A stretch of DNA of 64,000 nucleotides from Pseudomonadota bacterium (GTDB lineage: Bacteria; Pseudomonadota; Alphaproteobacteria; Caulobacterales; Caulobacteraceae). Both the position numbers and the translations under genes were made by a program. Location of the stretch: NCBI GenBank assembly GCA_018241995.1, contig JAFECT010000003.1, positions 496,001-560,000 of the forward strand. The letters run 5' to 3'. Shown one piece after another: positions 1 through 64,000 of the stretch (position 1 is its first letter; every line of letters begins with the position of its first letter). A model generated the notes under the pieces. That model searched no databases, was not told the DNA's origin, and was given only the letters and a program-made list of their open reading frames with translations.

Positions 1-974
1 TCACGCCACAGGCCATCGGCCTGTTCGGCGGCCAGGACCCCTGCGCCGGGGCCGTGCCGACCGCGTCTCTGGCGGCGTGCCAGAACATGGGCGTCACGGC
101 GGGGCAGTACGGCTCGATCCTCCAGTGCTCGTCCGCCCAGTGTAACGGCCTGTTCGGCGGCAACCCGACCCTGAAACCCGAGGAATCGACCACCAAGTCC
201 TACGGCGTCGTGTTCACGCCGAGCTTCATCAAGGGCTTCAACGCCACGGTCGACTACTTCGATATCGACCTGACCGGCGCCATCGGCGCGCTTCCGGCGA
301 CCTCGACGCTGGCGAGCTGTGTCGCGACGGGCAATCCGCTGTTCTGCGGCAAGGTCCATCGGGCGCCGGTGACGGGTGTGATCTTCGGCGGTCCGACCGG
401 GTATGTGCAGGCGGGCAACGTCAACGCCGGCTTCCTGGCCACCAAGGGCCTGGACCTGGAGATGAACTACCGCGCCAACCTGTCGGATTGGGGCATGGGC
501 GACCACGGCGGGCTGCGCTTCAACCTGGTGGGCACCTACACCCAGACCCAGGACAATCAGCCCTCGCCGACAGCGGCGGTGATCCACTGCGCCGGCATGT
601 TCGGTCCGCAGTGCGGCACCCCGACGCCGAAGTGGCGTCACAAGTTCCGCACCACCTGGACCACGCCGTGGCGCATGGCCCTGTCGGCCGACTGGCGCTA
701 CATCGGCGGCTCAACCGCCACCGTCGGCGGGCCGAACATGGTCAACAAGCACATCGAGGCGTTCAACTACCTCGATCTGTCGGGCACCTGGAACTTCCGG
801 GACGGCATGCAGCTGCGCGCCGGGGTGAACAACCTCTTCGACAAGAAGCCACCAGTGCTCGATTCCTCGAACCTGGGCCTGTCGTCGCCGCCCTTCGGCA
901 ACGGCAACACCTTCCCGCAGGTGTACGACGCCCTGGGTCGGACCTTCTTCATCGGCATCACCGCCGACTTCTGA
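1..974 (+). CDS. TonB-dependent receptor, C-terminal part (5' truncated by window)
   Basis: The reading frame is open from base 3, so the gene starts before the window; about 323 codons are visible. The segment 'NPTLKPEESTTKSYGVVF' followed by alternating hydrophobic strands is typical of the TonB-dependent receptor beta-barrel, and 'LRAGVNNLFDKKPP' is the characteristic near-terminal strand. The protein ends in Phe (…GITADF), the usual C-terminal signal for outer-membrane insertion. Such receptors take up siderophores, cobalamin or carbohydrates using TonB energy; the plug domain and substrate clues lie outside the window. Several Cys residues sit in the extracellular-loop-like N-terminal part. 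A strong terminator follows directly. Confidence 0.9.
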   Translation, partial: TPQAIGLFGGQDPCAGAVPTASLAACQNMGVTAGQYGSILQCSSAQCNGLFGGNPTLKPEESTTKSYGVVFTPSFIKGFNATVDYFDIDLTGAIGALPATSTLASCVATGNPLFCGKVHRAPVTGVIFGGPTGYVQAGNVNAGFLATKGLDLEMNYRANLSDWGMGDHGGLRFNLVGTYTQTQDNQPSPTAAVIHCAGMFGPQCGTPTPKWRHKFRTTWTTPWRMALSADWRYIGGSTATVGGPNMVNKHIEAFNYLDLSGTWNFRDGMQLRAGVNNLFDKKPPVLDSSNLGLSSPPFGNGNTFPQVYDALGRTFFIGITADF

Positions 975-1013
975 GGGGGCGCGGCGGCGGCGCTTCGGCG
1001 TCGCCGCCGACTG

Positions 1014-1058
1014 GCCGGTCGCTCCCGCTCCCCGGCGTTGGAGCGGCCGGCTTTTTTT
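1014..1058. terminator. Rho-independent terminator after the TonB receptor
   Basis: A 12-bp stem (1014-1025 with 1040-1051, one G:T pair) encloses a 14-nt loop and is followed by seven T residues at 1052-1058. The T run overlaps the stop codon of the convergent anti-sigma gene, so the two genes meet at this hairpin. Confidence 0.85.
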
Positions 1059-1830
1059 ACGAACGACCGGAATGGTCCGCGCCGTCCTTTTCGATCAGTT
1101 GCCGCAGGGCTTTCAGCTCGTCCGCGTCGACGTCCGACACCGCCCACCAGTCGAAGCCGCCCTTGCGCCAACCGATCAGGTGATAGCCGCGCCGGTCGGC
1201 CGACCGGGGCGGCGGCGGACCGTCGCCGGAAGGGCGCACGAACACGTCGACGGTGTGCTTGCGCCGGCCGTAGACCATCACCGCCGCGCGACGCCCCTCG
1301 ACATAGTCGAGCCGCCCGCCGAGCAGAGGGAACCCCTGGGCGGCGAAGTCGGTGACGGGCGGGGCGAAGTCGAGCCTGGCGTCCAGCCACGGCTTGACCG
1401 TGTGGCGGTCGGAGGAGACCACCTCGATGGCCTTGCCGGGATCCTGGGCGCGCACGTGGGCGTCCATCAGGGTCTGGACGCGGCCGCCGTCCTGACGCCC
1501 CAACACCGCGAAGGTGGCGCCCGAGGACAGGATGGCGACGCCCGCCAGGGCCGCGGCCTGCAGCCACCAGGCGGGCGCGGCGCGGCGGTGCGCCAGGTTC
1601 GGCCGGGCCGAAGCGGAGGTGATCCCCGCGATCCTGGCCCGAAGCGCGGCGGGGGCGGCGCCGGGGTCGAGCGCGTCTGCCAGCACACGACGGTTGGCCA
1701 TCACGGTCCCGAGCTGCTCGCGGCAGTCGGCGCAGGTCTCCAGGTGCGCTTCGAACGCGGTCGCTGCGCCGGGCGCCAGCTCGTTGTCGGCATAGGCTTC
1801 GACGCGCTTCTGCGCCTCAGAATGCTCCAT
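1057..1830 (-). CDS. Anti-sigma factor with zinc-finger (zf-HC2-like) N-terminus
   Basis: A 257-aa protein encoded directly after an ECF sigma factor and overlapping it by 14 bp. The N-terminus carries H29-x3-C33-x2-C36 ('HLETCADC'), the anti-sigma zinc motif, with His3 as a possible extra ligand. A single membrane segment lies at about residues 88-110, and the remaining ~145 residues would be periplasmic. By family knowledge it would hold its cognate sigma factor at the inner membrane and release it on a periplasmic or redox signal. The periplasmic domain has no sensor motif that I recognise. The coding end overlaps the terminator T run at 1052-1058. Confidence 0.88.
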   Translation of the reverse strand: MEHSEAQKRVEAYADNELAPGAATAFEAHLETCADCREQLGTVMANRRVLADALDPGAAPAALRARIAGITSASARPNLAHRRAAPAWWLQAAALAGVAILSSGATFAVLGRQDGGRVQTLMDAHVRAQDPGKAIEVVSSDRHTVKPWLDARLDFAPPVTDFAAQGFPLLGGRLDYVEGRRAAVMVYGRRKHTVDVFVRPSGDGPPPPRSADRRGYHLIGWRKGGFDWWAVSDVDADELKALRQLIEKDGADHSGRS

Positions 1831-2389
1831 GGCCGGCCTCCTCGCTCATCCGCCGCACCCGCTCGCCCAGCATCTTGCGGGCGCGCGAGAGGCGCGACAT
1901 CACCGTGCCGATCGGGACCCCGGTCACTTCGGCCAGGTCGCGATAGGCCATGTCCTCCACCTCCCTCAGCACCAGGACCTCGCGGAACTCGTCCGGGAGA
2001 TCGGCCATGGCCTTGCGGATCAGGGCCTGGTCTTCCAGTCGCATCAGGCGACGCTCGGGCCCATCGGGGTCCATCTCCGCCTGCAGCGCCGCCTCGGCTT
2101 CCGCCTCGACCGCTTCGAACGGCGCCATCTTCCCGCGGCCGGCCTCGCTCCTGGCGCGGCTGAACCACTGATTCCGGACGATGCGCATCAGCCAGGGCTT
2201 GGCGTCCTCGCCGCGCAACGTCTCGAAGAAGCGCCAGGCCCGCACATAGGCCTCCTGCACCAGATCCTCGGCGTCCGCCTCGTCGCGAGCCAGCCAGCGC
2301 GCAAGCCTGTAGGCCGCATCGAGATGCGGCAGCACCAGCGCCTCGAAGCGCTGGGCCTGGCTTCCATCGGAAGGCCTTAGAGGCGGCAC
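1817..2389 (-). CDS. ECF-family RNA polymerase sigma factor
   Basis: A 190-aa sigma-70 family protein with only regions 2 and 4. Region 2 shows 'DAEDLVQEAYVRAWRFF' (residues 39-55); region 4 ends in the recognition helix 'GTVMSRLSRARKML' (161-174). The start is GTG at 2389, chosen because GAGGA at 2394-2398 is correctly spaced and no in-frame ATG precedes region 2. A GGAATA-N15-CGTC promoter lies just upstream, consistent with autoregulation. It is translationally coupled to the anti-sigma gene. The region 2/4 linker (about 85-120) is acidic and longer than average. ECF subgroup not determined. Confidence 0.93.
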   Translation of the reverse strand: MPPLRPSDGSQAQRFEALVLPHLDAAYRLARWLARDEADAEDLVQEAYVRAWRFFETLRGEDAKPWLMRIVRNQWFSRARSEAGRGKMAPFEAVEAEAEAALQAEMDPDGPERRLMRLEDQALIRKAMADLPDEFREVLVLREVEDMAYRDLAEVTGVPIGTVMSRLSRARKMLGERVRRMSEEAGHGAF

Positions 2390-2412
2390 CTGTTCCTCAG
2401 CTCACGGGGCAA

Positions 2413-2438
2413 GACGCTGCTGGGCGGGTTTTATTCCC
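2413..2438 (-). promoter_or_regulatory. Predicted ECF-type promoter of the sigma/anti-sigma operon
   Basis: On the minus strand GGGAATAA (2431-2438) and CGTC (2413-2416) are separated by 15 nt when counted from GGAATA. Transcription would start near 2406, giving a short leader of about 17 nt that contains the GAGGA ribosome site before the GTG at 2389. The -35/-10 pattern matches ECF promoters and suggests the sigma factor transcribes its own gene. Confidence 0.6.
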
Positions 2439-2471
2439 AGACCGGAGGATTTTCAGCCGATTCTCGCCCGA

Positions 2472-2498
2472 GGGAATAAATCGGCGGCGAGGCCGGTC
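2472..2498 (+). promoter_or_regulatory. Possible divergent ECF-type promoter
   Basis: The same GGGAATAA element occurs on the plus strand at 2472-2479, followed after 15 nt by CGGTC (2494-2498), a weaker match to the CGTC -10. It points away from the sigma gene, toward the gap before the zeta-subunit gene. Confidence 0.3.
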
Positions 2499-2823
2499 CT
2501 GAGCTTCGGAGCGGATCGCCGCCTCCCGCCCTGTGTTCGACGGGCGGCGGCCTCCTCCCCTCCCGCAAGGGAGACGAGCACGGGGCGGCGTCGCCCAAAT
2601 GGCTTGCCGGGCCAGACCCACTCCCTCCGGCAGGCCAAGCGGGCCGACACACGCCCCCGTCCGGCCCGCCCGCCGCCCCGGCTCGTTTTCCGCGTTCAGG
2701 CGCACCGCCGTCGCGTACGAACTGCGATGCGAGGGCCAAGCTTTACCGTCGATTCAGTTCGATCCGCCGTTGCGCGACGGCCTGTGCGGGTTGTAGACCT
2801 CCGGCCTCGACGGAGAGCGACCT
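2499..2823. other. Non-coding gap upstream of the zeta-subunit gene
   Basis: About 325 bases without a convincing gene. Short open frames exist on both strands, but they are GC-driven, Arg/Pro-rich and lack family resemblance or ribosome sites. The stretch 2525-2680 is very GC-rich. GGAGAG at 2811-2816 is the ribosome site of the next gene. Confidence 0.5.
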
Positions 2824-3147
2824 GTGGCCACTTTCGACGATCGCGAAAAAGGGTTCGAGGGCAAGTTCGCCCACGACGAGGAAGTCGAGTTCAAGGCCGT
2901 GGCCCGCCGCAACAAGGCCGTCGGGGCCTGGGCCGCGGAACTGATGGGCCTGCAGCCGCCTCACGTCGAGGAATACACCCGCGCCATCGTCCGCGCCGAG
3001 CTGGGCGAGGACGGCGACGAGGCGGTGATCCGCAAGATCATCCAGGACCTGACCGCCTCCAGCGTGAAGATCTCCGAGGGCGAGGTCCGCCAGAAGCTGC
3101 AGGAACTGCACGCCCAGGCCCGCGAGCAGGTCAAGGCCGGCGGATAA
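2824..3147 (+). CDS. F1Fo-ATPase zeta subunit (DUF1476), ATP-hydrolysis inhibitor
   Basis: A 107-aa soluble, highly charged helical protein beginning 'MATFDDREKGFEGKFAHDEE', the signature N-terminus of the alphaproteobacterial zeta subunit (DUF1476). In Paracoccus this region enters the F1 catalytic interface and blocks ATP hydrolysis, acting analogously to mitochondrial IF1. The remaining sequence forms the expected helical bundle ('RNKAVGAWAAELMGL', 'IIQDLTASSVKISEGEVRQKL'). The GTG start at 2824 is supported by GGAGAG at 2811-2816 and by the conserved N-terminus. ATP synthase genes are not nearby. The GNAT gene starts 4 nt after its stop, suggesting co-transcription. Confidence 0.88.
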   Translation: MATFDDREKGFEGKFAHDEEVEFKAVARRNKAVGAWAAELMGLQPPHVEEYTRAIVRAELGEDGDEAVIRKIIQDLTASSVKISEGEVRQKLQELHAQAREQVKAGG

Positions 3148-3151
3148 CGCC

Positions 3152-3628
3152 TTGCGCGTCCGCCCCGCGCACCCCACCGACGCGCTGGAGATCGCCGGCT
3201 GGTTTCCGGACGCGGAAGCCGTGCTGCGCTGGGGCGGGCATGAGCCGCCATTCCCCGTAGAGCCCGAATGGCTGGCGCGCGAGTTCCGCTCGCGCTCCAG
3301 AGCCTATTTCGTGGCGGTCGAGGGCGCCGACGAGGACCCGCCGCTCGGCCTGATCGGCATGCGCCGTCACTTCCGCCACGGCCGGGTGCACCTGGTGCGG
3401 GTAGGCGTGAAGCCCGACCGGCGCGGGGAGGGGATCGCCGCGCGCCTGATCGAGGCGGTGGCGGGCGTCGCCCGCGCCGGCGGAGCGGACCGGCTGACCC
3501 TGAACGTCTACGGCTCCAACACCGCCGCGGTCAGGGCCTATGAGAAGGCCGGCTTCGCTCAGTTCGGCACGGTCGCGACCGGCGACGATCCCAGCGGGAT
3601 TGTCATCCGGATGGCGCGACGGCTTTAG
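3152..3628 (+). CDS. GNAT-family N-acetyltransferase
   Basis: A 158-aa protein with a GNAT fold. The acetyl-CoA pyrophosphate loop is 'RRGEGIA' (residues 90-96) after the beta-4 strand 'VHLVRVGVKP', and the C-terminal 'NTAAVRAYEKAGF' is the classic motif B. The start is TTG at 3152, giving N-terminus MRVRPAHPTDALEIAGWF, which matches the usual GNAT beginning; no better start exists after the preceding stop at 3147. The substrate is unknown. It follows the zeta-subunit gene by 4 nt, so the two may share a transcript, though a functional link is speculative. Confidence 0.88.
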   Translation: MRVRPAHPTDALEIAGWFPDAEAVLRWGGHEPPFPVEPEWLAREFRSRSRAYFVAVEGADEDPPLGLIGMRRHFRHGRVHLVRVGVKPDRRGEGIAARLIEAVAGVARAGGADRLTLNVYGSNTAAVRAYEKAGFAQFGTVATGDDPSGIVIRMARRL

Positions 3629-3708
3629 ACCGCCCACGGCGGCGCTTGGCCGCGTGACCTTGAATGCCTGCGGCGCCGCTTTGCGGGGAGCGAATGTAGG
3701 GCCGAATC

Positions 3709-4104
3709 CTATTTTCGGCAGACGCCCTTGGACTTCAGATAGACGTCGAGCGATATCAGTCCGGTATTGCAGGCTTTCGGTTTAAGCGCCTGCGCCCGCG
3801 CCGGATCGCGCGGCCCGCCTTCGCCCAGTTCGAGCATCATATAGAGGTTCGCGCACGCCACGGTGCTGGCGAGGTTCTGTTTCAGGGCGCAGCCTTTCTC
3901 GTAGGCCGCCCGAGCCTTCTCCGGTTGGCGCGGATTGCTCACCATATACAGCTGGCTACCCAGATTTGAGCACGCCTGGGCGTCGCCCTTGTTGCAGTCC
4001 GCCTCCAACTGCTTCAGCCAATCCGACTGCGCCGACGCCACTGTCCCGGCTGACGCAAGCCCCAACGCCGCGACCACGGCGGCCGCAACTACGCAAACTT
4101 TCAT
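3709..4104 (-). CDS. Secreted Sel1/TPR-like repeat protein
   Basis: A 131-aa protein starting at ATG 4104 with a clear signal peptide ('MKVCVVAAAVVAALGLASAGTVASAQ', cleavage near residue 26). The mature part has Sel1-like helical repeats: 'CNKGDAQACSNLGSQLY…KARAAYEKGCAL' and a second imperfect copy with Cys pairs, resembling cysteine-rich Sel1 proteins. It is presumably periplasmic; such repeats mediate protein-protein contacts, and no enzymatic motif is visible. The cytochrome b561 gene lies upstream on the same strand with a 34-nt gap, so co-transcription is possible. Confidence 0.72.
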   Translation of the reverse strand: MKVCVVAAAVVAALGLASAGTVASAQSDWLKQLEADCNKGDAQACSNLGSQLYMVSNPRQPEKARAAYEKGCALKQNLASTVACANLYMMLELGEGGPRDPARAQALKPKACNTGLISLDVYLKSKGVCRK

Positions 4105-4138
4105 AACTATTCCCCACAAGACACGTCTCGCGCCGAGC

Positions 4139-4753
4139 TTAGGAGGGCCCCGACGCCCGTTCAAGCCGCCGCTCCGGCCGCGTCCACGGGAACATCGCCT
4201 GCAGCACGCCGTCGCGCAGCACCAGGCCATGCAGCAGACCGGCGAAGGCGTGCAGGCCGATGACCAGCAGCAGCGCATAGGCGCTCTGCTCGTGGATGTC
4301 GTGCAGCAGGTGCGTCAGGGCCTTGTCCTTGGCCATCAGGGCGGGGACCTCAATTCCGGCCAGGGGGAAGGGCCGGCCGCGCGTCAGGGTCTGGGCCATG
4401 CCGGTGACCGGCTGGGCGATCAGCAGCGCGTAGAGAGCGTATTCGCTGGCCTTGGCGACCCACTGTTGCAGGGTCGGCATGGTCGGCGGGAAGGGCGGCA
4501 GCCAGGCGCCGGTGCGCCGCCAGGCGAGGCGAGCGATGGTCAGGACCCACACGGTGACGCCCAGGGTCCGGTGCCACATCAGGAGCTGTTCGGCGCTGTC
4601 GGCGTCCTCGACCGAATGCAGCGACCAGGCGATGGCGAACAGCGCCGTGACCAGCAGCACCGTCAGCCAGTGGAAGGTGATGGTCACCAGGTCGAAGCGG
4701 CCGCGACGGAAGGACGGGGCGGACGCATCCGCGGCGGGGGAAAGGGCCGGCAT
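4139..4753 (-). CDS. Cytochrome b561-family membrane protein
   Basis: A 204-aa protein with four predicted membrane helices. Histidines suited to two b-type hemes are visible: 'ITFHWLT' (helix 1), 'LMWHRTLG' (helix 2), 'LHDIHEQSAYALL' and 'IGLHAFAGLLHG' (helices 3-4). The family moves electrons across or along the inner membrane between quinol and periplasmic partners. ATG 4753 was chosen because GAGGA lies at 4757-4761; an upstream TTG at 4765 is less likely. The C-terminal tail is basic and cytoplasmic-looking. Confidence 0.9.
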   Translation of the reverse strand: MPALSPAADASAPSFRRGRFDLVTITFHWLTVLLVTALFAIAWSLHSVEDADSAEQLLMWHRTLGVTVWVLTIARLAWRRTGAWLPPFPPTMPTLQQWVAKASEYALYALLIAQPVTGMAQTLTRGRPFPLAGIEVPALMAKDKALTHLLHDIHEQSAYALLLVIGLHAFAGLLHGLVLRDGVLQAMFPWTRPERRLERASGPS

Positions 4754-4963
4754 CGATCCTCGCAAGTCACCAGGGGAGATGCCTGCTGGACTGGCCGGGG
4801 CGCGGACTTATTCCCGAGCGCCGCGAAATGTCCGGACCGGCCCGGATTTCGGGCGGCGATCAAGATCAACCACACATCGCTATCAGGCGAACCAGCAGCG
4901 GCCGGGTTGCATTACGCCGCACAAGGCGGCTTAGTGACGCCTCACATGCTTTTGGGGGAGTCG

Positions 4964-5212
4964 ATGTCTGCTCAGGAACAAGGGATGCCCGGACCAGGTC
5001 CGGTCAAGGCCCGCCACTCGCGGGTCACCGCGGCGTTGTTGGCCATCCTGCTTGGATGGCTGGGCGCGCACAAATTCTACCTCGGCAAGCCGGGCATGGG
5101 GATTCTGTACCTGGTGTTCTGCCTGACCATCATCCCGGGTCTGGCCGGGATCATCGAAGGCATCATCTATCTGACGATGACCGACGAGGCCTTCGCCGCG
5201 AAATACGGCTGA
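4964..5212 (+). CDS. TM2-domain membrane protein
   Basis: An 82-aa protein with a TM2 domain: two membrane helices joined by a tight turn, 'VTAALLAILLGWLGAHKFYLGK' and 'MGILYLVFCLTIIPGLAGIIEGIIYL'. The 'GxxGxHxFYLG' pattern is the family hallmark. ATG 4964 is supported by GGGGGAG at 4953-4959. TM2 proteins are common small membrane proteins of poorly defined function. It ends 18 bp before the convergent purB stop. Confidence 0.88.
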   Translation: MSAQEQGMPGPGPVKARHSRVTAALLAILLGWLGAHKFYLGKPGMGILYLVFCLTIIPGLAGIIEGIIYLTMTDEAFAAKYG

Positions 5213-5230
5213 TCCAGCCGCTCCGGCTCC

Positions 5231-6538
<1,308 letters not shown>

Positions 6539-6620
6539 GGCGCGCGCTTTCGGCCGGTCCGGGTCTTGGAGTCAAGGGCTCAGCCGTTGCGCCTGGCCCC
6601 GCGCAGGACGAAGGTGGGCC

Positions 6621-6956
6621 ATGCTCGCCCGCCTCGCCCTGATCGCGCTGTTGCTTGTCGCCGCTCAGCCGCCGTTCGATGACACGCGTGACGACGAGTC
6701 AGGCTTCCCGGCCCTGCACGTGACCCTGAAGGACCCGCAGGCCGATGCCGGGCCGATGTTCGAATGCGCGAAGCTGGAGGGCCGGCGGCTATGCGAGGGC
6801 CAGCTCGGCGAGGCCTGGTGCCGCAGGCAGGGCTACGCCGGCGGTTTCGATCGTTGGACCACCCGACCCTGGCGCGACGACGATGACTGCAGGCGCGACG
6901 ACCGCGAATGCCGCGTGGTGACGACGATCACCTGCAAGGGCGTGCCGATCGCCTAG
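6621..6956 (+). CDS. Small secreted Cys-containing protein of unknown function
   Basis: A 111-aa protein starting at ATG 6621 with a short signal peptide ('MLARLALIALLLVAAQ'). The mature part has six Cys residues, including 'MFECAKLEGRRLCEGQLGEAWCRRQGY', consistent with disulfides in the periplasm, and a cluster of Asp near 'RDDDDCRRDDREC'. I do not recognise a family. It is convergent with the CDF transporter gene, and the two share a CTAG stop (6953-6956). Confidence 0.6.
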   Translation: MLARLALIALLLVAAQPPFDDTRDDESGFPALHVTLKDPQADAGPMFECAKLEGRRLCEGQLGEAWCRRQGYAGGFDRWTTRPWRDDDDCRRDDRECRVVTTITCKGVPIA

Positions 6957-7903
6957 GCGCCTTCCAGCACCGGCGCCGACCCCGCCAGGGTCGGCTGGCC
7001 TTGCCGGCGTCCTGGTCGCAGGAACAGCCGCGTGGCGCGCGGTTCGACCCTATGCACCGCGTCGCTGAGGTCCTGGGAGGCGGTCTCGACCTCGTGGCCT
7101 TTCAGCTCGTCGTCGAAGTCGATGGTGACGCCCAGCATGATCTCTTCCGGCCCCAGGTGCATGCTGAGGATCTCGACCACACAGACCACGCGAGGGTCGG
7201 CCTCGATGGCGCGGCGCACCGCCTCGATGACCTGGGGCGTGGCCGCTTCGCCGGTCAGGAGGCTGCGGGTCTCGTTGGCCATCAGGATCGCCACCACGAT
7301 CAGCAGCACGCCGATGGCGACGGAAGCGATGCCGTCCGCCTCGCGCACGCCGAAAAGGGTCGAACCGGCCACGCCCAGGCCCGCGAGCAGTATGCCGACC
7401 AGGGCGGCGGAGTCCTCGAACAGCACGGCGAACAGGCCCGGGTCCTTGCTGTGCTTCAGGAATGGGATCAGGCGTGCATGGGGGAAACGCTTCCTCTGCT
7501 GGCGGATGGCGATGGCGAAGGACGCGCCTTCGAAGAGGCCCGAGAGTCCAAGGACCAGCCAGTTGATCCAGGCGCGGCCGATGGGTTCGGGTTTGAGGAT
7601 GTGCTGCGCCCCTTCCCAGATCGAGGCGGCGCCGCCGACCGAGAACATCAACAGCGCGACCACGAAGGTCCAGAAATAGAGTTCCATGCCGTGGCCGAAC
7701 GGGTGGTTCTCGTCCGGCGGCCGGGCGGCGCGCCGCATGCCGTGCATCAGCAGGAGCTGATTGCCGGTATCGACGACGGAATGGACCGCCTCCGTCAGCA
7801 TGGCCGAGGAGCCCGTGAAGCCGAACGCCACGAACTTGGCCACAGCGATGGCGAGATTGCCGGCGAAGGCGGCCAGCACCGCGGTCTTCGATTCAGACGC
7901 CAT
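6953..7903 (-). CDS. Cation diffusion facilitator (CDF) family transporter
   Basis: A 316-aa inner-membrane protein with about six helices and a C-terminal cytosolic domain. Helix 2 holds the metal pair in 'TEAVHSVVDTGNQ' (H41, D45). The expected HxxxD of helix 5 is replaced by 'FEDSAALVG' (E164, D165), as in the SLC30A9-like branch of the family. A His-containing loop 'DENHPFGHGMELYFW' follows helix 2. CDF proteins export divalent cations, usually Zn2+, in exchange for protons; for this branch the substrate is less certain. ATG 7903 is preceded by GGCAGGG. Confidence 0.9.
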   Translation of the reverse strand: MASESKTAVLAAFAGNLAIAVAKFVAFGFTGSSAMLTEAVHSVVDTGNQLLLMHGMRRAARPPDENHPFGHGMELYFWTFVVALLMFSVGGAASIWEGAQHILKPEPIGRAWINWLVLGLSGLFEGASFAIAIRQQRKRFPHARLIPFLKHSKDPGLFAVLFEDSAALVGILLAGLGVAGSTLFGVREADGIASVAIGVLLIVVAILMANETRSLLTGEAATPQVIEAVRRAIEADPRVVCVVEILSMHLGPEEIMLGVTIDFDDELKGHEVETASQDLSDAVHRVEPRATRLFLRPGRRQGQPTLAGSAPVLEGA

Positions 7904-8059
7904 CCCTGCCTAACGAACGAGACCGCCCAAGCTTTCCCGCGACCCCTCACAGAGTGTGGCCGAAAGGTGACGGCCAGGGCCGGTCAGAGGGCGTTAACCT
8001 CCTTCTCGCTATCCGAAGGCATTGATTCGCAACGAACTCGGCGTACGATTCAGGTCACC

Positions 8060-8314
8060 ATGTCCCAGCGTTCGCATCACTCGCTGTTGAAGTCCCTCTG
8101 GTCCGCCCTCGGCGGCTCCCAGACCAAGGAGTCCTACAAGCTCCTGGATCAGGCCGACGCCATGGAAGCTACCCATGGCGAAGGCGCGGTCGATTATGTC
8201 CGCGACCGCATCACCTCGGCCAACCGCAAGGCCCGCAAGGACCTCTACCGGCTGCACGACGAGCTGGCGCGCCGCCGCCGCGAGCACGGCCAGGGCGGGG
8301 CCATCACGGCCTGA
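8060..8314 (+). CDS. Small conserved hypothetical protein
   Basis: An 84-aa protein starting at ATG 8060. It is strongly charged and helical ('DYVRDRITSANRKARKDLYRLHDELARRRREHG'), with no signal peptide or membrane segment. I do not recognise a named family; a small cytosolic helical-hairpin protein is likely. Codon usage fits the genome, and the frame ends four bases before a convergent gene, which supports it as real. Confidence 0.6.
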   Translation: MSQRSHHSLLKSLWSALGGSQTKESYKLLDQADAMEATHGEGAVDYVRDRITSANRKARKDLYRLHDELARRRREHGQGGAITA

Positions 8315-8318
8315 GCGA

Positions 8319-8663
8319 TCAGCCCGGCCGCTTGACCTCGACGCACATCCGGCGGCCCTCGAAGGTCGCGCCGTAGAGCGAGCCGCGCTTCATCGCCTCG
8401 GCGCGGGCGCGATCCAGCGACACGCTCTCGGCCGGCGGCTTCTCGCCCGGCGCGCAGATCGGCGCGTCGTAGCGCATGCCGCTGCGGCAGGTGCAGATGT
8501 CGCTGTCGCCCCAGGCGTTGCCGCGCCGGCAGATCGAGGGCGAGCGCTGGCCGTTGCTCGACAGGCACATCATGCCGTCCTCGGGCGGACGCGATTGCGC
8601 CGACTGCGCCAGGGCCATGCCGCCGGCCACGCAGAGCAGGGTGAAGATGAGCAGGGGTTTCAT
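8319..8663 (-). CDS. Small secreted protein of unknown function
   Basis: A 114-aa protein starting at ATG 8663, which has GGAGG at 8668-8672. It has a signal peptide 'MKPLLIFTLLCVAGGMALAQ'. The mature protein holds two Cys-containing segments, 'DGMMCLSSNGQRSPSICRRG' and 'DSDICTCRSGMRYDAPIC', likely disulfide-bonded in the periplasm, and ends with 'GATFEGRRMCVEVKRPG'. No family is recognised. Confidence 0.62.
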   Translation of the reverse strand: MKPLLIFTLLCVAGGMALAQSAQSRPPEDGMMCLSSNGQRSPSICRRGNAWGDSDICTCRSGMRYDAPICAPGEKPPAESVSLDRARAEAMKRGSLYGATFEGRRMCVEVKRPG

Positions 8664-8767
8664 GGGCGCCTCCATGGGCCGCGAACCGTCGGCCATGGCC
8701 CGCGGTTGCAGCATTTCGCCCCTGTCGCAGCCAGCTTACGCCCGCAGAAAGATGGGAGCTAGAGGCG

Positions 8768-9391
8768 TCAGCTGTCGCCGTCGCGGATCCAGCGCATGTG
8801 CAGCGGATGTTCGTCGTGGGGGCGGCTGGCGACGGCCGCCCCGCGCAGGGCGGCGATGTCCTTGGGCTCGCAGTTGCGGTCGATGGTCAGGCCGGGGAAG
8901 GGATGGTCGGTCATGTCGGTGGTGCGCGCCTCCCCCGGCTTGAGCACACGCGGCGGTCCGCACAACACGTTCCAGGCCTCGAGCTCGACGACGCGGCCCT
9001 GAGCGTCGCGCTTCTCCACCTCGAAGCCGCCGTAGACATAGAGGTGGTCGGGCTCCTTCGGATCCTTGGACGGCTCGAATTTCATCAGCACCTGAGCCAC
9101 CGGCGGCGGGCCCTTGGTCCAGATCGCGTCGACGTCGGAGCGGTTGTGAGCCTGCGGGTCCCACAGGGTGATGTGGTCGCCCTTGACCAAGGTGGCGCCG
9201 ACGCAGACCGGCCAGTCCTTGACCGGCGCGGCGGCGTCGAATTCGCACGGTTCATTGGTCGTGGCCCAAACGCCGTCGCGGAGCTTCTCGCGCTCCGTCG
9301 AGGGCGGGAACATCGGGTCGACCGTGGTCACCATGTTGCACGCGCCCAGCAGGGCCGCGGCGGCGAGGGCGAGGAGCAAGCGGATGCGCAT
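8768..9391 (-). CDS. Lipoprotein, paralog of the upstream neighbour
   Basis: A 207-aa protein with a type II signal peptide (lipobox 'LLGAC', Cys18). It shares a domain plan with the product of the adjacent upstream gene: 'PMFPPS…LRDGVWAT…CEFD…WPVCV', a central 'HLYVYGGFEV' strand pair, 'WNVLCGPP', 'KPGEA' and a C-terminal 'MRWIRDGDS'. The upstream stop overlaps this ATG (TGATG at 9389-9393), so translation is probably coupled. No enzymatic motif is visible. A beta-rich, disulfide-bonded envelope protein is inferred. Confidence 0.72.
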   Translation of the reverse strand: MRIRLLLALAAAALLGACNMVTTVDPMFPPSTEREKLRDGVWATTNEPCEFDAAAPVKDWPVCVGATLVKGDHITLWDPQAHNRSDVDAIWTKGPPPVAQVLMKFEPSKDPKEPDHLYVYGGFEVEKRDAQGRVVELEAWNVLCGPPRVLKPGEARTTDMTDHPFPGLTIDRNCEPKDIAALRGAAVASRPHDEHPLHMRWIRDGDS

Positions 9392-10050
9392 CACTTGTCC
9401 CCGTCCCGGACCCAGCGGGCGGTCAGGTGCGGTCGGCCCCAGGCTTCGCTCGGGCCCGCGGCGCGCAGAACCGCCGCGCCGTTCGTGGGCGTGCACATGC
9501 CGGTGTCCTGGACCGCCATGCCGGGCAGGGGCTTGGCGGTGGCGTAGGCGCGGGGGTTGGGTTTTTCGCCGGGTTTGGGCGCCGGCGGTTCGGCGGGTGG
9601 CGGTCCGCACTGCACGAACCAGGCCCGCATGGCGGTGATCCGATGCTGCTCGTCGAAGTCGACGGGCTGGAAGCCCAGGTAGAAATAGAGCTCGGTCGCG
9701 CCGTCGTTCGCCTTGATGTCCCCTTCGAGCAGCGCCTTGGCCTGCATCACCAGAGGATCGCCCGCGACGATCAGATAGGGCGCGGTCTTGCTTGCGTCGG
9801 TGGGTGAGCGGATTTCGGTCCGGGTCACGATCGAGGCGTTGGCGCACTGTGGCCAGGTCGAGATCGCCGCCTTGGGGTCAAAAGCGCAGTCGCTGTCGGC
9901 CGAGGTCCACACGCCCGGCCTGAGCACCGGCGCGGCCCGCGCATCGGCGGCGGAGAACATCGGCTTTTCGGAAACCACCAGATTGCAGCCGCTCAGGGCG
10001 ACCGCCAACAGGGCGGCCACCGCCGCCAGACACACACGCGTCGACATCAT
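9391..10050 (-). CDS. Lipoprotein, first of a tandem paralogous pair
   Basis: A 219-aa protein with lipobox 'ALSGC' (Cys22). Landmarks shared with the next gene are 'KPMFSAAD…LRPGVWTSADSDCAFD', 'TWPQCA', 'ELYFYLGFQPV', 'WFVQCGPP', 'PKPGEKP' and the terminal 'ARWVRDGDK', so the pair arose by tandem duplication. A Pro-rich insert ('PPAEPPAPKPGEKPNPR') distinguishes this copy. ATG 10050 (followed by a second ATG) is chosen for GGGGGG about 7 nt upstream. Function unknown; likely membrane-anchored in the periplasm. Confidence 0.72.
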   Translation of the reverse strand: MMSTRVCLAAVAALLAVALSGCNLVVSEKPMFSAADARAAPVLRPGVWTSADSDCAFDPKAAISTWPQCANASIVTRTEIRSPTDASKTAPYLIVAGDPLVMQAKALLEGDIKANDGATELYFYLGFQPVDFDEQHRITAMRAWFVQCGPPPAEPPAPKPGEKPNPRAYATAKPLPGMAVQDTGMCTPTNGAAVLRAAGPSEAWGRPHLTARWVRDGDK

Positions 10051-10177
10051 CGTTGCGCCCCCCACAGGGTTGTCAGGCCCCTTATAGCGCAGCTCGGCGC
10101 GCCCGCAGGCGCCTGTTTGCTGCAACCTCGCGGGCCGTTGGCGGTTATTGCGCCATTCCATCGGAGTGCGAGCGGCT

Positions 10178-10408
10178 ATGGACCCTTCTCGCGGCTTTCG
10201 CAGGCTCTGCGTTTTCCTGACCCTTCTCTATTGGGGCGTGGTCGCCTGGGCGATCGCCAATCCGCCTTGGGACTATGACGGCTATCCGATGTTCGCGCCG
10301 GATGTCTTCCTGGCCCAGGCGGCGGTCATCTATGCGGTGCTGTTCGGCGTGGGCTGGACCTTCTACGGCTTCTACGGGCGCAGCTATTCGCGACGCCTGG
10401 ACGATTGA
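10178..10408 (+). CDS. Small two-helix membrane protein
   Basis: A 76-aa protein starting at ATG 10178, with two membrane segments ('LCVFLTLLYWGVVAWAIANP' and 'VFLAQAAVIYAVLFGVGWTFYGF') joined by a short aromatic loop 'PWDYDGYPMFAPD'. Both ends are basic and therefore likely cytoplasmic. No family recognised. It precedes queA by 43 nt on the same strand but is unlikely to be functionally related. Confidence 0.6.
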   Translation: MDPSRGFRRLCVFLTLLYWGVVAWAIANPPWDYDGYPMFAPDVFLAQAAVIYAVLFGVGWTFYGFYGRSYSRRLDD

Positions 10409-10451
10409 GCGCCTTCGCATCGCGGCCCTGAGCGGCTAACACGCCGCTCGC

Positions 10452-11531
10452 ATGCGCCTGTCCGATTTTGATTTCGATCTGCCCGAGGAAAACATCGCGC
10501 TCCGCCCCGCGGAGCCGCGCGACGCCGCACGACTGTTGCTGGTGAAGTCCGGCGAAGGCCTGAGCGACCTGCAGGTGAGCGACCTGCCGGGCCTGCTGCA
10601 GCCCGGCGACGCCCTGGTCTTCAACGACACCAAGGTGATCCCGGCGCGGCTGGACGGTGTGCGTCTGCGCGAGGAGACCATCGTCAGGGTCGAAGCCACG
10701 CTGCACAAGCGCCTGGCGCCCGACCGCTGGAGCGCCTTCATGCGGCCAGGCAAGCGGCTCCAGCCCGGCGATCGGGTGGTTTTCGGCGCCGAGAACGAGA
10801 CCGCCTGCGCGCTCGGCCGTGTCGAGGCAGTGATCGAGGACAAGGGCGAGGGGGGCGAGGTCACCCTGAAGTTCGAGTTCTCCGGCTCGGCGCTCGACCA
10901 GGCCATCGCCGCCCACGGGCGTATGCCGCTGCCGCCCTACATCGCGTCGAAGCGGCCTGAGGACGAGCGCGACTTCCGAGACTATCAGACCGTCTATGCG
11001 CGCAACGACGGGTCAGTGGCGGCGCCGACGGCGGGCCTGCACTTCACGCCGGACCTCCTGGCGCGGCTTCAGGCGCGCGGGGTCTCCAGCCATTTCGTGA
11101 CCCTGCACGTGGGGGCCGGCACCTTCCTGCCGGTCAAGACCGAGGACCTGTCGGAGCACCGGATGCATGCGGAATTCGGCGAGGTGTCGGCGGAGACCGC
11201 CGAGGCGCTGAATGCGGTCCGCGCGAACGGTGGGCGCATCGTCTGCGTCGGCACCACCTCGCTCAGGCTGATCGAGAGCGCGGCGCAAGAGGGCGGCGCC
11301 ATACGGCCTTTCGCGGCCGAGACGGCGATCTTCATTACGCCGGGCTATCGCTTCCGCGCGGCGGACGGGCTGATGACCAACTTCCACCTGCCCAAGTCGA
11401 CCTTGTTCATGCTGGTTTCCGCCTTCGCGGGGACCGAGGTCATGCGCGCGGCGTACGCCCACGCGATCAAGACCGGCTACCGCTTCTATTCCTATGGCGA
11501 CTCCAGCCTGCTATGGCGCGCGCCCGCTTGA
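10452..11531 (+). CDS. queA: S-adenosylmethionine:tRNA ribosyltransferase-isomerase
   Basis: A 359-aa cytosolic enzyme that transfers and isomerises the ribosyl group of SAM onto 7-aminomethyl-7-deazaguanine in tRNA, giving epoxyqueuosine. Typical QueA landmarks are visible: '[24 protein letters not shown]' (N-terminus), '[14 protein letters not shown]', 'PLPPYI', '[12 protein letters not shown]', and '[19 protein letters not shown]'. Length is as expected. tgt follows after 14 nt, forming the usual queuosine pair. Confidence 0.97.
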
Positions 11532-11545
11532 GAACCCTTTAGCTG

Positions 11546-12664
11546 ATGGCCGCCTTTCCCTTCGACATCCACGCCACCGACGGCGCCGCCCGAACCGGGG
11601 TCCTCAAGACCTCTCGCGGCGATATCCGCACGCCTGCCTTCATGCCGGTGGGCACGGCCGGCACGGTGAAGGCCCTGACGGTGGATCAGGTGCGTTCCAC
11701 CGGCGCGGACATCATCCTGGGCAACACCTATCACCTGATGCTGAGGCCCGGCGCCGAGCGGGTGGGGCGCCTGGGCGGCCTGCACAAGTTCATGCGCTGG
11801 GACGGGCCGATTCTGACCGACTCCGGCGGCTTCCAGGTGATGTCCCTGTCGAAGATCTCGAAGGTGACCGAGCAGGCGGTGACCTTCCAGAGCCACATCG
11901 ACGGCTCGCGCCATGTGCTCTCGCCCGAGCGTTCCATCGAGATCCAGGCCGACCTTTTGGGCTCGGATATCGTCATGCAGCTCGACGAATGCGTGGCCTG
12001 GCCGGCGACCGAGGAAAAGGCGGCCGAGGCGCTCAGGCTGTCCGCGCGCTGGGGCAAGCGCTGCAAGGAGGCCTTCGGGACGCGCGAGACCCAGGCCCTG
12101 TTCGGCATCCAGCAGGGCTCGACCTTCGAGCATCTGAGGAAGGAGTCCTCCGAACGCCTGATCGAGATCGGCTTCGACGGCTACGCCATCGGCGGCTTGG
12201 CGGTGGGCGAGGGGCATCAGCAGATGATCGACACCCTCGACTACTGCGCGCCCATGCTTCCCGCCGACCGGCCGCGCTACCTGATGGGCGTCGGCAAACC
12301 CATCGACCTGGTCGAGGCGGTGGCGCGCGGCGTCGACATGTTCGACTGCGTCCTGCCGACCCGCTCCGGCCGTCACGGCCAGGCCTGGACCCGCTCAGGC
12401 CCGATCAATCTGAAGAACGCCCCCTTCGCCGAGGACGAGACGCCGTTGGACGCCCGCATCGACTGCCCGGCCAGCCGCGACTACTCCAAGGCCTATCTGC
12501 ACCACCTGGTGAAGGCCGACGAGATCCTGGGCCAGGTGCTGCTGTCCTGGCACAACATCGCCTTCTTCCAGCACCTCATGGGCGAGATGCGCCAGGCCAT
12601 CGCCGAGGGCCGGTTCGAGGCCTTCCGCAAGGCCTTCGCCGAGGATCAGAAATCCCGTGAATAG
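11546..12664 (+). CDS. tgt: tRNA-guanine transglycosylase
   Basis: A 372-aa cytosolic enzyme exchanging guanine-34 for preQ1 in GUN-anticodon tRNAs. Catalytic landmarks are present: '[10 protein letters not shown]' (nucleophile/general acid Asp), '[10 protein letters not shown]', 'GIQQGSTF', 'GGLAVGEG' and '[11 protein letters not shown]' with the second catalytic Asp in 'MFDCVLPT'. The C-terminal zinc site is altered: where the model Tgt has Cys-x-Cys-x2-Cys, this protein reads '[12 protein letters not shown]', keeping one of three cysteines. The His region 'YLHHL' is kept. It is cotranscribed with queA. Confidence 0.96.
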
Positions 12665-12675
12665 TTTTAGCGTGT

Positions 12676-12721
12676 GAGCCTGTCCGGGCGGGAAGTGCAG
12701 AACACTTTCCCTGACAGGCTC
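12676..12721. terminator. Hairpin terminator between convergent tgt and lipoprotein gene
   Basis: Perfect 9-bp arms at 12676-12684 and 12713-12721 enclose an inner imperfect hairpin (12690-12697 with 12103-type complement at 12703-12711). No long T run follows on either side, but placement between two convergent stop codons suggests bidirectional termination. Confidence 0.5.
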
Positions 12722-13316
12722 AGCGCTTGATGCGCCGGGGCTTGGGCTTGGGCGCGGCCGGGTCGACCGGCTTGAACCAGCTGGGGGCCGCGGGCGGAGC
12801 GCAGTTCATGCGCATGCCGATGCCCTTAAGATAACCGCGGCGCTGGGTGCCGGCGCGGATGGCGGCCTGCACCGCCTGGCTGTGCTGCTCGGCGCCGGTC
12901 AGGCGGCGCACCCAGCCGCGGAAGGGGATCACGCTGCGGCTGGTGTCGCGCACCGCGTTCAAGGTCAGCTGCGAGGCCTGGTCGGCGCGCTTGTCGTTGG
13001 GATCGACCGGCTCGGGCGGCGGCGGTTCGTCCAAGTCCGGGCCCAGCGCGTCGTCGAGCGAACCGACCTCGGCCGCGATGCCCTCGCAGTGGTCCATGCG
13101 GGTCAGGTCGTAGGGGTTGGCCTCGGCGCGCAGCAGCACCGGCGGGATTTCGTGGCGGCGGACGTTGAGGTCCTCCAGCGGCGCGGTGACCGCGTCGCCA
13201 AACCCGGCGCGCACCTTGCTCGTGCCCCGGTCGACGGATTCGCGGGTGGTGCCGCAGGCGCTAAGCGCAAGCGTCAGGGCGGCGACGGAAACGAAAGCGA
13301 CTGCACGCAAAGTCAT
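12720..13316 (-). CDS. Lipoprotein of unknown function
   Basis: A 198-aa protein with a lipobox 'LALSAC' (Cys20), starting at ATG 13316. The mature sequence contains 'APLEDLNVRRHEIPPVL' and 'NPYDLTRMDHCEGIAAEVGSLDDALGPDLDEPP', then a Pro/Glu stretch, then a hydrophobic/basic helix 'VIPFRGWVRRLTGAEQHSQAV' and a C-terminal 'RRGYLKGIGMRMNCAPPA'. It looks like a lineage-conserved envelope lipoprotein; no name or enzymatic motif is recognised. The end overlaps the hairpin shared with tgt. Confidence 0.7.
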   Translation of the reverse strand: MTLRAVAFVSVAALTLALSACGTTRESVDRGTSKVRAGFGDAVTAPLEDLNVRRHEIPPVLLRAEANPYDLTRMDHCEGIAAEVGSLDDALGPDLDEPPPPEPVDPNDKRADQASQLTLNAVRDTSRSVIPFRGWVRRLTGAEQHSQAVQAAIRAGTQRRGYLKGIGMRMNCAPPAAPSWFKPVDPAAPKPKPRRIKR

Positions 13317-13454
13317 GGCTTCTCCCCATAGCGTTGCAGCACAGAAGCCGGGGCGGCGCAAATGAAAGACCTGAAATGAAGAAAGCTGCGGCAAGGCCCG
13401 AACAGGCGCTTGCCCCGCAGGGAGGGCGCCGCTAGGTTCCGCGCCGCTTCGAGA

Positions 13455-13531
13455 GAGCCCCTAGCTCAGCCGGTTAGAGCATCTGACTTTTAATCAGAGG
13501 GTCCTGGGTTCGAGTCCCAGGGGGCTCACCA
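13455..13531 (+). tRNA. tRNA-Lys (anticodon UUU)
   Basis: A complete cloverleaf: acceptor GAGCCCC (13455-13461) pairs with GGGGCTC (13521-13527); the D arm is GCTC…GAGC; the anticodon stem is TCTGA/TCAGA with loop CTTTTAA (anticodon TTT); the T arm is CTGGG TTCGAGT CCCAG. Discriminator A13528 is followed by an encoded CCA at 13529-13531. Confidence 0.97.
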
Positions 13532-13536
13532 TCGCT

Positions 13537-14334
13537 TCAGGCGCGGTGAGAGGCGGCTTCGGCCCGTCCGTAGTACCGATCATTCCCCACTTCGGTGATC
13601 TTGACGTAGCCGCGGCGCGCCATGGCCGCATCGAAGGCTTCGAGCGCGTCATCGAAGACCTCGATCTGCAGCAGGCAGTGATTGTTGGCCAGGAGCTTCT
13701 CGGCGCCGCCCAGCACTTCGGTTTCGTGGCCCTCGACGTCGATCTTCAGCGCGATGAAGGCGCCGGTCTCATCCACCAGGCTGTCCAGCGTCCGGCGCTG
13801 CACCTCCGTGCGGCCCATGCCGGCGAAGGTCTCCTCGCTCCAGACCTGGGAGACCACGCGGCTGGCGTCGCCGGCCAGGGCGAAATGGATCACGCCTTCG
13901 CCGTCGGACGCCGCGCACTGGTGCGCCTCGACCTCGCCCATCAGGCGGTTCAGGAAGAGGTTCGCGTTCAGCTGGGCGAAGGTCCTGGGATCGGCCTCGA
14001 CGGCGACCAGACGCTGAAAGGTCCCAAGCGAGCGGGCCAGGAGCGTGTAGTAGCCCCAGTGGGCGCCGACATCGACGAACACGCAGCGTTCGAAGGCGCC
14101 CGCGCGCTCTGCGATCAGCCTGGAGAAGGTCCGCCATTGCTCGGGCTCATAGGAGCCGAAGGCCAGGACGTACTTGTCGACGATGTTGTCGGTGTCGAAC
14201 AGCAGTTCATAGCCCAGGGCCTTGGACACGAAGCGTCGGCCCTTGGTGGCCTGGTAGAAGAAGGTCCAGGTATCGCGCACGCGCTTGCGAACATAGGCGT
14301 TCGCCATCAGGAACTCGGGCGCGAAGAGCGGCAT
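13537..14334 (-). CDS. FkbM-family methyltransferase
   Basis: A 265-aa SAM-dependent methyltransferase. The SAM-binding loop is 'CVFVDVGAHWGYYTLLA' (residues 84-100), followed by the acidic strand 'LVAVEADPRTFAQL'. The FkbM C-terminal signature 'FIALKIDVEGHETEVLGGAEKLL' is clear. FkbM enzymes methylate hydroxyl groups on sugars, polyketides or glycolipids; no sugar or polyketide cluster is adjacent, so the acceptor is unknown. Its stop lies 6 bp from the 3' end of tRNA-Lys. No clear ribosome site precedes ATG 14334; ATG 14307 is an alternative. Confidence 0.88.
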   Translation of the reverse strand: MPLFAPEFLMANAYVRKRVRDTWTFFYQATKGRRFVSKALGYELLFDTDNIVDKYVLAFGSYEPEQWRTFSRLIAERAGAFERCVFVDVGAHWGYYTLLARSLGTFQRLVAVEADPRTFAQLNANLFLNRLMGEVEAHQCAASDGEGVIHFALAGDASRVVSQVWSEETFAGMGRTEVQRRTLDSLVDETGAFIALKIDVEGHETEVLGGAEKLLANNHCLLQIEVFDDALEAFDAAMARRGYVKITEVGNDRYYGRAEAASHRA

Positions 14335-14397
14335 GCATCGTCTCTGGCTTCAGAGGGGATGGCCGTATCTACACCCAAGGACGCTTGAGCGAAGCCC

Positions 14398-16479
14398 TCA
14401 CTTGTCCTTAGCGGGCTCCGGGGGCGCCGCCTTGGTCGGGTCCCTGCCGGCGAAGCTGTCGGCGATGAAGGCCAGCATGCGCCGGCGGGCGTCCAGGCCA
14501 TGCCAGGGCTCGCGCGCCGGTTCGGCCATGAAGCCACGGCCGAGCGTCGCGTGGGTCTCGCGCGGGTAGGTGACCAGGGTCACGGGCGCTCCGACCTGCT
14601 TCAGGGCGCGATACATTTCCTGCGACTGGCCGAGCGGATCGGTCGGATCGTCCTCGCCCTGGATCAGCAGCATCGGCGTCTTGGCCTGGCCGACGCGGGC
14701 GAGCGGGCTCTGGCGCCAGACATCGGCGAAGTGCTCCCACGGGCGGCCATAGAACCAGCGGTCGTAGTAGGAGCTGTCCTCGGTGCCGTACTCGCTGAAC
14801 TGGTCGATCACCGGCGCGCCCGAGACCAGGGCCTTGAAGCGGTCGGTGCGGCCCTCGACAAAGCCCGCCATCTCGCCGCCGTAGCTGTAGCCCACCAGGG
14901 CCATGCGCCCGGCGTCGAGCGGATAGCGCGCCAGCATGGCGTCCACGCCGGTCATGATGTCGGTGTAGTCGCCGCCGCCCAGGTCGTTGCGGTTGGCGGC
15001 CATGAAGGCGGCGCCATAGCCGGTGCTGCCGCGTGGATTGGGCATGAACACCGCCCAGCCCTGGGCCGCGAACAGGGTGACGATGTTGTAGTAGCGGTCC
15101 TGCCAGACGCCGGTCGGGCCGCCATGGACCAGCACCACCAGGGGCGTCTTGCCGCCCGCCGCAGGCTTTGATGGCAGGTAGAGCAGGCCCTCCAGGTCCA
15201 TGCGGCCGTTCTTCCAATGCACGGTCTGGCTGGCGGTGGCGGTCCAGTCGGCGGGGACGATGGCCGGGCCATCGAGGCGTGTGGGCGCTTGTCCGAGGGC
15301 CTTGGCGAAGAACACCGAGCGCGGCTGGGTCGGCCCCGACGCCAACATAGCCCAGCCCGTCTCGGTGCGGTTGGGCTGGGCGCTCAGCACCACAGGCTGG
15401 GGGGCGTCGATCCAGCTGAAGGCGCCGTCCGCCAAGGCGATGCGGGCGAGACGCTGGCGCACCCCGTCCTGCACCAGGACTACGACGGACTTGCCGTCCT
15501 TCTCGAGCGTCATGCCCGCGCTAAGCGTGCCCTTCAGGCCGTGGGTCTGGTTGCGCGAGGCGCGGGTCGCGAAGTCGTAGGCGTAGAGGTCGTTACAGCC
15601 CGGAGGCGCCTCGTCCTGGCACTGGGCCTGGTAGATCAGGCCGTTGGTGACGAATAACGGCTCCTGGATTGACTTGGGCAGGCCCGCGACCTCGACGGGA
15701 GCGCTGCCTGTGACCGGCACGCGCCAGACGCGAGCCGCCGGGCCGGGATCGTCGTCGGCGGGGGCGGTGACGACGACCAGCTCGTCGCCCTTGGGATTGA
15801 AGCGCGCCGACAGGACTTGGTCGGGCAACGCGATCTCACGCGCCGACCCGTCGCCGAGGCTGATCAGGTAGAGGCGGCTCTTCTTGACGTCGTCGTGGCC
15901 CACACGGACGGCGTCGTCCTTCTTCTTGATCTGGCCGTCGCGCGCGGCGGTCTCGCCGTCGGCGGCGATCACGGCGATGAAGCGGTCGTCGGGCGAGACC
16001 TCGTAGCGCTGGGCCTGGGCATCGACCGCATCCTCGGCCGTCCTGCCCCAGCCTGATTGGGTCTCGCCCTTGGCGGTGCGGGCCAGGGTCAGCCCTTGAG
16101 CCTCGCCACCGGTCATCGGCAGGCGGAACAGGCGGTTGGCCTTGCCGCGCTTGGCCAGGAAGAACAGGGTCGAGCCGTCGTTGGCCCAGGCGGCGGAGCG
16201 CTCGCCGGCCTCGTTCTCACCGCCCGAAAAGGTCAGCTGCCGCGCCGCGGTCTTGCCGTCCGTCGACAGCAGCCAGACGTGGGTCTGCCCGCCCTCTGCG
16301 GTGGAGGCGGAGAACACCGCTGCGATCCGTCCGCCGTCCGGCGCCAGCACCGCCTCACGTACGTCGCGGGTGTCGCGACCCGCGACGTTCAAGGGGGCCT
16401 CGTCAGCGGCGAAGGCGCAGGTCGCGCCGCCGATCAGGAGCGCAGCCACAGCCGCGCCGAGTTTCAGCCTGCCGACCAT
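14398..16479 (-). CDS. Secreted S9-family prolyl oligopeptidase-type serine peptidase
   Basis: A 693-aa protein starting at ATG 16479, preceded by GGGGGA. It has a signal peptide ('LGAAVAALLIGGATCAFAA'). Residues ~30-420 are beta-propeller-like repeats (dipeptidyl/acylaminoacyl peptidase type), and the C-terminal alpha/beta-hydrolase domain carries nucleophile S532 in 'GYSYGG', oxyanion loop 'VVLVHGGP', probable acid in 'GEDDPTDPL' (D614) and catalytic His in 'ETHATLG' (H643). It would degrade peptides in the periplasm. The coding frame could extend upstream to 16941, but that part has no start support. Confidence 0.92.
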   Translation of the reverse strand: MVGRLKLGAAVAALLIGGATCAFAADEAPLNVAGRDTRDVREAVLAPDGGRIAAVFSASTAEGGQTHVWLLSTDGKTAARQLTFSGGENEAGERSAAWANDGSTLFFLAKRGKANRLFRLPMTGGEAQGLTLARTAKGETQSGWGRTAEDAVDAQAQRYEVSPDDRFIAVIAADGETAARDGQIKKKDDAVRVGHDDVKKSRLYLISLGDGSAREIALPDQVLSARFNPKGDELVVVTAPADDDPGPAARVWRVPVTGSAPVEVAGLPKSIQEPLFVTNGLIYQAQCQDEAPPGCNDLYAYDFATRASRNQTHGLKGTLSAGMTLEKDGKSVVVLVQDGVRQRLARIALADGAFSWIDAPQPVVLSAQPNRTETGWAMLASGPTQPRSVFFAKALGQAPTRLDGPAIVPADWTATASQTVHWKNGRMDLEGLLYLPSKPAAGGKTPLVVLVHGGPTGVWQDRYYNIVTLFAAQGWAVFMPNPRGSTGYGAAFMAANRNDLGGGDYTDIMTGVDAMLARYPLDAGRMALVGYSYGGEMAGFVEGRTDRFKALVSGAPVIDQFSEYGTEDSSYYDRWFYGRPWEHFADVWRQSPLARVGQAKTPMLLIQGEDDPTDPLGQSQEMYRALKQVGAPVTLVTYPRETHATLGRGFMAEPAREPWHGLDARRRMLAFIADSFAGRDPTKAAPPEPAKDK

Positions 16480-16586
16480 GGAATCCCCCGACGTCGCGTC
16501 CCGAGCGCGATTCCTTCCACGGCCAAGCTGGCCACGTCCAGCGGCTTTGCGGCGAACGGTTGCGTCGGCGCAGGCGGAAGGCGGCC

Positions 16587-17603
16587 TCAGCCCTTGAAGG
16601 ACTTGTCGGTGCAGACCGTGGCCTGGCGCAGGCCCGGGGTCTGCAGCCACTTCACCGCAGAAATCACATAGGCGCGGTCTCGACCGAGGATCGACAGGTG
16701 GGTGGCGCGCGGGGCCTCCATTGCCCAGCCCTGGCACGAGCGTTGGGCCGGGGCGAACTCGGCCTGGCGCCAGGTCTGTTCGCTGGCGTTTTCGGGATTG
16801 GGGCTGGCGACCACAGCCACCACCGGGATCGAAGCGGGCACGCTGGCCCCCTGTTGGCGAATCCGCCTCAAGCCGGGCACGATCTCGAACACCTCGTCGC
16901 GGGAGTGATTGAGGTGCCGGCGCGAGTTCAACGCCCGCCATTTGCGCGCGGCGGCCGTACCGGTCAGGCCCATCGCGTCGATCAGCGGGCTGGCGACGAA
17001 ACGCACCAGGCCGAGCGCGCCGCCCACGGCCGCGATGCGCGCCTCAGTCTCCTCGTCCTGCAGCTTGCCCAGCAGCAGCGGGTGGTCGACGTCGTCCACG
17101 CCCACGCCGTCGATATAGGCCAGGCCTGCCACGCGATCGGGATGCATCGCCGCATAGGTCTCGACGTAAAACGCGCCGTTGGAGTGGCCGACGAGGATCA
17201 CCGGCTTCGTCTCGCCGATCTGGTCGAGGACGCCGTCCATGCCCTTGGCGATGTTCTCCGGCGTGGGCTCATCGGTGCGGTTGGGCGACGCCGCCAGGCC
17301 AAGCCGATCGTAGGCGCAGACGCGGCCGGTCTTGGCTAGGTCCCGCATCACCGGGCTCCAGTCCGCGGATGTCCCGAAGGACCCGGCTTCCAGCACAACG
17401 GTCGGCCCTGCGCCGGGCGCGCCGCGGCAGTCGACATAGGGCTTGGTCGGACGCGGCCCGAGCCGCAGCCCAGGCCGCGGACTGGTGGAGGCGCAGCCCG
17501 CCAATGCGGCCAGAGCGAGGGCCGCGACAACGAGCGTCGCCGCACGGCGCGCGGCAGGCGCCGGGGCGGAAGGTCTCGGCGCTGGCGCTCGCTCTAGGCT
17601 CAT
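16587..17603 (-). CDS. Lipid-anchored alpha/beta hydrolase
   Basis: A 338-aa protein from ATG 17603 (upstream GTG 17639 or ATG 17633 are possible). A long N-region precedes a lipobox 'AALAGC' (Cys37). The hydrolase domain has nucleophile S141 in 'LVGHSNGAF', 'CAYDRLGLAASP' after strand 4, and a C-terminal 'ATHLSILG' likely holding the catalytic His. Four extra Cys (e.g. 'YVDCRG', 'SCQGW', 'VCTDK') suggest disulfides in the periplasm. Substrate unknown: an esterase/lipase-like role is inferred only from fold. Confidence 0.85.
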   Translation of the reverse strand: MSLERAPAPRPSAPAPAARRAATLVVAALALAALAGCASTSPRPGLRLGPRPTKPYVDCRGAPGAGPTVVLEAGSFGTSADWSPVMRDLAKTGRVCAYDRLGLAASPNRTDEPTPENIAKGMDGVLDQIGETKPVILVGHSNGAFYVETYAAMHPDRVAGLAYIDGVGVDDVDHPLLLGKLQDEETEARIAAVGGALGLVRFVASPLIDAMGLTGTAAARKWRALNSRRHLNHSRDEVFEIVPGLRRIRQQGASVPASIPVVAVVASPNPENASEQTWRQAEFAPAQRSCQGWAMEAPRATHLSILGRDRAYVISAVKWLQTPGLRQATVCTDKSFKG

Positions 17604-17681
17604 GGATCGCTGCAGGTCCCCCGCTCTGGACATAGTCACGCTTGCACAGCGAACAAGCGTGGGCGGCGAACGTGGCCCGAC

Positions 17682-17900
17682 TTAGGCCTTCGGCGGGGTC
17701 TTGCCGCGGAATTCGCAGGCGTAGTTGGCCGCCTCGTTGGCGTTGTGGGCGCCCGGGATCGGGGTCAGCATGCCGCCACGCGCTTTGCAGGACTCTGAGA
17801 TGCGGTTGTAGTCGGCGTTGTTGTCGGCGCTCGGGGACGGATTGGAGGCGCATCCGGCCACGAGGGTCAGGGTGGCGAGGAGGGCGAGGCTGGCGCGCAT
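17682..17900 (-). CDS. Small lipoprotein
   Basis: A 72-aa protein with signal peptide and lipobox 'TLVAGC' (Cys17). The mature 56 residues contain two Cys ('ESCKARGG', 'NYACEFRG') and the segment 'RISESCKARGGMLTPIPGA', reminiscent of short envelope proteins whose Cys pair forms a disulfide. No function known. It lies upstream of the hydrolase gene on the same strand. Confidence 0.65.
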   Translation of the reverse strand: MRASLALLATLTLVAGCASNPSPSADNNADYNRISESCKARGGMLTPIPGAHNANEAANYACEFRGKTPPKA

Positions 17901-18024
17901 CGTGATTTCTCCGTTTTGGCCGACGACAACTCGCGAACGGCCGCGCTGGTTCGCGCAGGCCTGACGGTCTCGGCGGCGGTGAGGATTCACCCGGCGCCGG
18001 TCGAAGTCCAGAGGGCGAATCGGA

Positions 18025-19404
18025 TCAGGGAGTCGGTCCGACCGGCGCATCTCCCAGCGCGCGGCGCGAATGGCTGAACTGGCCGTAGAGCGCGACCAGA
18101 ACATAGCAGACGGCGGGCACGGCCAAGGCCAGGCTCAGCCCGATGTGGTCCGCCGCGAAGCCGGTCAGGGGCGGGATGGCCGCACCGCCGACGATGGCCA
18201 TGCAGAGCAGGCTGGAGGCCTGGCCGGTGTCCTTGCCCATGCCCTCGATGGCCAGGGTGAAGATGGTCGGGAACATCACCGAATTGACCAGACCCACCGC
18301 GATCAGGGCATAGGCCGAGGTCCAGCCGCTGGTCAGGATCGAGGTCGCCACCAGGGCCACGGCCCCCAGCGCGCAGAGGCTGAGCAGTCGCCCGGCGGGA
18401 ACCTTGGCGAACAGCAGGCCTGAGCCGATCAGCCGCCCGACCATGGCGGCCAGCCAATAGAAGGCGACCATCTGGTTGGCGTCGGCCGGGGTGTGGATGC
18501 AGGGCCAGAACAGGCGCAGCTGGTCGAACGGCACGGGCCGGCAGGCCGCGTGCGCGGTGACGCTCAGGATCTTGGGCTGCATCAGATAGTTGACCATCAG
18601 CCCGCCGATGGTCACCTCCGCGCCGACGTAGAGGAAGATGCCGATCACGCCCCACGCCAGGCGCGGGCGGCGCAGAAGCGCGAAGCTTTTCAGCCCTGTC
18701 TCGGCGCTGGCCGCGGTCGGGACGGCGCGGCTGCGGCGGAACAGCCAGAACAGCACCGCCAGGGCGCCGAGACCCAAGGCGATCCACAGGAACGGCGCCT
18801 GCACGGCCTGGGCCTCGGCCGCGCGATAGGCGGCGAGCTGGGCGGGCGGCGTCGTGGCCGGGTTCGGCGGCGTCACCCCGCTCTTCAGGATCACTGCTGC
18901 GCCGACGAAGGGGCCAAGGAAGGTGCCCAGCGAATTCAGCGCCTGGGCCATAGTCAGGCGGAAGTGCGAGCCGCCCGGCTTGCCCAGGATGGCGATCAGG
19001 GGGTTGGCCGCGACCTGCAGGGTGGTGATGCCGGCGGCCATGATGAACAGGGCTGCCAGGAAGCCCCAATAGACGCCGGCGGAGGCGGCGGGCGAGAACA
19101 GCAGGCAGCCTGTGGCCATGACCACCAGCCCGACCACGATGGTCTTCAGATAACCGATCCGGGCCATGAGGGCGCCGGCCGGCACCGAGACCACGAAATA
19201 GGCGATGAAGAACGCGGTCGCGATCAGGGTCGACTGGGCGTAGCTGAGCGCGAACAGGCCCTTCAGCTTGGGGATCAGCGAATCGATCATCACCGTGGCG
19301 AAGCCCCAGGCGAAGAACAGCGCCACGACCAGTGGCGTCAGCCACCCGCCGCTCGCCGACTGCGCGTCGCCCGCGGCGACCGTGGGCGGAGCCCCCTGAG
19401 CCAT
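18025..19404 (-). CDS. MFS sugar:H+ symporter, FucP/GluP-like
   Basis: A 459-aa inner-membrane protein with 12 predicted helices. It begins in the membrane with 'LTPLVVALFFAWGFATVMIDSLIPKLKGLF', the hallmark of the FucP family, and continues 'YAQSTLIATAFFIAYFVVSVPAGALMARIGYLKTIV'. Helix-4/5 motif 'ITTLQVAANPLIAILG' and 'LTMAQALNSLGTFLGPFVGAA' are also diagnostic. The family imports fucose, glucose, galactose or related sugars with protons; which is used here cannot be read from sequence. A ~45-residue extracytoplasmic insert with a Cys ('HAACRPVPFDQLRLFWPCIH') is unusual for FucP. No sugar-catabolic genes adjoin. Confidence 0.9.
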   Translation of the reverse strand: MAQGAPPTVAAGDAQSASGGWLTPLVVALFFAWGFATVMIDSLIPKLKGLFALSYAQSTLIATAFFIAYFVVSVPAGALMARIGYLKTIVVGLVVMATGCLLFSPAASAGVYWGFLAALFIMAAGITTLQVAANPLIAILGKPGGSHFRLTMAQALNSLGTFLGPFVGAAVILKSGVTPPNPATTPPAQLAAYRAAEAQAVQAPFLWIALGLGALAVLFWLFRRSRAVPTAASAETGLKSFALLRRPRLAWGVIGIFLYVGAEVTIGGLMVNYLMQPKILSVTAHAACRPVPFDQLRLFWPCIHTPADANQMVAFYWLAAMVGRLIGSGLLFAKVPAGRLLSLCALGAVALVATSILTSGWTSAYALIAVGLVNSVMFPTIFTLAIEGMGKDTGQASSLLCMAIVGGAAIPPLTGFAADHIGLSLALAVPAVCYVLVALYGQFSHSRRALGDAPVGPTP

Positions 19405-19540
19405 GCCTCATCCCTCCGACCTGACGGCCTGTTGTAGCGTGCTTCGACACCAGCGTCGCAAGCCTCAGACGCCGCATCTTTCGGCTTGGACAGCGGCGCT
19501 GGGCGGGTCAAGCTCCACCGGACGACTGGGGGGAACGACG

Positions 19541-20479
19541 ATGCGGAACGGCAAACTGAAGCTGACGGCGGCGAGCCTGGCTTTCGCGGGCGTGGCCCTG
19601 ACGGCCGCAGCCGCGGAGCCCCCGGCCAAGGCGCCCCAGGCGTTCCGGCATGTGGCGGTCAAGGCGGTGGCTGACATCCTGGCGGCGTCGAAGCCTTCGG
19701 AATGGCGCCGTCTCGACCCCGAGAACACGCTCTATCTCGACCTGCCGGGCGGGCGGGTGGTCATCGAGCTGGCGCCGGGGTTCGCGCCGCATCACGTGGC
19801 CAATATCAAGGCCCTGGTCCGCGCCGGCTATTTCGACAACGCGGCCATCATCCGCTCGCAGGACAATTATGTGGTCCAGTGGGGCCAGCCGGACGAGAAG
19901 CGTTCGCTGGGCCCGGCCAAGAAGACGCTGAAGGCCGAGTTCGACCGGCGCATCGGCAAGGACGCGCGGCTGGACCGCCTGCAGGACCCGGACACCTATG
20001 CGCCGGAGGTCGGCTTCGCCCAGGGCTTTCCGGCGGCGCGAAACCGCAAGCTCGGGCGGGAATGGCTGACCCACTGCTACGGCGTGGTCGGTGTCGGCCG
20101 CGACGAGGGCGCCGATTCCGGCGGCGGCACCGAGCTCTACGCGGTCAACGGCCAGGCGCCGCGGCACCTCGACCGCAACGTGACCCTGGTCGGGCGCGTG
20201 GTGCAGGGGATGGAGCTGCTGTCGGTGATGCCGCGCGGGACGGGCGACCTCGGCTTCTACAAGACCACGGGGGAGCAGACCCCGATCCGGCGCATCCGCG
20301 TGGCCGCCGACCTGCCGGCGAGCGAGCGGACCGAGCTGGAAGCGCTGCGCACCGACTCGGCCACCTTCAAGACCCTGATGGAATCGCGTCGCAATCGCCG
20401 TGAGCCCTGGTTCAAGGTCCCCGCCGGGCGCCTCGGCGTCTGCAACGCGCCTCTGCCGGTCAGGCCGGCGAAGGGCTGA
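19541..20479 (+). CDS. Exported cyclophilin-type peptidyl-prolyl isomerase
   Basis: A 312-aa protein starting at ATG 19541, with a signal peptide ('[21 protein letters not shown]'). The cyclophilin fold is seen in '[30 protein letters not shown]', '[22 protein letters not shown]' and '[20 protein letters not shown]'. It is longer than the ~170-residue minimal domain, with a 60-residue insert around '[17 protein letters not shown]' and a C-terminal extension. It would catalyse proline isomerisation during periplasmic protein folding; several canonical active-site residues are replaced, so activity is uncertain. The 3' end overlaps the convergent bioD by 20 bp. Confidence 0.85.
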
Positions 20480-21143
20480 GCTCCAGGCTGCGGGCCAGGG
20501 CGTCGGCGAAGCTCGGGTCGGCGCGAGGCGCGGTGACGCTCGGCAATCCGGCGAAGGCCGAGATCGCGGTGACGGTCTCATCAAGCGGGGCTGAAGACTC
20601 CGCGCTCTCGCTGACGACCAGGGCGGCGATGGGCAGGCCGCGGTTCCGGACAGCTTCGACGGCCGTGAGCATGTGGCTGATGGCGCCGAGGTAGGAGCCG
20701 CCGACCAGCAGGGTCGGCAGACCCAGCGCCCGGGCGAGATCCAGGCAGGTCTCGGTGTCGCTGACCGGCGACATGACGCCCCCGGCGCTCTCGATCAGCA
20801 GCCAGTCGGCGTCGGGCCGGGCCAGGCGCGCGCGACAGGCGCCGGTGACGGCCTCGAAGTCCAGATGCTCCCCTTGCAGGCGGGCGGCCAGGGGAGGGGA
20901 CTGCGGCGCGCGGTATTGGAGGGGCGCGATGCGGGCGATCTCGTCCGGCGTCACGGGTCGGCCGAGCGCGGCGAGCAGTACGGCCGGGTCGCTGCCCTCG
21001 GGCGCCGCGGGATCGAAGCCGCTGACCACGGGCTTCAGCGCATCGACGCTGCGGCCTCTGCGGCTCAGGGCGCGGATGAGGGCTGAGGCGACCCAGGTCT
21101 TGCCGACGTCGGTGCCGGTCCCAGCCACGAAGAGGGCGCGCAT
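20460..21143 (-). CDS. bioD: Dethiobiotin synthetase
   Basis: A 227-aa cytosolic ATP-dependent enzyme that closes the ureido ring of 7,8-diaminopelargonate to give dethiobiotin. The P-loop 'GTGTDVGKTW' (residues 8-17) and 'ALKPVVSGFD' are typical; 'ESAGGVMSPVS' is the substrate-binding loop. It begins immediately after bioF (bioF stop abuts the ATG at 21143), so they form one operon, and it overlaps the convergent cyclophilin gene by 20 bp. Confidence 0.95.
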   Translation of the reverse strand: MRALFVAGTGTDVGKTWVASALIRALSRRGRSVDALKPVVSGFDPAAPEGSDPAVLLAALGRPVTPDEIARIAPLQYRAPQSPPLAARLQGEHLDFEAVTGACRARLARPDADWLLIESAGGVMSPVSDTETCLDLARALGLPTLLVGGSYLGAISHMLTAVEAVRNRGLPIAALVVSESAESSAPLDETVTAISAFAGLPSVTAPRADPSFADALARSLELSPSPA

Positions 21144-22307
21144 TCAGGCGGCTTTCGGCGAGGCGTCGGCCCAGGGCCGCACGGCCTCCGCCAGGCGCAG
21201 CACATCGGCCTCGCTGTGACCGGCGGTGAAGGCGATGCGGAGGCGGGCCGTGCCGGCGGGCACGCTGGGCGGGCGGATGGCCACGACCAGTAGGCTTTGC
21301 GCCTCCAGCCGGGCGGAAGCCTCCAGCGCCGCCTCAGGCGCGCCGACGATCAGGGGCACGATGGGGCTCTGCGGCTGGGGCAGGCCGAGCGCGGCGGCGA
21401 ACAGGCGCGCGCGGGCCAGGGGCTGGGCGCAGAGGTCCCGGTCCGCCTCGATCAGGTCCAGGGCGGCGATGGCCGCTCCCGCGCTGGCGGGCGGCAGGCC
21501 GGTGGTGAAGACGAAGCTGCGGGCGCGGGTCTTGACCAGGTCGATGACCGTCCGCGACGCGCAGAGATAGCCGCCGTAGCCGCCGACCGCCTTGGACAGG
21601 GTGCCCATCTGCAGCGGCACACGTGCGTCCGGAAACACATGGGTCGAGCCGCGGCCGCTGCCGACCACCCCCAGGCCGTGGGCGTCGTCGCTGAGCAGCC
21701 AGGCGTCGTGAGCCTCGCAGAGCGCCGACAGCCGATCGAGCGGGGCCAGATCGCCGTCCATGGAGAAGACCCCGTCGGTGGCGACAAGGGCGTGGCGTGC
21801 GCCGGCGCGATGTTGGCCAAGCAATTCCACGAGATGCGCGATGTCGTTGTGGCGGAAGCTCAGCACCTTGGCGCCCGACAGCTTGGCCCCTGACCACAGG
21901 CAGGCATGAGCCAGGGCGTCGATCAGGATCAGGTCCTCGGGGCTGGCCAAAGTCGGGATCACGCCGCTGTTGGTCAGGTAGCCGGAGCCGAATACGCAGG
22001 CGGCTTCCGTGCCCTTCAGCCGGGCCAGGCGCGCTTCGAGTTCACCCAGCAGCGGGTGGTCGCCGGTGACCAGCCGAGAGGCGCCGGCGCCCACGCCATA
22101 GGCCTCGACCGCCGTGATCGCGGCGGACTTCACCGCCGGATGGTGCGACAGGTTCAGGTAGTCGTTGCACGAGAACGACAGCAGGCGGCGCCCGCCCCGC
22201 TCGACCCACAGGCCGTCCAGGCGGTGGGTGGCCGTCAGGGTGCGGCGCAGGCTTCGCGCGCCGAGATCGGCGAGCTTGGCTTCCGCAAAGGCGTCTAGAC
22301 TCAACAT
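21144..22307 (-). CDS. bioF: 8-amino-7-oxononanoate synthase
   Basis: A 387-aa PLP enzyme condensing pimeloyl-thioester with L-alanine. PLP lysine K239 sits in 'GTLSKAVGGYGGY'; 'SDDAHGLGVVG' holds D207 and H210; 'SFSCNDYLNLSHHP' and 'GVGAGASRLVTG' are further signatures. ATG 22307 gives the standard N-terminus. The bioF-bioD pair is divergent from bioA across a 90-bp region. bioB and pimeloyl-forming genes are not in the window. Confidence 0.95.
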   Translation of the reverse strand: MLSLDAFAEAKLADLGARSLRRTLTATHRLDGLWVERGGRRLLSFSCNDYLNLSHHPAVKSAAITAVEAYGVGAGASRLVTGDHPLLGELEARLARLKGTEAACVFGSGYLTNSGVIPTLASPEDLILIDALAHACLWSGAKLSGAKVLSFRHNDIAHLVELLGQHRAGARHALVATDGVFSMDGDLAPLDRLSALCEAHDAWLLSDDAHGLGVVGSGRGSTHVFPDARVPLQMGTLSKAVGGYGGYLCASRTVIDLVKTRARSFVFTTGLPPASAGAAIAALDLIEADRDLCAQPLARARLFAAALGLPQPQSPIVPLIVGAPEAALEASARLEAQSLLVVAIRPPSVPAGTARLRIAFTAGHSEADVLRLAEAVRPWADASPKAA

Positions 22308-22357
22308 GGCGCGGCGAGGGGGTAGCAGAGCCCGCGCCGCCCGCAAGCGAACATTTC

Positions 22358-22369
22358 TCGATTGATCGA
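22358..22369. promoter_or_regulatory. Palindrome in the bioF/bioA divergent region
   Basis: TCGATTGATCGA is a 5-bp perfect inverted repeat (TCGAT/ATCGA) with a 2-bp spacer, located 28 bp before bioA and 50 bp before bioF. It is placed well for a shared operator. It does not match the TTATMKATAA BioR consensus. Confidence 0.25.
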
Positions 22370-22397
22370 AGGGCCGCCCTGGCCGACATGCGCCGCC

Positions 22398-23660
22398 ATG
22401 AGCGATCCCGAATGGCTGGCCCTGGGCCGCGAGCACGTGTGGCGGCCCTATTGCCAGATGAAGACGGCGCGTCCGCCGCTGCCGGTCGCCCGCACTCACG
22501 GCGCCCGCATCGTGCTTGAGGACGGTCGCGAGCTGATCGACGGCATCGCCTCCTGGTGGACGGCCTGTCATGGCTACAACCATCCCCATATCGCCGAGGC
22601 GGTGCGGGCCCAGCTCGAGGCCATGCCGCATGTGATGTTCGGCGGCTTGGCGCACGCTCCGGCCTATCGCCTGGCCGAGCGGCTGGCGCGGCTGCTGCCC
22701 GGCGACCTGGAGCACGTGTTCTTTGCGGAATCCGGCTCGGTGGCCGTTGAGATCGCCATGAAGATGGCGCTGCAGTTCTGGATCAACCGCGGCGTCCGGG
22801 GGAAGAGCCGCTTCCTGTCCTTCCGCGGCGGCTATCACGGCGACACCCTGGCCACCATGACGGTGTGCGACCCGGAGGAGGGGATGCACGCCCTGTTCTC
22901 CGGCGTCATGCCTGCACAGGTCATCGCCGACCTGCCGCGCGACGAAACATCGACCGCAACCTTGGACGCGATCCTGGGCGAACGGGCGGGCGAGATCGCC
23001 GCGATCCTGGTGGAGCCTCTGGTGCAGGGCGCCGGCGGCATGCTGTTCCACGAACCCGAGGTGCTGCGGCGCCTGCGCGCCCTGGCCGACCGGCACGATG
23101 TGCTGCTGATCTTCGACGAGATATTCACCGGCTTCGGCCGCACCGGCACGTTGTTCGCCATGGAGCAGGCGGGCGTGCAGCCCGACATCGTCACCCTGTC
23201 CAAGGCCCTGACCGGCGGGACCCTGCCGCTGTCGGCGGCGATCGCCAGCCGGCGGGTGTTCGAGGCCTTCTGGTCCGACGATCCGGGCGCGGTCCTGATG
23301 CACGGCCCGACCTACATGGCCAATCCGCTGGCCTGCGCGGCGGCGAACGCCTCGCTCGATCTCTTCCAAAGCGGCCAGTGGCAGGTGGAGGTCGCGCGGC
23401 TCTCACGTGGCTTGGCCGAGGGGCTCGAGCCCTGCCGCGGCCTGCCCGGCGTGGTCGACGTGCGGGTGATGGGCGCCATCGGCGTGGTTGAGTTCGCGCA
23501 CGCCGTCGCGACCGGCGAACTCTGCGCCCGCTTCGCCGAGGAGGGAGTCTGGATCAGGCCCATGGGCCAGGTCGTCTACCTGACCCCGGCCTTTGTGATT
23601 TCCGACCAGGAGCTGGCGACCCTGACCGGGGCGGTCTGCAATGTCCTGGCGCGCGGCTGA
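22398..23660 (+). CDS. bioA: Adenosylmethionine-8-amino-7-oxononanoate aminotransferase
   Basis: A 420-aa class-III aminotransferase using SAM as amino donor to convert KAPA to DAPA. Features: 'HVWRPYCQMK' (BioA-type N-terminus), 'DGIASWWTACHGYNHP', 'ESGSVAVEIAMKMA', 'FDEIFTGFGRTG' (D240 contacts PLP) and K269 in 'TLSKALTGG'. ATG 22398 is chosen because it gives the standard N-terminus; the frame also extends to a TTG at 22362. Divergent from bioF-bioD, completing three of the four late biotin steps. Confidence 0.96.
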   Translation: MSDPEWLALGREHVWRPYCQMKTARPPLPVARTHGARIVLEDGRELIDGIASWWTACHGYNHPHIAEAVRAQLEAMPHVMFGGLAHAPAYRLAERLARLLPGDLEHVFFAESGSVAVEIAMKMALQFWINRGVRGKSRFLSFRGGYHGDTLATMTVCDPEEGMHALFSGVMPAQVIADLPRDETSTATLDAILGERAGEIAAILVEPLVQGAGGMLFHEPEVLRRLRALADRHDVLLIFDEIFTGFGRTGTLFAMEQAGVQPDIVTLSKALTGGTLPLSAAIASRRVFEAFWSDDPGAVLMHGPTYMANPLACAAANASLDLFQSGQWQVEVARLSRGLAEGLEPCRGLPGVVDVRVMGAIGVVEFAHAVATGELCARFAEEGVWIRPMGQVVYLTPAFVISDQELATLTGAVCNVLARG

Positions 23661-23765
23661 TCGATGCCGGGCGGAGACAATCTCGAAGGCCGTCAAAGCG
23701 TTACAGTAGCTTAATTTGCGTCACGCTTCAGCTTCGCTAGCCTCTGCGCGGACATGGAGGGGCCG

Positions 23766-24752
23766 ATGAAACGCCTTGCCCTCACCGCCTGCCTGGCGGT
23801 GTTCGCGCCAATGCCGGCCGCGGCCGACGCACCGACGCCGCCGAAACCTCAGGCCCTTGCACCCGGCGTCTGGCTGATTCCCGGCGGCATCCTTCCGAAG
23901 CGCCAGCCGGACGGCAATACGGTCATCTTCGCCGCGCCGAAGGGGCTGGTCGTGGTCGATACTGGCCGCCACCGCTGGCACCGCCAGGCCATCCTCGAAT
24001 TCGCCCGCGCCCAAGGCCGGCCGATCGTGGCCATCGTCAACAGCCACTGGCACTTGGATCACGTCAGCGGCAATCCGGACCTCAAGCGCGCCTATCCGGG
24101 GGCCAAGGTCTACGCCTCCAACGCCATCGACGCGGCCCTGACCGGCTTCCTGCCCAAGAGCGCGGAACAGGCGAAGCCCTATCTCGGCTCCGGCAAGCTG
24201 CCCCCCGAGACGGAGGAGGATCTCCGGGCCGACTTCGCCACCATCGACAACGGCCGGGCGCTCAAGCCCGATGCGCCGGTGACCGCGTCAGGCGTGCGCA
24301 GCCTGGGCGGGCTGAAGGTGCAGCTGAACCTGGCGCCCAACGCCGCCACCGACGGCGACGTCTGGCTGTTCGAGCCGAAGAGCGGCGTGGCGGCGGTCGG
24401 CGACCTGGTCACCCTTCCCGCGCCGTTCCTCGACACCGCCTGCGCCAAGGGCTGGAAGGCCGCGCTTGACCGGGTCTGGGCCACGCCCTTCCGCATCGCC
24501 GTGCCCGGTCATGGCGCGCCGATGACCCGTGCGCAGTTCAATAGCTATCGGCGCGCCTTTTCGTCCCTGACCGACTGCGCCGCTTCGTCGCGCCCGAAGG
24601 CGGAATGCGCTGCCGACTGGAGCGCTGCGACCGCCGACCTGCGCGGGGCGGACCCACAGGAAGCCAAGCGCGCGCAAGGCATGACGGAATACTATGTCGC
24701 CGATGTGCTGCGCGCCCATGGGGGGAACAGCGCCTATTGCACGGCGCCTTGA
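23766..24752 (+). CDS. Exported metallo-beta-lactamase-fold hydrolase
   Basis: A 328-aa protein starting at ATG 23766 with GGAGGGG at 23756-23762, and a signal peptide ('LALTACLAVFAPMPAAADA'). The dinuclear zinc motif 'HWHLDH' (H94-x-H96-x-D98-H99) follows 'GLVVVDTG'; later 'GDLVTLPAP' (Asp) and 'PGHG' (His) supply remaining ligands. The fold hydrolyses beta-lactams, thioesters or phosphodiesters; this subgroup with C-terminal helices and two Cys pairs is not specific to beta-lactams, so antibiotic resistance should not be inferred. Confidence 0.88.
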   Translation: MKRLALTACLAVFAPMPAAADAPTPPKPQALAPGVWLIPGGILPKRQPDGNTVIFAAPKGLVVVDTGRHRWHRQAILEFARAQGRPIVAIVNSHWHLDHVSGNPDLKRAYPGAKVYASNAIDAALTGFLPKSAEQAKPYLGSGKLPPETEEDLRADFATIDNGRALKPDAPVTASGVRSLGGLKVQLNLAPNAATDGDVWLFEPKSGVAAVGDLVTLPAPFLDTACAKGWKAALDRVWATPFRIAVPGHGAPMTRAQFNSYRRAFSSLTDCAASSRPKAECAADWSAATADLRGADPQEAKRAQGMTEYYVADVLRAHGGNSAYCTAP

Positions 24753-24842
24753 GAGGGGCGGCTTCGGGATTTCGATGTTCGCCGAGCCTTGCTCGCCGCA
24801 ACCGCCGCGCTAGAAGGGCGCAGTGGGAGCCGGACCGGTCTG

Positions 24843-25133
24843 ATGATCTACGCGCTTTGCGTCGCTTTCTTCGTGCTGGGCTTTGTCGCGCGCGACGCCG
24901 TCAAGGCGATCTGGTCGCTGAAGTCGCTGCAGCGCATGAACCGGCGCTTCAAGCGCGGCGGCGTGAACTCGGCCGGGCCCGGTCCGAGCCGAGTCGTACC
25001 CATCGTTCGCGCGACGCCCATGAAGTCGGGGGCGGAAGCAGACAGCGGCCCGTCGGCGCGCGCCGTCGGCCTGTTCGGCCCCGCCGACGGCGAGACGGCC
25101 GAAGTGCGGGACGAGGCCCCCCCCGCCGCCTGA
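24843..25133 (+). CDS. Small membrane-anchored protein
   Basis: A 96-aa protein starting at ATG 24843. One N-terminal membrane helix 'MIYALCVAFFVLGFVARDAV' is followed by a basic amphipathic stretch 'KSLKSLQRMNRRFKRGG'-like region and a low-complexity Pro/Ala/Gly tail. No family recognised. Orientation with the basic segment after the helix implies a cytoplasmic C-terminus. Confidence 0.5.
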   Translation: MIYALCVAFFVLGFVARDAVKAIWSLKSLQRMNRRFKRGGVNSAGPGPSRVVPIVRATPMKSGAEADSGPSARAVGLFGPADGETAEVRDEAPPAA

Positions 25134-25212
25134 TCCGCGCCGAGCCGGCGGCGCCTCCTCGCAAATCGTCGAACGTGCGGGATCGAACCGTCGGGTAAGC
25201 CGTTGTTCCGGC

Positions 25213-25605
25213 ATGATGTCCCGTGTCGCCCGCTTCCGCTTCGCCGCCGTGGTCCTGGCCGCCGCCGGTCTGGCCGTTTCCACGGCTCCCGCCTCCGCCG
25301 ATCCTCTGATCCGCGCCGCTTTCCACCCGTCGTTCAAGGGGACCGTCGGCGTCTGCCTGCTGGTGGATCCCCGGGCCGGGTCAGTTCTCGACGCGCGGGT
25401 GGTGGAGCCTTCAGGCAATCCGACCTTGGACGCCTCGGTGGGTCTCTGGGCGCCGACCCTGACGGTGCCGAAGAGCGAGAAGGCGGACGCCCGGCCGGAG
25501 TGGCTGCCGATGTACGCATCCTTCGAGGGCGCGCGCGAGAAGAGCGGCCTTCCGGACTGCAAGGTGGTTTCGCAAGCGCAGACGCGGGTGCTGGCGCAAA
25601 AGTGA
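25213..25605 (+). CDS. Small exported protein resembling the TonB C-terminal domain
   Basis: A 130-aa protein starting at ATG 25213 with a signal peptide ('FAAVVLAAAGLAVSTAPASA'). The mature part, 'FKGTVGVCLLVDPRAGSVLDARVVEPSGNPTLDAS', resembles the core strand-turn-strand of TonB C-terminal/energy-transducer domains ('G.v.v…dG.v…rVv.SSGn..LD'). Two Cys (in 'GVCLLVD' and 'PDCKVV') may form a disulfide. Unlike TonB it has no membrane anchor or Pro-rich spacer. The assignment is by visual similarity only. Confidence 0.55.
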   Translation: MMSRVARFRFAAVVLAAAGLAVSTAPASADPLIRAAFHPSFKGTVGVCLLVDPRAGSVLDARVVEPSGNPTLDASVGLWAPTLTVPKSEKADARPEWLPMYASFEGAREKSGLPDCKVVSQAQTRVLAQK

Positions 25606-25762
25606 CGCAGAAACTCGCCTGCCTTCACGCCTTCTAAATGCCCGAAAGCAAGGCCAGTGGTCGCTCAACGCGCGTGCCGGCTTGACGCCTGCGCGTGCGC
25701 CGTACAGCTTTCGCGGCTCTCACGCGCCAAGCGCCCCGGCCAAAAGTCTTTCGGAAAGAAAC

Positions 25763-26614
25763 ATGACCGCTTCCACGCCCAGCAACGTCCGCGGCCTCGG
25801 CCGCTCCGCCCTCAACGCCGTGCGCGCCCTGAGCTTCGCCGCTGTCCTCGCCGTCGGCGTCGGCGCCGCGAGCGCCAGCTTCGCCGATCCGGAGAACGCC
25901 CCGGCGCTGCAGGCCTACAACACCCGCCAGTATCAGCAGGCCGTCGACCTGACGACCAAGACCCTTGCCGCCAAGGACAACATCGAAGCCCTCTACATCC
26001 GCGGCAACGCCTACAACGCCATGGGCAACTTCGCCGCCGCGATCAGCGACTTCGAGAAGGCCAAGACCCTGACCGCCGCGGCCGGCGGCGGCCCGATGCT
26101 GATGGCCATCAACAACAGCCTGATCACCAGCTACATGTTCGGCGGCCAGACCGATAAGGGCGTCGCCGCCTATCAGGAAATGAAGAAGGCCAACGCCACG
26201 GACACCCGTCCGGACGACACCCTCGTCCAGGGCTTCCAGGCTCAGGCGAACAACGCGGTGCGCGCGGGCAAGATCAATGACGCGATCGCCAGCCTGGAGC
26301 GTGCGGCCACCGAGGTGCCCTCCAAGGCCGCCCCGCTCTACGCCATCGCCGCCTACTACATGAGCACCGCTCCCGGCGCCGACTGGAAGAAGGTTCAGGC
26401 CGAAGCGGGCAAGTCCCTGGCGGTCGATCCCAACAACGCCCGCGCCAACTTCGTGCTGGGCGTGGCTCTGGCCAACCTGAGCGACACCCCCGGCGCCATC
26501 GCCGCCCTGCAGAAGGCCAAGGCCAACGCCGGGTCCGATGCGAACCTGGCGCACGACATCGACGGCGCTCTGACGCAGTTGCAGCCGGCTGCGGCTCCCG
26601 CGCCGAAGGGCTGA
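25763..26614 (+). CDS. Exported tetratricopeptide-repeat protein
   Basis: A 283-aa protein starting at ATG 25763 after a GGAAAG ribosome site. An unusually long N-region precedes the signal-peptide core 'ALSFAAVLAVGVGAASASFA' (residues ~25-45). The rest is TPR-like helical hairpins: 'YNTRQYQQAVDLTTKTLAA', 'ALYIRGNAYNAMGNFAAAISDFEKA', 'NARANFVLGVALANLSDTPGAIAALQKA'. No enzymatic motif; a periplasmic scaffold is likely. A strong terminator follows. Confidence 0.8.
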   Translation: MTASTPSNVRGLGRSALNAVRALSFAAVLAVGVGAASASFADPENAPALQAYNTRQYQQAVDLTTKTLAAKDNIEALYIRGNAYNAMGNFAAAISDFEKAKTLTAAAGGGPMLMAINNSLITSYMFGGQTDKGVAAYQEMKKANATDTRPDDTLVQGFQAQANNAVRAGKINDAIASLERAATEVPSKAAPLYAIAAYYMSTAPGADWKKVQAEAGKSLAVDPNNARANFVLGVALANLSDTPGAIAALQKAKANAGSDANLAHDIDGALTQLQPAAAPAPKG

Positions 26615-26639
26615 TCCAGCCTGGCGTCGCCTGACTTGA

Positions 26640-26671
26640 GGGCCCGCTTCCGCAAGGAGGCGGGCCCTTTT
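26640..26671 (+). terminator. Rho-independent terminator after the TPR gene
   Basis: The stem GGGCCCGCTTCC (26640-26651) pairs with GGAGGCGGGCCC (26656-26667) around a short loop, followed by TTTT (26668-26671). Confidence 0.9.
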
Positions 26672-26832
26672 GCATGCGCGGCGGGCGGGTGGACCGACTC
26701 GCGCAACGTCGGTACGGGAACTGTCGAGCTTGTAGGGGGTTTCGCCTAAACGCCGCGGCTTGGGGCTGAACCGCGAACGTCAATGCTGGGATAGCCGCGC
26801 CGGAGGGATCGGCGCGTCGGACGGGAACCAAG

Positions 26833-28638
26833 GTGGGTCGGATCGCGCGTATCCTGGTCCTGGCGACCATGCTGGCCGGCGCCGTGTCGCTGGCGCCGCT
26901 CTGCGCCCAGGCCGCCGATCAGCCCAAGGCCGCCATTGAGGGCGTCTCCGACAAGAAGCTCCTGGCCGAGATCCAGGACGCGATCGGCACAGTGCAGCGC
27001 CCCGCCGTCAGCCGCTTCGACGCGCGCCGCCGCGCCAATGACGCGGCCGAGCAGGTTGTGGCCGTGCTGCGCTCCGAAGGCTACTACGACTACGACGTGG
27101 TGCCCGACGCCACCGACGCCGATCCGCCCACCGCTCTCGTCCGCGTCGACCCGGGGCCGCGCTATCGTGTCGGCGCGGTCGGGGTGGACTGGCTGAAGCC
27201 GCCCCAGGACCAGAAGACCCAGGACAGCGCTCTGGACGCTGTCGGCTTGAAGCGGGGCGACCCGGGCCGGGCGGTCGACGTGATTGCTTCCGAGGGCCGC
27301 GTGGTCGCCGCCCTGACCCAGCGGGGCTACGCCGACGCCAAGCCCGCCGACCGCAAGGTGGTGGTCGATCACGCCGACCATACGGTCAATCCCACATTCC
27401 GTATCGATGCCGGACCGCTGGTCCGGCTCGACGGTCTGCAGGTGCAGACCGACGGGCGCACCAATCCCGCGTGGGTCGCGAGCCTGGCGCCCTGGCATGA
27501 GGGGGACGCCTATGCCCCGGCCAAGGTGGCGGAGCTGGAGCGGCGCCTGCGCGACACCCAGGTCTATCGCCAGATCACGGTGGCCCTGGCTCCGGCCGAG
27601 CAGACCGACGCCAAGGGGAAGCGGCCGGTGGTGGTCAGCCTGGCCGACCGGGCGCCCGCGACCATAGAGGCGGGCGTCGGCTACTCGACCGCCGAGGGCC
27701 TGGGCCTGGACGTAGCCTACAACCGCTACAACCAGCTGCGCCGCGCCGACACCATGACCTTCCTGGCGCGCTATGCCGATATCGACAAGCGCCTGGGCGC
27801 CCAGGTCGCCCTGCCGCATTGGGGCAGGCCGGGACGTACCCTGACCCTGGGCACGGACCTCTACGACCAGACAACACCCGCCTATCACCGCACCGGCGCC
27901 GACCTGCGCGCGGACCTGAAGCAGCGCTTCGGCAAGACCTCGTTCTATGACGTGGGTCTGACCATCGAATACGATCGCAACCGTCAGGCCGATTTCGATC
28001 CGGCGCACAACGTCCTGACGCCGGCGGACCTGCGCCTGGCCATCGCCACCCTGAACACCGGCCTGAACCTCGACCGGTCCGACGATCCCCTGAACCCGAC
28101 CCGCGGGTGGAAAGTCATGGCCACGGCCGACCCGACGCTGGTCACCGGCGACCGGCCCGTGACCTTCCTGCGGGCGCAGGTCCAGGGCTCGACCTACCTG
28201 CCGCTGGACAAGAGCGCGCGCACGGTCGTCGCCACCCGGCTGCGGCTCGGCTCCATCGTCAACGGCTCGATCAACGATATCCCCTCCGATCGCCGCTTCT
28301 ATGCGGGCGGCTCGGGGTCGGTGCGCGGCTATGGCTATCAGCGCGTGGGGCCGATCTTGCCCAACAACCAGCCCGAAGGCGGGCTGTCCCTGGCCGAGGC
28401 GTCGCTCGAGCTGCGTCGGGCCGTGACGCCGAACTGGGGCGTGGTGGGCTTCGTCGACGCCGGCTCCATCGGCGGCTCGGCCGCGCCGGACTTCTCGCAT
28501 CTGTCGGCCGGCGCAGGCTTCGGCGTGCGCTACTTCCTGCCCTTCGCCCCGATCCGCGCAGACATCGCCTTCCCGTTCCAGCGGCCGCGCGGCGACGCCG
28601 GGTTCCAGCTCTACGTCAGCATTGGGCAGGCCTTCTGA
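26833..28638 (+). CDS. tamA: Translocation and assembly module subunit TamA (Omp85 family)
   Basis: A 601-aa outer-membrane protein with signal peptide (residues 1-27), POTRA-like domains (about 35-270) and a C-terminal 16-stranded barrel (about 290-601). The Omp85 hallmark 'RRFYAGGSGSVRGYGYQ' holds the conserved VRGY of loop 6, and the last strand ends in Phe. TamA works with TamB in inserting outer-membrane proteins such as autotransporters and in phospholipid traffic. The GTG start at 26833 has only a weak ribosome site. Its stop overlaps the tamB ATG (TGATG at 28636-28640), indicating coupling. Confidence 0.94.
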   Translation: MGRIARILVLATMLAGAVSLAPLCAQAADQPKAAIEGVSDKKLLAEIQDAIGTVQRPAVSRFDARRRANDAAEQVVAVLRSEGYYDYDVVPDATDADPPTALVRVDPGPRYRVGAVGVDWLKPPQDQKTQDSALDAVGLKRGDPGRAVDVIASEGRVVAALTQRGYADAKPADRKVVVDHADHTVNPTFRIDAGPLVRLDGLQVQTDGRTNPAWVASLAPWHEGDAYAPAKVAELERRLRDTQVYRQITVALAPAEQTDAKGKRPVVVSLADRAPATIEAGVGYSTAEGLGLDVAYNRYNQLRRADTMTFLARYADIDKRLGAQVALPHWGRPGRTLTLGTDLYDQTTPAYHRTGADLRADLKQRFGKTSFYDVGLTIEYDRNRQADFDPAHNVLTPADLRLAIATLNTGLNLDRSDDPLNPTRGWKVMATADPTLVTGDRPVTFLRAQVQGSTYLPLDKSARTVVATRLRLGSIVNGSINDIPSDRRFYAGGSGSVRGYGYQRVGPILPNNQPEGGLSLAEASLELRRAVTPNWGVVGFVDAGSIGGSAAPDFSHLSAGAGFGVRYFLPFAPIRADIAFPFQRPRGDAGFQLYVSIGQAF

Positions 28639-31600
28639 TGCCGCCCTGGCTGGAACGCCTGCGCCTGCCCGACCTCGGCTTGGCGCGCCTGGGTCAGAGG
28701 GTGGGGTTGCACAAGCTGAAGCCCTTCAACAAGGTGCAATGGCTCGCCATCGGCGTTTTCGGCGTGATGCTGCTGGTGCTCAGCGCCGGGCTGATCGGGC
28801 GGTTCGCGGTGCTGACGCCCTGGGGGCGCGATATCGTCTCCGGCATCGTCAACGGCAAGTCGCTGGGACGCTGGGGCCGCATCAATGTCTATGGCCTGAA
28901 GGGCGACGTCTGGAGCGACTTCACCCTGGACCGGGTGACCGTGACCGACCCCAAGGGCGTGTGGCTGGACGCGCGGGCCATCCATGTGCGCTGGGAGTCG
29001 GCGGAGCTGCTGGTGCGCCGGTTCCACGCCAGGACGATCCAGGCCTCAACCGTGCGCTTCGTGCGCCGCCCCGAGCTGCAGCCCGAGGTCACGCCCCCCG
29101 GGCCCATGCCCTTGTCGGTGAAGATCGATCGGCTGAACACCGGCGTGGAGCTGCTGGAAGGCTTCAGCCAGGACTATGGGCGCCTGGCCCTGGCCGGCGA
29201 CGCGGATGTTCGACGCAAGGGTCCGGCGACGGTGCATCTGAACGCCCATTCGATTACCCGGCCCGGGGACTTCCTGAGGCTGGCCTACGCGGCGGGCGGC
29301 GCCAACGGCCTGCAGCTCGACGCCCAGGCCAGCGAGGCCAACGGCGGGCCGATCGCCGGCGCGCTGGGCTATTCGCCCAAGGCGCCGTTCGCGCTGAACC
29401 TGCAGGCCCACGGCAAGCCCGCCGACGGCCGGTTCTCGGGCTTTATCAGGACGGGGGCCGATACGCCGCTCTCCACCCAGGGGACCTGGGACGCCAAGGG
29501 CGCGACCGCCTCCGGCCGTCTGGCGCTGGCGGGCTCGACTCTGCTGACGCCCATGGCCGCGCGGCTGGGCCGCGACCTGCGCTTCGGCCTCTACGCCGAA
29601 CCCGGCCTCAAGGACCGTTGGACCCTGGCCGCGACGATCCTGGCCGACAATCTGACTGCGCGAACGGTGGGCGTGGTCACGACCGCGGGCGCCACTCCGG
29701 AAGGCCTGCGCATCATCGCCCAGACACCTTCGCTGACCCGGCTGGTCGGGACCGAAGCGGCCGGACCGGCAAGCTTCAACGGCGTCCTCGCCGGCGACAT
29801 CGACAACTGGCGCCTGCACGGCCAGGTCAGCGCCGCCAAGGCCGGCTTCGCGGGCTACAGCCTGGCCAGCCTGTCCGGCCCCATCGACGTGGTCTCGCGC
29901 AAGAGCCGGCAGGACATCCAGGTCTCGGCACGGGGCGCCGGCGGTTCCGGGTCGGGCATGCTGACGGCCCTGATGGGCTCGGCCCCGACCCTGAACGCCA
30001 AGGTGGTCTGGCTGGCCGACGGCCGGGTCTATGCCGAGCGCTTCGACGCCGTGGGCTCGGCGCTGCGGGTGGAAGGGTCAGGCGGGCAGGGGCTGTTCGG
30101 CGGCCTGAACTTCAAGGGCCGCGCCGCCCTGACCAATGTCGGGCTGATCCGCCGCGGGGCCACGGGTTCGGTCGACGGACCGTTCGAGGCTTCGCAGTCC
30201 AAGGCCGGGCAGCCCTGGCGTTTCACTCTGGATGCTCGGGGCAAGCGCTTCGCCAGCGGGCTCGGCCAGCTCGACCGGCTGCTGGGACCCGAACCGCGGC
30301 TGCAGCTGGCCGGCGGACTCGACAAGGGCCGCTTCGACGTCACGCGCGCGGCGCTGAACGGTACGGCGGGCCAGGCCAACGGCAAGGGGCTGATCGGCTT
30401 CGACGGCTCGCTGAAGCTCGCGCTCGACTGGTCGGCCAAGGGGCCGTTTCAGGCCGGGCCGCTGGAGATCGCCGGCAATATGAAGGGCGACGGCGCCCTG
30501 ACCGGCTCGATCGGCGCGCCGCGCGCCGACCTGAAAGCCGACTTCGACGAGATCGACCTGGGCCAACTGCAGCTGACCAAGAGCCAGGTGGCCCTGACCT
30601 TCCAGAAGGACCCGCGCGGCTACGACGGCCAGGTGGCGATCAACGGCGCCAGCCAATGGGGCCCGGCGCACGGCCGTTCGGACTTCCGCTTCGCCGGCGA
30701 CGGGGTGGCGCTGGAGGGCCTGTCGGTGGATGCCGGCGGCTTGAAGGCGCAAGGGTCGCTGGCGTTGCGCAGCGGCTCACCGTCGAGCGCCGACCTGACC
30801 TTCGCCGCCGGGCCCGGCGCCTTCCTGACAGCGGGCGAGGCGCACGGCGTGGTCAAGGTCAGCGACGCGCGGCCAGACCCTGCCGCCGCAGTGCAGATCG
30901 CCGGTTCGAACCTGCAGCTTCGCGGCTCGGACTGGGTCTTCCGTACGGTCCGGCTGGACGGCAAGGGCTCGCCGGCGCGCCTGCCGTTCTCGGTCAACGC
31001 GGATGTGGCGGGCGCGCTTCCCGTCAAGTTCGTGGGCGACGGGGTCTACGCGCGGAACGGTCAGACCCAGACCCTGGCGCTCAACGGCGCCGGCCAGGCG
31101 CGCACCGCGACCTTCAAGACCCTGCAGCCCTTGACGGTGGCCTTCGGCCCGGGCGGCTCGAAAGCCTTCAGCGCGGACCTGAACGTCGGCGGCGGGCGGC
31201 TCACCGCGCATGGCCGGGAGGCGAAAGGCCTGGTCGATGGTCGCGCGGACCTCCAGGGCGTGGACCTCGCCGCGCTCAACGCCGACTTCAAGGGCCGGGT
31301 CGACGCCGCCCTGGTCCTGAACGGCCGCGGCGACCGTTTGGCGGGCAACCTCGACGCCCAGCTGCACGACCTGCACGCCCGCGACGGCCCCAAGAAGCTG
31401 ACGGTAGACGGCACGCTGAAGGCGGTCCTGACCGGCGGCGATCGACTGCACGTCGACGCCTCGGCCTTCGACAAGGGCGGCGGTGTGAAGGCCTCGACCA
31501 GCGTGGACCTGCCGGTGATCGCTTCCGTCACGCCCCTGCATCTGGCGGTGGTCAAGAACCGGCCGCTCTCCGGCCGCTACGCCATCGCGGGCGAGGTCCA

Positions 31601-32837
31601 GCCGATCTGGGACCTGTTCCAGGGGGGCGACAGGACGCTGGGCGGCATCGTCGACAGCCAGGGCCAGCTGGCGGGCACGCTGGACCGGCCGCTGGTCGAA
31701 GGCTCGGCCACCTTGCGCAATGGCCGCTTCGACGATTCCGCTACGGGCCTGAGCCTGCGCGCACTGACGCTCGACGCGGCCTTCGACCGCAACGCGGCGG
31801 TGGTGCGCCAGTTCTCCGGCACGGATGGGCGCGACGGCAAGGTTTCCGGTCAGGGCCGCATCGAACTGGCCAAGGGCGGGGCGTCGTCGTTCACCGCGAC
31901 CCTTGCGGGCTTCCAGCTGCTCAACAACGACATCGGCCAGGCGCGCGCCTCGGGCCCGGTGACGGTCACCCGCGCCGCCGACGGCAAGATCAAGCTGACC
32001 GGCGACCTGGCCGTGACCCGCGCCACCTTCGCCGCCAACCCGCCGACCTCCGCCGACGTGGTCTCGATGGACGTGGTGGAGATCAATGCGCCAGCCGGCC
32101 GCAAGACCTTCGCCCCGGTTCGGCGCGGCCCCGGCGCGGCGCTGGACGTCAGCCTGCATGCGCCCGGCCAGGTCTTTGTGAAGGGCCGTGGCCTGAACGT
32201 GGAGTTCGCGCTCAAGGCCCACGTGGGCGGCACCACCTCGGCCCCGGTGCTGTCGGGAGCCGCCAATGTGGTGCGCGGCGATTTCAACTTCTCGGGCAAA
32301 CGGTTCGAGTTCGACGAGCGCGGCACGGTCAGCCTGTCGACACACCCGGAAGACATCCGCCTGGACCTGCGCGCGGTTCGCGACGACCCCAGCCTGACCG
32401 CCATCATCCAGGTGCGCGGCACGGCCGCCAAGCCCGAGATCACCCTGGCGTCGGAGCCGGCGCTGCCGCAGGACGAGGTGCTGTCGCAGGTGCTGTTCGG
32501 GACCTCGGCCGCCCAGCTCTCACCGATCGAGGCGGCGCAGCTGGCCTCGGCGGTGGCGGCCCTGGCGGGCGGCGGCGGCTTCGACGTGCTGGGGCATCTG
32601 CGGGAGTTCGCCGGCCTGGACCGGCTGGTGTTCGGCGGCGACCAGGCCTCGGGCATGACGGTGGCCGGCGGCAAGTACGTCAGCGAGAACGTCTATCTGG
32701 AGCTGATCGGCGGCGGCCGCGAGGGCGGCGCGGTGCAGGTCGAATGGCGGCTGAAGAAGTCGCTCTCGATCACCTCGCGCCTGGGCGGCGAAGGCGACGC
32801 CAAGCTGGCCGTGCGCTGGCGCAAGGATTTGCGCTGA
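28638..32837 (+). CDS. tamB: Translocation and assembly module subunit TamB
   Basis: A 1399-aa inner-membrane-anchored protein of the AsmA/TamB bridge-like family. One membrane helix (about residues 34-55) is followed by more than 1300 residues of repetitive beta-strand sequence that would form a periplasm-spanning hydrophobic groove. The C-terminal TamB (DUF490) domain is clear: 'SGAANVVRGDFNFSGKRFEFDERGTVSLS', 'LASEPALPQDEVLSQVLFG' and 'VSENVYLELIGGG'. ATG 28638 overlaps the tamA stop. It partners TamA. Very GC-rich sequence creates long meaningless frames on both strands here. Confidence 0.94.
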   Translation: MPPWLERLRLPDLGLARLGQRVGLHKLKPFNKVQWLAIGVFGVMLLVLSAGLIGRFAVLTPWGRDIVSGIVNGKSLGRWGRINVYGLKGDVWSDFTLDRVTVTDPKGVWLDARAIHVRWESAELLVRRFHARTIQASTVRFVRRPELQPEVTPPGPMPLSVKIDRLNTGVELLEGFSQDYGRLALAGDADVRRKGPATVHLNAHSITRPGDFLRLAYAAGGANGLQLDAQASEANGGPIAGALGYSPKAPFALNLQAHGKPADGRFSGFIRTGADTPLSTQGTWDAKGATASGRLALAGSTLLTPMAARLGRDLRFGLYAEPGLKDRWTLAATILADNLTARTVGVVTTAGATPEGLRIIAQTPSLTRLVGTEAAGPASFNGVLAGDIDNWRLHGQVSAAKAGFAGYSLASLSGPIDVVSRKSRQDIQVSARGAGGSGSGMLTALMGSAPTLNAKVVWLADGRVYAERFDAVGSALRVEGSGGQGLFGGLNFKGRAALTNVGLIRRGATGSVDGPFEASQSKAGQPWRFTLDARGKRFASGLGQLDRLLGPEPRLQLAGGLDKGRFDVTRAALNGTAGQANGKGLIGFDGSLKLALDWSAKGPFQAGPLEIAGNMKGDGALTGSIGAPRADLKADFDEIDLGQLQLTKSQVALTFQKDPRGYDGQVAINGASQWGPAHGRSDFRFAGDGVALEGLSVDAGGLKAQGSLALRSGSPSSADLTFAAGPGAFLTAGEAHGVVKVSDARPDPAAAVQIAGSNLQLRGSDWVFRTVRLDGKGSPARLPFSVNADVAGALPVKFVGDGVYARNGQTQTLALNGAGQARTATFKTLQPLTVAFGPGGSKAFSADLNVGGGRLTAHGREAKGLVDGRADLQGVDLAALNADFKGRVDAALVLNGRGDRLAGNLDAQLHDLHARDGPKKLTVDGTLKAVLTGGDRLHVDASAFDKGGGVKASTSVDLPVIASVTPLHLAVVKNRPLSGRYAIAGEVQPIWDLFQGGDRTLGGIVDSQGQLAGTLDRPLVEGSATLRNGRFDDSATGLSLRALTLDAAFDRNAAVVRQFSGTDGRDGKVSGQGRIELAKGGASSFTATLAGFQLLNNDIGQARASGPVTVTRAADGKIKLTGDLAVTRATFAANPPTSADVVSMDVVEINAPAGRKTFAPVRRGPGAALDVSLHAPGQVFVKGRGLNVEFALKAHVGGTTSAPVLSGAANVVRGDFNFSGKRFEFDERGTVSLSTHPEDIRLDLRAVRDDPSLTAIIQVRGTAAKPEITLASEPALPQDEVLSQVLFGTSAAQLSPIEAAQLASAVAALAGGGGFDVLGHLREFAGLDRLVFGGDQASGMTVAGGKYVSENVYLELIGGGREGGAVQVEWRLKKSLSITSRLGGEGDAKLAVRWRKDLR

Positions 32838-32892
32838 CAAGTCTCAGCGTGGGGGTTGCCACCACCGCCTATCCGTCTAGGTTCCGCCCCGC

Positions 32893-34158
32893 ATGCGGAT
32901 AACGCCGGAAGACAGACCGGTCCTCGATTCGATCGAGGCGCGGAGCGGGGAGATCATCTCCCGCGCCGTCGGCTGGTGCGCGATCAATTCCGGCAGCCGG
33001 CATCTCGACGGTCTTGAGCGCCAGCGGGTGGTGCTGGAGCAGGCGCTGGGCGCACTGCCGGGCCAGGTCGAAAGCGTGCCGCTCGAGCCGAGCCTCGAGA
33101 TCGCCAACGACGGCTCCGAGCGGCGCCAGGCGCATCCCGACGCCTTGCGCCTGACCGTGCGGCCCGGCGCGCCGACGCAGGTGATCCTGACCGGCCACTA
33201 CGACACCGTCTATCCCGCCGAGAGCGCCTTCCAGACCGTGCGCGACCGCGACGACGGCGCCCTGTGGGGGCCGGGCATCGCCGACATGAAGGGCGGGATC
33301 AGCGTGATGCTGGCGGCGCTGGAGGCGTTCGAAAGTCATCCTCTGAGGGACCGCGTCGGCTATCGCGTGCTGCTGTCGCCGGACGAGGAGATCGGGTCGG
33401 TGGCCTCGGCCCCGTTGCTGGCCGAACTCGGGCGGCTGGGCCACGTCGGCATGACCTATGAGCCGGCCATGGATGACGGCGCCCTGGCTGCGGCGCGCAA
33501 GGGCTCGGGCAACTTCCACGTGGTAGTGAAGGGCAAGGCGGCCCACGCCGGGCGCGACTTCGGCTCCGGCCGCAATGCGGTGGTGGGCGCCGCCCAGATC
33601 GCCGCGGCCCTGCATGCGCTGAACGGTCAGCGCGAGGGCGTGACCGTCAATGTCGCCACCATCGCCGGCGGCTCGCCGCTCAACGTGGTGCCCGACAATG
33701 CGGTGGTGCGCTTCAACGTACGCTTCCCGGACGCCGACGCCGGCGACTGGGTGAAGCTGCAGATCGAGAAGATCGTCATCGCCGAGCCCCTGGTGGGCGA
33801 GCACGGCCTGCATGTCTCGCTGCACGGCGGCTTTACCCGCGCCGCCAAGCCGTTCGACGCCGCGCAGGAGCAGCTGTTCGGTCATATCCGCGAGGTCGGC
33901 GCCCTGATCGGGCAGCAGATCGCCTGGAAGCCGTCCGGCGGCGTCTGCGAGGGCAACAACCTGTATGCGGCGGGCCTGCCCAACGTTGATACGCTCGGCG
34001 TCAGGGGGGGCGACATTCACTCGGAGAACGAGTACGCGTGGCCGCAAAGCTTCGTCGAACGCGCTCAGCTTTCCGCCATGATTCTGATGAAGCTCGCTTC
34101 GGGCGACATCGACGCCCAGGGCCTCAAGGCCCTTCACGCCCGTCACAAGCACGCCTGA
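32893..34158 (+). CDS. M20-family metallo-hydrolase upstream of astA
   Basis: A 421-aa cytosolic zinc amidohydrolase of the M20/ArgE/DapE type. Metal and catalytic residues: H102 in 'LTGHYDTVYP', D104, D131 in 'WGPGIADMKGG', E165-E166 in 'LSPDEEIGS'. The dimerisation domain begins 'KGKAAHAGRDF'. M20 enzymes remove acyl groups or cleave small peptides, e.g. succinyl-diaminopimelate and acetylornithine. It ends 2 nt before astA, so it is probably part of the arginine-catabolism operon and may supply the desuccinylase step (inference). No M14-type astE is seen in the window. Confidence 0.87.
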   Translation: MRITPEDRPVLDSIEARSGEIISRAVGWCAINSGSRHLDGLERQRVVLEQALGALPGQVESVPLEPSLEIANDGSERRQAHPDALRLTVRPGAPTQVILTGHYDTVYPAESAFQTVRDRDDGALWGPGIADMKGGISVMLAALEAFESHPLRDRVGYRVLLSPDEEIGSVASAPLLAELGRLGHVGMTYEPAMDDGALAAARKGSGNFHVVVKGKAAHAGRDFGSGRNAVVGAAQIAAALHALNGQREGVTVNVATIAGGSPLNVVPDNAVVRFNVRFPDADAGDWVKLQIEKIVIAEPLVGEHGLHVSLHGGFTRAAKPFDAAQEQLFGHIREVGALIGQQIAWKPSGGVCEGNNLYAAGLPNVDTLGVRGGDIHSENEYAWPQSFVERAQLSAMILMKLASGDIDAQGLKALHARHKHA

Positions 34159-34160
34159 CC

Positions 34161-35165
34161 ATGCTGTTCGTCCGCCCCGCCGGCCCTGAAGACTTCGACT
34201 CCCTGATGGAGCTGGCCGTGCTGTCCGGCCCGGGCTTCACCAGCCTGCCCGAGCACGAACCGACCTTGCGCGACCGGCTCGAGGTCTCCGCCGCCAGCTT
34301 CGGCGGGGAGATCGCGCCCTTGGAGCGCTGGTACACCATCATGCTGGAGGACTCCGCGACCGGTGAGGTGATCGGGGTGGCCGGGGTCAAGGCGGCGGTT
34401 GGGCTGAAGCGGCCGTTCTTCTCGTTCCGTGTCGTGACCTTCGCCCAGTCCTCGCCGCTGCTGAACCTGCGCTACGATCACAAGGCGCTGGTGCTGGTGA
34501 ACGAGTGCGCCGGCTGGTCGGAGGTGGGCTCGCTGTTCCTCAAGGCAGAGCGGCGCAAGGGCGGGGCAGGGCAGCTCCTGGCCCTGTCGCGCTACCTGCT
34601 GATCGCGGCCGACCCCTCCCGCTTCGCCGAGAACGTGCTGGCCGAGCTCAGGGGCTGGTTCGACGAGGACGGCGCCTGCCCCTTCTGGGACAATGTCGCG
34701 TCCAAGTTCTTCCACATGCCGTTCGAGGACGCCGACCGCATGAGCGCCTCGACCGACGGCCAGTTCATCCTGGACCTGGCGCCGCGCCACCCCATCTATG
34801 TCGGGCTGCTGCCGGAAGAGGCGCGCGAGGTGATCAGCCGCGTTCACCGCGACGGCGAGGGCGCCCGGGCTCTGTTGGAGCGGGAAGGTTTCCGCGCCAA
34901 TGGCCTGGTCGACATCTTCGACGCCGGCCCGACCATGGTCTGCCCCCGCGACGACATCAGGACCGTGCGCGAGAGCCAGCGGCTCAGGGTGCAGATCGAG
35001 CCCAAGGTCGACGCCGGCCCCGCCCTGGTGGCGGTGGACGACATGGCCCGCTTCCGCTCGATCCGCGGCCCCGCCGCGGTGGACGGCGACCGGGTGACGA
35101 TCGAACAGGCGGCGGCCGAGCTTTTGGGCGTGCGCAATGACGACGTGGTGCGAGTGAGGATCTAG
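34161..35165 (+). CDS. astA: Arginine N-succinyltransferase
   Basis: A 334-aa enzyme transferring succinyl from succinyl-CoA to the alpha-amino group of arginine, the first step of the AST pathway. Typical AstA stretches: 'MLFVRPAGPEDFDSLMELA', 'GPGFTSLPEHEPTLRDRL', 'LVNECAGWSEVGSLFLKAERRKGGAG', 'FWDNVASKFFHMPFEDAD', and 'AGPTMVCPRDDIRTVRES'. ATG 34161 gives the normal N-terminus and is 2 nt after the M20 gene stop. The three genes M20-astA-astD are spaced by 2-4 nt and thus form an operon. Confidence 0.96.
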   Translation: MLFVRPAGPEDFDSLMELAVLSGPGFTSLPEHEPTLRDRLEVSAASFGGEIAPLERWYTIMLEDSATGEVIGVAGVKAAVGLKRPFFSFRVVTFAQSSPLLNLRYDHKALVLVNECAGWSEVGSLFLKAERRKGGAGQLLALSRYLLIAADPSRFAENVLAELRGWFDEDGACPFWDNVASKFFHMPFEDADRMSASTDGQFILDLAPRHPIYVGLLPEEAREVISRVHRDGEGARALLEREGFRANGLVDIFDAGPTMVCPRDDIRTVRESQRLRVQIEPKVDAGPALVAVDDMARFRSIRGPAAVDGDRVTIEQAAAELLGVRNDDVVRVRI

Positions 35166-35169
35166 GCGA

Positions 35170-36645
35170 ATGGACGGGCGGCTCTACCTCGGCGGCGAAT
35201 GGGTCGAAGGCCAGGGCGCCCGCTTCGCCTCCACCGACCCGGCCACCGGCGAAACGGTGTGGGAAGGCGCTTCGGCGAGTTCCAACGACGTGGCGCGCGC
35301 GGTGGGTTTCGCCCGCGCGGCCGGGGCCTCCTGGGCGCGTCTGCCGCGTCAGGAGCGCGTCGAAATCCTGAAGCGCTACAAGGCTGTGCTGCAGGAACGC
35401 GCGGGCGCCTATGCCGAGGCGATCTCGCGAGAGACCGGCAAGGCGCTCTGGGAGACCAAGGCCGAGCTCGGCTCCATGGCCGGCAAGGTCGACATCTCGA
35501 TCCGCGCCTATGACGAGCGCACCGGCGAGCGTCAGGCCGACACCCCCTTCGGCAAGGCCGTGCTGCGCCACAAGCCCCACGGTGTCGCCGCGGTGCTGGG
35601 CCCGTTCAACTTCCCCGGCCACCTGCCCAACGGCCATATCGTGCCGGCGCTCCTCGCCGGCGACACGGTGGTGTTCAAGCCCTCGGAAGAGACGCCGCTC
35701 ACCGGCCAGCTGATGGTCGAGGCCTTCGAGGCCGCAGGCGTTCCCGCTGGCGTGGTCAACCTGGTGCAAGGCGCCAAGGACACCGGCTCGGCGCTTTTGG
35801 ATCAGCCCATCGACGGCCTGTTCTTCACGGGCTCCGCCGGCGCCGGCGCCCACTTCCGCAGGCGCTTCGCCGACAATCCGCATGTGATCCTGGCGCTGGA
35901 GCTCGGCGGCAATAATCCGCTCCTGGCCTGGGACGTGGCCGACGGCGAAGCCGCGGCCTCTCTCGTCGTGCAGTCCGCCTTCATCACCACCGGCCAGCGC
36001 TGCTCATGCGCGCGCAGGCTGATCGTGCGCGAGGGCAAGGAGGGCGACGCCATAGTCGAAGCAGTCGACGCCCTGGCTGCGCGGCTGACCGTCGGCCCCT
36101 GGAACGGCGCCGATGAGCCCTACATGGGCCCTCTGATCTCCGCCCGCGGCGCCGAGGCGGCCCTGGCGGCGGCCGGCAAGCTGGTCGCGCTGGGCGCCAA
36201 GGTCATCCGGCCCTTCGAGGCCGCAAGCGATCTCGGCCCCGCCTTTGTGCGGCCGGGGATCCTCGACATGACCGGCGTCTCGGGCGCTCCGGACGAGGAG
36301 ATCTTCGCGCCGGTGCTGCAGGTGAAACGCGTCGGCGACGACTTCTTCAAGGCGGTCGGCGAGGCCAACAACACCCGCTACGGCCTCTCCGCCGGGCTGA
36401 TCACCGACCGGGCCGAACTGTGGGACGACTTCCTGGCGAATATCCGCGCCGGCGTGGTCAACCTGAACCGCCCGACGACCGGCGCCGCCGGCGACATGCC
36501 CTTCGGCGGCCTCGGCCAATCCGGCAACCACCGCCCCAGCGCCTACTACGCCGCCGACTACTGCGCCTATCCGGTGGCGAGCTTTGAGGCGGCAGGGGTC
36601 AAGGACATGACCGGCGAGATCAAGGGGCTGAAGGCGAGGGCCTGA
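35170..36645 (+). CDS. astD: N-succinylglutamate 5-semialdehyde dehydrogenase
   Basis: A 491-aa NAD-dependent aldehyde dehydrogenase. The catalytic Cys is in 'ITTGQRCSCARR' (C278), general base Glu in 'LELGGNNP' (E244), and the NAD loop in 'FFTGSAGAGAHF'. N-terminus 'MDGRLYLGGEWVEGQG' and 'LGPFNFPGHLPNGHIVPALLAGD' are AstD-like. It converts succinylglutamate semialdehyde to succinylglutamate, step four of the AST pathway. astB (dihydrolase) and astC (aminotransferase) are not in this window. Confidence 0.95.
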   Translation: MDGRLYLGGEWVEGQGARFASTDPATGETVWEGASASSNDVARAVGFARAAGASWARLPRQERVEILKRYKAVLQERAGAYAEAISRETGKALWETKAELGSMAGKVDISIRAYDERTGERQADTPFGKAVLRHKPHGVAAVLGPFNFPGHLPNGHIVPALLAGDTVVFKPSEETPLTGQLMVEAFEAAGVPAGVVNLVQGAKDTGSALLDQPIDGLFFTGSAGAGAHFRRRFADNPHVILALELGGNNPLLAWDVADGEAAASLVVQSAFITTGQRCSCARRLIVREGKEGDAIVEAVDALAARLTVGPWNGADEPYMGPLISARGAEAALAAAGKLVALGAKVIRPFEAASDLGPAFVRPGILDMTGVSGAPDEEIFAPVLQVKRVGDDFFKAVGEANNTRYGLSAGLITDRAELWDDFLANIRAGVVNLNRPTTGAAGDMPFGGLGQSGNHRPSAYYAADYCAYPVASFEAAGVKDMTGEIKGLKARA

Positions 36646-36649
36646 GCCC

Positions 36650-37240
36650 ATGTGCAACGACTATGGACACAAGGTCACCGTCGACGCCTACCGCGAAGCC
36701 TTCGGCGCGCTGAAGCTGCCGCTGCGTTTCCCGCGCGGCGCGCCGAACCTGGAGCCGCGTGAGGATATCCGGCCGACCGACCCCGCCCCGATCATACGCG
36801 CGGGCGAGGACGGCGAGGCGGAGTTCGCGACCCTGCGCTGGGGCTTTCCCTCGCCCAAGCCCAAGGGCCCGCCGGTGATCAACTTCCGCTCGGAGGGGCG
36901 ACGCTTCGACCGCGGCCGCTGCCTGGTGCCGGCCTCGCACTTCTTCGAGTTCACCGGCGACAAGTATCCCAAGACCAAATGGCGCTTCACGGTGAAGGAC
37001 CAGGACTGGTTCTGCATGGCCGGGCTGTGGCGCACGGCCGAGACGCGGGACGGGCCGCTGGAGGCCTTCACCATCCTGACCTGCGCCCCGGGCGAGGACC
37101 TGAAGCCCTATCACGACCGCCAGGTGGTGGTGCTGGAGCGGCGTCACTGGGCCGCCTGGCTCGATCCGACGCGCCCGGCCGAGCCTGACTTCAAGCCCGC
37201 GCCGGCCGGGACCTTCGCGGTCGAGAAGGTGGGGCGCTAG
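36650..37240 (+). CDS. SOS response-associated peptidase family (SRAP) protein
   Basis: A 196-aa YedK/HMCES-type protein. Cys2, exposed after Met removal, forms a thiazolidine cross-link with abasic sites in single-stranded DNA. Supporting residues: N78/R80 in 'INFRSEG', E100 in 'CLVPASHFFEF', H155 in 'PYHDRQVVV'. The consensus 'HxRMP' is 'HDRQVV' here, as in a subset of the family. It protects abasic DNA during replication. It follows astD by 4 nt, but a functional link is unlikely. It shares a CTAG stop with the convergent MFS gene. Confidence 0.93.
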   Translation: MCNDYGHKVTVDAYREAFGALKLPLRFPRGAPNLEPREDIRPTDPAPIIRAGEDGEAEFATLRWGFPSPKPKGPPVINFRSEGRRFDRGRCLVPASHFFEFTGDKYPKTKWRFTVKDQDWFCMAGLWRTAETRDGPLEAFTILTCAPGEDLKPYHDRQVVVLERRHWAAWLDPTRPAEPDFKPAPAGTFAVEKVGR

Positions 37241-38628
37241 GCCCGCTCCAGGTCGCGCTTCACGCTGCGCGCGGCCAGCAGGTAGTGCAGCCCGGCCCAG
37301 GCGTAGACCACCCCGGCCACCACCATGATCGCCCACTTCACCCCGTCGAAGTTGGATACGTGGCAGGCGCCCTTGAGCGCCGTGTCGGCGCTGGCCGCCA
37401 GGGCCTTGGGATCGCACAGGGTCTTGAACAGGCCGGCATGCAGGCCCGCGAAGTGCGCCTGGCTCTGGCGATCGGCCAAGTAGCCGACCAGGGCCGGGCC
37501 TATCCCCAAGCCGATCAGGTTGATCGGCAGGAACAGGATGGCGGTGGCCATGCCGCGCATGCGCGGCTCGACCAGGTTGTGCGTCACCGCGAACGTCGGG
37601 CCGAGGTAGAGGTACTGCAGGATCAAGGGCGCGATCACCAGGGTGGCCAGCTTGATCAGGTCGGTCTGCTGGAAGGCCCAGACATAGAGCGGCGCGGCGA
37701 TCAGGAAGCCGATGCCCGGGATCAGGGCGTAGGCGCGCACGCTGGCGCGGCCGGCCACGTCCGTGACCACCCCGCCCAGCACGATACCTAGCGCCGCGGC
37801 CAGGCCGCCGGCCACGCCATAGTCGAAGGCGGCGGTCTTGAGATCGAGGCCGAAGCCTCCAGCCAGCAGGAACTTCACCGCGAAGGCGGCGATGCCGTAG
37901 CCGGCCATGGAGGAGAGCGACGCGCCGAAGGCCAGGTGCCAGAACGACGGCGCGCGCAGGAGGCGGCCCGCCGTCTTGAACGGGGAAGGGCGTTCCCCCG
38001 CCGCGCCCGGGGCGTCGAAGCGGCCGCGCGGCGGCTCCTTCAAGGCGAACCGACAGACCAGGGCGATCAGGATGCCCGGCAGGCCCACCACCATGAAGGC
38101 CTGGCGCCAGCCGAAGGTCTGGGCGATCCAGCCCGCCACCACGGCGCCGAACAGCACGCCCAGCGGGATGCCGGTCGAATAGATCGCCAGCGCGGTGGAG
38201 CGGCTCTTGGGCGAATAGTAGTCGGAGATCATCGACTGGGCCGCCGGAGAGCAGCCCGCCTCGCCGAAGCCCACCCCCATGCGCAGCAAGAACAGCTGGT
38301 TGAAGTTCTGGGCATAGCCGCAGGCCGCGGTGAAGGCCGACCAGATTGCCAGAGACGCCACGATCACCGTGCTGCGCTTGGCCCGGTCCGCCAGCCAGCC
38401 GAAGCCCAGGCCCAGCACCGTGTAGAAGGCCGCGAAGGCGGTGCCGGTCAAAAGGCCCAGCTGCAAGTTGTCGAGATGCAGGTCCTTCTGGATCGACGGG
38501 CCCAGGATGTTCAGGATCGTGCGATCGATGAAGTTGGAGGTGTAGACCACCACCAGAATGACCAGGGCCCAGTGGCGATAGCCGCCGGACGGCGCGGCCG
38601 GCCTCACGCCAGACTGCTCTTGCGACAT
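37237..38628 (-). CDS. MFS transporter, spinster-like
   Basis: A 463-aa inner-membrane protein with 12 predicted helices. Features: 'VYTSNFIDRTILNILGPSIQKDLHL' in helix 1-2, motif A-like 'GWLADRAKRSTVI', and 'GFGEAGCSPAAQSMISDYY'. This N-terminus is typical of spinster-type MFS proteins that move lipids, sphingolipids or hydrophobic organics. A Cys-bearing periplasmic loop ('TALKGACHVSNFDGVKW') precedes the last helix. ATG 38628 is preferred over ATG 38634 because GGAGG at 38636-38640 is 7 nt upstream. Substrate unknown. Confidence 0.88.
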   Translation of the reverse strand: MSQEQSGVRPAAPSGGYRHWALVILVVVYTSNFIDRTILNILGPSIQKDLHLDNLQLGLLTGTAFAAFYTVLGLGFGWLADRAKRSTVIVASLAIWSAFTAACGYAQNFNQLFLLRMGVGFGEAGCSPAAQSMISDYYSPKSRSTALAIYSTGIPLGVLFGAVVAGWIAQTFGWRQAFMVVGLPGILIALVCRFALKEPPRGRFDAPGAAGERPSPFKTAGRLLRAPSFWHLAFGASLSSMAGYGIAAFAVKFLLAGGFGLDLKTAAFDYGVAGGLAAALGIVLGGVVTDVAGRASVRAYALIPGIGFLIAAPLYVWAFQQTDLIKLATLVIAPLILQYLYLGPTFAVTHNLVEPRMRGMATAILFLPINLIGLGIGPALVGYLADRQSQAHFAGLHAGLFKTLCDPKALAASADTALKGACHVSNFDGVKWAIMVVAGVVYAWAGLHYLLAARSVKRDLERA

Positions 38629-38634
38629 GCCCAT

Positions 38635-38968
38635 CCTCCCCGCCGCGCCTTTGCGGCGCGGTTCCCTGATCGCACGCCAGGGTCAGGACCCATAGCGGGA
38701 TCCAAATGGCGTTGTCGATGATTCAAGCCTTCGAAGAGGAGGACGGCGCCTTGTGACGACTGTCCTGGATCGCGGCGTCTTGCCCGTTATCCCCAACGCC
38801 CCCTACCGCAAGCGTCTGCACCCTTCGACATCGGAGCCTGCAAGCGCCGCAACTCATCAAACGCGCTTCTCCCGCCTCCGGGACGTCCGACACATCGCCC
38901 CCGCTGCGATAAACTCGCATGCGCCGCCGCCGTCTGCATTGCTCGTCTGGTGGTTATGAGCCTGGAGC
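38635..38968. other. Intergenic region between MFS and glycosyltransferase genes
   Basis: No gene is supported. Short open frames (such as one from 38753 to 38959) lack ribosome sites and recognisable sequence. A hairpin with 7-bp arms at 38643-38649 and 38655-38661 lies in the MFS leader; it lacks a T run. Nothing else stands out. Confidence 0.5.
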
Positions 38969-40030
38969 CTAGACCGCCGCGCGCAGCCCCGCCCAGGCCG
39001 AGCGGGCGCGTCCTTCGCAGGCGTCGTGCAGCAGATCCTCCAGCTGCTCGGCCCGGCGCTCGGCGGAGTGGTGAGCCACCACCTTGCGCCGCGCGGCGTC
39101 AGCCATGCGGCGGCGCTCTAGTTCGGGGGACCAGAACAGCAGCCTGACGACCTCGTCCGGCGTGCGCGCGGTCTGGATCTCGCGGCCTGGCGCGAACAGG
39201 GACGACAGGCCCGGCCAGGGCTCGGCGATCATCGCCGCCCCGCAGGCCGCTGCCTCGAACAGGCCCGCGCCCGGCGAGAAGCCCGCCTCGGCCCGATCGG
39301 GCCGCGCAGCGTTCAGGATGAAGCGGCAGGCGGCGTAGAAGGCGGGGCGGCTGGTTTCGGGAACCTCGCCCAGGCGTTCGATATTGGCGGGCCAGCGCTC
39401 GATGTCGCCATAGCCGGAACCTGCGATCACGAAGGTCCGTCGCGGCGCACGACGCGCGGGTTCGATCAGGAGGCGCTCGATCACCGCCTCGCGGTCGGCG
39501 TCATAGGCGCCGATGTAGCCCAGGTCCCATTTCAGCGGCCGCTGGCAGGGCTGGAAGGTCTCCGTATCGACCGAACGATAGAGGGTTCTTGCCGCGCGCG
39601 CCCGCACCCGTCGCTCCAACCGCCTCAGGATGGGCCCGCCCGTATCGGAGAGGTAGAGATCGTAGTCGTCCGCCCCCTCGTCGCTGGCCGGCCTGCCGCG
39701 CTCGATCTCCGCCAGGGTGGCGGGCGCATCTACGTCGTAGAAGACCTTGGCCCCGGTCGCGGTGCGCCGCGCCCAGCGCCCGACCACCGCGCCGTCATCC
39801 AGGCCGGAGGCCACCAGCACCGCGTCGGCGCCGGCCACCTCGGGCGCAAAGGATTTGAGTTCAAACAGATTCCGATAGGCCACGCGCTCGCAGCCCTCGG
39901 GCGGGCTTTGCTCGCTCAGGCCAGGCTCAAGCACCAGCACATCGTTGCCGCGCCCGGCGAAGGCTTCGAGCAGGGGCCGCCAGGTCGCATCGCGGGCCGC
40001 GGGCGGAGGAGCGAGCACGGCCAGCCTCAT
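38969..40030 (-). CDS. Glycosyltransferase, CgeB-like
   Basis: A 353-aa GT-B-fold protein. The N-terminal half starts 'MRLAVLAPPPAARDATWRPLLEAFAGRGNDVLVLEPG', typical of short GT-B enzymes, and the second half contains 'LGYIGAYDADREAVIERLL' and 'GFSPGAGLFEAAACGAAMIAE', the donor-binding Glu motif of CgeB/GT1-like transferases. The nucleotide-sugar donor and acceptor are unknown; CgeB homologs decorate spore or cell-surface polymers. No other polysaccharide genes adjoin. Confidence 0.8.
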   Translation of the reverse strand: MRLAVLAPPPAARDATWRPLLEAFAGRGNDVLVLEPGLSEQSPPEGCERVAYRNLFELKSFAPEVAGADAVLVASGLDDGAVVGRWARRTATGAKVFYDVDAPATLAEIERGRPASDEGADDYDLYLSDTGGPILRRLERRVRARAARTLYRSVDTETFQPCQRPLKWDLGYIGAYDADREAVIERLLIEPARRAPRRTFVIAGSGYGDIERWPANIERLGEVPETSRPAFYAACRFILNAARPDRAEAGFSPGAGLFEAAACGAAMIAEPWPGLSSLFAPGREIQTARTPDEVVRLLFWSPELERRRMADAARRKVVAHHSAERRAEQLEDLLHDACEGRARSAWAGLRAAV

Positions 40031-40235
40031 GCGGAGGCTCCGTCGCGAAGGCTCAGAAACAGGACGCCGGCACAGCGCATGCGCGGTCTCCTCGCGGGCG
40101 CGGAACGACGTCCAGCCCCCATCGGGCGCCGACCCAGCCGTCGGCGTCTACGCACATCAACACACGAGACGGCGCAGAGTTTCAACCTGCGGCGAGACGG
40201 CGCAGGCCGTTAAGCCTGAGGTGCAAGCGCAGCCG

Positions 40236-41921
40236 TCAGCGCTTCAGGTCGATGGTGATGACCGAGCTCTCGTCGAAACCGTAGCGCACGGTCTTGGCCT
40301 GCAGCGACTGGGCCGGGCCCACCACGACCGGCGTGGTATAGATGCGCCAGGGCTCGCCGTCCTTGGGCCGCCACAGGATGGTGGCGCCGGGCGTCATGGA
40401 GGCCAGCATCAGGCGACCGCCCTGCAGCAGGCTCGTGGGCTGCACCGCCATCGGCGTCTGCCCGCCCGGCTTATAGCTGTCCTTCAGGTCCTGGGTCGAA
40501 GCGGTGGACGTATCGGGCGCCGACGCCGCAAAGGCGTTCAGCACCTGGCTGAGCCGCGTAACGTCGCCGGAATGGCCTGCATCCTCGGCCAGATTGTGCT
40601 GCGCCTGCGGATCGGCCTTCAGATCGTAAAGCTCCGCCTCGGGGCGCTCGGACGCGTAGAGGCGCTGCTGGGCGGCGGTCAGCCTGCCGGCCTTGCGCGC
40701 CGCCTCGAACGCCGCGGTCATGGGTCCTGCGCGATCGAGCGACGCCTGGACCGTGGTGGGCGCAAGGTTCATGAGATAGAGCCAGCGGCCGTCGCGCACG
40801 GCGAACACCCGCTCATAGACGCCGTCGACCCGGTTCTGCACCGTGAATGCGAACTTGGCCGGATCGGCCGAAGTGGTCAGCCGGTCCTTGCCCTGCATCC
40901 AGGCCAGGGGCTGCAGATGCGCCAGCTTCAGCACCGACGGCGCGAGGTCCACGCCCGACACGAGGTCGCGCCGCACGGTTCCCTTGGCCTTACCGTCGGG
41001 AAAACGGACGATCAGCGGCACGTGCACGCCCCCGTCATAGACGGTGCGCTCGGCGCCCGGGCGGGCCGGACCGGTCTTGGCGGTGAAGATCACCACCGTG
41101 TTCTTCAGCACCCCGGCCTTGTCGAGGCGGGCGAGGACATGCCCCACCTCATCGTCGACGTGATGGATGCGGTCGTATTCGTTCTTGAGCGCCGCCCGCA
41201 CCTCGGGCGTGTCGGGCAGATTGGCCGGAACTGCGATCTTGCGCGCATCGGTGACCGGCTTGATGCGGCGTTCGGCGTCGGGGTCCTGCCGCCAGAACTG
41301 GAGCTTGTCCCAGAAGCTGCGCGGTTTGGGATCGCCGGCGGCGTCGGGCAGGGTCGACAGATCAATCACGCCCACGAAGGGCTGGCGGATATTGACGGTG
41401 GGCCAGCCGCCGCTGCGCATGTTCTGGGTCCACAGCGAATCCGGCGACCCGAACGGATCGACTCGCGCGCCCATGTGGAAGCTGTGATAGCCCGCCGCGC
41501 GCAGCAGCTCGGGATAGGCGCGCACCTCCGGCGGCGGGACGACGGTCCACTGCGGCTCGCCGGTCCACTCCTGCACCATGCCGATGGTGGAGGGATGCAT
41601 GCCGGTCAGCAGCGCCACCGTTTCGGCGTCCTCGCCGCCCGAGGCGGCATAGGCGTCGGTGAAGGTCACCCCCTCCCGGGCCAGGCGATCGATGTTGGGG
41701 GTCTGGGCGGCCTTGTCGCCATAGGCGCCGAGCGTAGTGGTGAGGTGGTCGACCTCGATGACGAGGATGTTGGGCCGGGACTCGGCGGCCGGGCGCGCCT
41801 CGATGGCGCCGTCGCCGGCCTTGCCCTTGCCGCAGGCGCTCAGCGTCAGGGCGGTCAGGGCCAACACGGCGCCCGCGCGGCGCCAGGGCTTCAGTCGAAG
41901 AGTCCCGAAATCGAACGGCAT
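40236..41921 (-). CDS. Degenerate sulfatase-like lipoprotein with chitobiase-type C-terminal domain
   Basis: A 561-aa protein, start ATG 41921, with lipobox 'LTLSAC' (Cys30). The sulfatase fold is clear from 'PNILVIEVDHLTTTLGAYGD', 'TPNIDRLAREGVTFTDAYA' and 'VALLTGMHPSTIGM', 'RTVYDGGVHVPLIVRFPDG'. But the catalytic C/S-x-P-x-R before 'LLTG' is replaced by 'GGEDAETVA' (about 95-103), and the metal-binding 'DHG' is 'KTG' (282-284); the first metal motif keeps only one Asp of DD. It should therefore not be an active formylglycine sulfatase. Residues ~500-561 ('TILWRPKDGEPWRIYTTPV') resemble a chitobiase C-terminal domain. Confidence 0.85.
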   Translation of the reverse strand: MPFDFGTLRLKPWRRAGAVLALTALTLSACGKGKAGDGAIEARPAAESRPNILVIEVDHLTTTLGAYGDKAAQTPNIDRLAREGVTFTDAYAASGGEDAETVALLTGMHPSTIGMVQEWTGEPQWTVVPPPEVRAYPELLRAAGYHSFHMGARVDPFGSPDSLWTQNMRSGGWPTVNIRQPFVGVIDLSTLPDAAGDPKPRSFWDKLQFWRQDPDAERRIKPVTDARKIAVPANLPDTPEVRAALKNEYDRIHHVDDEVGHVLARLDKAGVLKNTVVIFTAKTGPARPGAERTVYDGGVHVPLIVRFPDGKAKGTVRRDLVSGVDLAPSVLKLAHLQPLAWMQGKDRLTTSADPAKFAFTVQNRVDGVYERVFAVRDGRWLYLMNLAPTTVQASLDRAGPMTAAFEAARKAGRLTAAQQRLYASERPEAELYDLKADPQAQHNLAEDAGHSGDVTRLSQVLNAFAASAPDTSTASTQDLKDSYKPGGQTPMAVQPTSLLQGGRLMLASMTPGATILWRPKDGEPWRIYTTPVVVGPAQSLQAKTVRYGFDESSVITIDLKR

Positions 41922-42070
41922 ATCGTTAATTCCGCTTGCGGCCCCAAGGCCGCACCCCACCAGGTACAAATTTACTGCAGAGAACGGGCCATCGCGCGCG
42001 CGGCGATTTCATGGCGCGCCCTGTGCGCGGATCGTCGCGGCATAGTCGTTCGATGGACAAAGGTCGAGCT

Positions 42071-42547
42071 TTACCAGCGCTCCGCCCGTGCGGCCCTTAC
42101 GGCGTCTTCCAGCGCCTGCGCCACCTGCTCGCGCTCGCCGGGGCTGACCGCAGACGCCAGGGTCAGGCCCTTGCCCTTGCTGGAGAGGCGCAGGCGGCTG
42201 GCGTGGCGGCCGGGATGGTCGAGCTCGACGCGGGTGAAGGCCGGGGCCGAGGTCCACACGGTGTCGACCGCTCCGGGGCGCTCGCGCGTGACCTTGATCT
42301 CGTCGGCGGAGACCCGCACGCGCTCGGCCCGGTCGGTGGCGCGGAAGCTGAGCCAGAAGGCGATAGCCAGGCCGATCACGTCCAGCCCCAGGAAGGGCGG
42401 CACGAAGGCGCCGCCGATCAGCACGAAGAAGCTGGCGAACACCAGGTTCACGAAGGCCACTGGGATCATGATCAGCATCACGCCCTTGCGGCTCAGCGAG
42501 CGGCGGGCGCGAATGGTCATGTCGAGATAGAGCCGGGGGGTCTCCAT
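42071..42547 (-). CDS. DUF2244 membrane protein
   Basis: A 158-aa protein, start ATG 42547. Two membrane segments 'GVMLIMIPVAFVNLVFASFFVLIGGAFVPPFLGLDVIGLAIAFWLSF' are followed by a soluble beta-rich tail 'AERVRVSADEIKVTRERPG…'. This layout is typical of DUF2244 of alphaproteobacteria, which in many genomes sits divergent from nth, as here (67-bp gap). Function unknown; no catalytic motif visible. Confidence 0.85.
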   Translation of the reverse strand: METPRLYLDMTIRARRSLSRKGVMLIMIPVAFVNLVFASFFVLIGGAFVPPFLGLDVIGLAIAFWLSFRATDRAERVRVSADEIKVTRERPGAVDTVWTSAPAFTRVELDHPGRHASRLRLSSKGKGLTLASAVSPGEREQVAQALEDAVRAARAERW

Positions 42548-42613
42548 GGAGGCCTTTCTACGCCCTCGCCGACGGCTTGGCGAAGGGCGCGACGCAGGCC
42601 AAGGTCGCGCGCC

Positions 42614-43342
42614 ATGGCCCTCGTCTATCCGCCCGATCCCGACCGCGTTGAGGAGATCTTCCGCCGCTTCGAGAAGGCTGACCCGAACCCCCACACCGAG
42701 CTCGACTTCGCCAACCCCTTCACCCTGCTGGTGGCGGTGGCGCTGTCGGCCCAGGCCACCGACAAGCAGGTCAACAAGGCCACCGAGAAGCTGTTCGCCG
42801 TGGCCGACACCCCGGCCAAGATGGCCGCCTTGGGGGTCGAGGGTCTGACGCCCTACATCAGCTCCATCGGCCTCTACCGCAACAAGGCCAAGAACGTGAT
42901 CGCCCTGTCGCGCATCGTGCTGGAGCAGCACGGCGGCAAGGTCCCGCTGGAGCGCGCTGCGCTGCAGGCCTTGCCGGGGGTCGGCCGCAAAACGGCATCC
43001 GTGGTGCTGAACGAGTTGGGCATAGAACCCGCCATCGCGGTCGACACGCACGTGTTCCGCGTCTCGCACCGGCTGGGCCTTGCCAACGCCTCTACGCCCG
43101 ACAAGGTCGAGCAGCAGCTGTTCCGGGTCGTGCCCGAGCCCTGGCTGACCCGGGCCCACCACTGGCTGATCCTGCACGGCCGCTATGTCTGCACCGCCCA
43201 GCGGCCGAAGTGCGAGAGCTGCATGATCGCCGACCTGTGCCCTTCGCGCGGGCTGTTTGTCGGCGCCGCGGCCGGAAAGGCCAGCCCGGCCACGAAGCGC
43301 AAGGCCGCGAAGAAGGCGCGCGTCCCCAGGCGCAAGGACTAG
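42614..43342 (+). CDS. nth: Endonuclease III
   Basis: A 242-aa DNA glycosylase/AP lyase that removes oxidised pyrimidines. Features: helix-hairpin-helix 'LPGVGRKTASVVLNE' with catalytic K126, D144 in 'AVDTHVFRVS', and the [4Fe-4S] loop C193-x6-C200-x2-C203-x5-C209. N-terminal 'PDPDRVEEIFRRFEKADPNPHTELDFANPFTLLVA' is typical. The basic C-terminal tail (about 25 residues of Lys/Ala/Arg) is longer than in E. coli Nth. Start ATG 42614. Confidence 0.97.
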   Translation: MALVYPPDPDRVEEIFRRFEKADPNPHTELDFANPFTLLVAVALSAQATDKQVNKATEKLFAVADTPAKMAALGVEGLTPYISSIGLYRNKAKNVIALSRIVLEQHGGKVPLERAALQALPGVGRKTASVVLNELGIEPAIAVDTHVFRVSHRLGLANASTPDKVEQQLFRVVPEPWLTRAHHWLILHGRYVCTAQRPKCESCMIADLCPSRGLFVGAAAGKASPATKRKAAKKARVPRRKD

Positions 43343-43478
43343 AACTACCTCGGCCGAACGCGCCACAGACAAATTCATAGAACGTCCAATTACGCCGGTC
43401 GCAGACGGGTTGATCCCACCGCCATGGGGGGCTAGTCGCGGCGTCCTGAACTCTTTCTCAAACAAGGACGCGCGCGTG

Positions 43479-44126
43479 ATGGAACTGGTGATCGGCGACA
43501 AGAACCTGTCTTCCTGGTCGCTCCGGCCGTGGCTGGTGATGAAGCGCACCGGGGCGCCGTTCACCGAGACCGTCGTGCGGCTCGACCAGCCTGGCACCAC
43601 CGCCGAGATCCTGAGGCATTCGCCGACCGGCCAGGTGCCGGCCCTCCACTTCGACGGCGGCGAGGCGATCTGGGATTCCATGGCGATCTCGGTGCTGCTG
43701 GCCGAGCGCTTCCCGGAGGCAGGCATGTGGCCCGCCGATCCGATCGCGCGCGCCTACGCCCGCGCGGCGGCCTGCGAGATGCACTCCGGCTTCGCCAGCC
43801 TGCGCGGCGAGTGCCCGATGAACCTGAAGCGCCGGGTGAAGGTCGAGGTCTCCGAGGCCACCCAGAAGAACCTGCGCCGGCTGGTGGAGCTGTTCACCGC
43901 CATGCGCGCCCGCTTCGGCGCGGGCGGGCCCTATCTGTTCGGCCAGTGGTCGGTCGCCGACGCGTTCTACACCCCGGTCGCCACCCGCATCCGCAGCTAT
44001 GGCCTGGTGCTCTCCGACTACGGCGACACGGGCGTGGCGGGCGAATACGTCTCGGCCCTGCTGCAGCATCCGGACTTCCTGGAGTGGGAGGCCGCGGCCC
44101 TGGCCGATCCGCTGGCGCGAGACTGA
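43479..44126 (+). CDS. Glutathione S-transferase family protein
   Basis: A 215-aa protein with an N-terminal thioredoxin-like domain ('MELVIGDKNLSSWSLRPWLVMKRTGAPF', 'SPTGQVPALHFDG' with the cis-Pro, 'IWDSMAISVLLAERFP' with the glutathione-contacting Glu/Asp-Ser pair) and an all-helical C-terminal domain ending in 'GPYLFGQWSVADAFYTPVATRI'. ATG 43479 is supported by AAGGA at 43464-43468. Enzymes of this kind conjugate glutathione to electrophiles or reduce peroxides; the substrate is not determinable. It follows nth by 136 bp. Confidence 0.9.
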   Translation: MELVIGDKNLSSWSLRPWLVMKRTGAPFTETVVRLDQPGTTAEILRHSPTGQVPALHFDGGEAIWDSMAISVLLAERFPEAGMWPADPIARAYARAAACEMHSGFASLRGECPMNLKRRVKVEVSEATQKNLRRLVELFTAMRARFGAGGPYLFGQWSVADAFYTPVATRIRSYGLVLSDYGDTGVAGEYVSALLQHPDFLEWEAAALADPLARD

Positions 44127-44246
44127 GGGGGGGCGGAGATATCCGGCTGAAAGTCGGCTGCAGCATAAGTTATCGTGAAGCTCTTTGAAGCATTCTTTCG
44201 GAGCTTGGCGTTAGCGGCAAAGTCGTCACCGAGGGCGCTGACCCGG

Positions 44247-44271
44247 GGAACGTGTGTCTTCGCCACGCGTT
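44247..44271 (+). promoter_or_regulatory. EcfG-type general stress promoter of the DUF4142 gene
   Basis: GGAAC (44247-44251), 16-nt spacer, CGTT (44268-44271) is an exact match to the alphaproteobacterial general-stress sigma (EcfG/SigT) consensus GGAAC-N16/17-CGTT. Transcription would begin about 44278, some 42 nt before ATG 44320. Confidence 0.7.
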
Positions 44272-44319
44272 GCCTGGACCCGATGCCAGTTTGCATCCGG
44301 CACGCCCTTGGAGACTGTC

Positions 44320-45582
44320 ATGTTGCGCCGAGCTTTGCTTTCCAGCGTCGCCGTGATCGCGCTTGCGACCATGCCGTTCGCGACCAGAACCTTCGCCCAG
44401 CCCGTCGATCCGCCCCAGCCGCCGCCCCAGACCAACCAGGGCGCCCACTCGTCCTTCTTCGACGACAAGATGCACGGCGAGCCGTTCGGCGGCGAACTGG
44501 TCAACATGGGCGCGCCGCCCCGGACCGCGGTCCCCCAGCCCTACACCACCGGCGACACAGCCATGGACGATACGCTCGGCACGCCCACCGACACGTCCAT
44601 GACGCCGGTGGATAGCCAGGGCTACTATATCGAGACCATGCCGGGCTACGCGCAGCCCGCGCCGGTGAATACGCCCGCGGCCGAAGCCGATATCGGCCCT
44701 GCGGCCGCCGCGACGGTGGTCGTGGTGCCGTCCAGCCGCGCCCTCAGCCCGGCCGAATATGTGCGCGAAGCTTCCGCCGGCGACCTCTATGAAATCCAGG
44801 CGGGGCAGCTGGCGCTACAGCGCAGCCAGTCGCCCGAGGTGCGCGCCGTCGCCCAGGCGATGATCGACCAGCACACGCAATCGACCGCCCTGATCACCCA
44901 GGCGGCCGCCCAGCAAGGCCTGACGCCGGTGTCCGAGCTGCCGGCGCCGAAGCAGGCCATGCTAGAGCGCCTGCGCGACGCGCCGGACGACCAGTTCGAC
45001 CGGCTCTACACCGACCAGCAGGTCGCCGCGCACATGAACGCGGCCGCCCTGCACGAGGGCTTCGCCCAGAACGGCTCCGGCGCCTTGCAGCAGGCGGCGA
45101 TCCAGGTCCAGCCGACCGTGCAGACCCACCTCGACCACGTCTACGCCATGAGCGACGTCCCGGTCAGCCTGGCGGCCGGCAAGTCGGCGGAGGACACCCA
45201 GCTGGCGTCGGCGGAAAGCCGGCGGACCTTCCGCGGCTATCACGTGGTCGGCCCGACCCGCCGCGAGGCCCCCGGCGCGATGGACTCGACCGCCACCTCG
45301 AACGGCGGCGGGGCTTCTGACCTGGCCTATGGCGGCAGCGCCGCTTCGCGCACGAGCAGCGGCGGGACCATGACCGGCAACGCGACTGCCGATCTCGGCC
45401 GCACCACCGCCAGCACCACGGCGGCGCCGGACGTGCCTGACTCCACCGGCCAGGTGGGCCGTAACGCCGGCATGACCGACCCGAACGGGACCATGAGTTC
45501 GACCCCCTCGGCCAACCCGACCGCAGCCACGACGCCCACGGCGCCCACACCCGGCGCGCCGGTCCCGGTCACGCCGAAGTAG
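44320..45582 (+). CDS. Exported DUF4142 (ferritin-like) stress protein
   Basis: A 420-aa protein with signal peptide ('LLSSVAVIALATMPFATRTFA'). The central ~135 residues form a DUF4142 helical domain: 'LSPAEYVREASAGDLYEIQAGQLALQRSQSPEVRAVAQAMIDQHTQST…', with histidines spaced as in this family. It is flanked by a Pro/Thr-rich N-terminal linker and a 120-residue low-complexity Thr/Ser/Gly/Ala-rich tail. DUF4142 proteins are often general-stress-regulated envelope proteins. GGAG at 44310-44313 sets the start. An EcfG promoter lies 49-73 bp upstream. Confidence 0.82.
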   Translation: MLRRALLSSVAVIALATMPFATRTFAQPVDPPQPPPQTNQGAHSSFFDDKMHGEPFGGELVNMGAPPRTAVPQPYTTGDTAMDDTLGTPTDTSMTPVDSQGYYIETMPGYAQPAPVNTPAAEADIGPAAAATVVVVPSSRALSPAEYVREASAGDLYEIQAGQLALQRSQSPEVRAVAQAMIDQHTQSTALITQAAAQQGLTPVSELPAPKQAMLERLRDAPDDQFDRLYTDQQVAAHMNAAALHEGFAQNGSGALQQAAIQVQPTVQTHLDHVYAMSDVPVSLAAGKSAEDTQLASAESRRTFRGYHVVGPTRREAPGAMDSTATSNGGGASDLAYGGSAASRTSSGGTMTGNATADLGRTTASTTAAPDVPDSTGQVGRNAGMTDPNGTMSSTPSANPTAATTPTAPTPGAPVPVTPK

Positions 45583-45598
45583 GGCTCCAGACGCACTG

Positions 45599-45629
45599 CG
45601 GGCGGCGAAGCGCAGAGCCTCGCCGCCCG
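45599..45629. terminator. Hairpin between convergent DUF4142 and VOC genes
   Basis: A 10-bp perfect stem (45599-45608 with 45620-45629) and an 11-nt loop; only a weak T tract follows on the plus strand. Its position between convergent genes suggests termination. Confidence 0.5.
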
Positions 45630-45654
45630 TTCCTGCGTGCCTCGGGGAGAAGTT

Positions 45655-46425
45655 CTAGGGATTCTTGCTCAAGAGGCAGAAGTGGACGCCCTGGTCGTCC
45701 ATGGCCTGCACCGCCCACAGCCCGCCCGGCACCTCCATCGGCCCGAACATCACGCTGCCGCCGGCCGCCTTCAGGCGCTCGACCGCCGCCGTCGCGGCGT
45801 CGACGTTGAAGTAATAGTTCCAGAACGAGTGCGGCAGCTCGGCAGGCTTGTTCATCATGCCGCCGATCGCCTCGCCGCCGTTGCGGCCGAACAACTGGTA
45901 GACGCCCATCGGCCCCATGTCGTGCACACCGGCGTCGGTCCAGCCGAACAGCTCTCCATAGAACGCCAGCGCGCTCTTGTAGTCGACGGCCATCAGTTCG
46001 TGCCAGCCGACGTGGCCCAGCGCGCTCATGTCGGTGGCAGGCGCCTCGCCCATGCCCTTGAACAGCAGGAATTCCGTCCCCTGGGGGTCGGAAACCGGGG
46101 CGAACCGGCCGATGCCGGGGATGTCCTGCGGATCCTGGTGCAGCTTGCCGCCTGCGGCGACCACCTTCCTGGCGTATTCATCCACGTCGCTGACGGCGAT
46201 GAAGCCGCGCCAGGCCGCGCGCACGCCGGCCTGCAGCATCTGGGGCATCATGCCCATCGAGCCGGCCTGGGCCGGGCCGCCCTCAGGTTCGAACAGGGTG
46301 TAGGGCATGCCGCCGGGCGCGGCCTCGGCCTTCCAGCCGACCACCTTGGTGTAGAAGGCCTCCGCGGCCTTGGCGTCCTTGCTCAGGAGTTCGTACCAGA
46401 CGAAGCTGCCGTGCGGATTGGTCAT
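45655..46425 (-). CDS. VOC (glyoxalase-fold) family protein, two domains
   Basis: A 256-aa protein with two VOC modules. The first, 'GSFVWYELLSKDAKAAEAFYTKVVGW', and second, 'GHVGWHELMAVDYKSALAFYGELFGWTD', repeat the same strand-helix pattern; both end in 'TEFLLFK'-like strands with the metal Glu. Such proteins act as glyoxalase, ring-cleaving dioxygenase or antibiotic-binding proteins; the substrate is unknown. ATG 46425 has AGGAGAG upstream. Divergent from a MarR regulator, with a MarR-like operator in between. Confidence 0.9.
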   Translation of the reverse strand: MTNPHGSFVWYELLSKDAKAAEAFYTKVVGWKAEAAPGGMPYTLFEPEGGPAQAGSMGMMPQMLQAGVRAAWRGFIAVSDVDEYARKVVAAGGKLHQDPQDIPGIGRFAPVSDPQGTEFLLFKGMGEAPATDMSALGHVGWHELMAVDYKSALAFYGELFGWTDAGVHDMGPMGVYQLFGRNGGEAIGGMMNKPAELPHSFWNYYFNVDAATAAVERLKAAGGSVMFGPMEVPGGLWAVQAMDDQGVHFCLLSKNP

Positions 46426-46461
46426 GGGTCTCTCTCCTGCATGTTCGGACGGGGGCGATGC

Positions 46462-46490
46462 TTGACAGAAAGGTTGGTATCAACGCAAAT
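46462..46490 (+). promoter_or_regulatory. MarR-type operator and promoter between VOC and MarR genes
   Basis: TTGACA (46462-46467) is followed by the inverted repeat GTTGGTATCAAC (46473-46484), which contains the MarR-box-like TTGGTATCAA, then a weak -10 (GCAAAT, 46485-46490; spacer 17). The operator would sit between the -35 and -10 of the marR-family gene and upstream of the VOC gene. The predicted start lies next to ATG 46496, so the mRNA may be leaderless. Confidence 0.5.
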
Positions 46491-46495
46491 CGGGC

Positions 46496-46951
46496 ATGTC
46501 AAAGACGTCGGGTGCGGATTTTGCGACGGTCGCAGAGGTTCGCGACAGTTGCTTGTGCCTGTTCGCCCAGCGTGCGGCGCGCAGGCTGGCCAGGCGTTTC
46601 GACCTGGCGCTGAAGCCCGCCGGCCTGACCAACGGCCAGTTTTCGCTGCTGATGTCGCTGAACCGGCCCCAGCCCCCGGTGCTGAGCTCGGTCGCTGAGC
46701 TCTTGGGCATGGATCGCACCACTGTCACCGCCGCGCTCAAGCCGCTGGAGCGGCGCGGTCTGGTCGAGGTTCGTCCGGACGCCGCCGACCGCAGGAGCCG
46801 CCGGCTGGTGCTGACGGACGAGGGCCGTGCGACGCTGGACCAGGCCCTGCCGATCTGGCGCAGGACCCATGCGGCCGTCGAAGCCGAGCTGGCCGCGGCT
46901 GTCGAGCCCGCACGCCTGCGCCAGGGCCTCAACATCCTCGCCGGATTCTGA
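46496..46951 (+). CDS. MarR-family transcriptional regulator
   Basis: A 151-aa winged-helix protein. The recognition helix region is 'SSVAELLGMDRTTVTAALKPLERRGLVEVRPDAADRRSRRLVLTDEG' (about residues 64-110, including the wing 'DRRSRRLVLT'). It has two N-terminal Cys (C19, C21) that may sense oxidants or electrophiles. It is divergent from the VOC gene, with an operator-like repeat between, so it probably represses both. No ribosome site precedes ATG 46496. Confidence 0.9.
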   Translation: MSKTSGADFATVAEVRDSCLCLFAQRAARRLARRFDLALKPAGLTNGQFSLLMSLNRPQPPVLSSVAELLGMDRTTVTAALKPLERRGLVEVRPDAADRRSRRLVLTDEGRATLDQALPIWRRTHAAVEAELAAAVEPARLRQGLNILAGF

Positions 46952-46998
46952 TCCGCCGCCTTCACCCGCGCCTCACTGTTGTGTGCGTGAACACTTAC

Positions 46999-47016
46999 CG
47001 TAAGAATTAGCTTACG
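46999..47016. repeat. AT-rich inverted repeat between marR-family gene and radC
   Basis: CGTAAG AATTAG CTTACG is a 6-bp perfect inverted repeat; a further CTTAC (46994-46998) precedes it and CAAG follows. The low GC of 46993-47020 is unusual here. It lies between convergent genes, without a T run, so neither promoter nor clear terminator. Confidence 0.35.
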
Positions 47017-47029
47017 CAAGCGAAATCAC

Positions 47030-47809
47030 CTACATCAGCCCCAGCGCTTTCAGGCTGGCTACGCCATCGCGGCCGACCACCAGATGGTCATGAACGGCGA
47101 TGCCCATGGCCTTGGCCGCCTCGACGATCTGGCGGGTGATGTCTACGTCGGCGCGGCTGGGCGTCGGATCGCCCGAGGGGTGGTTGTGCACCAGGATCAG
47201 CGCCGAGGCCGAAAGTTCGAGCGCCCGGCGCACCACTTCGCGCGGATAGACGGCGGCGTGGTCGACCGTGCCGCGGTTCATCAGCTCGTCGGCGATCAGC
47301 TGGTTCTTGCGGTCCAGGAACAGCACCCGCACCTGCTCGCGCGCCTCATGCGCCAGGCGGGTGCGCACATAGTCGTTCAGGGCCGACCAGGAGGAGATCG
47401 AGAGCCGCTCGCGCGCGGCGTCTTCCTGCAGGGCCGTGGCCGCCCGGACCCGACCCATGCGGCAGGCGGCCTGGTGCACAAGCTTCAGATCGAGCGCCAC
47501 CGCGTCGGTGACCCGCAGAAGCTTTCCTGAGTTGTCGCGCGCCGTCACCGTCTTGAGATCTGCCGGATAGGCGCCCAACACGCCCGCCAGCGATTTGAAG
47601 CGGGCGATCAAGGCGCGCGCCAGGGGCTTCACGTCGCGCTGGGGGATGGCGCGAAACAGCATCAACTCCAGCATCTCGTAGTCGGGCAGGGCGTCCAGGT
47701 CACCGGCCGCCGCGCGTTCTCGCAGACGATCGCGATGCCCAGCATGGCTAGGCTTGAATGCGGGCGCAGACGGTTCGCCCGGCGTCAGCTGGAATTCGGC
47801 GTCGTACAC
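47030..47809 (-). CDS. radC: RadC-family JAB1/MPN metalloprotein
   Basis: A 259-aa protein starting at GTG 47809, chosen for GGAGG at 47816-47820; the frame could run further upstream, but that part lacks support. The N-terminal helix-hairpin-helix-like region contains 'GHRDRLRERAAAGDLDALPDYEMLELMLF'; the C-terminal JAB domain has the zinc motif 'LVHNHPSGDPTPSRADVD' (H-x-H…S…D). The radC repair role was withdrawn for E. coli; function remains unclear. It stands alone here. Confidence 0.9.
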   Translation of the reverse strand: MYDAEFQLTPGEPSAPAFKPSHAGHRDRLRERAAAGDLDALPDYEMLELMLFRAIPQRDVKPLARALIARFKSLAGVLGAYPADLKTVTARDNSGKLLRVTDAVALDLKLVHQAACRMGRVRAATALQEDAARERLSISSWSALNDYVRTRLAHEAREQVRVLFLDRKNQLIADELMNRGTVDHAAVYPREVVRRALELSASALILVHNHPSGDPTPSRADVDITRQIVEAAKAMGIAVHDHLVVGRDGVASLKALGLM

Positions 47810-47981
47810 GCGCGACCTCCTTTGCGTGTTCGTTATTTGTTCTAGCGCAGGAGCAGCGCCGCGCCAAGCCTCGCTTGGGCCGCTGTGTCGTCCACGACGA
47901 CCGGCCGGTCGTTGATGACAATGGGCTGGAAGGCGTGCGCGGGCCGGGCTGCTTTTCGCGCGCCGCCACGAGAGCCATGCC

Positions 47982-48410
47982 ATGAAAGCCGTCTTCGCCA
48001 TCGCCGCCCTGTCGCTGGCAGGCTCTGTGCAGGCTGCTCCGGCGCTCTCGCCGCAAGCGGTGGTCGCGGCCAAGTTCGAGGCGGTCAATCGCCACGCCGT
48101 AGACGAGATCGCCGCCTTCTATGCCCCCGACGCGGAGATCACCGCGCCCGACTTCTGCGCCCCCCGGCACGGCCGGGCCGACGTGGAACGCACCTATCGC
48201 GCCCTGTTCGCCGCCGTGCCCGACGCATCGGTGGAGGTGCTGGAATATGTGGCGGACGGCGACCGGGTGGCGGTGCGGATGAAGGTCGTCAGCCGCCTGC
48301 CGGACCGCGCCTTCTCGGCGTCCCTGACCGATTTCTTCACGGTGCGGGACGGCCTGATCGTGCGCGACGACGGCATGTTCGACAATCGCGGCCGCCCCTG
48401 CACGCCCTGA
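47982..48410 (+). CDS. Exported NTF2-like (SnoaL-type) protein
   Basis: A 142-aa protein with a signal peptide ('AVFAIAALSLAGSVQA') and an NTF2-like cone fold: 'VVAAKFEAVNRHAVDEIAAFYAPDAEITAPD', 'RADVERTYRALFAAVPDASVEV', 'SASLTDFFTVRDGLIVRDDGMFD'. This fold hosts small-molecule binding or isomerase pockets; no specific active site is evident. Start ATG 47982. Confidence 0.8.
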   Translation: MKAVFAIAALSLAGSVQAAPALSPQAVVAAKFEAVNRHAVDEIAAFYAPDAEITAPDFCAPRHGRADVERTYRALFAAVPDASVEVLEYVADGDRVAVRMKVVSRLPDRAFSASLTDFFTVRDGLIVRDDGMFDNRGRPCTP

Positions 48411-48426
48411 GACGTCCTCGCCGGGA

Positions 48427-48666
48427 TCAGGCCGCGGCCGACGGAACAACGGGCGCCAGCAGCACCTCGACCTTCCACTGGGTCTTGCAGGCCTGGCACT
48501 CCGCCGCCTCGGCCACGACCTTCAGCGGAATGATCGGGATGAAGTAGAGCGTGAAGAAGCGCTGCAGCCGGCGGACCCGATAGTCCTGCTCGCAGCCGCA
48601 GGCGTGACAGTGGAACCGCCCGGACGGCCCGTTCCGGTGCAAGGTGCGCCAGCCCCAGATGATCAT
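48427..48666 (-). CDS. Small zinc-ribbon protein
   Basis: A 79-aa protein starting at ATG 48666 with two Cys pairs: 'CHACGCEQDYRVRRLQRFFTLYFIPIIPL' and 'AECQACKTQW', the pattern of zinc_ribbon_15-type proteins, where a hydrophobic hairpin lies between ribbon knuckles. The hydrophobic middle may associate with the membrane. Function unknown. Confidence 0.72.
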   Translation of the reverse strand: MIIWGWRTLHRNGPSGRFHCHACGCEQDYRVRRLQRFFTLYFIPIIPLKVVAEAAECQACKTQWKVEVLLAPVVPSAAA

Positions 48667-48774
48667 CTCGCTCTCCGTCGTCAGCCTGCGCCGGGACGAT
48701 CCCGGCGGGCAGGAGAGAGCATGCCGCGCGCGCGGCCTTGCGCCTGTGAGGCGCCGCACAGCGCGGGAAGGGCC

Positions 48775-49590
48775 TTAGAACGTCGGGCGGAACAGGCCCT
48801 TGGGCGAGGCGGTGAAAAGCTCGACCCCGTTCTCGGTGACGCCCACGGAATGCTCGCACTGCGCCGAGAGGGACTTGTCGCGGGTGACCGCGGTCCAGCC
48901 GTCGTTCAGCACCTTCACCTGGGATTTGCCGAGGTTCACCATCGGCTCGATGGTGAAGAACATGCCGGCCTTGATCTCCGGGCCGGTGCCCTTCTGGCCG
49001 AAGTGCAGGACGTTCGGGCTGTCGTGGAACACCTTGCCCAGGCCATGGCCGCAGAAGTCGCGCACGACCGAGCAGCGCTGGGCCTCGACATACTGCTGGA
49101 TGGCCCAGCCGATGTCTCCGAAGCGCGCGCCGGGCCTCACCTGCGCCAAGCCCCGGTCCATCGCCTCGTAGGTGACCTCGATCAGGCGCTTGGCGCGCGC
49201 GTTGATCTCGCCCACCGGATACATGCGGCTGGTGTCGCCGTGCCAGCCGTCGACGATCACGGTCACGTCGATATTGGCGATGTCGCCTTCGCGCAGCGCG
49301 CGCTCGCCGGGGATGCCGTGGCAGACCACGTGGTTGGGCGAGATGCAGACCGTCTTGGCGTAGCCGCGATAGAACAGGCAGGCGGGCAGGGCGCCGTGAT
49401 CGAGGATGAACTCGCGCGCCAGCTTGTCCAGGTCGTCGGTGAGTACTCCCGGAACGACGTGCGGCGTCAGCATGTCCAGGCACTCCGCCGCCAGCCGGCC
49501 CGCCTTGCGCATGCCCTCGAACCCTTCGGGGCCGTGGGTCTTGATGCGTTCGGAGCGGATCAGTTCGGCGTCGGCTTCGATGGTCAGCAT
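48775..49590 (-). CDS. map: Methionine aminopeptidase, type I
   Basis: A 271-aa cytosolic metalloenzyme that removes N-terminal Met. Metal ligands sit in 'IDVTVIVDGWHGDTSRMY' (two Asp), 'FCGHGLGKVFH' (His), 'FTIEPMV' (Glu) and 'CEHSVGVTENG' (Glu). 'NHVVCHGIPGERALREGDI' contains the catalytic His. An N-terminal extension of about 15 residues precedes the fold. ATG 49590 gives the conserved N-terminus; sfsA lies 12 nt upstream on the same strand. Confidence 0.96.
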   Translation of the reverse strand: MLTIEADAELIRSERIKTHGPEGFEGMRKAGRLAAECLDMLTPHVVPGVLTDDLDKLAREFILDHGALPACLFYRGYAKTVCISPNHVVCHGIPGERALREGDIANIDVTVIVDGWHGDTSRMYPVGEINARAKRLIEVTYEAMDRGLAQVRPGARFGDIGWAIQQYVEAQRCSVVRDFCGHGLGKVFHDSPNVLHFGQKGTGPEIKAGMFFTIEPMVNLGKSQVKVLNDGWTAVTRDKSLSAQCEHSVGVTENGVELFTASPKGLFRPTF

Positions 49591-49601
49591 AGGCGTTTGT
49601 C

Positions 49602-50321
49602 TCAGACTGCCGCGGGCGCACGGCGCCACGGGATAGGGCGGTTTAGGCGGATCGCCTCGGGACTCAAGTGACAATCATAGCACAGGACTTCCACCCCCCG
49701 CGCCGCTGCGTCGCGCAGGGCCGGGCCGTAGGCCTTGTCGATGTCGTCGGCGGTGTCGAAGCTTTCGGCGTCGCCGCGCTGGATCACGAACAGCATCACC
49801 GCCCGCTCTCCGGCTTCCACGCGCCGCTCCAGGGCCTTCAGGTGCTTGACCCCGCGTGTGGTGACGCAGTCCGGGAACTCGGCGACGGCGGCCTCGCGCA
49901 TGAAGTGGCAGTTCTTGACCTCGATCCAGGCGGGCGGGCGTCGGTCGGCGTCTTCGAGCAGGATGTCGATGCGGCTGTCGCCGTCGCACTTCACTTCGCG
50001 GCGCAGGAGCGGGTAGCCCGTAAGTTCGGGGATGTGACCTGCGGCGATGGCCTCCGCGGCGATGCGGTTGGGGTGCATGGTGTTGACCCCGACCATGCCT
50101 GCGCCGGCCTCGACCATCTCCAACGTGTGAGCCAGTTTCCGCTTGGGATCGTCGACCTTGGACAACCAAACCGGTTGATCGACCTGTTTCAGCCCCAGCA
50201 TGGCGCCGGGGTTGGGCACATGGGCGGTGACGAGGTCGCCCGAGTCCAGCTCCACATCGGCGAAGAAGCGCTTGTAGCGCTGGACTAGGCGGCCGCGGAC
50301 CAGGGGCGAGACGAACTGCAT
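49602..50321 (-). CDS. sfsA: SfsA-family DNA/RNA nuclease-like protein
   Basis: A 239-aa protein with SfsA signatures: 'RGRLVQRYKRFFADVEL', 'VTAHVPNPGAMLGL', 'GVNTMHPNRIAAEAI', 'SRIDILLEDADRRPPAWIEVKNCHFMREAAVAEFPDCVTTRGVKHL' with the PD-(D/E)XK-like D…EVK active site. E. coli SfsA was first described as a sugar-fermentation regulator; the fold is nuclease-like. ATG 50321; an upstream ATG at 50330 is possible. Twelve nucleotides before map. Confidence 0.94.
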   Translation of the reverse strand: MQFVSPLVRGRLVQRYKRFFADVELDSGDLVTAHVPNPGAMLGLKQVDQPVWLSKVDDPKRKLAHTLEMVEAGAGMVGVNTMHPNRIAAEAIAAGHIPELTGYPLLRREVKCDGDSRIDILLEDADRRPPAWIEVKNCHFMREAAVAEFPDCVTTRGVKHLKALERRVEAGERAVMLFVIQRGDAESFDTADDIDKAYGPALRDAAARGVEVLCYDCHLSPEAIRLNRPIPWRRAPAAV

Positions 50322-50364
50322 GGCGCGCAAGGTGGCGGCTGGAGCCGCCCAGTCAAGGCGTACG

Positions 50365-51231
50365 TCAGATCGCCTGCAGTTCCAGCTTGGGCGGGGCGTT
50401 CAGCTCCGCGTGACGCCGCAGGCCCGCATAGGCCAGGGCGTTGGCGCGATCGAAAATGGCCAGCCTCAAGGCCAACGCCAGGGCCATGAGGCCTGCGAGG
50501 ATTAGATCGCCCATCTTCAACAGGCTGTCCTCGTAACCGCGAAACTCGCCGGCCGCCCGGATGAGGGACTGTGTCTGCGGCGGCGCGGCCTGCCAGAGGC
50601 CGAACAGCAGGCCCCCGCACAGCCCGGCCCAGGCGATGGTGGCGACCGTCTCCAACGCCAGGAGAGACCAGAAATGACCGCGGCTCAGCTCCCAGCCGCG
50701 AAGAAAGGTCGGCGACCCTTTGAAGAACGCCGCGGCGCTCACGATCGAGCGCCGAACGGTGAAGTAGAGCGCGATCAAGAGGATCGGAAGGTAGGAGAGC
50801 GCCGGCGCGTAGGGCATGAGCGGGCCGAACGCGTCCGGATAGGCGCGCAGTATGACCGGCATCTCCCTGACGATCAGAAGACCGAAGAAGAATGGCCATA
50901 TCGAGAAGGAGCCATCGCCCACTAGGCTGAAGCTGAGCTGCTTGGCCTCCGACGCGCCCACGCGCAGATAGGCGCTGCCCGCCGTTTCGGGCTCGAACAC
51001 CGACCGGTACGCGGCGGACAGCATCACCGCGCCGTGGAAGGCGAGGAAGCCCCACCAAGCCAGCAGGATAGGCGCCTTGTCCAGGTTGGAGCTTCCGGGC
51101 CGAAGCCCGAAATGCGCCGCGGCCAGGGCCACGAGGAGCAGGGCGAAATAGATCATCGTCCACACCAGCACGATGTGCGGATGCGTCAGCGCCCAGACGA
51201 GGCCCGTCAGGCCCATCCGCACAGGCTGCAC
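50365..51231 (-). CDS. Multi-pass membrane protein of unknown function
   Basis: A 288-aa protein with about six hydrophobic helices ('HIVLVWTMIYFALLLVALAAA', 'ILLAWWGFLAFHGAVMLSAAY', 'FSIWPFFFGLLIVREMPVIL', 'ALSYLPILLIALYFTV', 'LLALETVATIAWAGLCGGLLFG', 'LILAGLMALALALRLAIF'). 'FKGSPTFLRGWELSRGHFW' is a short basic loop. No family is recognised. GTG 51231 follows a GAGGGG too closely; ATG 51216 is an alternative start. Confidence 0.7.
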   Translation of the reverse strand: MQPVRMGLTGLVWALTHPHIVLVWTMIYFALLLVALAAAHFGLRPGSSNLDKAPILLAWWGFLAFHGAVMLSAAYRSVFEPETAGSAYLRVGASEAKQLSFSLVGDGSFSIWPFFFGLLIVREMPVILRAYPDAFGPLMPYAPALSYLPILLIALYFTVRRSIVSAAAFFKGSPTFLRGWELSRGHFWSLLALETVATIAWAGLCGGLLFGLWQAAPPQTQSLIRAAGEFRGYEDSLLKMGDLILAGLMALALALRLAIFDRANALAYAGLRRHAELNAPPKLELQAI

Positions 51232-51347
51232 CCCCTCGGGTGCGGATCGCTACTGTCCCATGGTAGCCCCGTCACCCCCGACCCGCCCCAGGCACGGCAA
51301 GTCTAGCCGTTCGGTGACGTAATGCACCCGGAAGCTGCGGCGGCGCC

Positions 51348-51797
51348 TCAGTCGCGCCCTCGGGCCTCCGCAACCCGCTTCAGGCCCGGCAGCACGAAGG
51401 AGCGCCAGCCGCCGTCGAGCATGTCGCGGATCGCGCGAACCTGGTCGGGCTCGAACTGGTCCCAGCCGGAGTGGACCAGGCTGACCCGCACCGCGCCGCC
51501 GGCCGGTTCGGCGCGCAGCTCGACATGGGTCTTGGGCGTGCCGGGCATGTACCAGGAGAAACGCATGAGCGACGGCGGCTCGAGCGCCTCGAGCTCGCAG
51601 TGGGTGGCGCCTGACACGTCGCCGGCCGCGCGCTTGGCCCCGTCGGGTTGCATATAGAAGACGACCCCGAGCTTGGCCTCGAAGCCCATGCAGCCCAGCC
51701 ACTCCTCGACCAGGCCGGGGCCGGTCATCACCTGCCAGACGCGCTCGGGTGAGGCGGTGATCTCGACCTGGCAGACAATATTGTCGAGCTTGTTCAT
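51348..51797 (-). CDS. SRPBCC/AHSA1-domain protein
   Basis: A 149-aa START-like-fold protein: 'CQVEITASPERVWQVMTGPGLVEEWLG' is the AHSA1 N-terminus, and the C-terminal helix 'AIRDMLDGGWRSFVLPGLKRVA' closes the ligand pocket. Such proteins are commonly encoded with an ArsR-family regulator, as here, where the ArsR stop overlaps this ATG (ATGA, 51794-51797). It probably binds or modifies a hydrophobic small molecule whose level the regulator monitors (inference). Confidence 0.88.
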   Translation of the reverse strand: MNKLDNIVCQVEITASPERVWQVMTGPGLVEEWLGCMGFEAKLGVVFYMQPDGAKRAAGDVSGATHCELEALEPPSLMRFSWYMPGTPKTHVELRAEPAGGAVRVSLVHSGWDQFEPDQVRAIRDMLDGGWRSFVLPGLKRVAEARGRD

Positions 51798-52111
51798 GTG
51801 TTTCTCTCGGCGAGCTGCTTGAGGGTGTTAAGCCGTGAAGACCAGAACCGATCGAGCCAGGCGCGGGCTTCGGCCAGGGCTTCGCGCTCCAGGCCGTAGA
51901 GGTTCTCCTTGCCCTCGCGCCGGTGAGCCAGCAGGCCGGCCTCTTCCAGCACTTTCAGGTGGCGCGACACCGCCGGGCGGCTGATGTCGAAGCGCTCGGC
52001 GATCAGGTGCACGGGTTGGGCGCGGTCGGCCACGGACTCCAGGATCGCGCGCCGGGTCGGATCGGCCAGGGCGCGGAACACGGCGTCGGAGGGGCTGTCG
52101 TGTAACGTCAC
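51794..52111 (-). CDS. ArsR-family transcriptional regulator
   Basis: A 105-aa winged-helix protein with 'DAVFRALADPTRRAILESVA' and the recognition helix 'VHLIAERFDISRPAVSRHLKVLEEAGLL' (about 34-61). No metal-binding Cys cluster of the ArsR/SmtB type is present, consistent with the AHSA1-linked non-metal subgroup. GTG 52111 has no ribosome site and lies just after a predicted promoter, so translation may be leaderless. It forms an operon with the SRPBCC gene and probably represses it. Confidence 0.9.
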   Translation of the reverse strand: MTLHDSPSDAVFRALADPTRRAILESVADRAQPVHLIAERFDISRPAVSRHLKVLEEAGLLAHRREGKENLYGLEREALAEARAWLDRFWSSRLNTLKQLAERNT

Positions 52112-52149
52112 AGTTACGCGTTATGCGTAACAGGGCGGTTACCTGTCAA
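52102..52149 (-). promoter_or_regulatory. ArsR operon promoter with two tandem operators
   Basis: On the minus strand TTGACA (52144-52149) and CATAAC (52120-52125) are spaced 18 nt. Two copies of GTAAC-N6-GTTAC lie at 52102-52117 and 52127-52142, 25 bp centre to centre; the inner halves also form GTTACGC-N5-GCGTAAC (52113-52131) over the -10. Repressor binding here would block transcription. Predicted start 52111-52113, at the GTG. Confidence 0.6.
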
Positions 52150-52165
52150 TCGAATTCGCGAAGGC

Positions 52166-52894
52166 TCATGAAAACGCCGAGGCCGACAGGTTGATGGTCA
52201 GGGCCAGGATCACGGCGTTGAAGACGAAGGCCAGGGCGCAATGAGCGGTGACCAGCCGGCGGATGGCCTTTGACTCGATGTTCACGTCGGCGGTGGCGCA
52301 GGCCACCCCGATCACCACCGAGAAATGCACGAAGTCCCAATAGTCGGGGGTCTCGTCATTGCCGGGAAAATCCAGGCCGCAGCGGTAGCGCGTCCTGTTC
52401 ACCCGCCGAGGCGACTCGACGATTTCATCGGTGACGAGGTCAATGTCGGGATCGGGCAAGGGAAGATAGTAGTCGTGGGCGTAGTGCACCGCGAAGATCA
52501 TCTGCACGAAGGCCCAGGACAGGGCGACGGTGGTGATGATCAGGCCGAGCCGGTCGATCTGGTGGACGCCCTTGTCTCCCTTGTTGAGCGTCATCTCCAC
52601 GATCACCGCGGCGATGGCGGCGGTGGCGCCCAGGACCCCGATCAGCAGCACCGCGCCCCGGCCCTCGTCCAGGCGCTTGGAGCGCTTGGCCATCTCGTCG
52701 GCCGCGATCTTCTTGCTCATCAGACGCACCAGCATGACCAGAGTCACAAACACACCCAGGTCCCAGGCGATCACGCCCTTGGTGGTCCAGCGCCAGTCGA
52801 ACGGCGTCACGAAGTAGCCCAGGATCATCACGATCAGGCCGGTGATCAGGCTCGGGCGGGCCAGGAACGGGTGGTAGAATCGATGCAGCGTCAT
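52166..52894 (-). CDS. DUF1345 membrane protein
   Basis: A 242-aa protein starting at ATG 52894, with five hydrophobic helices: 'SLITGLIVMILGYFVTPF', 'GVIAWDLGVFVTLVMLVRLM', 'GAVLLIGVLGATAAIAAVIVEM', 'LGLIITTVALSWAFVQMIFAVHYAHDYY' and 'ALAFVFNAVILALTINLSASAF'. 'FAVHYAHDYY' and 'DYWDFVHFSVVIGVACATADVNI' are DUF1345 hallmarks. Function unknown. Confidence 0.85.
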   Translation of the reverse strand: MTLHRFYHPFLARPSLITGLIVMILGYFVTPFDWRWTTKGVIAWDLGVFVTLVMLVRLMSKKIAADEMAKRSKRLDEGRGAVLLIGVLGATAAIAAVIVEMTLNKGDKGVHQIDRLGLIITTVALSWAFVQMIFAVHYAHDYYLPLPDPDIDLVTDEIVESPRRVNRTRYRCGLDFPGNDETPDYWDFVHFSVVIGVACATADVNIESKAIRRLVTAHCALAFVFNAVILALTINLSASAFS

Positions 52895-53014
52895 GGCCAG
52901 AGCATGGGCCAATTCCTGTGTTTCGGAAGCACGGGTTTGTTGCTGGTCGCACAAGGCCTTGCGGGGCGCCTGTCAGCCGCCCTAGGGTCCGCCCCGTTTT
53001 CACCGGAGGCGACC

Positions 53015-54520
53015 GTGGCCGCATCGATTTCCCGCACTCTTCTGACCGGCGCCGTGGCGCTGGGCCTGCTGTCCAGCCCGGCCGTCGCCGCCAAGTCGAA
53101 GAAGGCGCCGCCCGCGTCCGCCGCTCAGCCCCTGCCGCTGGAAGCCACCGCCGCCGCCCTGCGCGACCGCGCCATGAGCGGCGACAACCTGGCGCTGGAT
53201 TTCACCCGTGAACTGACCACCCGCTTCGGCCCCCGCCCCGCCGGTTCGCCCAACGAGCAGGCCGCCGCGGCCTGGGCCGCCGAGCGGCTGAAGGCGCTGG
53301 GCTTCGAGAACGTGCAGGTGCAGGACTTCCCGGTCACCGGCTGGCGCCGCGGCGAGGAGCGGGCGGAACTGATCACCGCCCAGGGCATCCGCCAGCCGCT
53401 GGTCGCCGTCGCGCTCGGCCACTCGCCCGCCACCCCGCCCGAAGGCGTCGAGGCCGAGGTCGTGCTGTTCGACAGCCTGGAGGCCCTGGCCGCCGCGCCC
53501 GACGGCTCCCTGGCGGGCAAGATCGCCATGGTCGACCGGCGCATGGTGCGTATGCAGGACGGCTCCGGCTACGGCCCGATCAGCCGCATCCGCGCGCTGG
53601 GGCCCAGCGTCGCCGCCAAGAAGGGCGCGGCCGCCTTCCTGCTGCGCCAGGCCGGCACCGACAACCACCGCATGGGTCACACCGGCACCACCCGCTACGT
53701 CGACGGTAAGGTGCAGATCCCCTGCTTCGCCGTGACGGTTCCAGACGCCGACCAGATCGAGCGGCTGAAGGCGCTCGGCGGCCCGGTTCGCGTGAAGCTG
53801 TTCTCCAGCGCCTCCTACGTCACCGGCACGCACAGCCAGAACGTGATCGCCGAGATTCGCGGGCGCGAGAAGCCGGACGAGGTAGTGCTGCTGGGCGCGC
53901 ACCTGGACAGCTGGGACCAGGGCACGGGCGCCATCGACGACGGCACGGGCGACGCGATCATCATGGCCGCCGCCAAGCTGATCAAGGACTTGCCCCAGCG
54001 GCCGCGCCGCACCATCCGCATCGTGTTCTACGGCTCCGAAGAGCCGTCCCAGCCCAACCCGCCGGGCGGCGCCTTCGGCGGCAACGCCTATCTGCAGGCG
54101 CACAAGGACCAGGTCGGGCTGCACGTCGCGGCGGGCGAAAGCGACTTCGGCGCCGACCGCATCTATTCGGTCAACCTGCCCAAGGGCGCGCAAGGCACCG
54201 ACTTCGCCAAGGCGATTGAGCGGGTGCTGGCCCCGGCCAAGGTGCTGGTCACCGGCAATGCGGCCGGGGAGGGCGGCACCGACATCGGGCCGACGGTCGA
54301 GGCCGGAGCGCCGGTGTTCGAGCTGAACCAGGACGGCAGCCGCTATTTCGACCTGCACCACACGCCCGACGACACCTTCGACAAGATCGACCCGGAGCAG
54401 CTCAGCCAGAACGTGGCGGTGTGGGCGGCCTTCGTGTGGATGGTGGCTGACAGCGACGTGGACTTCCGCGCCATGGCCGCGGCGAACCCGACCCCGCCGA
54501 CGGGCCGGCGTCGGGACTGA
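53015..54520 (+). CDS. Exported M28-family zinc peptidase
   Basis: A 501-aa protein starting at GTG 53015, supported by GGAGG at 53005-53009; the frame is open further upstream but without start support. Signal peptide 'TLLTGAVALGLLSSPAVAA'. A PA-like insert domain (about 130-280) precedes the peptidase core: 'LLGAHLDSWDQGTGAIDDGTGDA' (His and bridging Asp), 'FYGSEEPSQP' (catalytic Glu and ligand), 'ESDFGADRI' and 'HHTPDDTFDKID' (final His). It would act as an aminopeptidase/carboxypeptidase in the periplasm or outside. Confidence 0.93.
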   Translation: MAASISRTLLTGAVALGLLSSPAVAAKSKKAPPASAAQPLPLEATAAALRDRAMSGDNLALDFTRELTTRFGPRPAGSPNEQAAAAWAAERLKALGFENVQVQDFPVTGWRRGEERAELITAQGIRQPLVAVALGHSPATPPEGVEAEVVLFDSLEALAAAPDGSLAGKIAMVDRRMVRMQDGSGYGPISRIRALGPSVAAKKGAAAFLLRQAGTDNHRMGHTGTTRYVDGKVQIPCFAVTVPDADQIERLKALGGPVRVKLFSSASYVTGTHSQNVIAEIRGREKPDEVVLLGAHLDSWDQGTGAIDDGTGDAIIMAAAKLIKDLPQRPRRTIRIVFYGSEEPSQPNPPGGAFGGNAYLQAHKDQVGLHVAAGESDFGADRIYSVNLPKGAQGTDFAKAIERVLAPAKVLVTGNAAGEGGTDIGPTVEAGAPVFELNQDGSRYFDLHHTPDDTFDKIDPEQLSQNVAVWAAFVWMVADSDVDFRAMAAANPTPPTGRRRD

Positions 54521-54533
54521 GGTCTAGGCCAGG

Positions 54534-55007
54534 ATGCGCGCGCGTCGCCTGACGGTGGGCGAGCGCGCCCTGGCGTTCGGAATCTTCGGCGCGGCGCTCG
54601 ACCTCGACCCGGTCCGCCTGGCGACGGCGCCCCGGCCGTGGTCGCGCACCTTCGTGGCCGGGCGCTGGTTCGGGCGGCATTGGGTGATCTATCCGACCGG
54701 CGAACTGGTCGGGGATTTCTGCGCGCCGGGCGCTCCCCTCGAGTCGCAGGCGACGCTGATCCACGAGCTGACCCACGTCTGGCAGGCGCAGCAGGGCGTG
54801 AACCTGCTGTTCGCCAAGCTGAAGGCCGGGGACGGTCGCGAGGCCTATGCCTACTGGCGCGACGGCTATCGCGAGTGGAACGACCTCAACATCGAGCAGC
54901 AGGCGACCCTGATCGAGCACCGCCTGCTGGCGCGCCGAGGCGTCGTGACGCCCTGGCCGCTGCAGATGCTGGAGCACATCCCGCCGTTCGGGTGCGCCGG
55001 CGGTTGA
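54534..55007 (+). CDS. Small HExxH protein, vgr-related-type
   Basis: A 157-aa protein with 'ATLIHELTHVWQAQQGVNLL', an HExxH zinc motif (HELTH), followed by 'YWRDGYREWNDLNIEQQATLIEHRLLARRG', where E/H may give the third ligand. No signal peptide is evident. The arrangement resembles DUF4157-like proteins and 'vgr related' proteins in alphaproteobacteria. Proteolytic activity is not proven. It follows the M28 gene by 13 nt. Confidence 0.65.
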   Translation: MRARRLTVGERALAFGIFGAALDLDPVRLATAPRPWSRTFVAGRWFGRHWVIYPTGELVGDFCAPGAPLESQATLIHELTHVWQAQQGVNLLFAKLKAGDGREAYAYWRDGYREWNDLNIEQQATLIEHRLLARRGVVTPWPLQMLEHIPPFGCAGG

Positions 55008-55012
55008 GCAGC

Positions 55013-55504
55013 TCAGTGCGGGGGCGGCTGATCGTCCGTGGTCGGCGGCGGCTGGCTCGGCTGCGCGGGCGGAGCCGTAGGCGGCCCGGGGGGCGCATCG
55101 TCGGTCTGGGTCCGCGCGCCTGGGGGCGGAGGCGCGGGCGGCGGCTGAGGCTGGGCTTGCGCCGCGTCTTGCTGTTGTTCGGCCTTCTTGTCCTTCTTCG
55201 CCTTCTTGACTTGTTCGACGGTCTGGCCGCCGGTCGCGCCAAGGCTGGCGCCCACCGGGCCGCCTACCGCGCCGCCCGCGGTGGCCGCCACCACGGTCGC
55301 GGCCTTGCCGCCGCCGGTCGCAGCGCCCACGCCGCCACCGACCGCGGAGCCCACCACCGCGCCCGGAGGCCCTGCGACCGCCGCGCCGATGGCCAGGCCC
55401 GCGCGCGAACCGAGATTGGCGCGGCCGTCGGCCCCGCAGGCTGCGAGGGACAGGGCGGCGAGGGACGAAAGGCAAAGGCTGGAAAGGAAAAGCGTACGGT
55501 TCAT
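55013..55504 (-). CDS. Glycine-zipper-like lipoprotein with Pro-rich tail
   Basis: A 163-aa protein with lipobox 'SLAAC' (Cys23). The mature part has a Gly/Ala-rich stretch with GxxxG repeats ('GLAIGAAVAGPPGAVVGSAVGGGVGAATGGG', 'GGAVGGPVGASLGATGG'), then charged 'VEQVKKAKKDKKAEQQQ' and a Gln/Pro-rich tail. This is typical of stress-related envelope lipoproteins. An exact EcfG promoter lies 24-48 bp upstream. AGGAG precedes the ATG at 55504. Confidence 0.75.
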   Translation of the reverse strand: MNRTLFLSSLCLSSLAALSLAACGADGRANLGSRAGLAIGAAVAGPPGAVVGSAVGGGVGAATGGGKAATVVAATAGGAVGGPVGASLGATGGQTVEQVKKAKKDKKAEQQQDAAQAQPQPPPAPPPPGARTQTDDAPPGPPTAPPAQPSQPPPTTDDQPPPH

Positions 55505-55527
55505 GACAGGAAACTCCTGGCGTTCGG

Positions 55528-55552
55528 AACGGGCAGGTCCTTCCAGGGTTCC
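55528..55552 (-). promoter_or_regulatory. EcfG-type promoter of the glycine-rich lipoprotein gene
   Basis: On the minus strand GGAAC (55548-55552), a 16-nt spacer and CGTT (55528-55531) match the EcfG consensus exactly. The start site would be near 55521, about 17 nt before ATG 55504. Confidence 0.68.
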
Positions 55553-55621
55553 TGTCCCGCGCTCGTCGCACCGGCGCCGCTGTCCGCAGCAGCCGCCCGA
55601 TTCTTGCCGTGATTTAACTTG

Positions 55622-55637
55622 ATTGAACGCGTTCAAT
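55622..55637. promoter_or_regulatory. Perfect 16-bp palindrome (operator candidate)
   Basis: ATTGAACGCGTTCAAT is a perfect 16-bp palindrome about 28 bp upstream of the chosen ATG 55666. The size and symmetry suit a TetR-family or Crp/Fnr-type dimer (TTGA-N6-TCAA). No cognate regulator is adjacent. Confidence 0.55.
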
Positions 55638-55665
55638 GAGTAACCAGCGGGCTCCGGAGTTCAGC

Positions 55666-56136
55666 ATGCGTCCTGTGGGTCATCGTGGCGAGTTCGAGGT
55701 CGGCGCGGCCGAGCTTTGCCTGCGCTATGTGGACGCCCTGAACGCTGGCGACCTGCAGGCGATCGAAGACCTGTTCACGCCGGACGCCACAGTGCTGTCT
55801 CCGGTCTATGGCCCGATGAACGCCCACGAGTTCCACCGCGTCTTCTTCGCCGACACCGACCGCACCAAGCCGCAGGTCCGCGGCCTGTTCGACCACGCCA
55901 ACAACGGCCAGGGCGCGGCCCTGCATCTGTCGTTCAGCTGGACCTTCGCCGACCAGGAAACGGTGGAGTTCGAGGCGGTGGACCTGTTCGAGCTGTCGCC
56001 CGAAGGCCGCTTCCGCAAGCTCACCATCGTCTACGACAGCCAGCCGGTGCGCAAAGCGTGGCAGGCGTTCCAGCAGCGTCGCCTGGAGAGCGCCGCGGCC
56101 GCGACCGTGCTGGATCAGGCGCACCGGGCCGCCTAA
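55666..56136 (+). CDS. NTF2-like protein before the methylcrotonyl-CoA carboxylase genes
   Basis: A 156-aa protein with an NTF2/SnoaL-like fold: 'AAELCLRYVDALNAGDLQAIEDLFTPDATVLSPVYGP', 'HLSFSWTFADQETVEFEAVDLFELSPEGRFRKLTIVYDS'. No signal peptide, so cytosolic. ATG 55666 is chosen for GGAG at 55656-55659; ATG 55636 would overlap the palindrome and lacks a ribosome site. Steroid/small-ligand binding or isomerisation is possible, unproven. Forty-one bp before mccB. Confidence 0.82.
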   Translation: MRPVGHRGEFEVGAAELCLRYVDALNAGDLQAIEDLFTPDATVLSPVYGPMNAHEFHRVFFADTDRTKPQVRGLFDHANNGQGAALHLSFSWTFADQETVEFEAVDLFELSPEGRFRKLTIVYDSQPVRKAWQAFQQRRLESAAAATVLDQAHRAA

Positions 56137-56177
56137 GCGGCCTTTTCCGAAGCGCTCAGGCCCGCTAAGCGAGGGCC

Positions 56178-57785
56178 ATGCCGAAGCTCTCCTCCTCCGT
56201 CGACCCGAAGGCCGAAGCCTTCCTCGCCAACCGCGCCCACAACGAGGCCCTGGTCGCGGAGCTGCGCGAGCGCGTGGCCCTGACCGGACGTGGCGGCTCG
56301 GAGGACTCGCGCAAGCGTCACGTCGGCCGCGGCAAGCTTCTCCCGCGCGACCGGGTGGAGCGCTTGCTCGACCCCGGCGCGCCGTTCCTGGAGCTGAGCC
56401 AGCTGGCCGCCGGCGGCATGTACAACGACGAGGCGCCGGGCGCGGGCATGATCACCGGCGTGGGCCGCGTCTCGGGCCGCGAGTGCGTGATCGTGGCCAA
56501 CGATCCCACGGTGAAGGGCGGCGCCTACTTCCCCATGACGGTGAAGAAGCACCTGCGCGCCCAGGAGATCGCCCAGGAGAACCGGCTGCCCTGCATCTAT
56601 CTGGTGGACTCGGGCGGCGCGAACCTGCCCCACCAGGCCGAGGTCTTCCCCGACCGCGAGCACTTCGGGCGCATTTTCTACAACCAGGCCCGGATGAGCG
56701 CGCGCTCTATCCCCCAGATCGCCTGCGTGATGGGTTCCTGCACCGCCGGCGGCGCCTATGTGCCGGCGATGAGCGACGAGACCGTGATCGTGCGCAACCA
56801 GGGCACCATCTTCCTGGCCGGCCCGCCCCTGGTGAAGGCCGCCACCGGCGAGGTGATCTCGGCCGAGGACTTGGGCGGGGCCGAGGTTCACGGCCGCACC
56901 TCCGGCGTGGTCGACTATGTCGCCAACAACGACGAACACGCCCTGCAGATGGTGCGCGGCATCGTCGCCAACCTGAACACCTCCAAGAGCCACGGCCTGG
57001 ACGTGCGCGAGCCGCGCCCGCCCGCCTTCGATCCGCATGAGCTCTACGGCATCGTGCCCCAGGATGTGCGCGCGCCTTACGACGTGCACGAGGTCATCGC
57101 CCGCATCGTCGACGGCTCGGAGTTCGACGAGTTCAAGCCGCTGTACGGCCCGTCCCTGGTCACCGGCTTCGCGCGCATCTGGGGCTATCCCGTCGCCATC
57201 CTGGCCAACAACGGGGTGCTGTTCTCGGAGAGCGCCCTTAAAGCAGCCCACTTCATTGAACTTGCTTGCAAAAGAAAGATCCCGCTGGTGTTCCTGCAGA
57301 ACATCTCGGGCTTCATGGTCGGCGGAAAGTACGAGGCCGGCGGCATCGCCAAGGACGGGGCGAAGATGGTCACCGCCGTGGCCTCGGCCGAGGTGCCCAA
57401 GTTCACCGTCCTGATCGGCGGCAGCTTCGGCGCCGGCAACTACGGCATGAGCGGCCGCGCCTACTCCCCGCGCTTCCTGTTCACTTGGCCCAATTCGCGG
57501 ATTTCGGTGATGGGCGGCGAGCAGGCCGCCTCGGTGCTGGCCACGGTCAAGCGCGACGGCATGGAGGCCAAGGGCCAGGACTGGTCCAAGGACGAGGAGG
57601 CCGCCTTCAAGGCCCCGATCCGCGACCGCTACGAGGCCGAGGGCAACCCCTACTACGCCACCGCCCGCCTGTGGGACGACGGCGTGATCGACCCGGCGCA
57701 GACCCGCGACGTGCTGGGCCTGGCGATCTCGGCCAGCCTCAACGCCCCGATCCCAGAGACGCCGTTCGGCGTGTTCCGGATGTAA
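56178..57785 (+). CDS. mccB: Methylcrotonyl-CoA carboxylase, carboxyltransferase subunit
   Basis: A 535-aa carboxyltransferase. It moves CO2 from biotin on MccA to 3-methylcrotonyl-CoA in leucine degradation. Typical features: '[21 protein letters not shown]', '[19 protein letters not shown]', '[22 protein letters not shown]', '[16 protein letters not shown]' and '[20 protein letters not shown]', the last two forming oxyanion sites. MccA is encoded 3.2 kb downstream; assignment over propionyl-CoA carboxylase rests on this motif set and the adjacent hydratase. Confidence 0.92.
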
Positions 57786-57871
57786 GCCAAGCAGAATTTG
57801 ACGCCGCGCATGGTGGCGCTCGGCCGATCACCGCGTTATCCGCATGTCCCAAGCCTGCGGAGACTGTTCCG

Positions 57872-58744
57872 ATGTCTGACGTCACCCCCCTCGATCCGCC
57901 GCTCGATCCCAGCCTGACCTCCGACCCGCTGGTCGAGATCCCCGCCCCGGACGCGGAAACCGATGTGGTCTTGATGGACGCGACGCTCCAGGGCGTCGCG
58001 CATGTGACCATCAACCGGCCACAGAAGAAGAACGCCTTCGACCAGGCGACCATCGCGGCGCTGCGCGAAGCCTTCGAGACCCTGCACGGCGCGGACCATG
58101 TGCGCGTCGTCTTCGTGCGCGGGGCGGGCGGGACCTTCTGCGCCGGGGCGGACCTGGAGTGGATGCGTGACAGCGTCGACTGGACCGAGAGCGACAACAA
58201 GGACGACGCCTATCAGCTGGCGCGGATGCTCAAGGCGCTGAACGACATCCCGGCCCTGACCGTGGCCCTGGTCGAGGGCGCGGCCATGGGCGGGGGCGCG
58301 GGCCTCGTCGCCGCCTGCGATGTCGCCATCGCGGTCGAGGGCGCCAAGTTCGCCTTCTCGGAGGTGAAGCTCGGCCTGATCCCGGCCACCATCAGCCCCT
58401 ACGTCGTGGATGCCATCGGCCCGCGCCAGGCCAAGGCGCTGTTCTGCACCGGCCGCCTGTTCGACGCCGCCTACGCCCGCGAGATCGGCCTGGTGCAGGA
58501 GACTGTCGCCGACGCCGCGGGCCTGGACGCCGCGCGCGACCGCATCGCCCGCGAGATCATGACCGCGGCGCCCGAGGCCGTGTTGCAGTCCAAGAAGCTG
58601 GTCTGGGACGTGTGGGGCAAGGAGATCGACGACGGCCTGATGCACGAGACCGCCAAGCGCATCGCCAAGAAGCGCGCCAGCGCCGAAGGCCAGGAGGGCG
58701 TGCGCGCCTTCCTGGAAAAGCGTAAACCGTCGTGGATGGCGTAG
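57872..58744 (+). CDS. Enoyl-CoA hydratase family, likely methylglutaconyl-CoA hydratase
   Basis: A 290-aa crotonase-fold enzyme. Oxyanion-hole sequences: 'GTFCAGADLEWMRDS' and 'EGAAMGGGAGLVAACDVAIA'; catalytic Glu in 'FAFSEVKLGLIPATISPYVV'. An N-terminal acidic/proline extension of about 35 residues is unusual. Position between mccB and mccA suggests it hydrates 3-methylglutaconyl-CoA to HMG-CoA. HMG-CoA lyase and isovaleryl-CoA dehydrogenase genes are not in the window. Confidence 0.86.
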   Translation: MSDVTPLDPPLDPSLTSDPLVEIPAPDAETDVVLMDATLQGVAHVTINRPQKKNAFDQATIAALREAFETLHGADHVRVVFVRGAGGTFCAGADLEWMRDSVDWTESDNKDDAYQLARMLKALNDIPALTVALVEGAAMGGGAGLVAACDVAIAVEGAKFAFSEVKLGLIPATISPYVVDAIGPRQAKALFCTGRLFDAAYAREIGLVQETVADAAGLDAARDRIAREIMTAAPEAVLQSKKLVWDVWGKEIDDGLMHETAKRIAKKRASAEGQEGVRAFLEKRKPSWMA

Positions 58745-58797
58745 CGTCGGGTCCGACTCGCGCTTTGACTTAGCTGTGCGCGCTCTGGGGGGAGCCG

Positions 58798-59931
58798 ATG
58801 GATCGCGAGCTGGATATCCTGGGCGCCGCCTCGATCGGCGGCTGGCTCAAATGGCGCAAGAAGCACACCGTCGAAATCGGCACGCCCTGCGCCAACTGCG
58901 AAACCCCGGTGCAGGGACCGTACTGCCACAACTGCGGCCAGCTGGCTGAGGGCTTCCACAAGTCGATCGGCCACCTGATCGTCGAGGGCTTCGAGAGCTT
59001 CTTCCACTTCGACGGCCGGCTGTTCCAGACCCTGCCCAAGCTGGTGCTGAAGCCCGGCCTGCTGACGCGCGAGTACCTGGACGGCCACCGCGCGGCGCAG
59101 ATACCGCCGCTGCGCCTGTTCCTGGTGGTGCTGCTGATCCTGTTCTTCGTCGGCGGGCTGAACCTGGGCGGCGACAGCGGAAACCACGTGAACATCGGCG
59201 GGCCGGGCCAGTTCCGCGACGGGGTGAACGTCAACACCGACGGCAAGGCGGTGAGGCTGACGTCCGAGGAGAAGCGCGAGATCGCCGCCCACTTCACCGA
59301 CACCAAGCGGATCAAGGACATCGTTGCGAAGGCGAAGGCTCGGCAGGACGCCGCGGACGCGGCCGCAGGCAAGGTCTCGACGGCGCCGGCGGCGCCGAAG
59401 AACCCCAAAGAGCCGCCAAACGCGAAGAGCGCCACGGCCGCCTCGGGCAAGGACACCAACAACACCAACCTTGTCCTGTTCGGCAAGCCCGCCTCGGAGT
59501 CGAGCAAGAACTGGTTCATGCAGCGCGTGAAGAAGGCTCAGGAGAACCCCGAGCTGTTCATGATGGCGATGGAGTCCTGGGCCCACCGGCTCGCGTTCCT
59601 GATGCTGCCGGTCGCGGCGCTGTGGCTGTCGTTGCTCTTCGTGTTCCAGCGCCGCTTCTACATCTTCGACCACCTGATCTTCTCGATGCATTCCCTGGCG
59701 TTCCAGGGGCTTCTGCTCAGCACTCTGTTCCTGCTGGGCGCGCTGTCAGGCTGGTTCTGGTGGCTGATCTTGCTCGCGCCGGTGCACCTGTTCGTGCACA
59801 TGCGCGGGACCTATGGCTCCGCCATCTGGAGCACGCTTCTGCGCATGTGGGTGCTGTTCTGGGGCTCGCTGATCGGTTTCTCGGCGCTGGCGGTCGGCCT
59901 GATGTGGCTGGCGCTGAACGCCATGCACTGA
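58798..59931 (+). CDS. DUF3667 membrane protein, first tandem copy
   Basis: A 377-aa protein. The N-terminus holds a zinc ribbon with C31, C34, C43, C46 ('CANCETPVQGPYCHNCGQ'). Then come a conserved segment 'IVEGFESFFHFDGRLFQTLPKLVLKPGLLTREYLDG', one membrane helix ('PPLRLFLVVLLILFFVGGL'), a ~100-residue extra-membrane Ala/Lys-rich insert, and about three C-terminal helices. GGGGGGAG precedes the ATG. Function unknown. It is followed by a shorter paralog. Confidence 0.85.
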   Translation: MDRELDILGAASIGGWLKWRKKHTVEIGTPCANCETPVQGPYCHNCGQLAEGFHKSIGHLIVEGFESFFHFDGRLFQTLPKLVLKPGLLTREYLDGHRAAQIPPLRLFLVVLLILFFVGGLNLGGDSGNHVNIGGPGQFRDGVNVNTDGKAVRLTSEEKREIAAHFTDTKRIKDIVAKAKARQDAADAAAGKVSTAPAAPKNPKEPPNAKSATAASGKDTNNTNLVLFGKPASESSKNWFMQRVKKAQENPELFMMAMESWAHRLAFLMLPVAALWLSLLFVFQRRFYIFDHLIFSMHSLAFQGLLLSTLFLLGALSGWFWWLILLAPVHLFVHMRGTYGSAIWSTLLRMWVLFWGSLIGFSALAVGLMWLALNAMH

Positions 59932-60000
59932 GGCTGGGGGGAAGCCTAGGCGAAGCCCGGAGTTGCGGCCTAAGGTGGCGCCGGGGCCGTGGGGGATGGC

Positions 60001-60924
60001 ATGACCGGCAAGGCGGAAGACGCATCGGCGACGGCGGGCTGGCTGCGCTGGCGCAAGACCCATGCGATCGAGCCCGGCACGCCCTGCGCCGCCTGCGCGA
60101 CGGAGCTTCGCGGTCCCTACTGCTACGCCTGCGGCCAGCTGGCGGAGAACTTCCATCGTTCGGTCTGGCATCTGCTGGTCGAGGCGTTCGAGAGCTTCTT
60201 CCATTTCGACGGCCGCCTGGCCCACACCGCGCCGCGCCTGATCCTCAAGCCCGCGGCCCTGACGCGCGAGTACCTGGACGGCGTGCGCGCCTTCCAAGTG
60301 CCGCCCCTGCGCCTGTTCCTGGTGGTGCTGCTGATCTTCTTCTTCGCCGGGTCGTTCGGCGCGGATGAGCGACGGGCCGAGATGGCCAAGGTCCTGGCCC
60401 GCAGCGGCGCGCCGACCGTGCTGGTCGTCCAGGGCGCGGGCGCGGGCCTGCCGGCGCTGAAGACCTCCGACTGGCCCAAGTCGCTGCGCGACACCTTCGT
60501 CACGCGCGGTCTGGAGAAGGCGTTGCGCAATCCGGCCCAGTTCCGGATGATCGTGCAGGAGCAGATGCACAGCTGGGCGGTGCTGATGCTGCCGGTGGCG
60601 GCCCTGATCCTGAGCCTGCTGTTCGTGTTCCAGCGGCGCTTCTACGTCTTCGACCACGTGATCTTTGCGATGCACTCCCTGTCGTTCCAGGGGCTCCTGC
60701 TGTCGCTGGCGCTGCTGGTCTCCAACGTCTCGACGGCCGGGGCGCGGGTGATGCTGCTGATCGCACCGGTCCATCTGTTCGTGCACATGCGCGGAACCTA
60801 TGGGATCAGCGTTATCGGGACCCTGATCCGCATGTTGCTGCTGTTTGTGCTGTCGGTGATCGGCTTCGGGGCCCTGCTCATCGGCCTGTCGCTGGTGAGC
60901 CTGTGGACGATGAATGGGCATTGA
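60001..60924 (+). CDS. DUF3667 membrane protein, second tandem copy
   Basis: A 307-aa paralog of the preceding gene: zinc ribbon C29, C32, C41, C44 ('CAACATELRGPYCYACGQ'), 'LVEAFESFFHFDGRLAHTAPRLILKPAALTREYLDG', and the same C-terminal block 'RRFYVFDHVIFAMHSLSFQGLLLS', 'LIAPVHLFVHMRGTYG'. It lacks most of the charged insert of copy 1. Probably an inner-membrane protein; function unknown. Confidence 0.85.
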   Translation: MTGKAEDASATAGWLRWRKTHAIEPGTPCAACATELRGPYCYACGQLAENFHRSVWHLLVEAFESFFHFDGRLAHTAPRLILKPAALTREYLDGVRAFQVPPLRLFLVVLLIFFFAGSFGADERRAEMAKVLARSGAPTVLVVQGAGAGLPALKTSDWPKSLRDTFVTRGLEKALRNPAQFRMIVQEQMHSWAVLMLPVAALILSLLFVFQRRFYVFDHVIFAMHSLSFQGLLLSLALLVSNVSTAGARVMLLIAPVHLFVHMRGTYGISVIGTLIRMLLLFVLSVIGFGALLIGLSLVSLWTMNGH

Positions 60925-60955
60925 GCCTCGCGCCCGCCCCGCTTAACAGGGGCTC

Positions 60956-62959
<2,004 letters not shown>

Positions 62960-62975
62960 CGGGCGCGACCACGGC

Positions 62976-62989
62976 TTGACCTGAATCAA
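62976..62989 (+). promoter_or_regulatory. FNR/FixK-like box
   Basis: TTGACCTGAATCAA matches the TTGA-N6-TCAA pattern of FNR/FixK sites, and symmetry extends one base each side (C/G). A TAGCCT (63013-63018) lies where a class II -10 would be, placing the start site near 63024 and the box at about -42. Confidence 0.5.
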
Positions 62990-63059
62990 GGCCATCTCGG
63001 CGCGAAGCCGCGTAGCCTGTCGCCCGGGCTGCTATTGGCGGCCGGGGGCTCTGACGCGG

Positions 63060-63182
63060 ATGATGGTCGCCTTGCTCCTGGCGGGGATCGCAATCCTGCT
63101 GTGGGCGATCTTCCCGCTGTTCCTGGACGCCCTGCGTAGGGCGGACGACCGCATGCGCCGGCGCGACAGGTTCCGCGACTAG
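63060..63182 (+). CDS. Predicted 40-aa single-helix membrane protein
   Basis: An ATG-ATG frame of 40 codons ending TAG: 'MMVALLLAGIAILLWAIF', 'PLFLDALRRADDRMRRRDRF', then Arg-Asp. One membrane helix (about 3-23) is followed by a basic amphipathic tail, so the C-terminus is likely cytoplasmic. The ribosome site is weak. The upstream FNR/FixK-like box hints at oxygen control. It resembles in size the small respiratory-oxidase partners (CydX, CcoS), but no sequence match is claimed. Too short to be certain. Confidence 0.4.
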   Translation: MMVALLLAGIAILLWAIFPLFLDALRRADDRMRRRDRFRD

Positions 63183-63254
63183 CCGGACCAAAACCAAACG
63201 CATGCGACCTGCGAACCCCTTTCCGTCGAGGGCGGGCCCCACTAGCTTCCGGCC

Positions 63255-63665
63255 ATGGCGCTCAATCTGGTGAAATTGTGTGTCGGCGTGGACCGCGTCG
63301 AGCAGCTGACGAAATGGGGCCGCGAGGAGCGCGGGCGCGGCGGCGCTCCCATCGTGCACACCCGCCAGACGCCCAAGCGCGCCGCCGAGATTTTGGACGG
63401 TGGGTCGCTGTATTGGGTGATCAAGGGTGTGATCCTGTGCCGCCAGCCGATCGTGGGCATCACCACCATCGAGGAGGCGGCGCACAACCGCTGTGAGATC
63501 GAGCTCGACGTCTCGGTGATCCACACCTGCCCGGCGCCCCGGCGCGCCTTCCAGGGCTGGCGCTATTTCGAGGGCCGAGAGGTTCCGGCCGACCTTTCCA
63601 GCGCCGACGCGGAGGGCCTGCCGGTGGAGCTTGCGCGGGAGCTGCGCACGCTCGGGGCCTGGTAG
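63255..63665 (+). CDS. DUF1489 family protein
   Basis: A 136-aa cytosolic protein: 'MALNLVKLCVGVDRVEQL', 'VHTRQTPKRAAEILDGGSLYWVIKGVILCRQPIVGI', and 'RAFQGWRYFEGREVPADL' match the DUF1489 family widespread in alphaproteobacteria. Function unknown. ATG 63255. Confidence 0.88.
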   Translation: MALNLVKLCVGVDRVEQLTKWGREERGRGGAPIVHTRQTPKRAAEILDGGSLYWVIKGVILCRQPIVGITTIEEAAHNRCEIELDVSVIHTCPAPRRAFQGWRYFEGREVPADLSSADAEGLPVELARELRTLGAW

Positions 63666-63734
63666 GTCGGGGCGGCTCTCGACCCGGGACGGGTTTGCGG
63701 TCAATCTCCCCGCCAAATCTCGGGGGAGACATCA

Positions 63735-64000
63735 ATGGCCGGCTTCGATCCAGCCGCGGCGACGGCCGCGCACCTTTCCGCCATGTCGCCGCAGGCGATG
63801 GCCAAGGCGGTGGACTACACCCACCAGCAGCACTGGCTGCTGCTCGGCGGCGCCCTGGTCAGCATCCTGGTCGCCTGGATCATCCTGAAGACCGGTCTGT
63901 TGCGCCGTATCCAGGCGGGCATGGAGCGCAACAAGCCTCGCCCCGTCTCGACCTCTTTCGTCCTGCCCTTGGTCTACGCCGCGATCTCTGCGGTGCTCGG
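63735..64000 (+). CDS. N-terminal part of a probable M48 (Ste24-like) membrane peptidase
   Basis: The gene runs off the window. ATG 63735 has GGGGGAG at 63722-63728. The visible 88 residues include 'AKAVDYTHQQHWLLLGGALVSILVAWIILKTGLLRRI' (membrane helix) and 'SFVLPLVYAAISAVL' (second helix), a layout typical of the Ste24-type N-terminus preceding the HExxH core, which lies outside. Confidence 0.5.
   Translation, partial: MAGFDPAAATAAHLSAMSPQAMAKAVDYTHQQHWLLLGGALVSILVAWIILKTGLLRRIQAGMERNKPRPVSTSFVLPLVYAAISAVL

Follow-up and report, generated by a model that had tools for sequence, protein, structure and literature searches.

The window, by which we mean the whole stretch of 64,000 nucleotides that was analysed, contains on its minus strand an open reading frame (positions 40236-41921) that encodes a protein of 561 amino acids when translated from its ATG; according to the list of reading frames, a longer product starting at a TTG in the same frame is also possible. 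The 561-residue protein belongs to the S1 family by its profile, scoring 99.7 bits against the Pfam Sulfatase model (PF00884, cut-off 25), and it matches SGSH_C with 50.8 bits. The solved structures nearest to it in sequence are S1_8 sulfatases, with E values down to 1e-42. An AlphaFold2 model based on a 40-row alignment had a mean pLDDT of 85.7, and its best structural match was S1_8C (Z 46.1, 2.2 Å over 411 residues). Judged from sequence and model together, the protein retains a sulfatase fold, as an earlier, sequence-only reading had held, and this fold is of the S1_8 type. A single ortholog was found in the genome of a different genus (G007) of the Caulobacter family, to which the bacterium of the window also belongs; it is 46-49% identical and matches over nearly the full length, including the C-terminal domain. 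The features of the gene are listed below, with the residues of the ortholog where they concern the active site.

40236..41921, minus strand: predicted pseudo-sulfatase lipoprotein gene, 561 residues (reading frame, Pfam, AlphaFold2 model, best matches to S1_8)
41832..41921, minus strand: signal peptide with lipobox LSAC (residues 27-30) and presumed lipidated Cys30 (read from the translation)
41745..41750, minus strand: former first metal motif (E/D-D), now D58-H59; D-A in the ortholog (alignments)
41619..41639, minus strand: former nucleophile motif C-x-P/A-x-R, now GGEDAET, residues 95-101, with C to E97 and R to T101 (alignments)
41466..41468, minus strand: former catalytic Lys (NGK), now A152; P in the ortholog (alignment)
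41346..41348, minus strand: former catalytic His (THES), now P192; P in the ortholog (alignment)
41070..41078, minus strand: former second metal motif DHG, now K282-T283-G284; R-T-G in the ortholog (alignments)
41049..41051, minus strand: former sulfate-binding Lys, now E291; E in the ortholog (alignments)
40239..40484, minus strand: chitobiase/FN3-like beta domain, residues 480-561 (weak PF03174, alignment, model, fold comparisons)

The LSAC at the end of the signal peptide is what we take to be a lipobox, as did the sequence-only reading, and TAAC was read at the same place in the ortholog. The protein is probably a lipoprotein anchored to a membrane, as predicted from its sequence, and the Gly at +2 after Cys30 presumably suggests sorting to the outer membrane. 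The genes in the window and in G007 are both single open frames with a strong codon-position bias (GC3 = 0.89 and 0.88, respectively). A promoter scan found no promoter and was uninformative.

We take the Ca2+ ligands of S1 sulfatases to be a D-D or E-D pair together with D-H/N-G, and the roles given here to the Lys and His residues are likewise assumed. The formylglycine consensus of the family is C/S-x-P/A-x-R, as described in PMC10154612. In the 561-residue protein no modifiable Cys or Ser lies in such a motif, one of the four Ca2+-ligand positions is still acidic (D58-H59, K282-T283), and the sulfate-binding and acid/base Lys and His residues are replaced (K152A, H192P and K291E). Among the 126 other homologs in a 128-row alignment, the nucleophile column holds Cys in 125 and Ser in one, D59 is kept in 124, the Asp at the DHG position in 125 and Lys291 in 124. 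The residues at the nucleophile, metal and Lys columns are E97, H59, K282 and E291 in the 561-residue protein and S97, A59, R282 and E291 in the ortholog, where the nucleophile stretch reads S-G-A-A-W (Ser present, Arg absent) against E97-D-A-E-T101 here. The replacement of the formylglycine site by GGEDAET and of DHG by KTG, both noticed from the letters alone, was therefore borne out. A missed C-x-P-x-R, which had been named beforehand as grounds for abandoning the idea of a pseudo-enzyme, was considered and rejected, as no alternative alignment within the 128 rows placed Cys/Ser-x-Pro-x-Arg at the catalytic position or restored C/S-x-P/A-x-R. Two other S1 homologs, L068:379-1905 and L038:7167-9008, have motifs without the Arg (CSVSH and CTPSG, respectively) and keep the Asp at the DHG position; these are possibly further variants, or errors of alignment or sequence.

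To count the losses, 40 rows (alignment A2) were selected from the 561-residue protein and 127 distinct homologs with BLAST scores of at least 100. Fifty-nine columns were at least 90% conserved in the 38 relatives of A2, and eight of them (58, 59, 97, 101, 152, 192, 282 and 291) were assigned to the active site. The 561-residue protein keeps 0 of these eight columns and 40 of the 51 other conserved columns (one-sided Fisher p 3.4e-5), and the ortholog keeps 0 of eight and 39 of 51 (one-sided Fisher p 5.7e-5), a test that is not blind since the active-site columns were chosen from general knowledge of arylsulfatases after the alignment had been seen. The change at column 58 is a conservative E to D, and D is also present there in 3 of the 38 relatives. 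When, as a control, the 38 relatives were left out one at a time, every one of them kept at least six of the eight active-site columns. The earlier impression of a pseudo-enzyme was well founded in that loss was seen at every active-site position examined.

The C-terminus had been likened to that of chitobiases. In the 561-residue protein PF03174 (CHB_HEX_C) gave 14.0 bits (E 0.05), below its cut-off of 23.6, while at an E value of 0.01 PF13290 matched 4 of 40 members (best E 3.6e-5) and PF03174 matched 3 of 40. Residues 480-561 modelled alone had a mean pLDDT of 88.9. With this domain alone, Foldseek placed bacterial chitobiase at ranks 2-4 (E 0.004-0.008) and returned no match under E 0.001; rank 1 was 9joq, an entry whose title carries no molecule name. 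Chitobiase reached Z 7.4-7.6, tied with fibronectin-type (FN3) domains, and the highest Z (9.7) was that of an Akkermansia enzyme. It is probable that the domain is chitobiase-like; the profiles of a few relatives lend this some weight, and so does the fold, although FN3 domains score as high, while the protein's own profile match falls below the cut-off. The domain is probably ancestral because intact relatives have it too, and a fusion unique to the pseudoenzyme was rejected on the same ground, so that the earlier description probably holds for the type of domain, which is not an innovation of this protein.

In its fold the protein is like human sulfamidase SGSH (4mhx and 4miv, Z 42.6-42.8), an active N-sulfatase, whose SGSH_C domain it also matches. 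It also shares its fold, mainly over residues 48-485, with S1_8A, S1_8B and S1_8C of the lambda-carrageenan system of Pseudoalteromonas (9bb9, 9bes, 9bef, 9bbd, 9bba and 9bep; Z 36.6-46.1 across the S1_8 entries). These are described as active formylglycine sulfatases (PMC12549532), whereas in the window protein all but one of the acidic ligand positions are replaced. Sulfatases of the S1_8 type act on algal sugars, from which they take off 2-O-sulfate. The characterised S1_8 enzymes take the 2-sulfate off galactose, as the same paper reports (PMC12549532), and removal of the 2-sulfate from xylose in ulvan is reported for an S1_8 enzyme in PMC9096561.

The whole architecture, including the C-terminal domain, is found with intact active-site motifs in L036, L037, L039, L064, L118-L134, L138, L140-L142 and the Alteromonas plasmid pAlt76 (WP_129740766.1), the hosts belonging to further families of the window bacterium's order, to Alphaproteobacteria outside it and to Gammaproteobacteria. 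Several of these relatives have lipobox-like starts by eye, so the lipobox is no innovation of the pseudoenzyme either, and where measured they are 29-36% identical to the window protein. Intact orthologs had been named as a finding that would speak against a pseudo-enzyme; intact motifs were seen only in such distant homologs, and the closest ortholog is not intact. L037 contains further sulfatases and an FGE-family gene (227 bits by Pfam, no name from NCBIfam). A second S1 sulfatase directly follows the intact relative in three loci (L037:5980-11712, L064 and L039; Gammaproteobacteria), and in L037 the FGE-family gene and a third sulfatase come after it, apparently as an operon of sulfatases that includes a maturase of its own. 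In L144 the intact relative lies beside genes for a TonB receptor and a sugar transporter, and in L146 beside GH3, GH106 and GH43 genes, while the two neighbours scanned in L148 are not polysaccharide genes. In pAlt76, which is described as encoding an ulvan system (PMC6431674), the intact relative adjoins a rhamnosidase and is close to a GH88 gene.

In a tree of the 40 rows the 561-residue protein and its ortholog group together with an ultrafast bootstrap of 100%, and the stem of this clade measures 0.65 substitutions per site. The two are identical at 48 positions where the shared residue is found in at most one of the 24 relatives with the C-terminal domain, and T283, E291, P192, W119 and W125 are common to both and absent from those 24. 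The shared replacements run from DHG to K/R-T-G, K to E, H to P and R to W, and near the old motifs both proteins have exchanged basic or polar residues for hydrophobic or aromatic ones (R119W, Y125W, H192P and T191L). The GGEDAET stretch, whose conservation in orthologs had been proposed as a check, did not prove to be conserved, as the ortholog has SSGAAW at this site; retention is instead seen in the kept fold and in the shared replacements elsewhere. Sequencing error or local damage was rejected because an ortholog from another genus has the same eight losses. At E values of at most 1e-60 the pseudo-sulfatase is carried by two of 390 family genomes, the genus of each member being represented by one genome; a third match, in G160, has an intact C-S-P-S-R. 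With two members in 390 family genomes, a single event in one lineage may account for the changes that they share. In our assessment the two proteins probably represent a rare pseudoenzyme branch of the S1_8 formylglycine sulfatases that has been kept as a non-catalytic envelope lipoprotein.

Profile searches identified no sulfatase maturase in the window genome (G000), which is 97.93% complete so that a maturase gene may have been missed, or in G007. TIGR03942 matched neither of the two genomes, and the PF03781 matches in both are EgtB. A maturase suspected in the window genome from PF03781 was rejected, the protein being an EgtB-EgtD fusion. In contig C11 of this genome (L034:164-2569) a single frame encodes both EgtB and EgtD, whereas C51 of G007 (L154:307-2559) has two adjacent genes for them. 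The PF00884 matches were the pseudo-sulfatase gene and a phosphodiesterase-like protein in the window genome and the ortholog only in G007. This phosphodiesterase-like protein, at C1:106408-107004 (L003:634-2523), has 630 residues, a Phosphodiest profile and no NCBIfam name at E 1e-10.

The lack of a recognisable maturase in either genome would also be expected of a relict, that is, the one sulfatase left over from a polysaccharide pathway that has been lost, its frame not yet broken, functionless now and under relaxed constraint. No polysaccharide-degradation gene was found among the scanned neighbours in the window, and the pair has diverged faster than one housekeeping gene (68% identity for endonuclease III). 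The raw pN/pS of the pair, 0.73 against 0.47-0.62 among 25 of 243 comparable relative pairs listed, is compatible with relaxed constraint and leans that way, although the comparison is blurred by base composition and by saturation of the synonymous sites (pS 0.527 versus 0.549 ± 0.024 in reshuffles; pN 0.387). Because of this saturation dN/dS was unusable as proof of selection. A relict is nevertheless unlikely in view of the full-length frame in two genera, the retention by both members of 37 of the 51 conserved columns outside the active site, the 48 shared derived positions and the retention of both lipobox and codon bias. In addition, the losses are concentrated on the active site, which is unexpected for a decaying gene.

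The neighbours of the two genes were examined by Pfam. Those in the window are a glycosyltransferase-like protein, an MFS transporter, SRAP, an aldehyde dehydrogenase, AstA, an M20 peptidase, DUF2244, HhH-GPD (endonuclease III), GST, DUF4142 and RadC, with no match for 4 of the 15 neighbouring reading frames. The eight neighbours scanned in G007 are PALP, a SpoU methylase, VIT, an FGGY kinase, an EF-G-like protein, bPH_2, ShlB and a TonB-receptor barrel. Since the neighbours differ between the two genomes, the context names no partner. A Glyco_trans_1_2 glycosyltransferase gene at 38969-40030 of the window (minus strand) follows the pseudo-sulfatase gene downstream in the same orientation, at a distance of about 200 bases, and the eight G007 neighbours that were scanned include no such gene.

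Another candidate role is that of a surface lipoprotein that binds a sulfated glycan without cutting it and so helps to capture sulfated oligosaccharides, to which the TonB-receptor barrel, some 4 kb away from the ortholog, would lend some support. The lipid anchor and the C-terminal beta domain, both kept, would suit such a binder, and several intact relatives are located in sulfated-polysaccharide loci (L037, L146 and the ulvan plasmid pAlt76). The idea seems quite improbable: the conserved basic residues of the old site (R101, K152, H192, K291 and R119) are replaced in both members, and neither the 15 window neighbours nor the eight in G007 that were scanned with Pfam include a recognisable glycoside hydrolase, lyase or second sulfatase. 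It is scarcely conceivable that the protein is an active hydrolase with a new chemistry, in which D58, H59, E97, D98 and E100 would form a different metal site, for although an acidic cluster and H59 do occupy the places of the old nucleophile and metal motifs, H59, E97, D98 and E100 are A, S, G and A in the ortholog and only D58 is conserved.

For a retained non-catalytic lipoprotein, which we regard as the probable reading, the following course of events can be proposed. The common ancestor of both members would already have been inactive. In place of Asp282 and Lys291 both proteins have Lys/Arg282 and Glu291, a charge swap beside the kept acidic residue 58, and charges of the protein itself may hold the lost Ca2+ site so that the fold stands without the metal. 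The pocket has probably changed its ligand, to judge from the hydrophobic or aromatic residues that both proteins have at formerly basic or polar positions. What was retained would be a lipid-anchored folded domain, probably at the outer membrane, that serves to bind some ligand or protein partner; like the sequence-only reading, we infer a binding or structural role in the envelope. More tentatively, and with some doubt, a formylglycine sulfatase lineage may have been turned wholly into a non-enzymatic outer-membrane lipoprotein, with the Lys/Arg-Glu swap standing in for Ca2+ and a pocket rebuilt with aromatic residues to suit another ligand or partner in the envelope, and may persist in genomes that have abandoned sulfatase maturation.

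The closest working analogy for such a non-catalytic role may be YejM/PbgA. The periplasmic domain of YejM/PbgA/LapC is described as having a fold of the sulfatase/LTA-synthase superfamily and no catalytic residues, and YejM/PbgA as a pseudo-hydrolase scaffold that senses lipid A (PMC13125744). Since YejM is termed a metalloenzyme in PMC7576196, this precedent for a pseudo-hydrolase is itself debated. YejM also differs in being an inner-membrane protein, and the window protein is not a member of that group, scoring 35.8 bits with the NCBIfam equivalog model for YejM (NF038282) against a cut-off of 825. Members of the YejM/PbgA group would be expected to bind lipid A and to control the turnover of LpxC. 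If our interpretation is right, the window protein would be a second case beside YejM in which the fold serves without catalysis, and one could study with it, in a simple setting, how the fold of a metalloenzyme endures once the metal is gone. The fold alone easily earns an enzyme annotation among the S1 sulfatases, a family that is very large and has been heavily mined, and a conserved dead branch would be a warning against calling enzymes by fold.

As to the wider distribution, a search of the open-licence literature by title and start of abstract found no paper on a pseudo-sulfatase, and a scan of the genome contigs with the single protein returned no relative. The intact relatives from a search with a two-row alignment come from the best 80 of 469 confirmed relatives, and are thus a sample of the nearest. 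On plasmids, the active-site residues were inspected in one record (H7, pAlt76) among the 15 listed of 228 matching records. At the level of the order, a match at E 1e-50 was obtained in 22 of 398 genomes, a count that includes both members of the clade and three matches that stop before the C-terminal domain. In the class sample, matches were found in 4 of 385 genomes including that of the window, and the other three have intact motifs.
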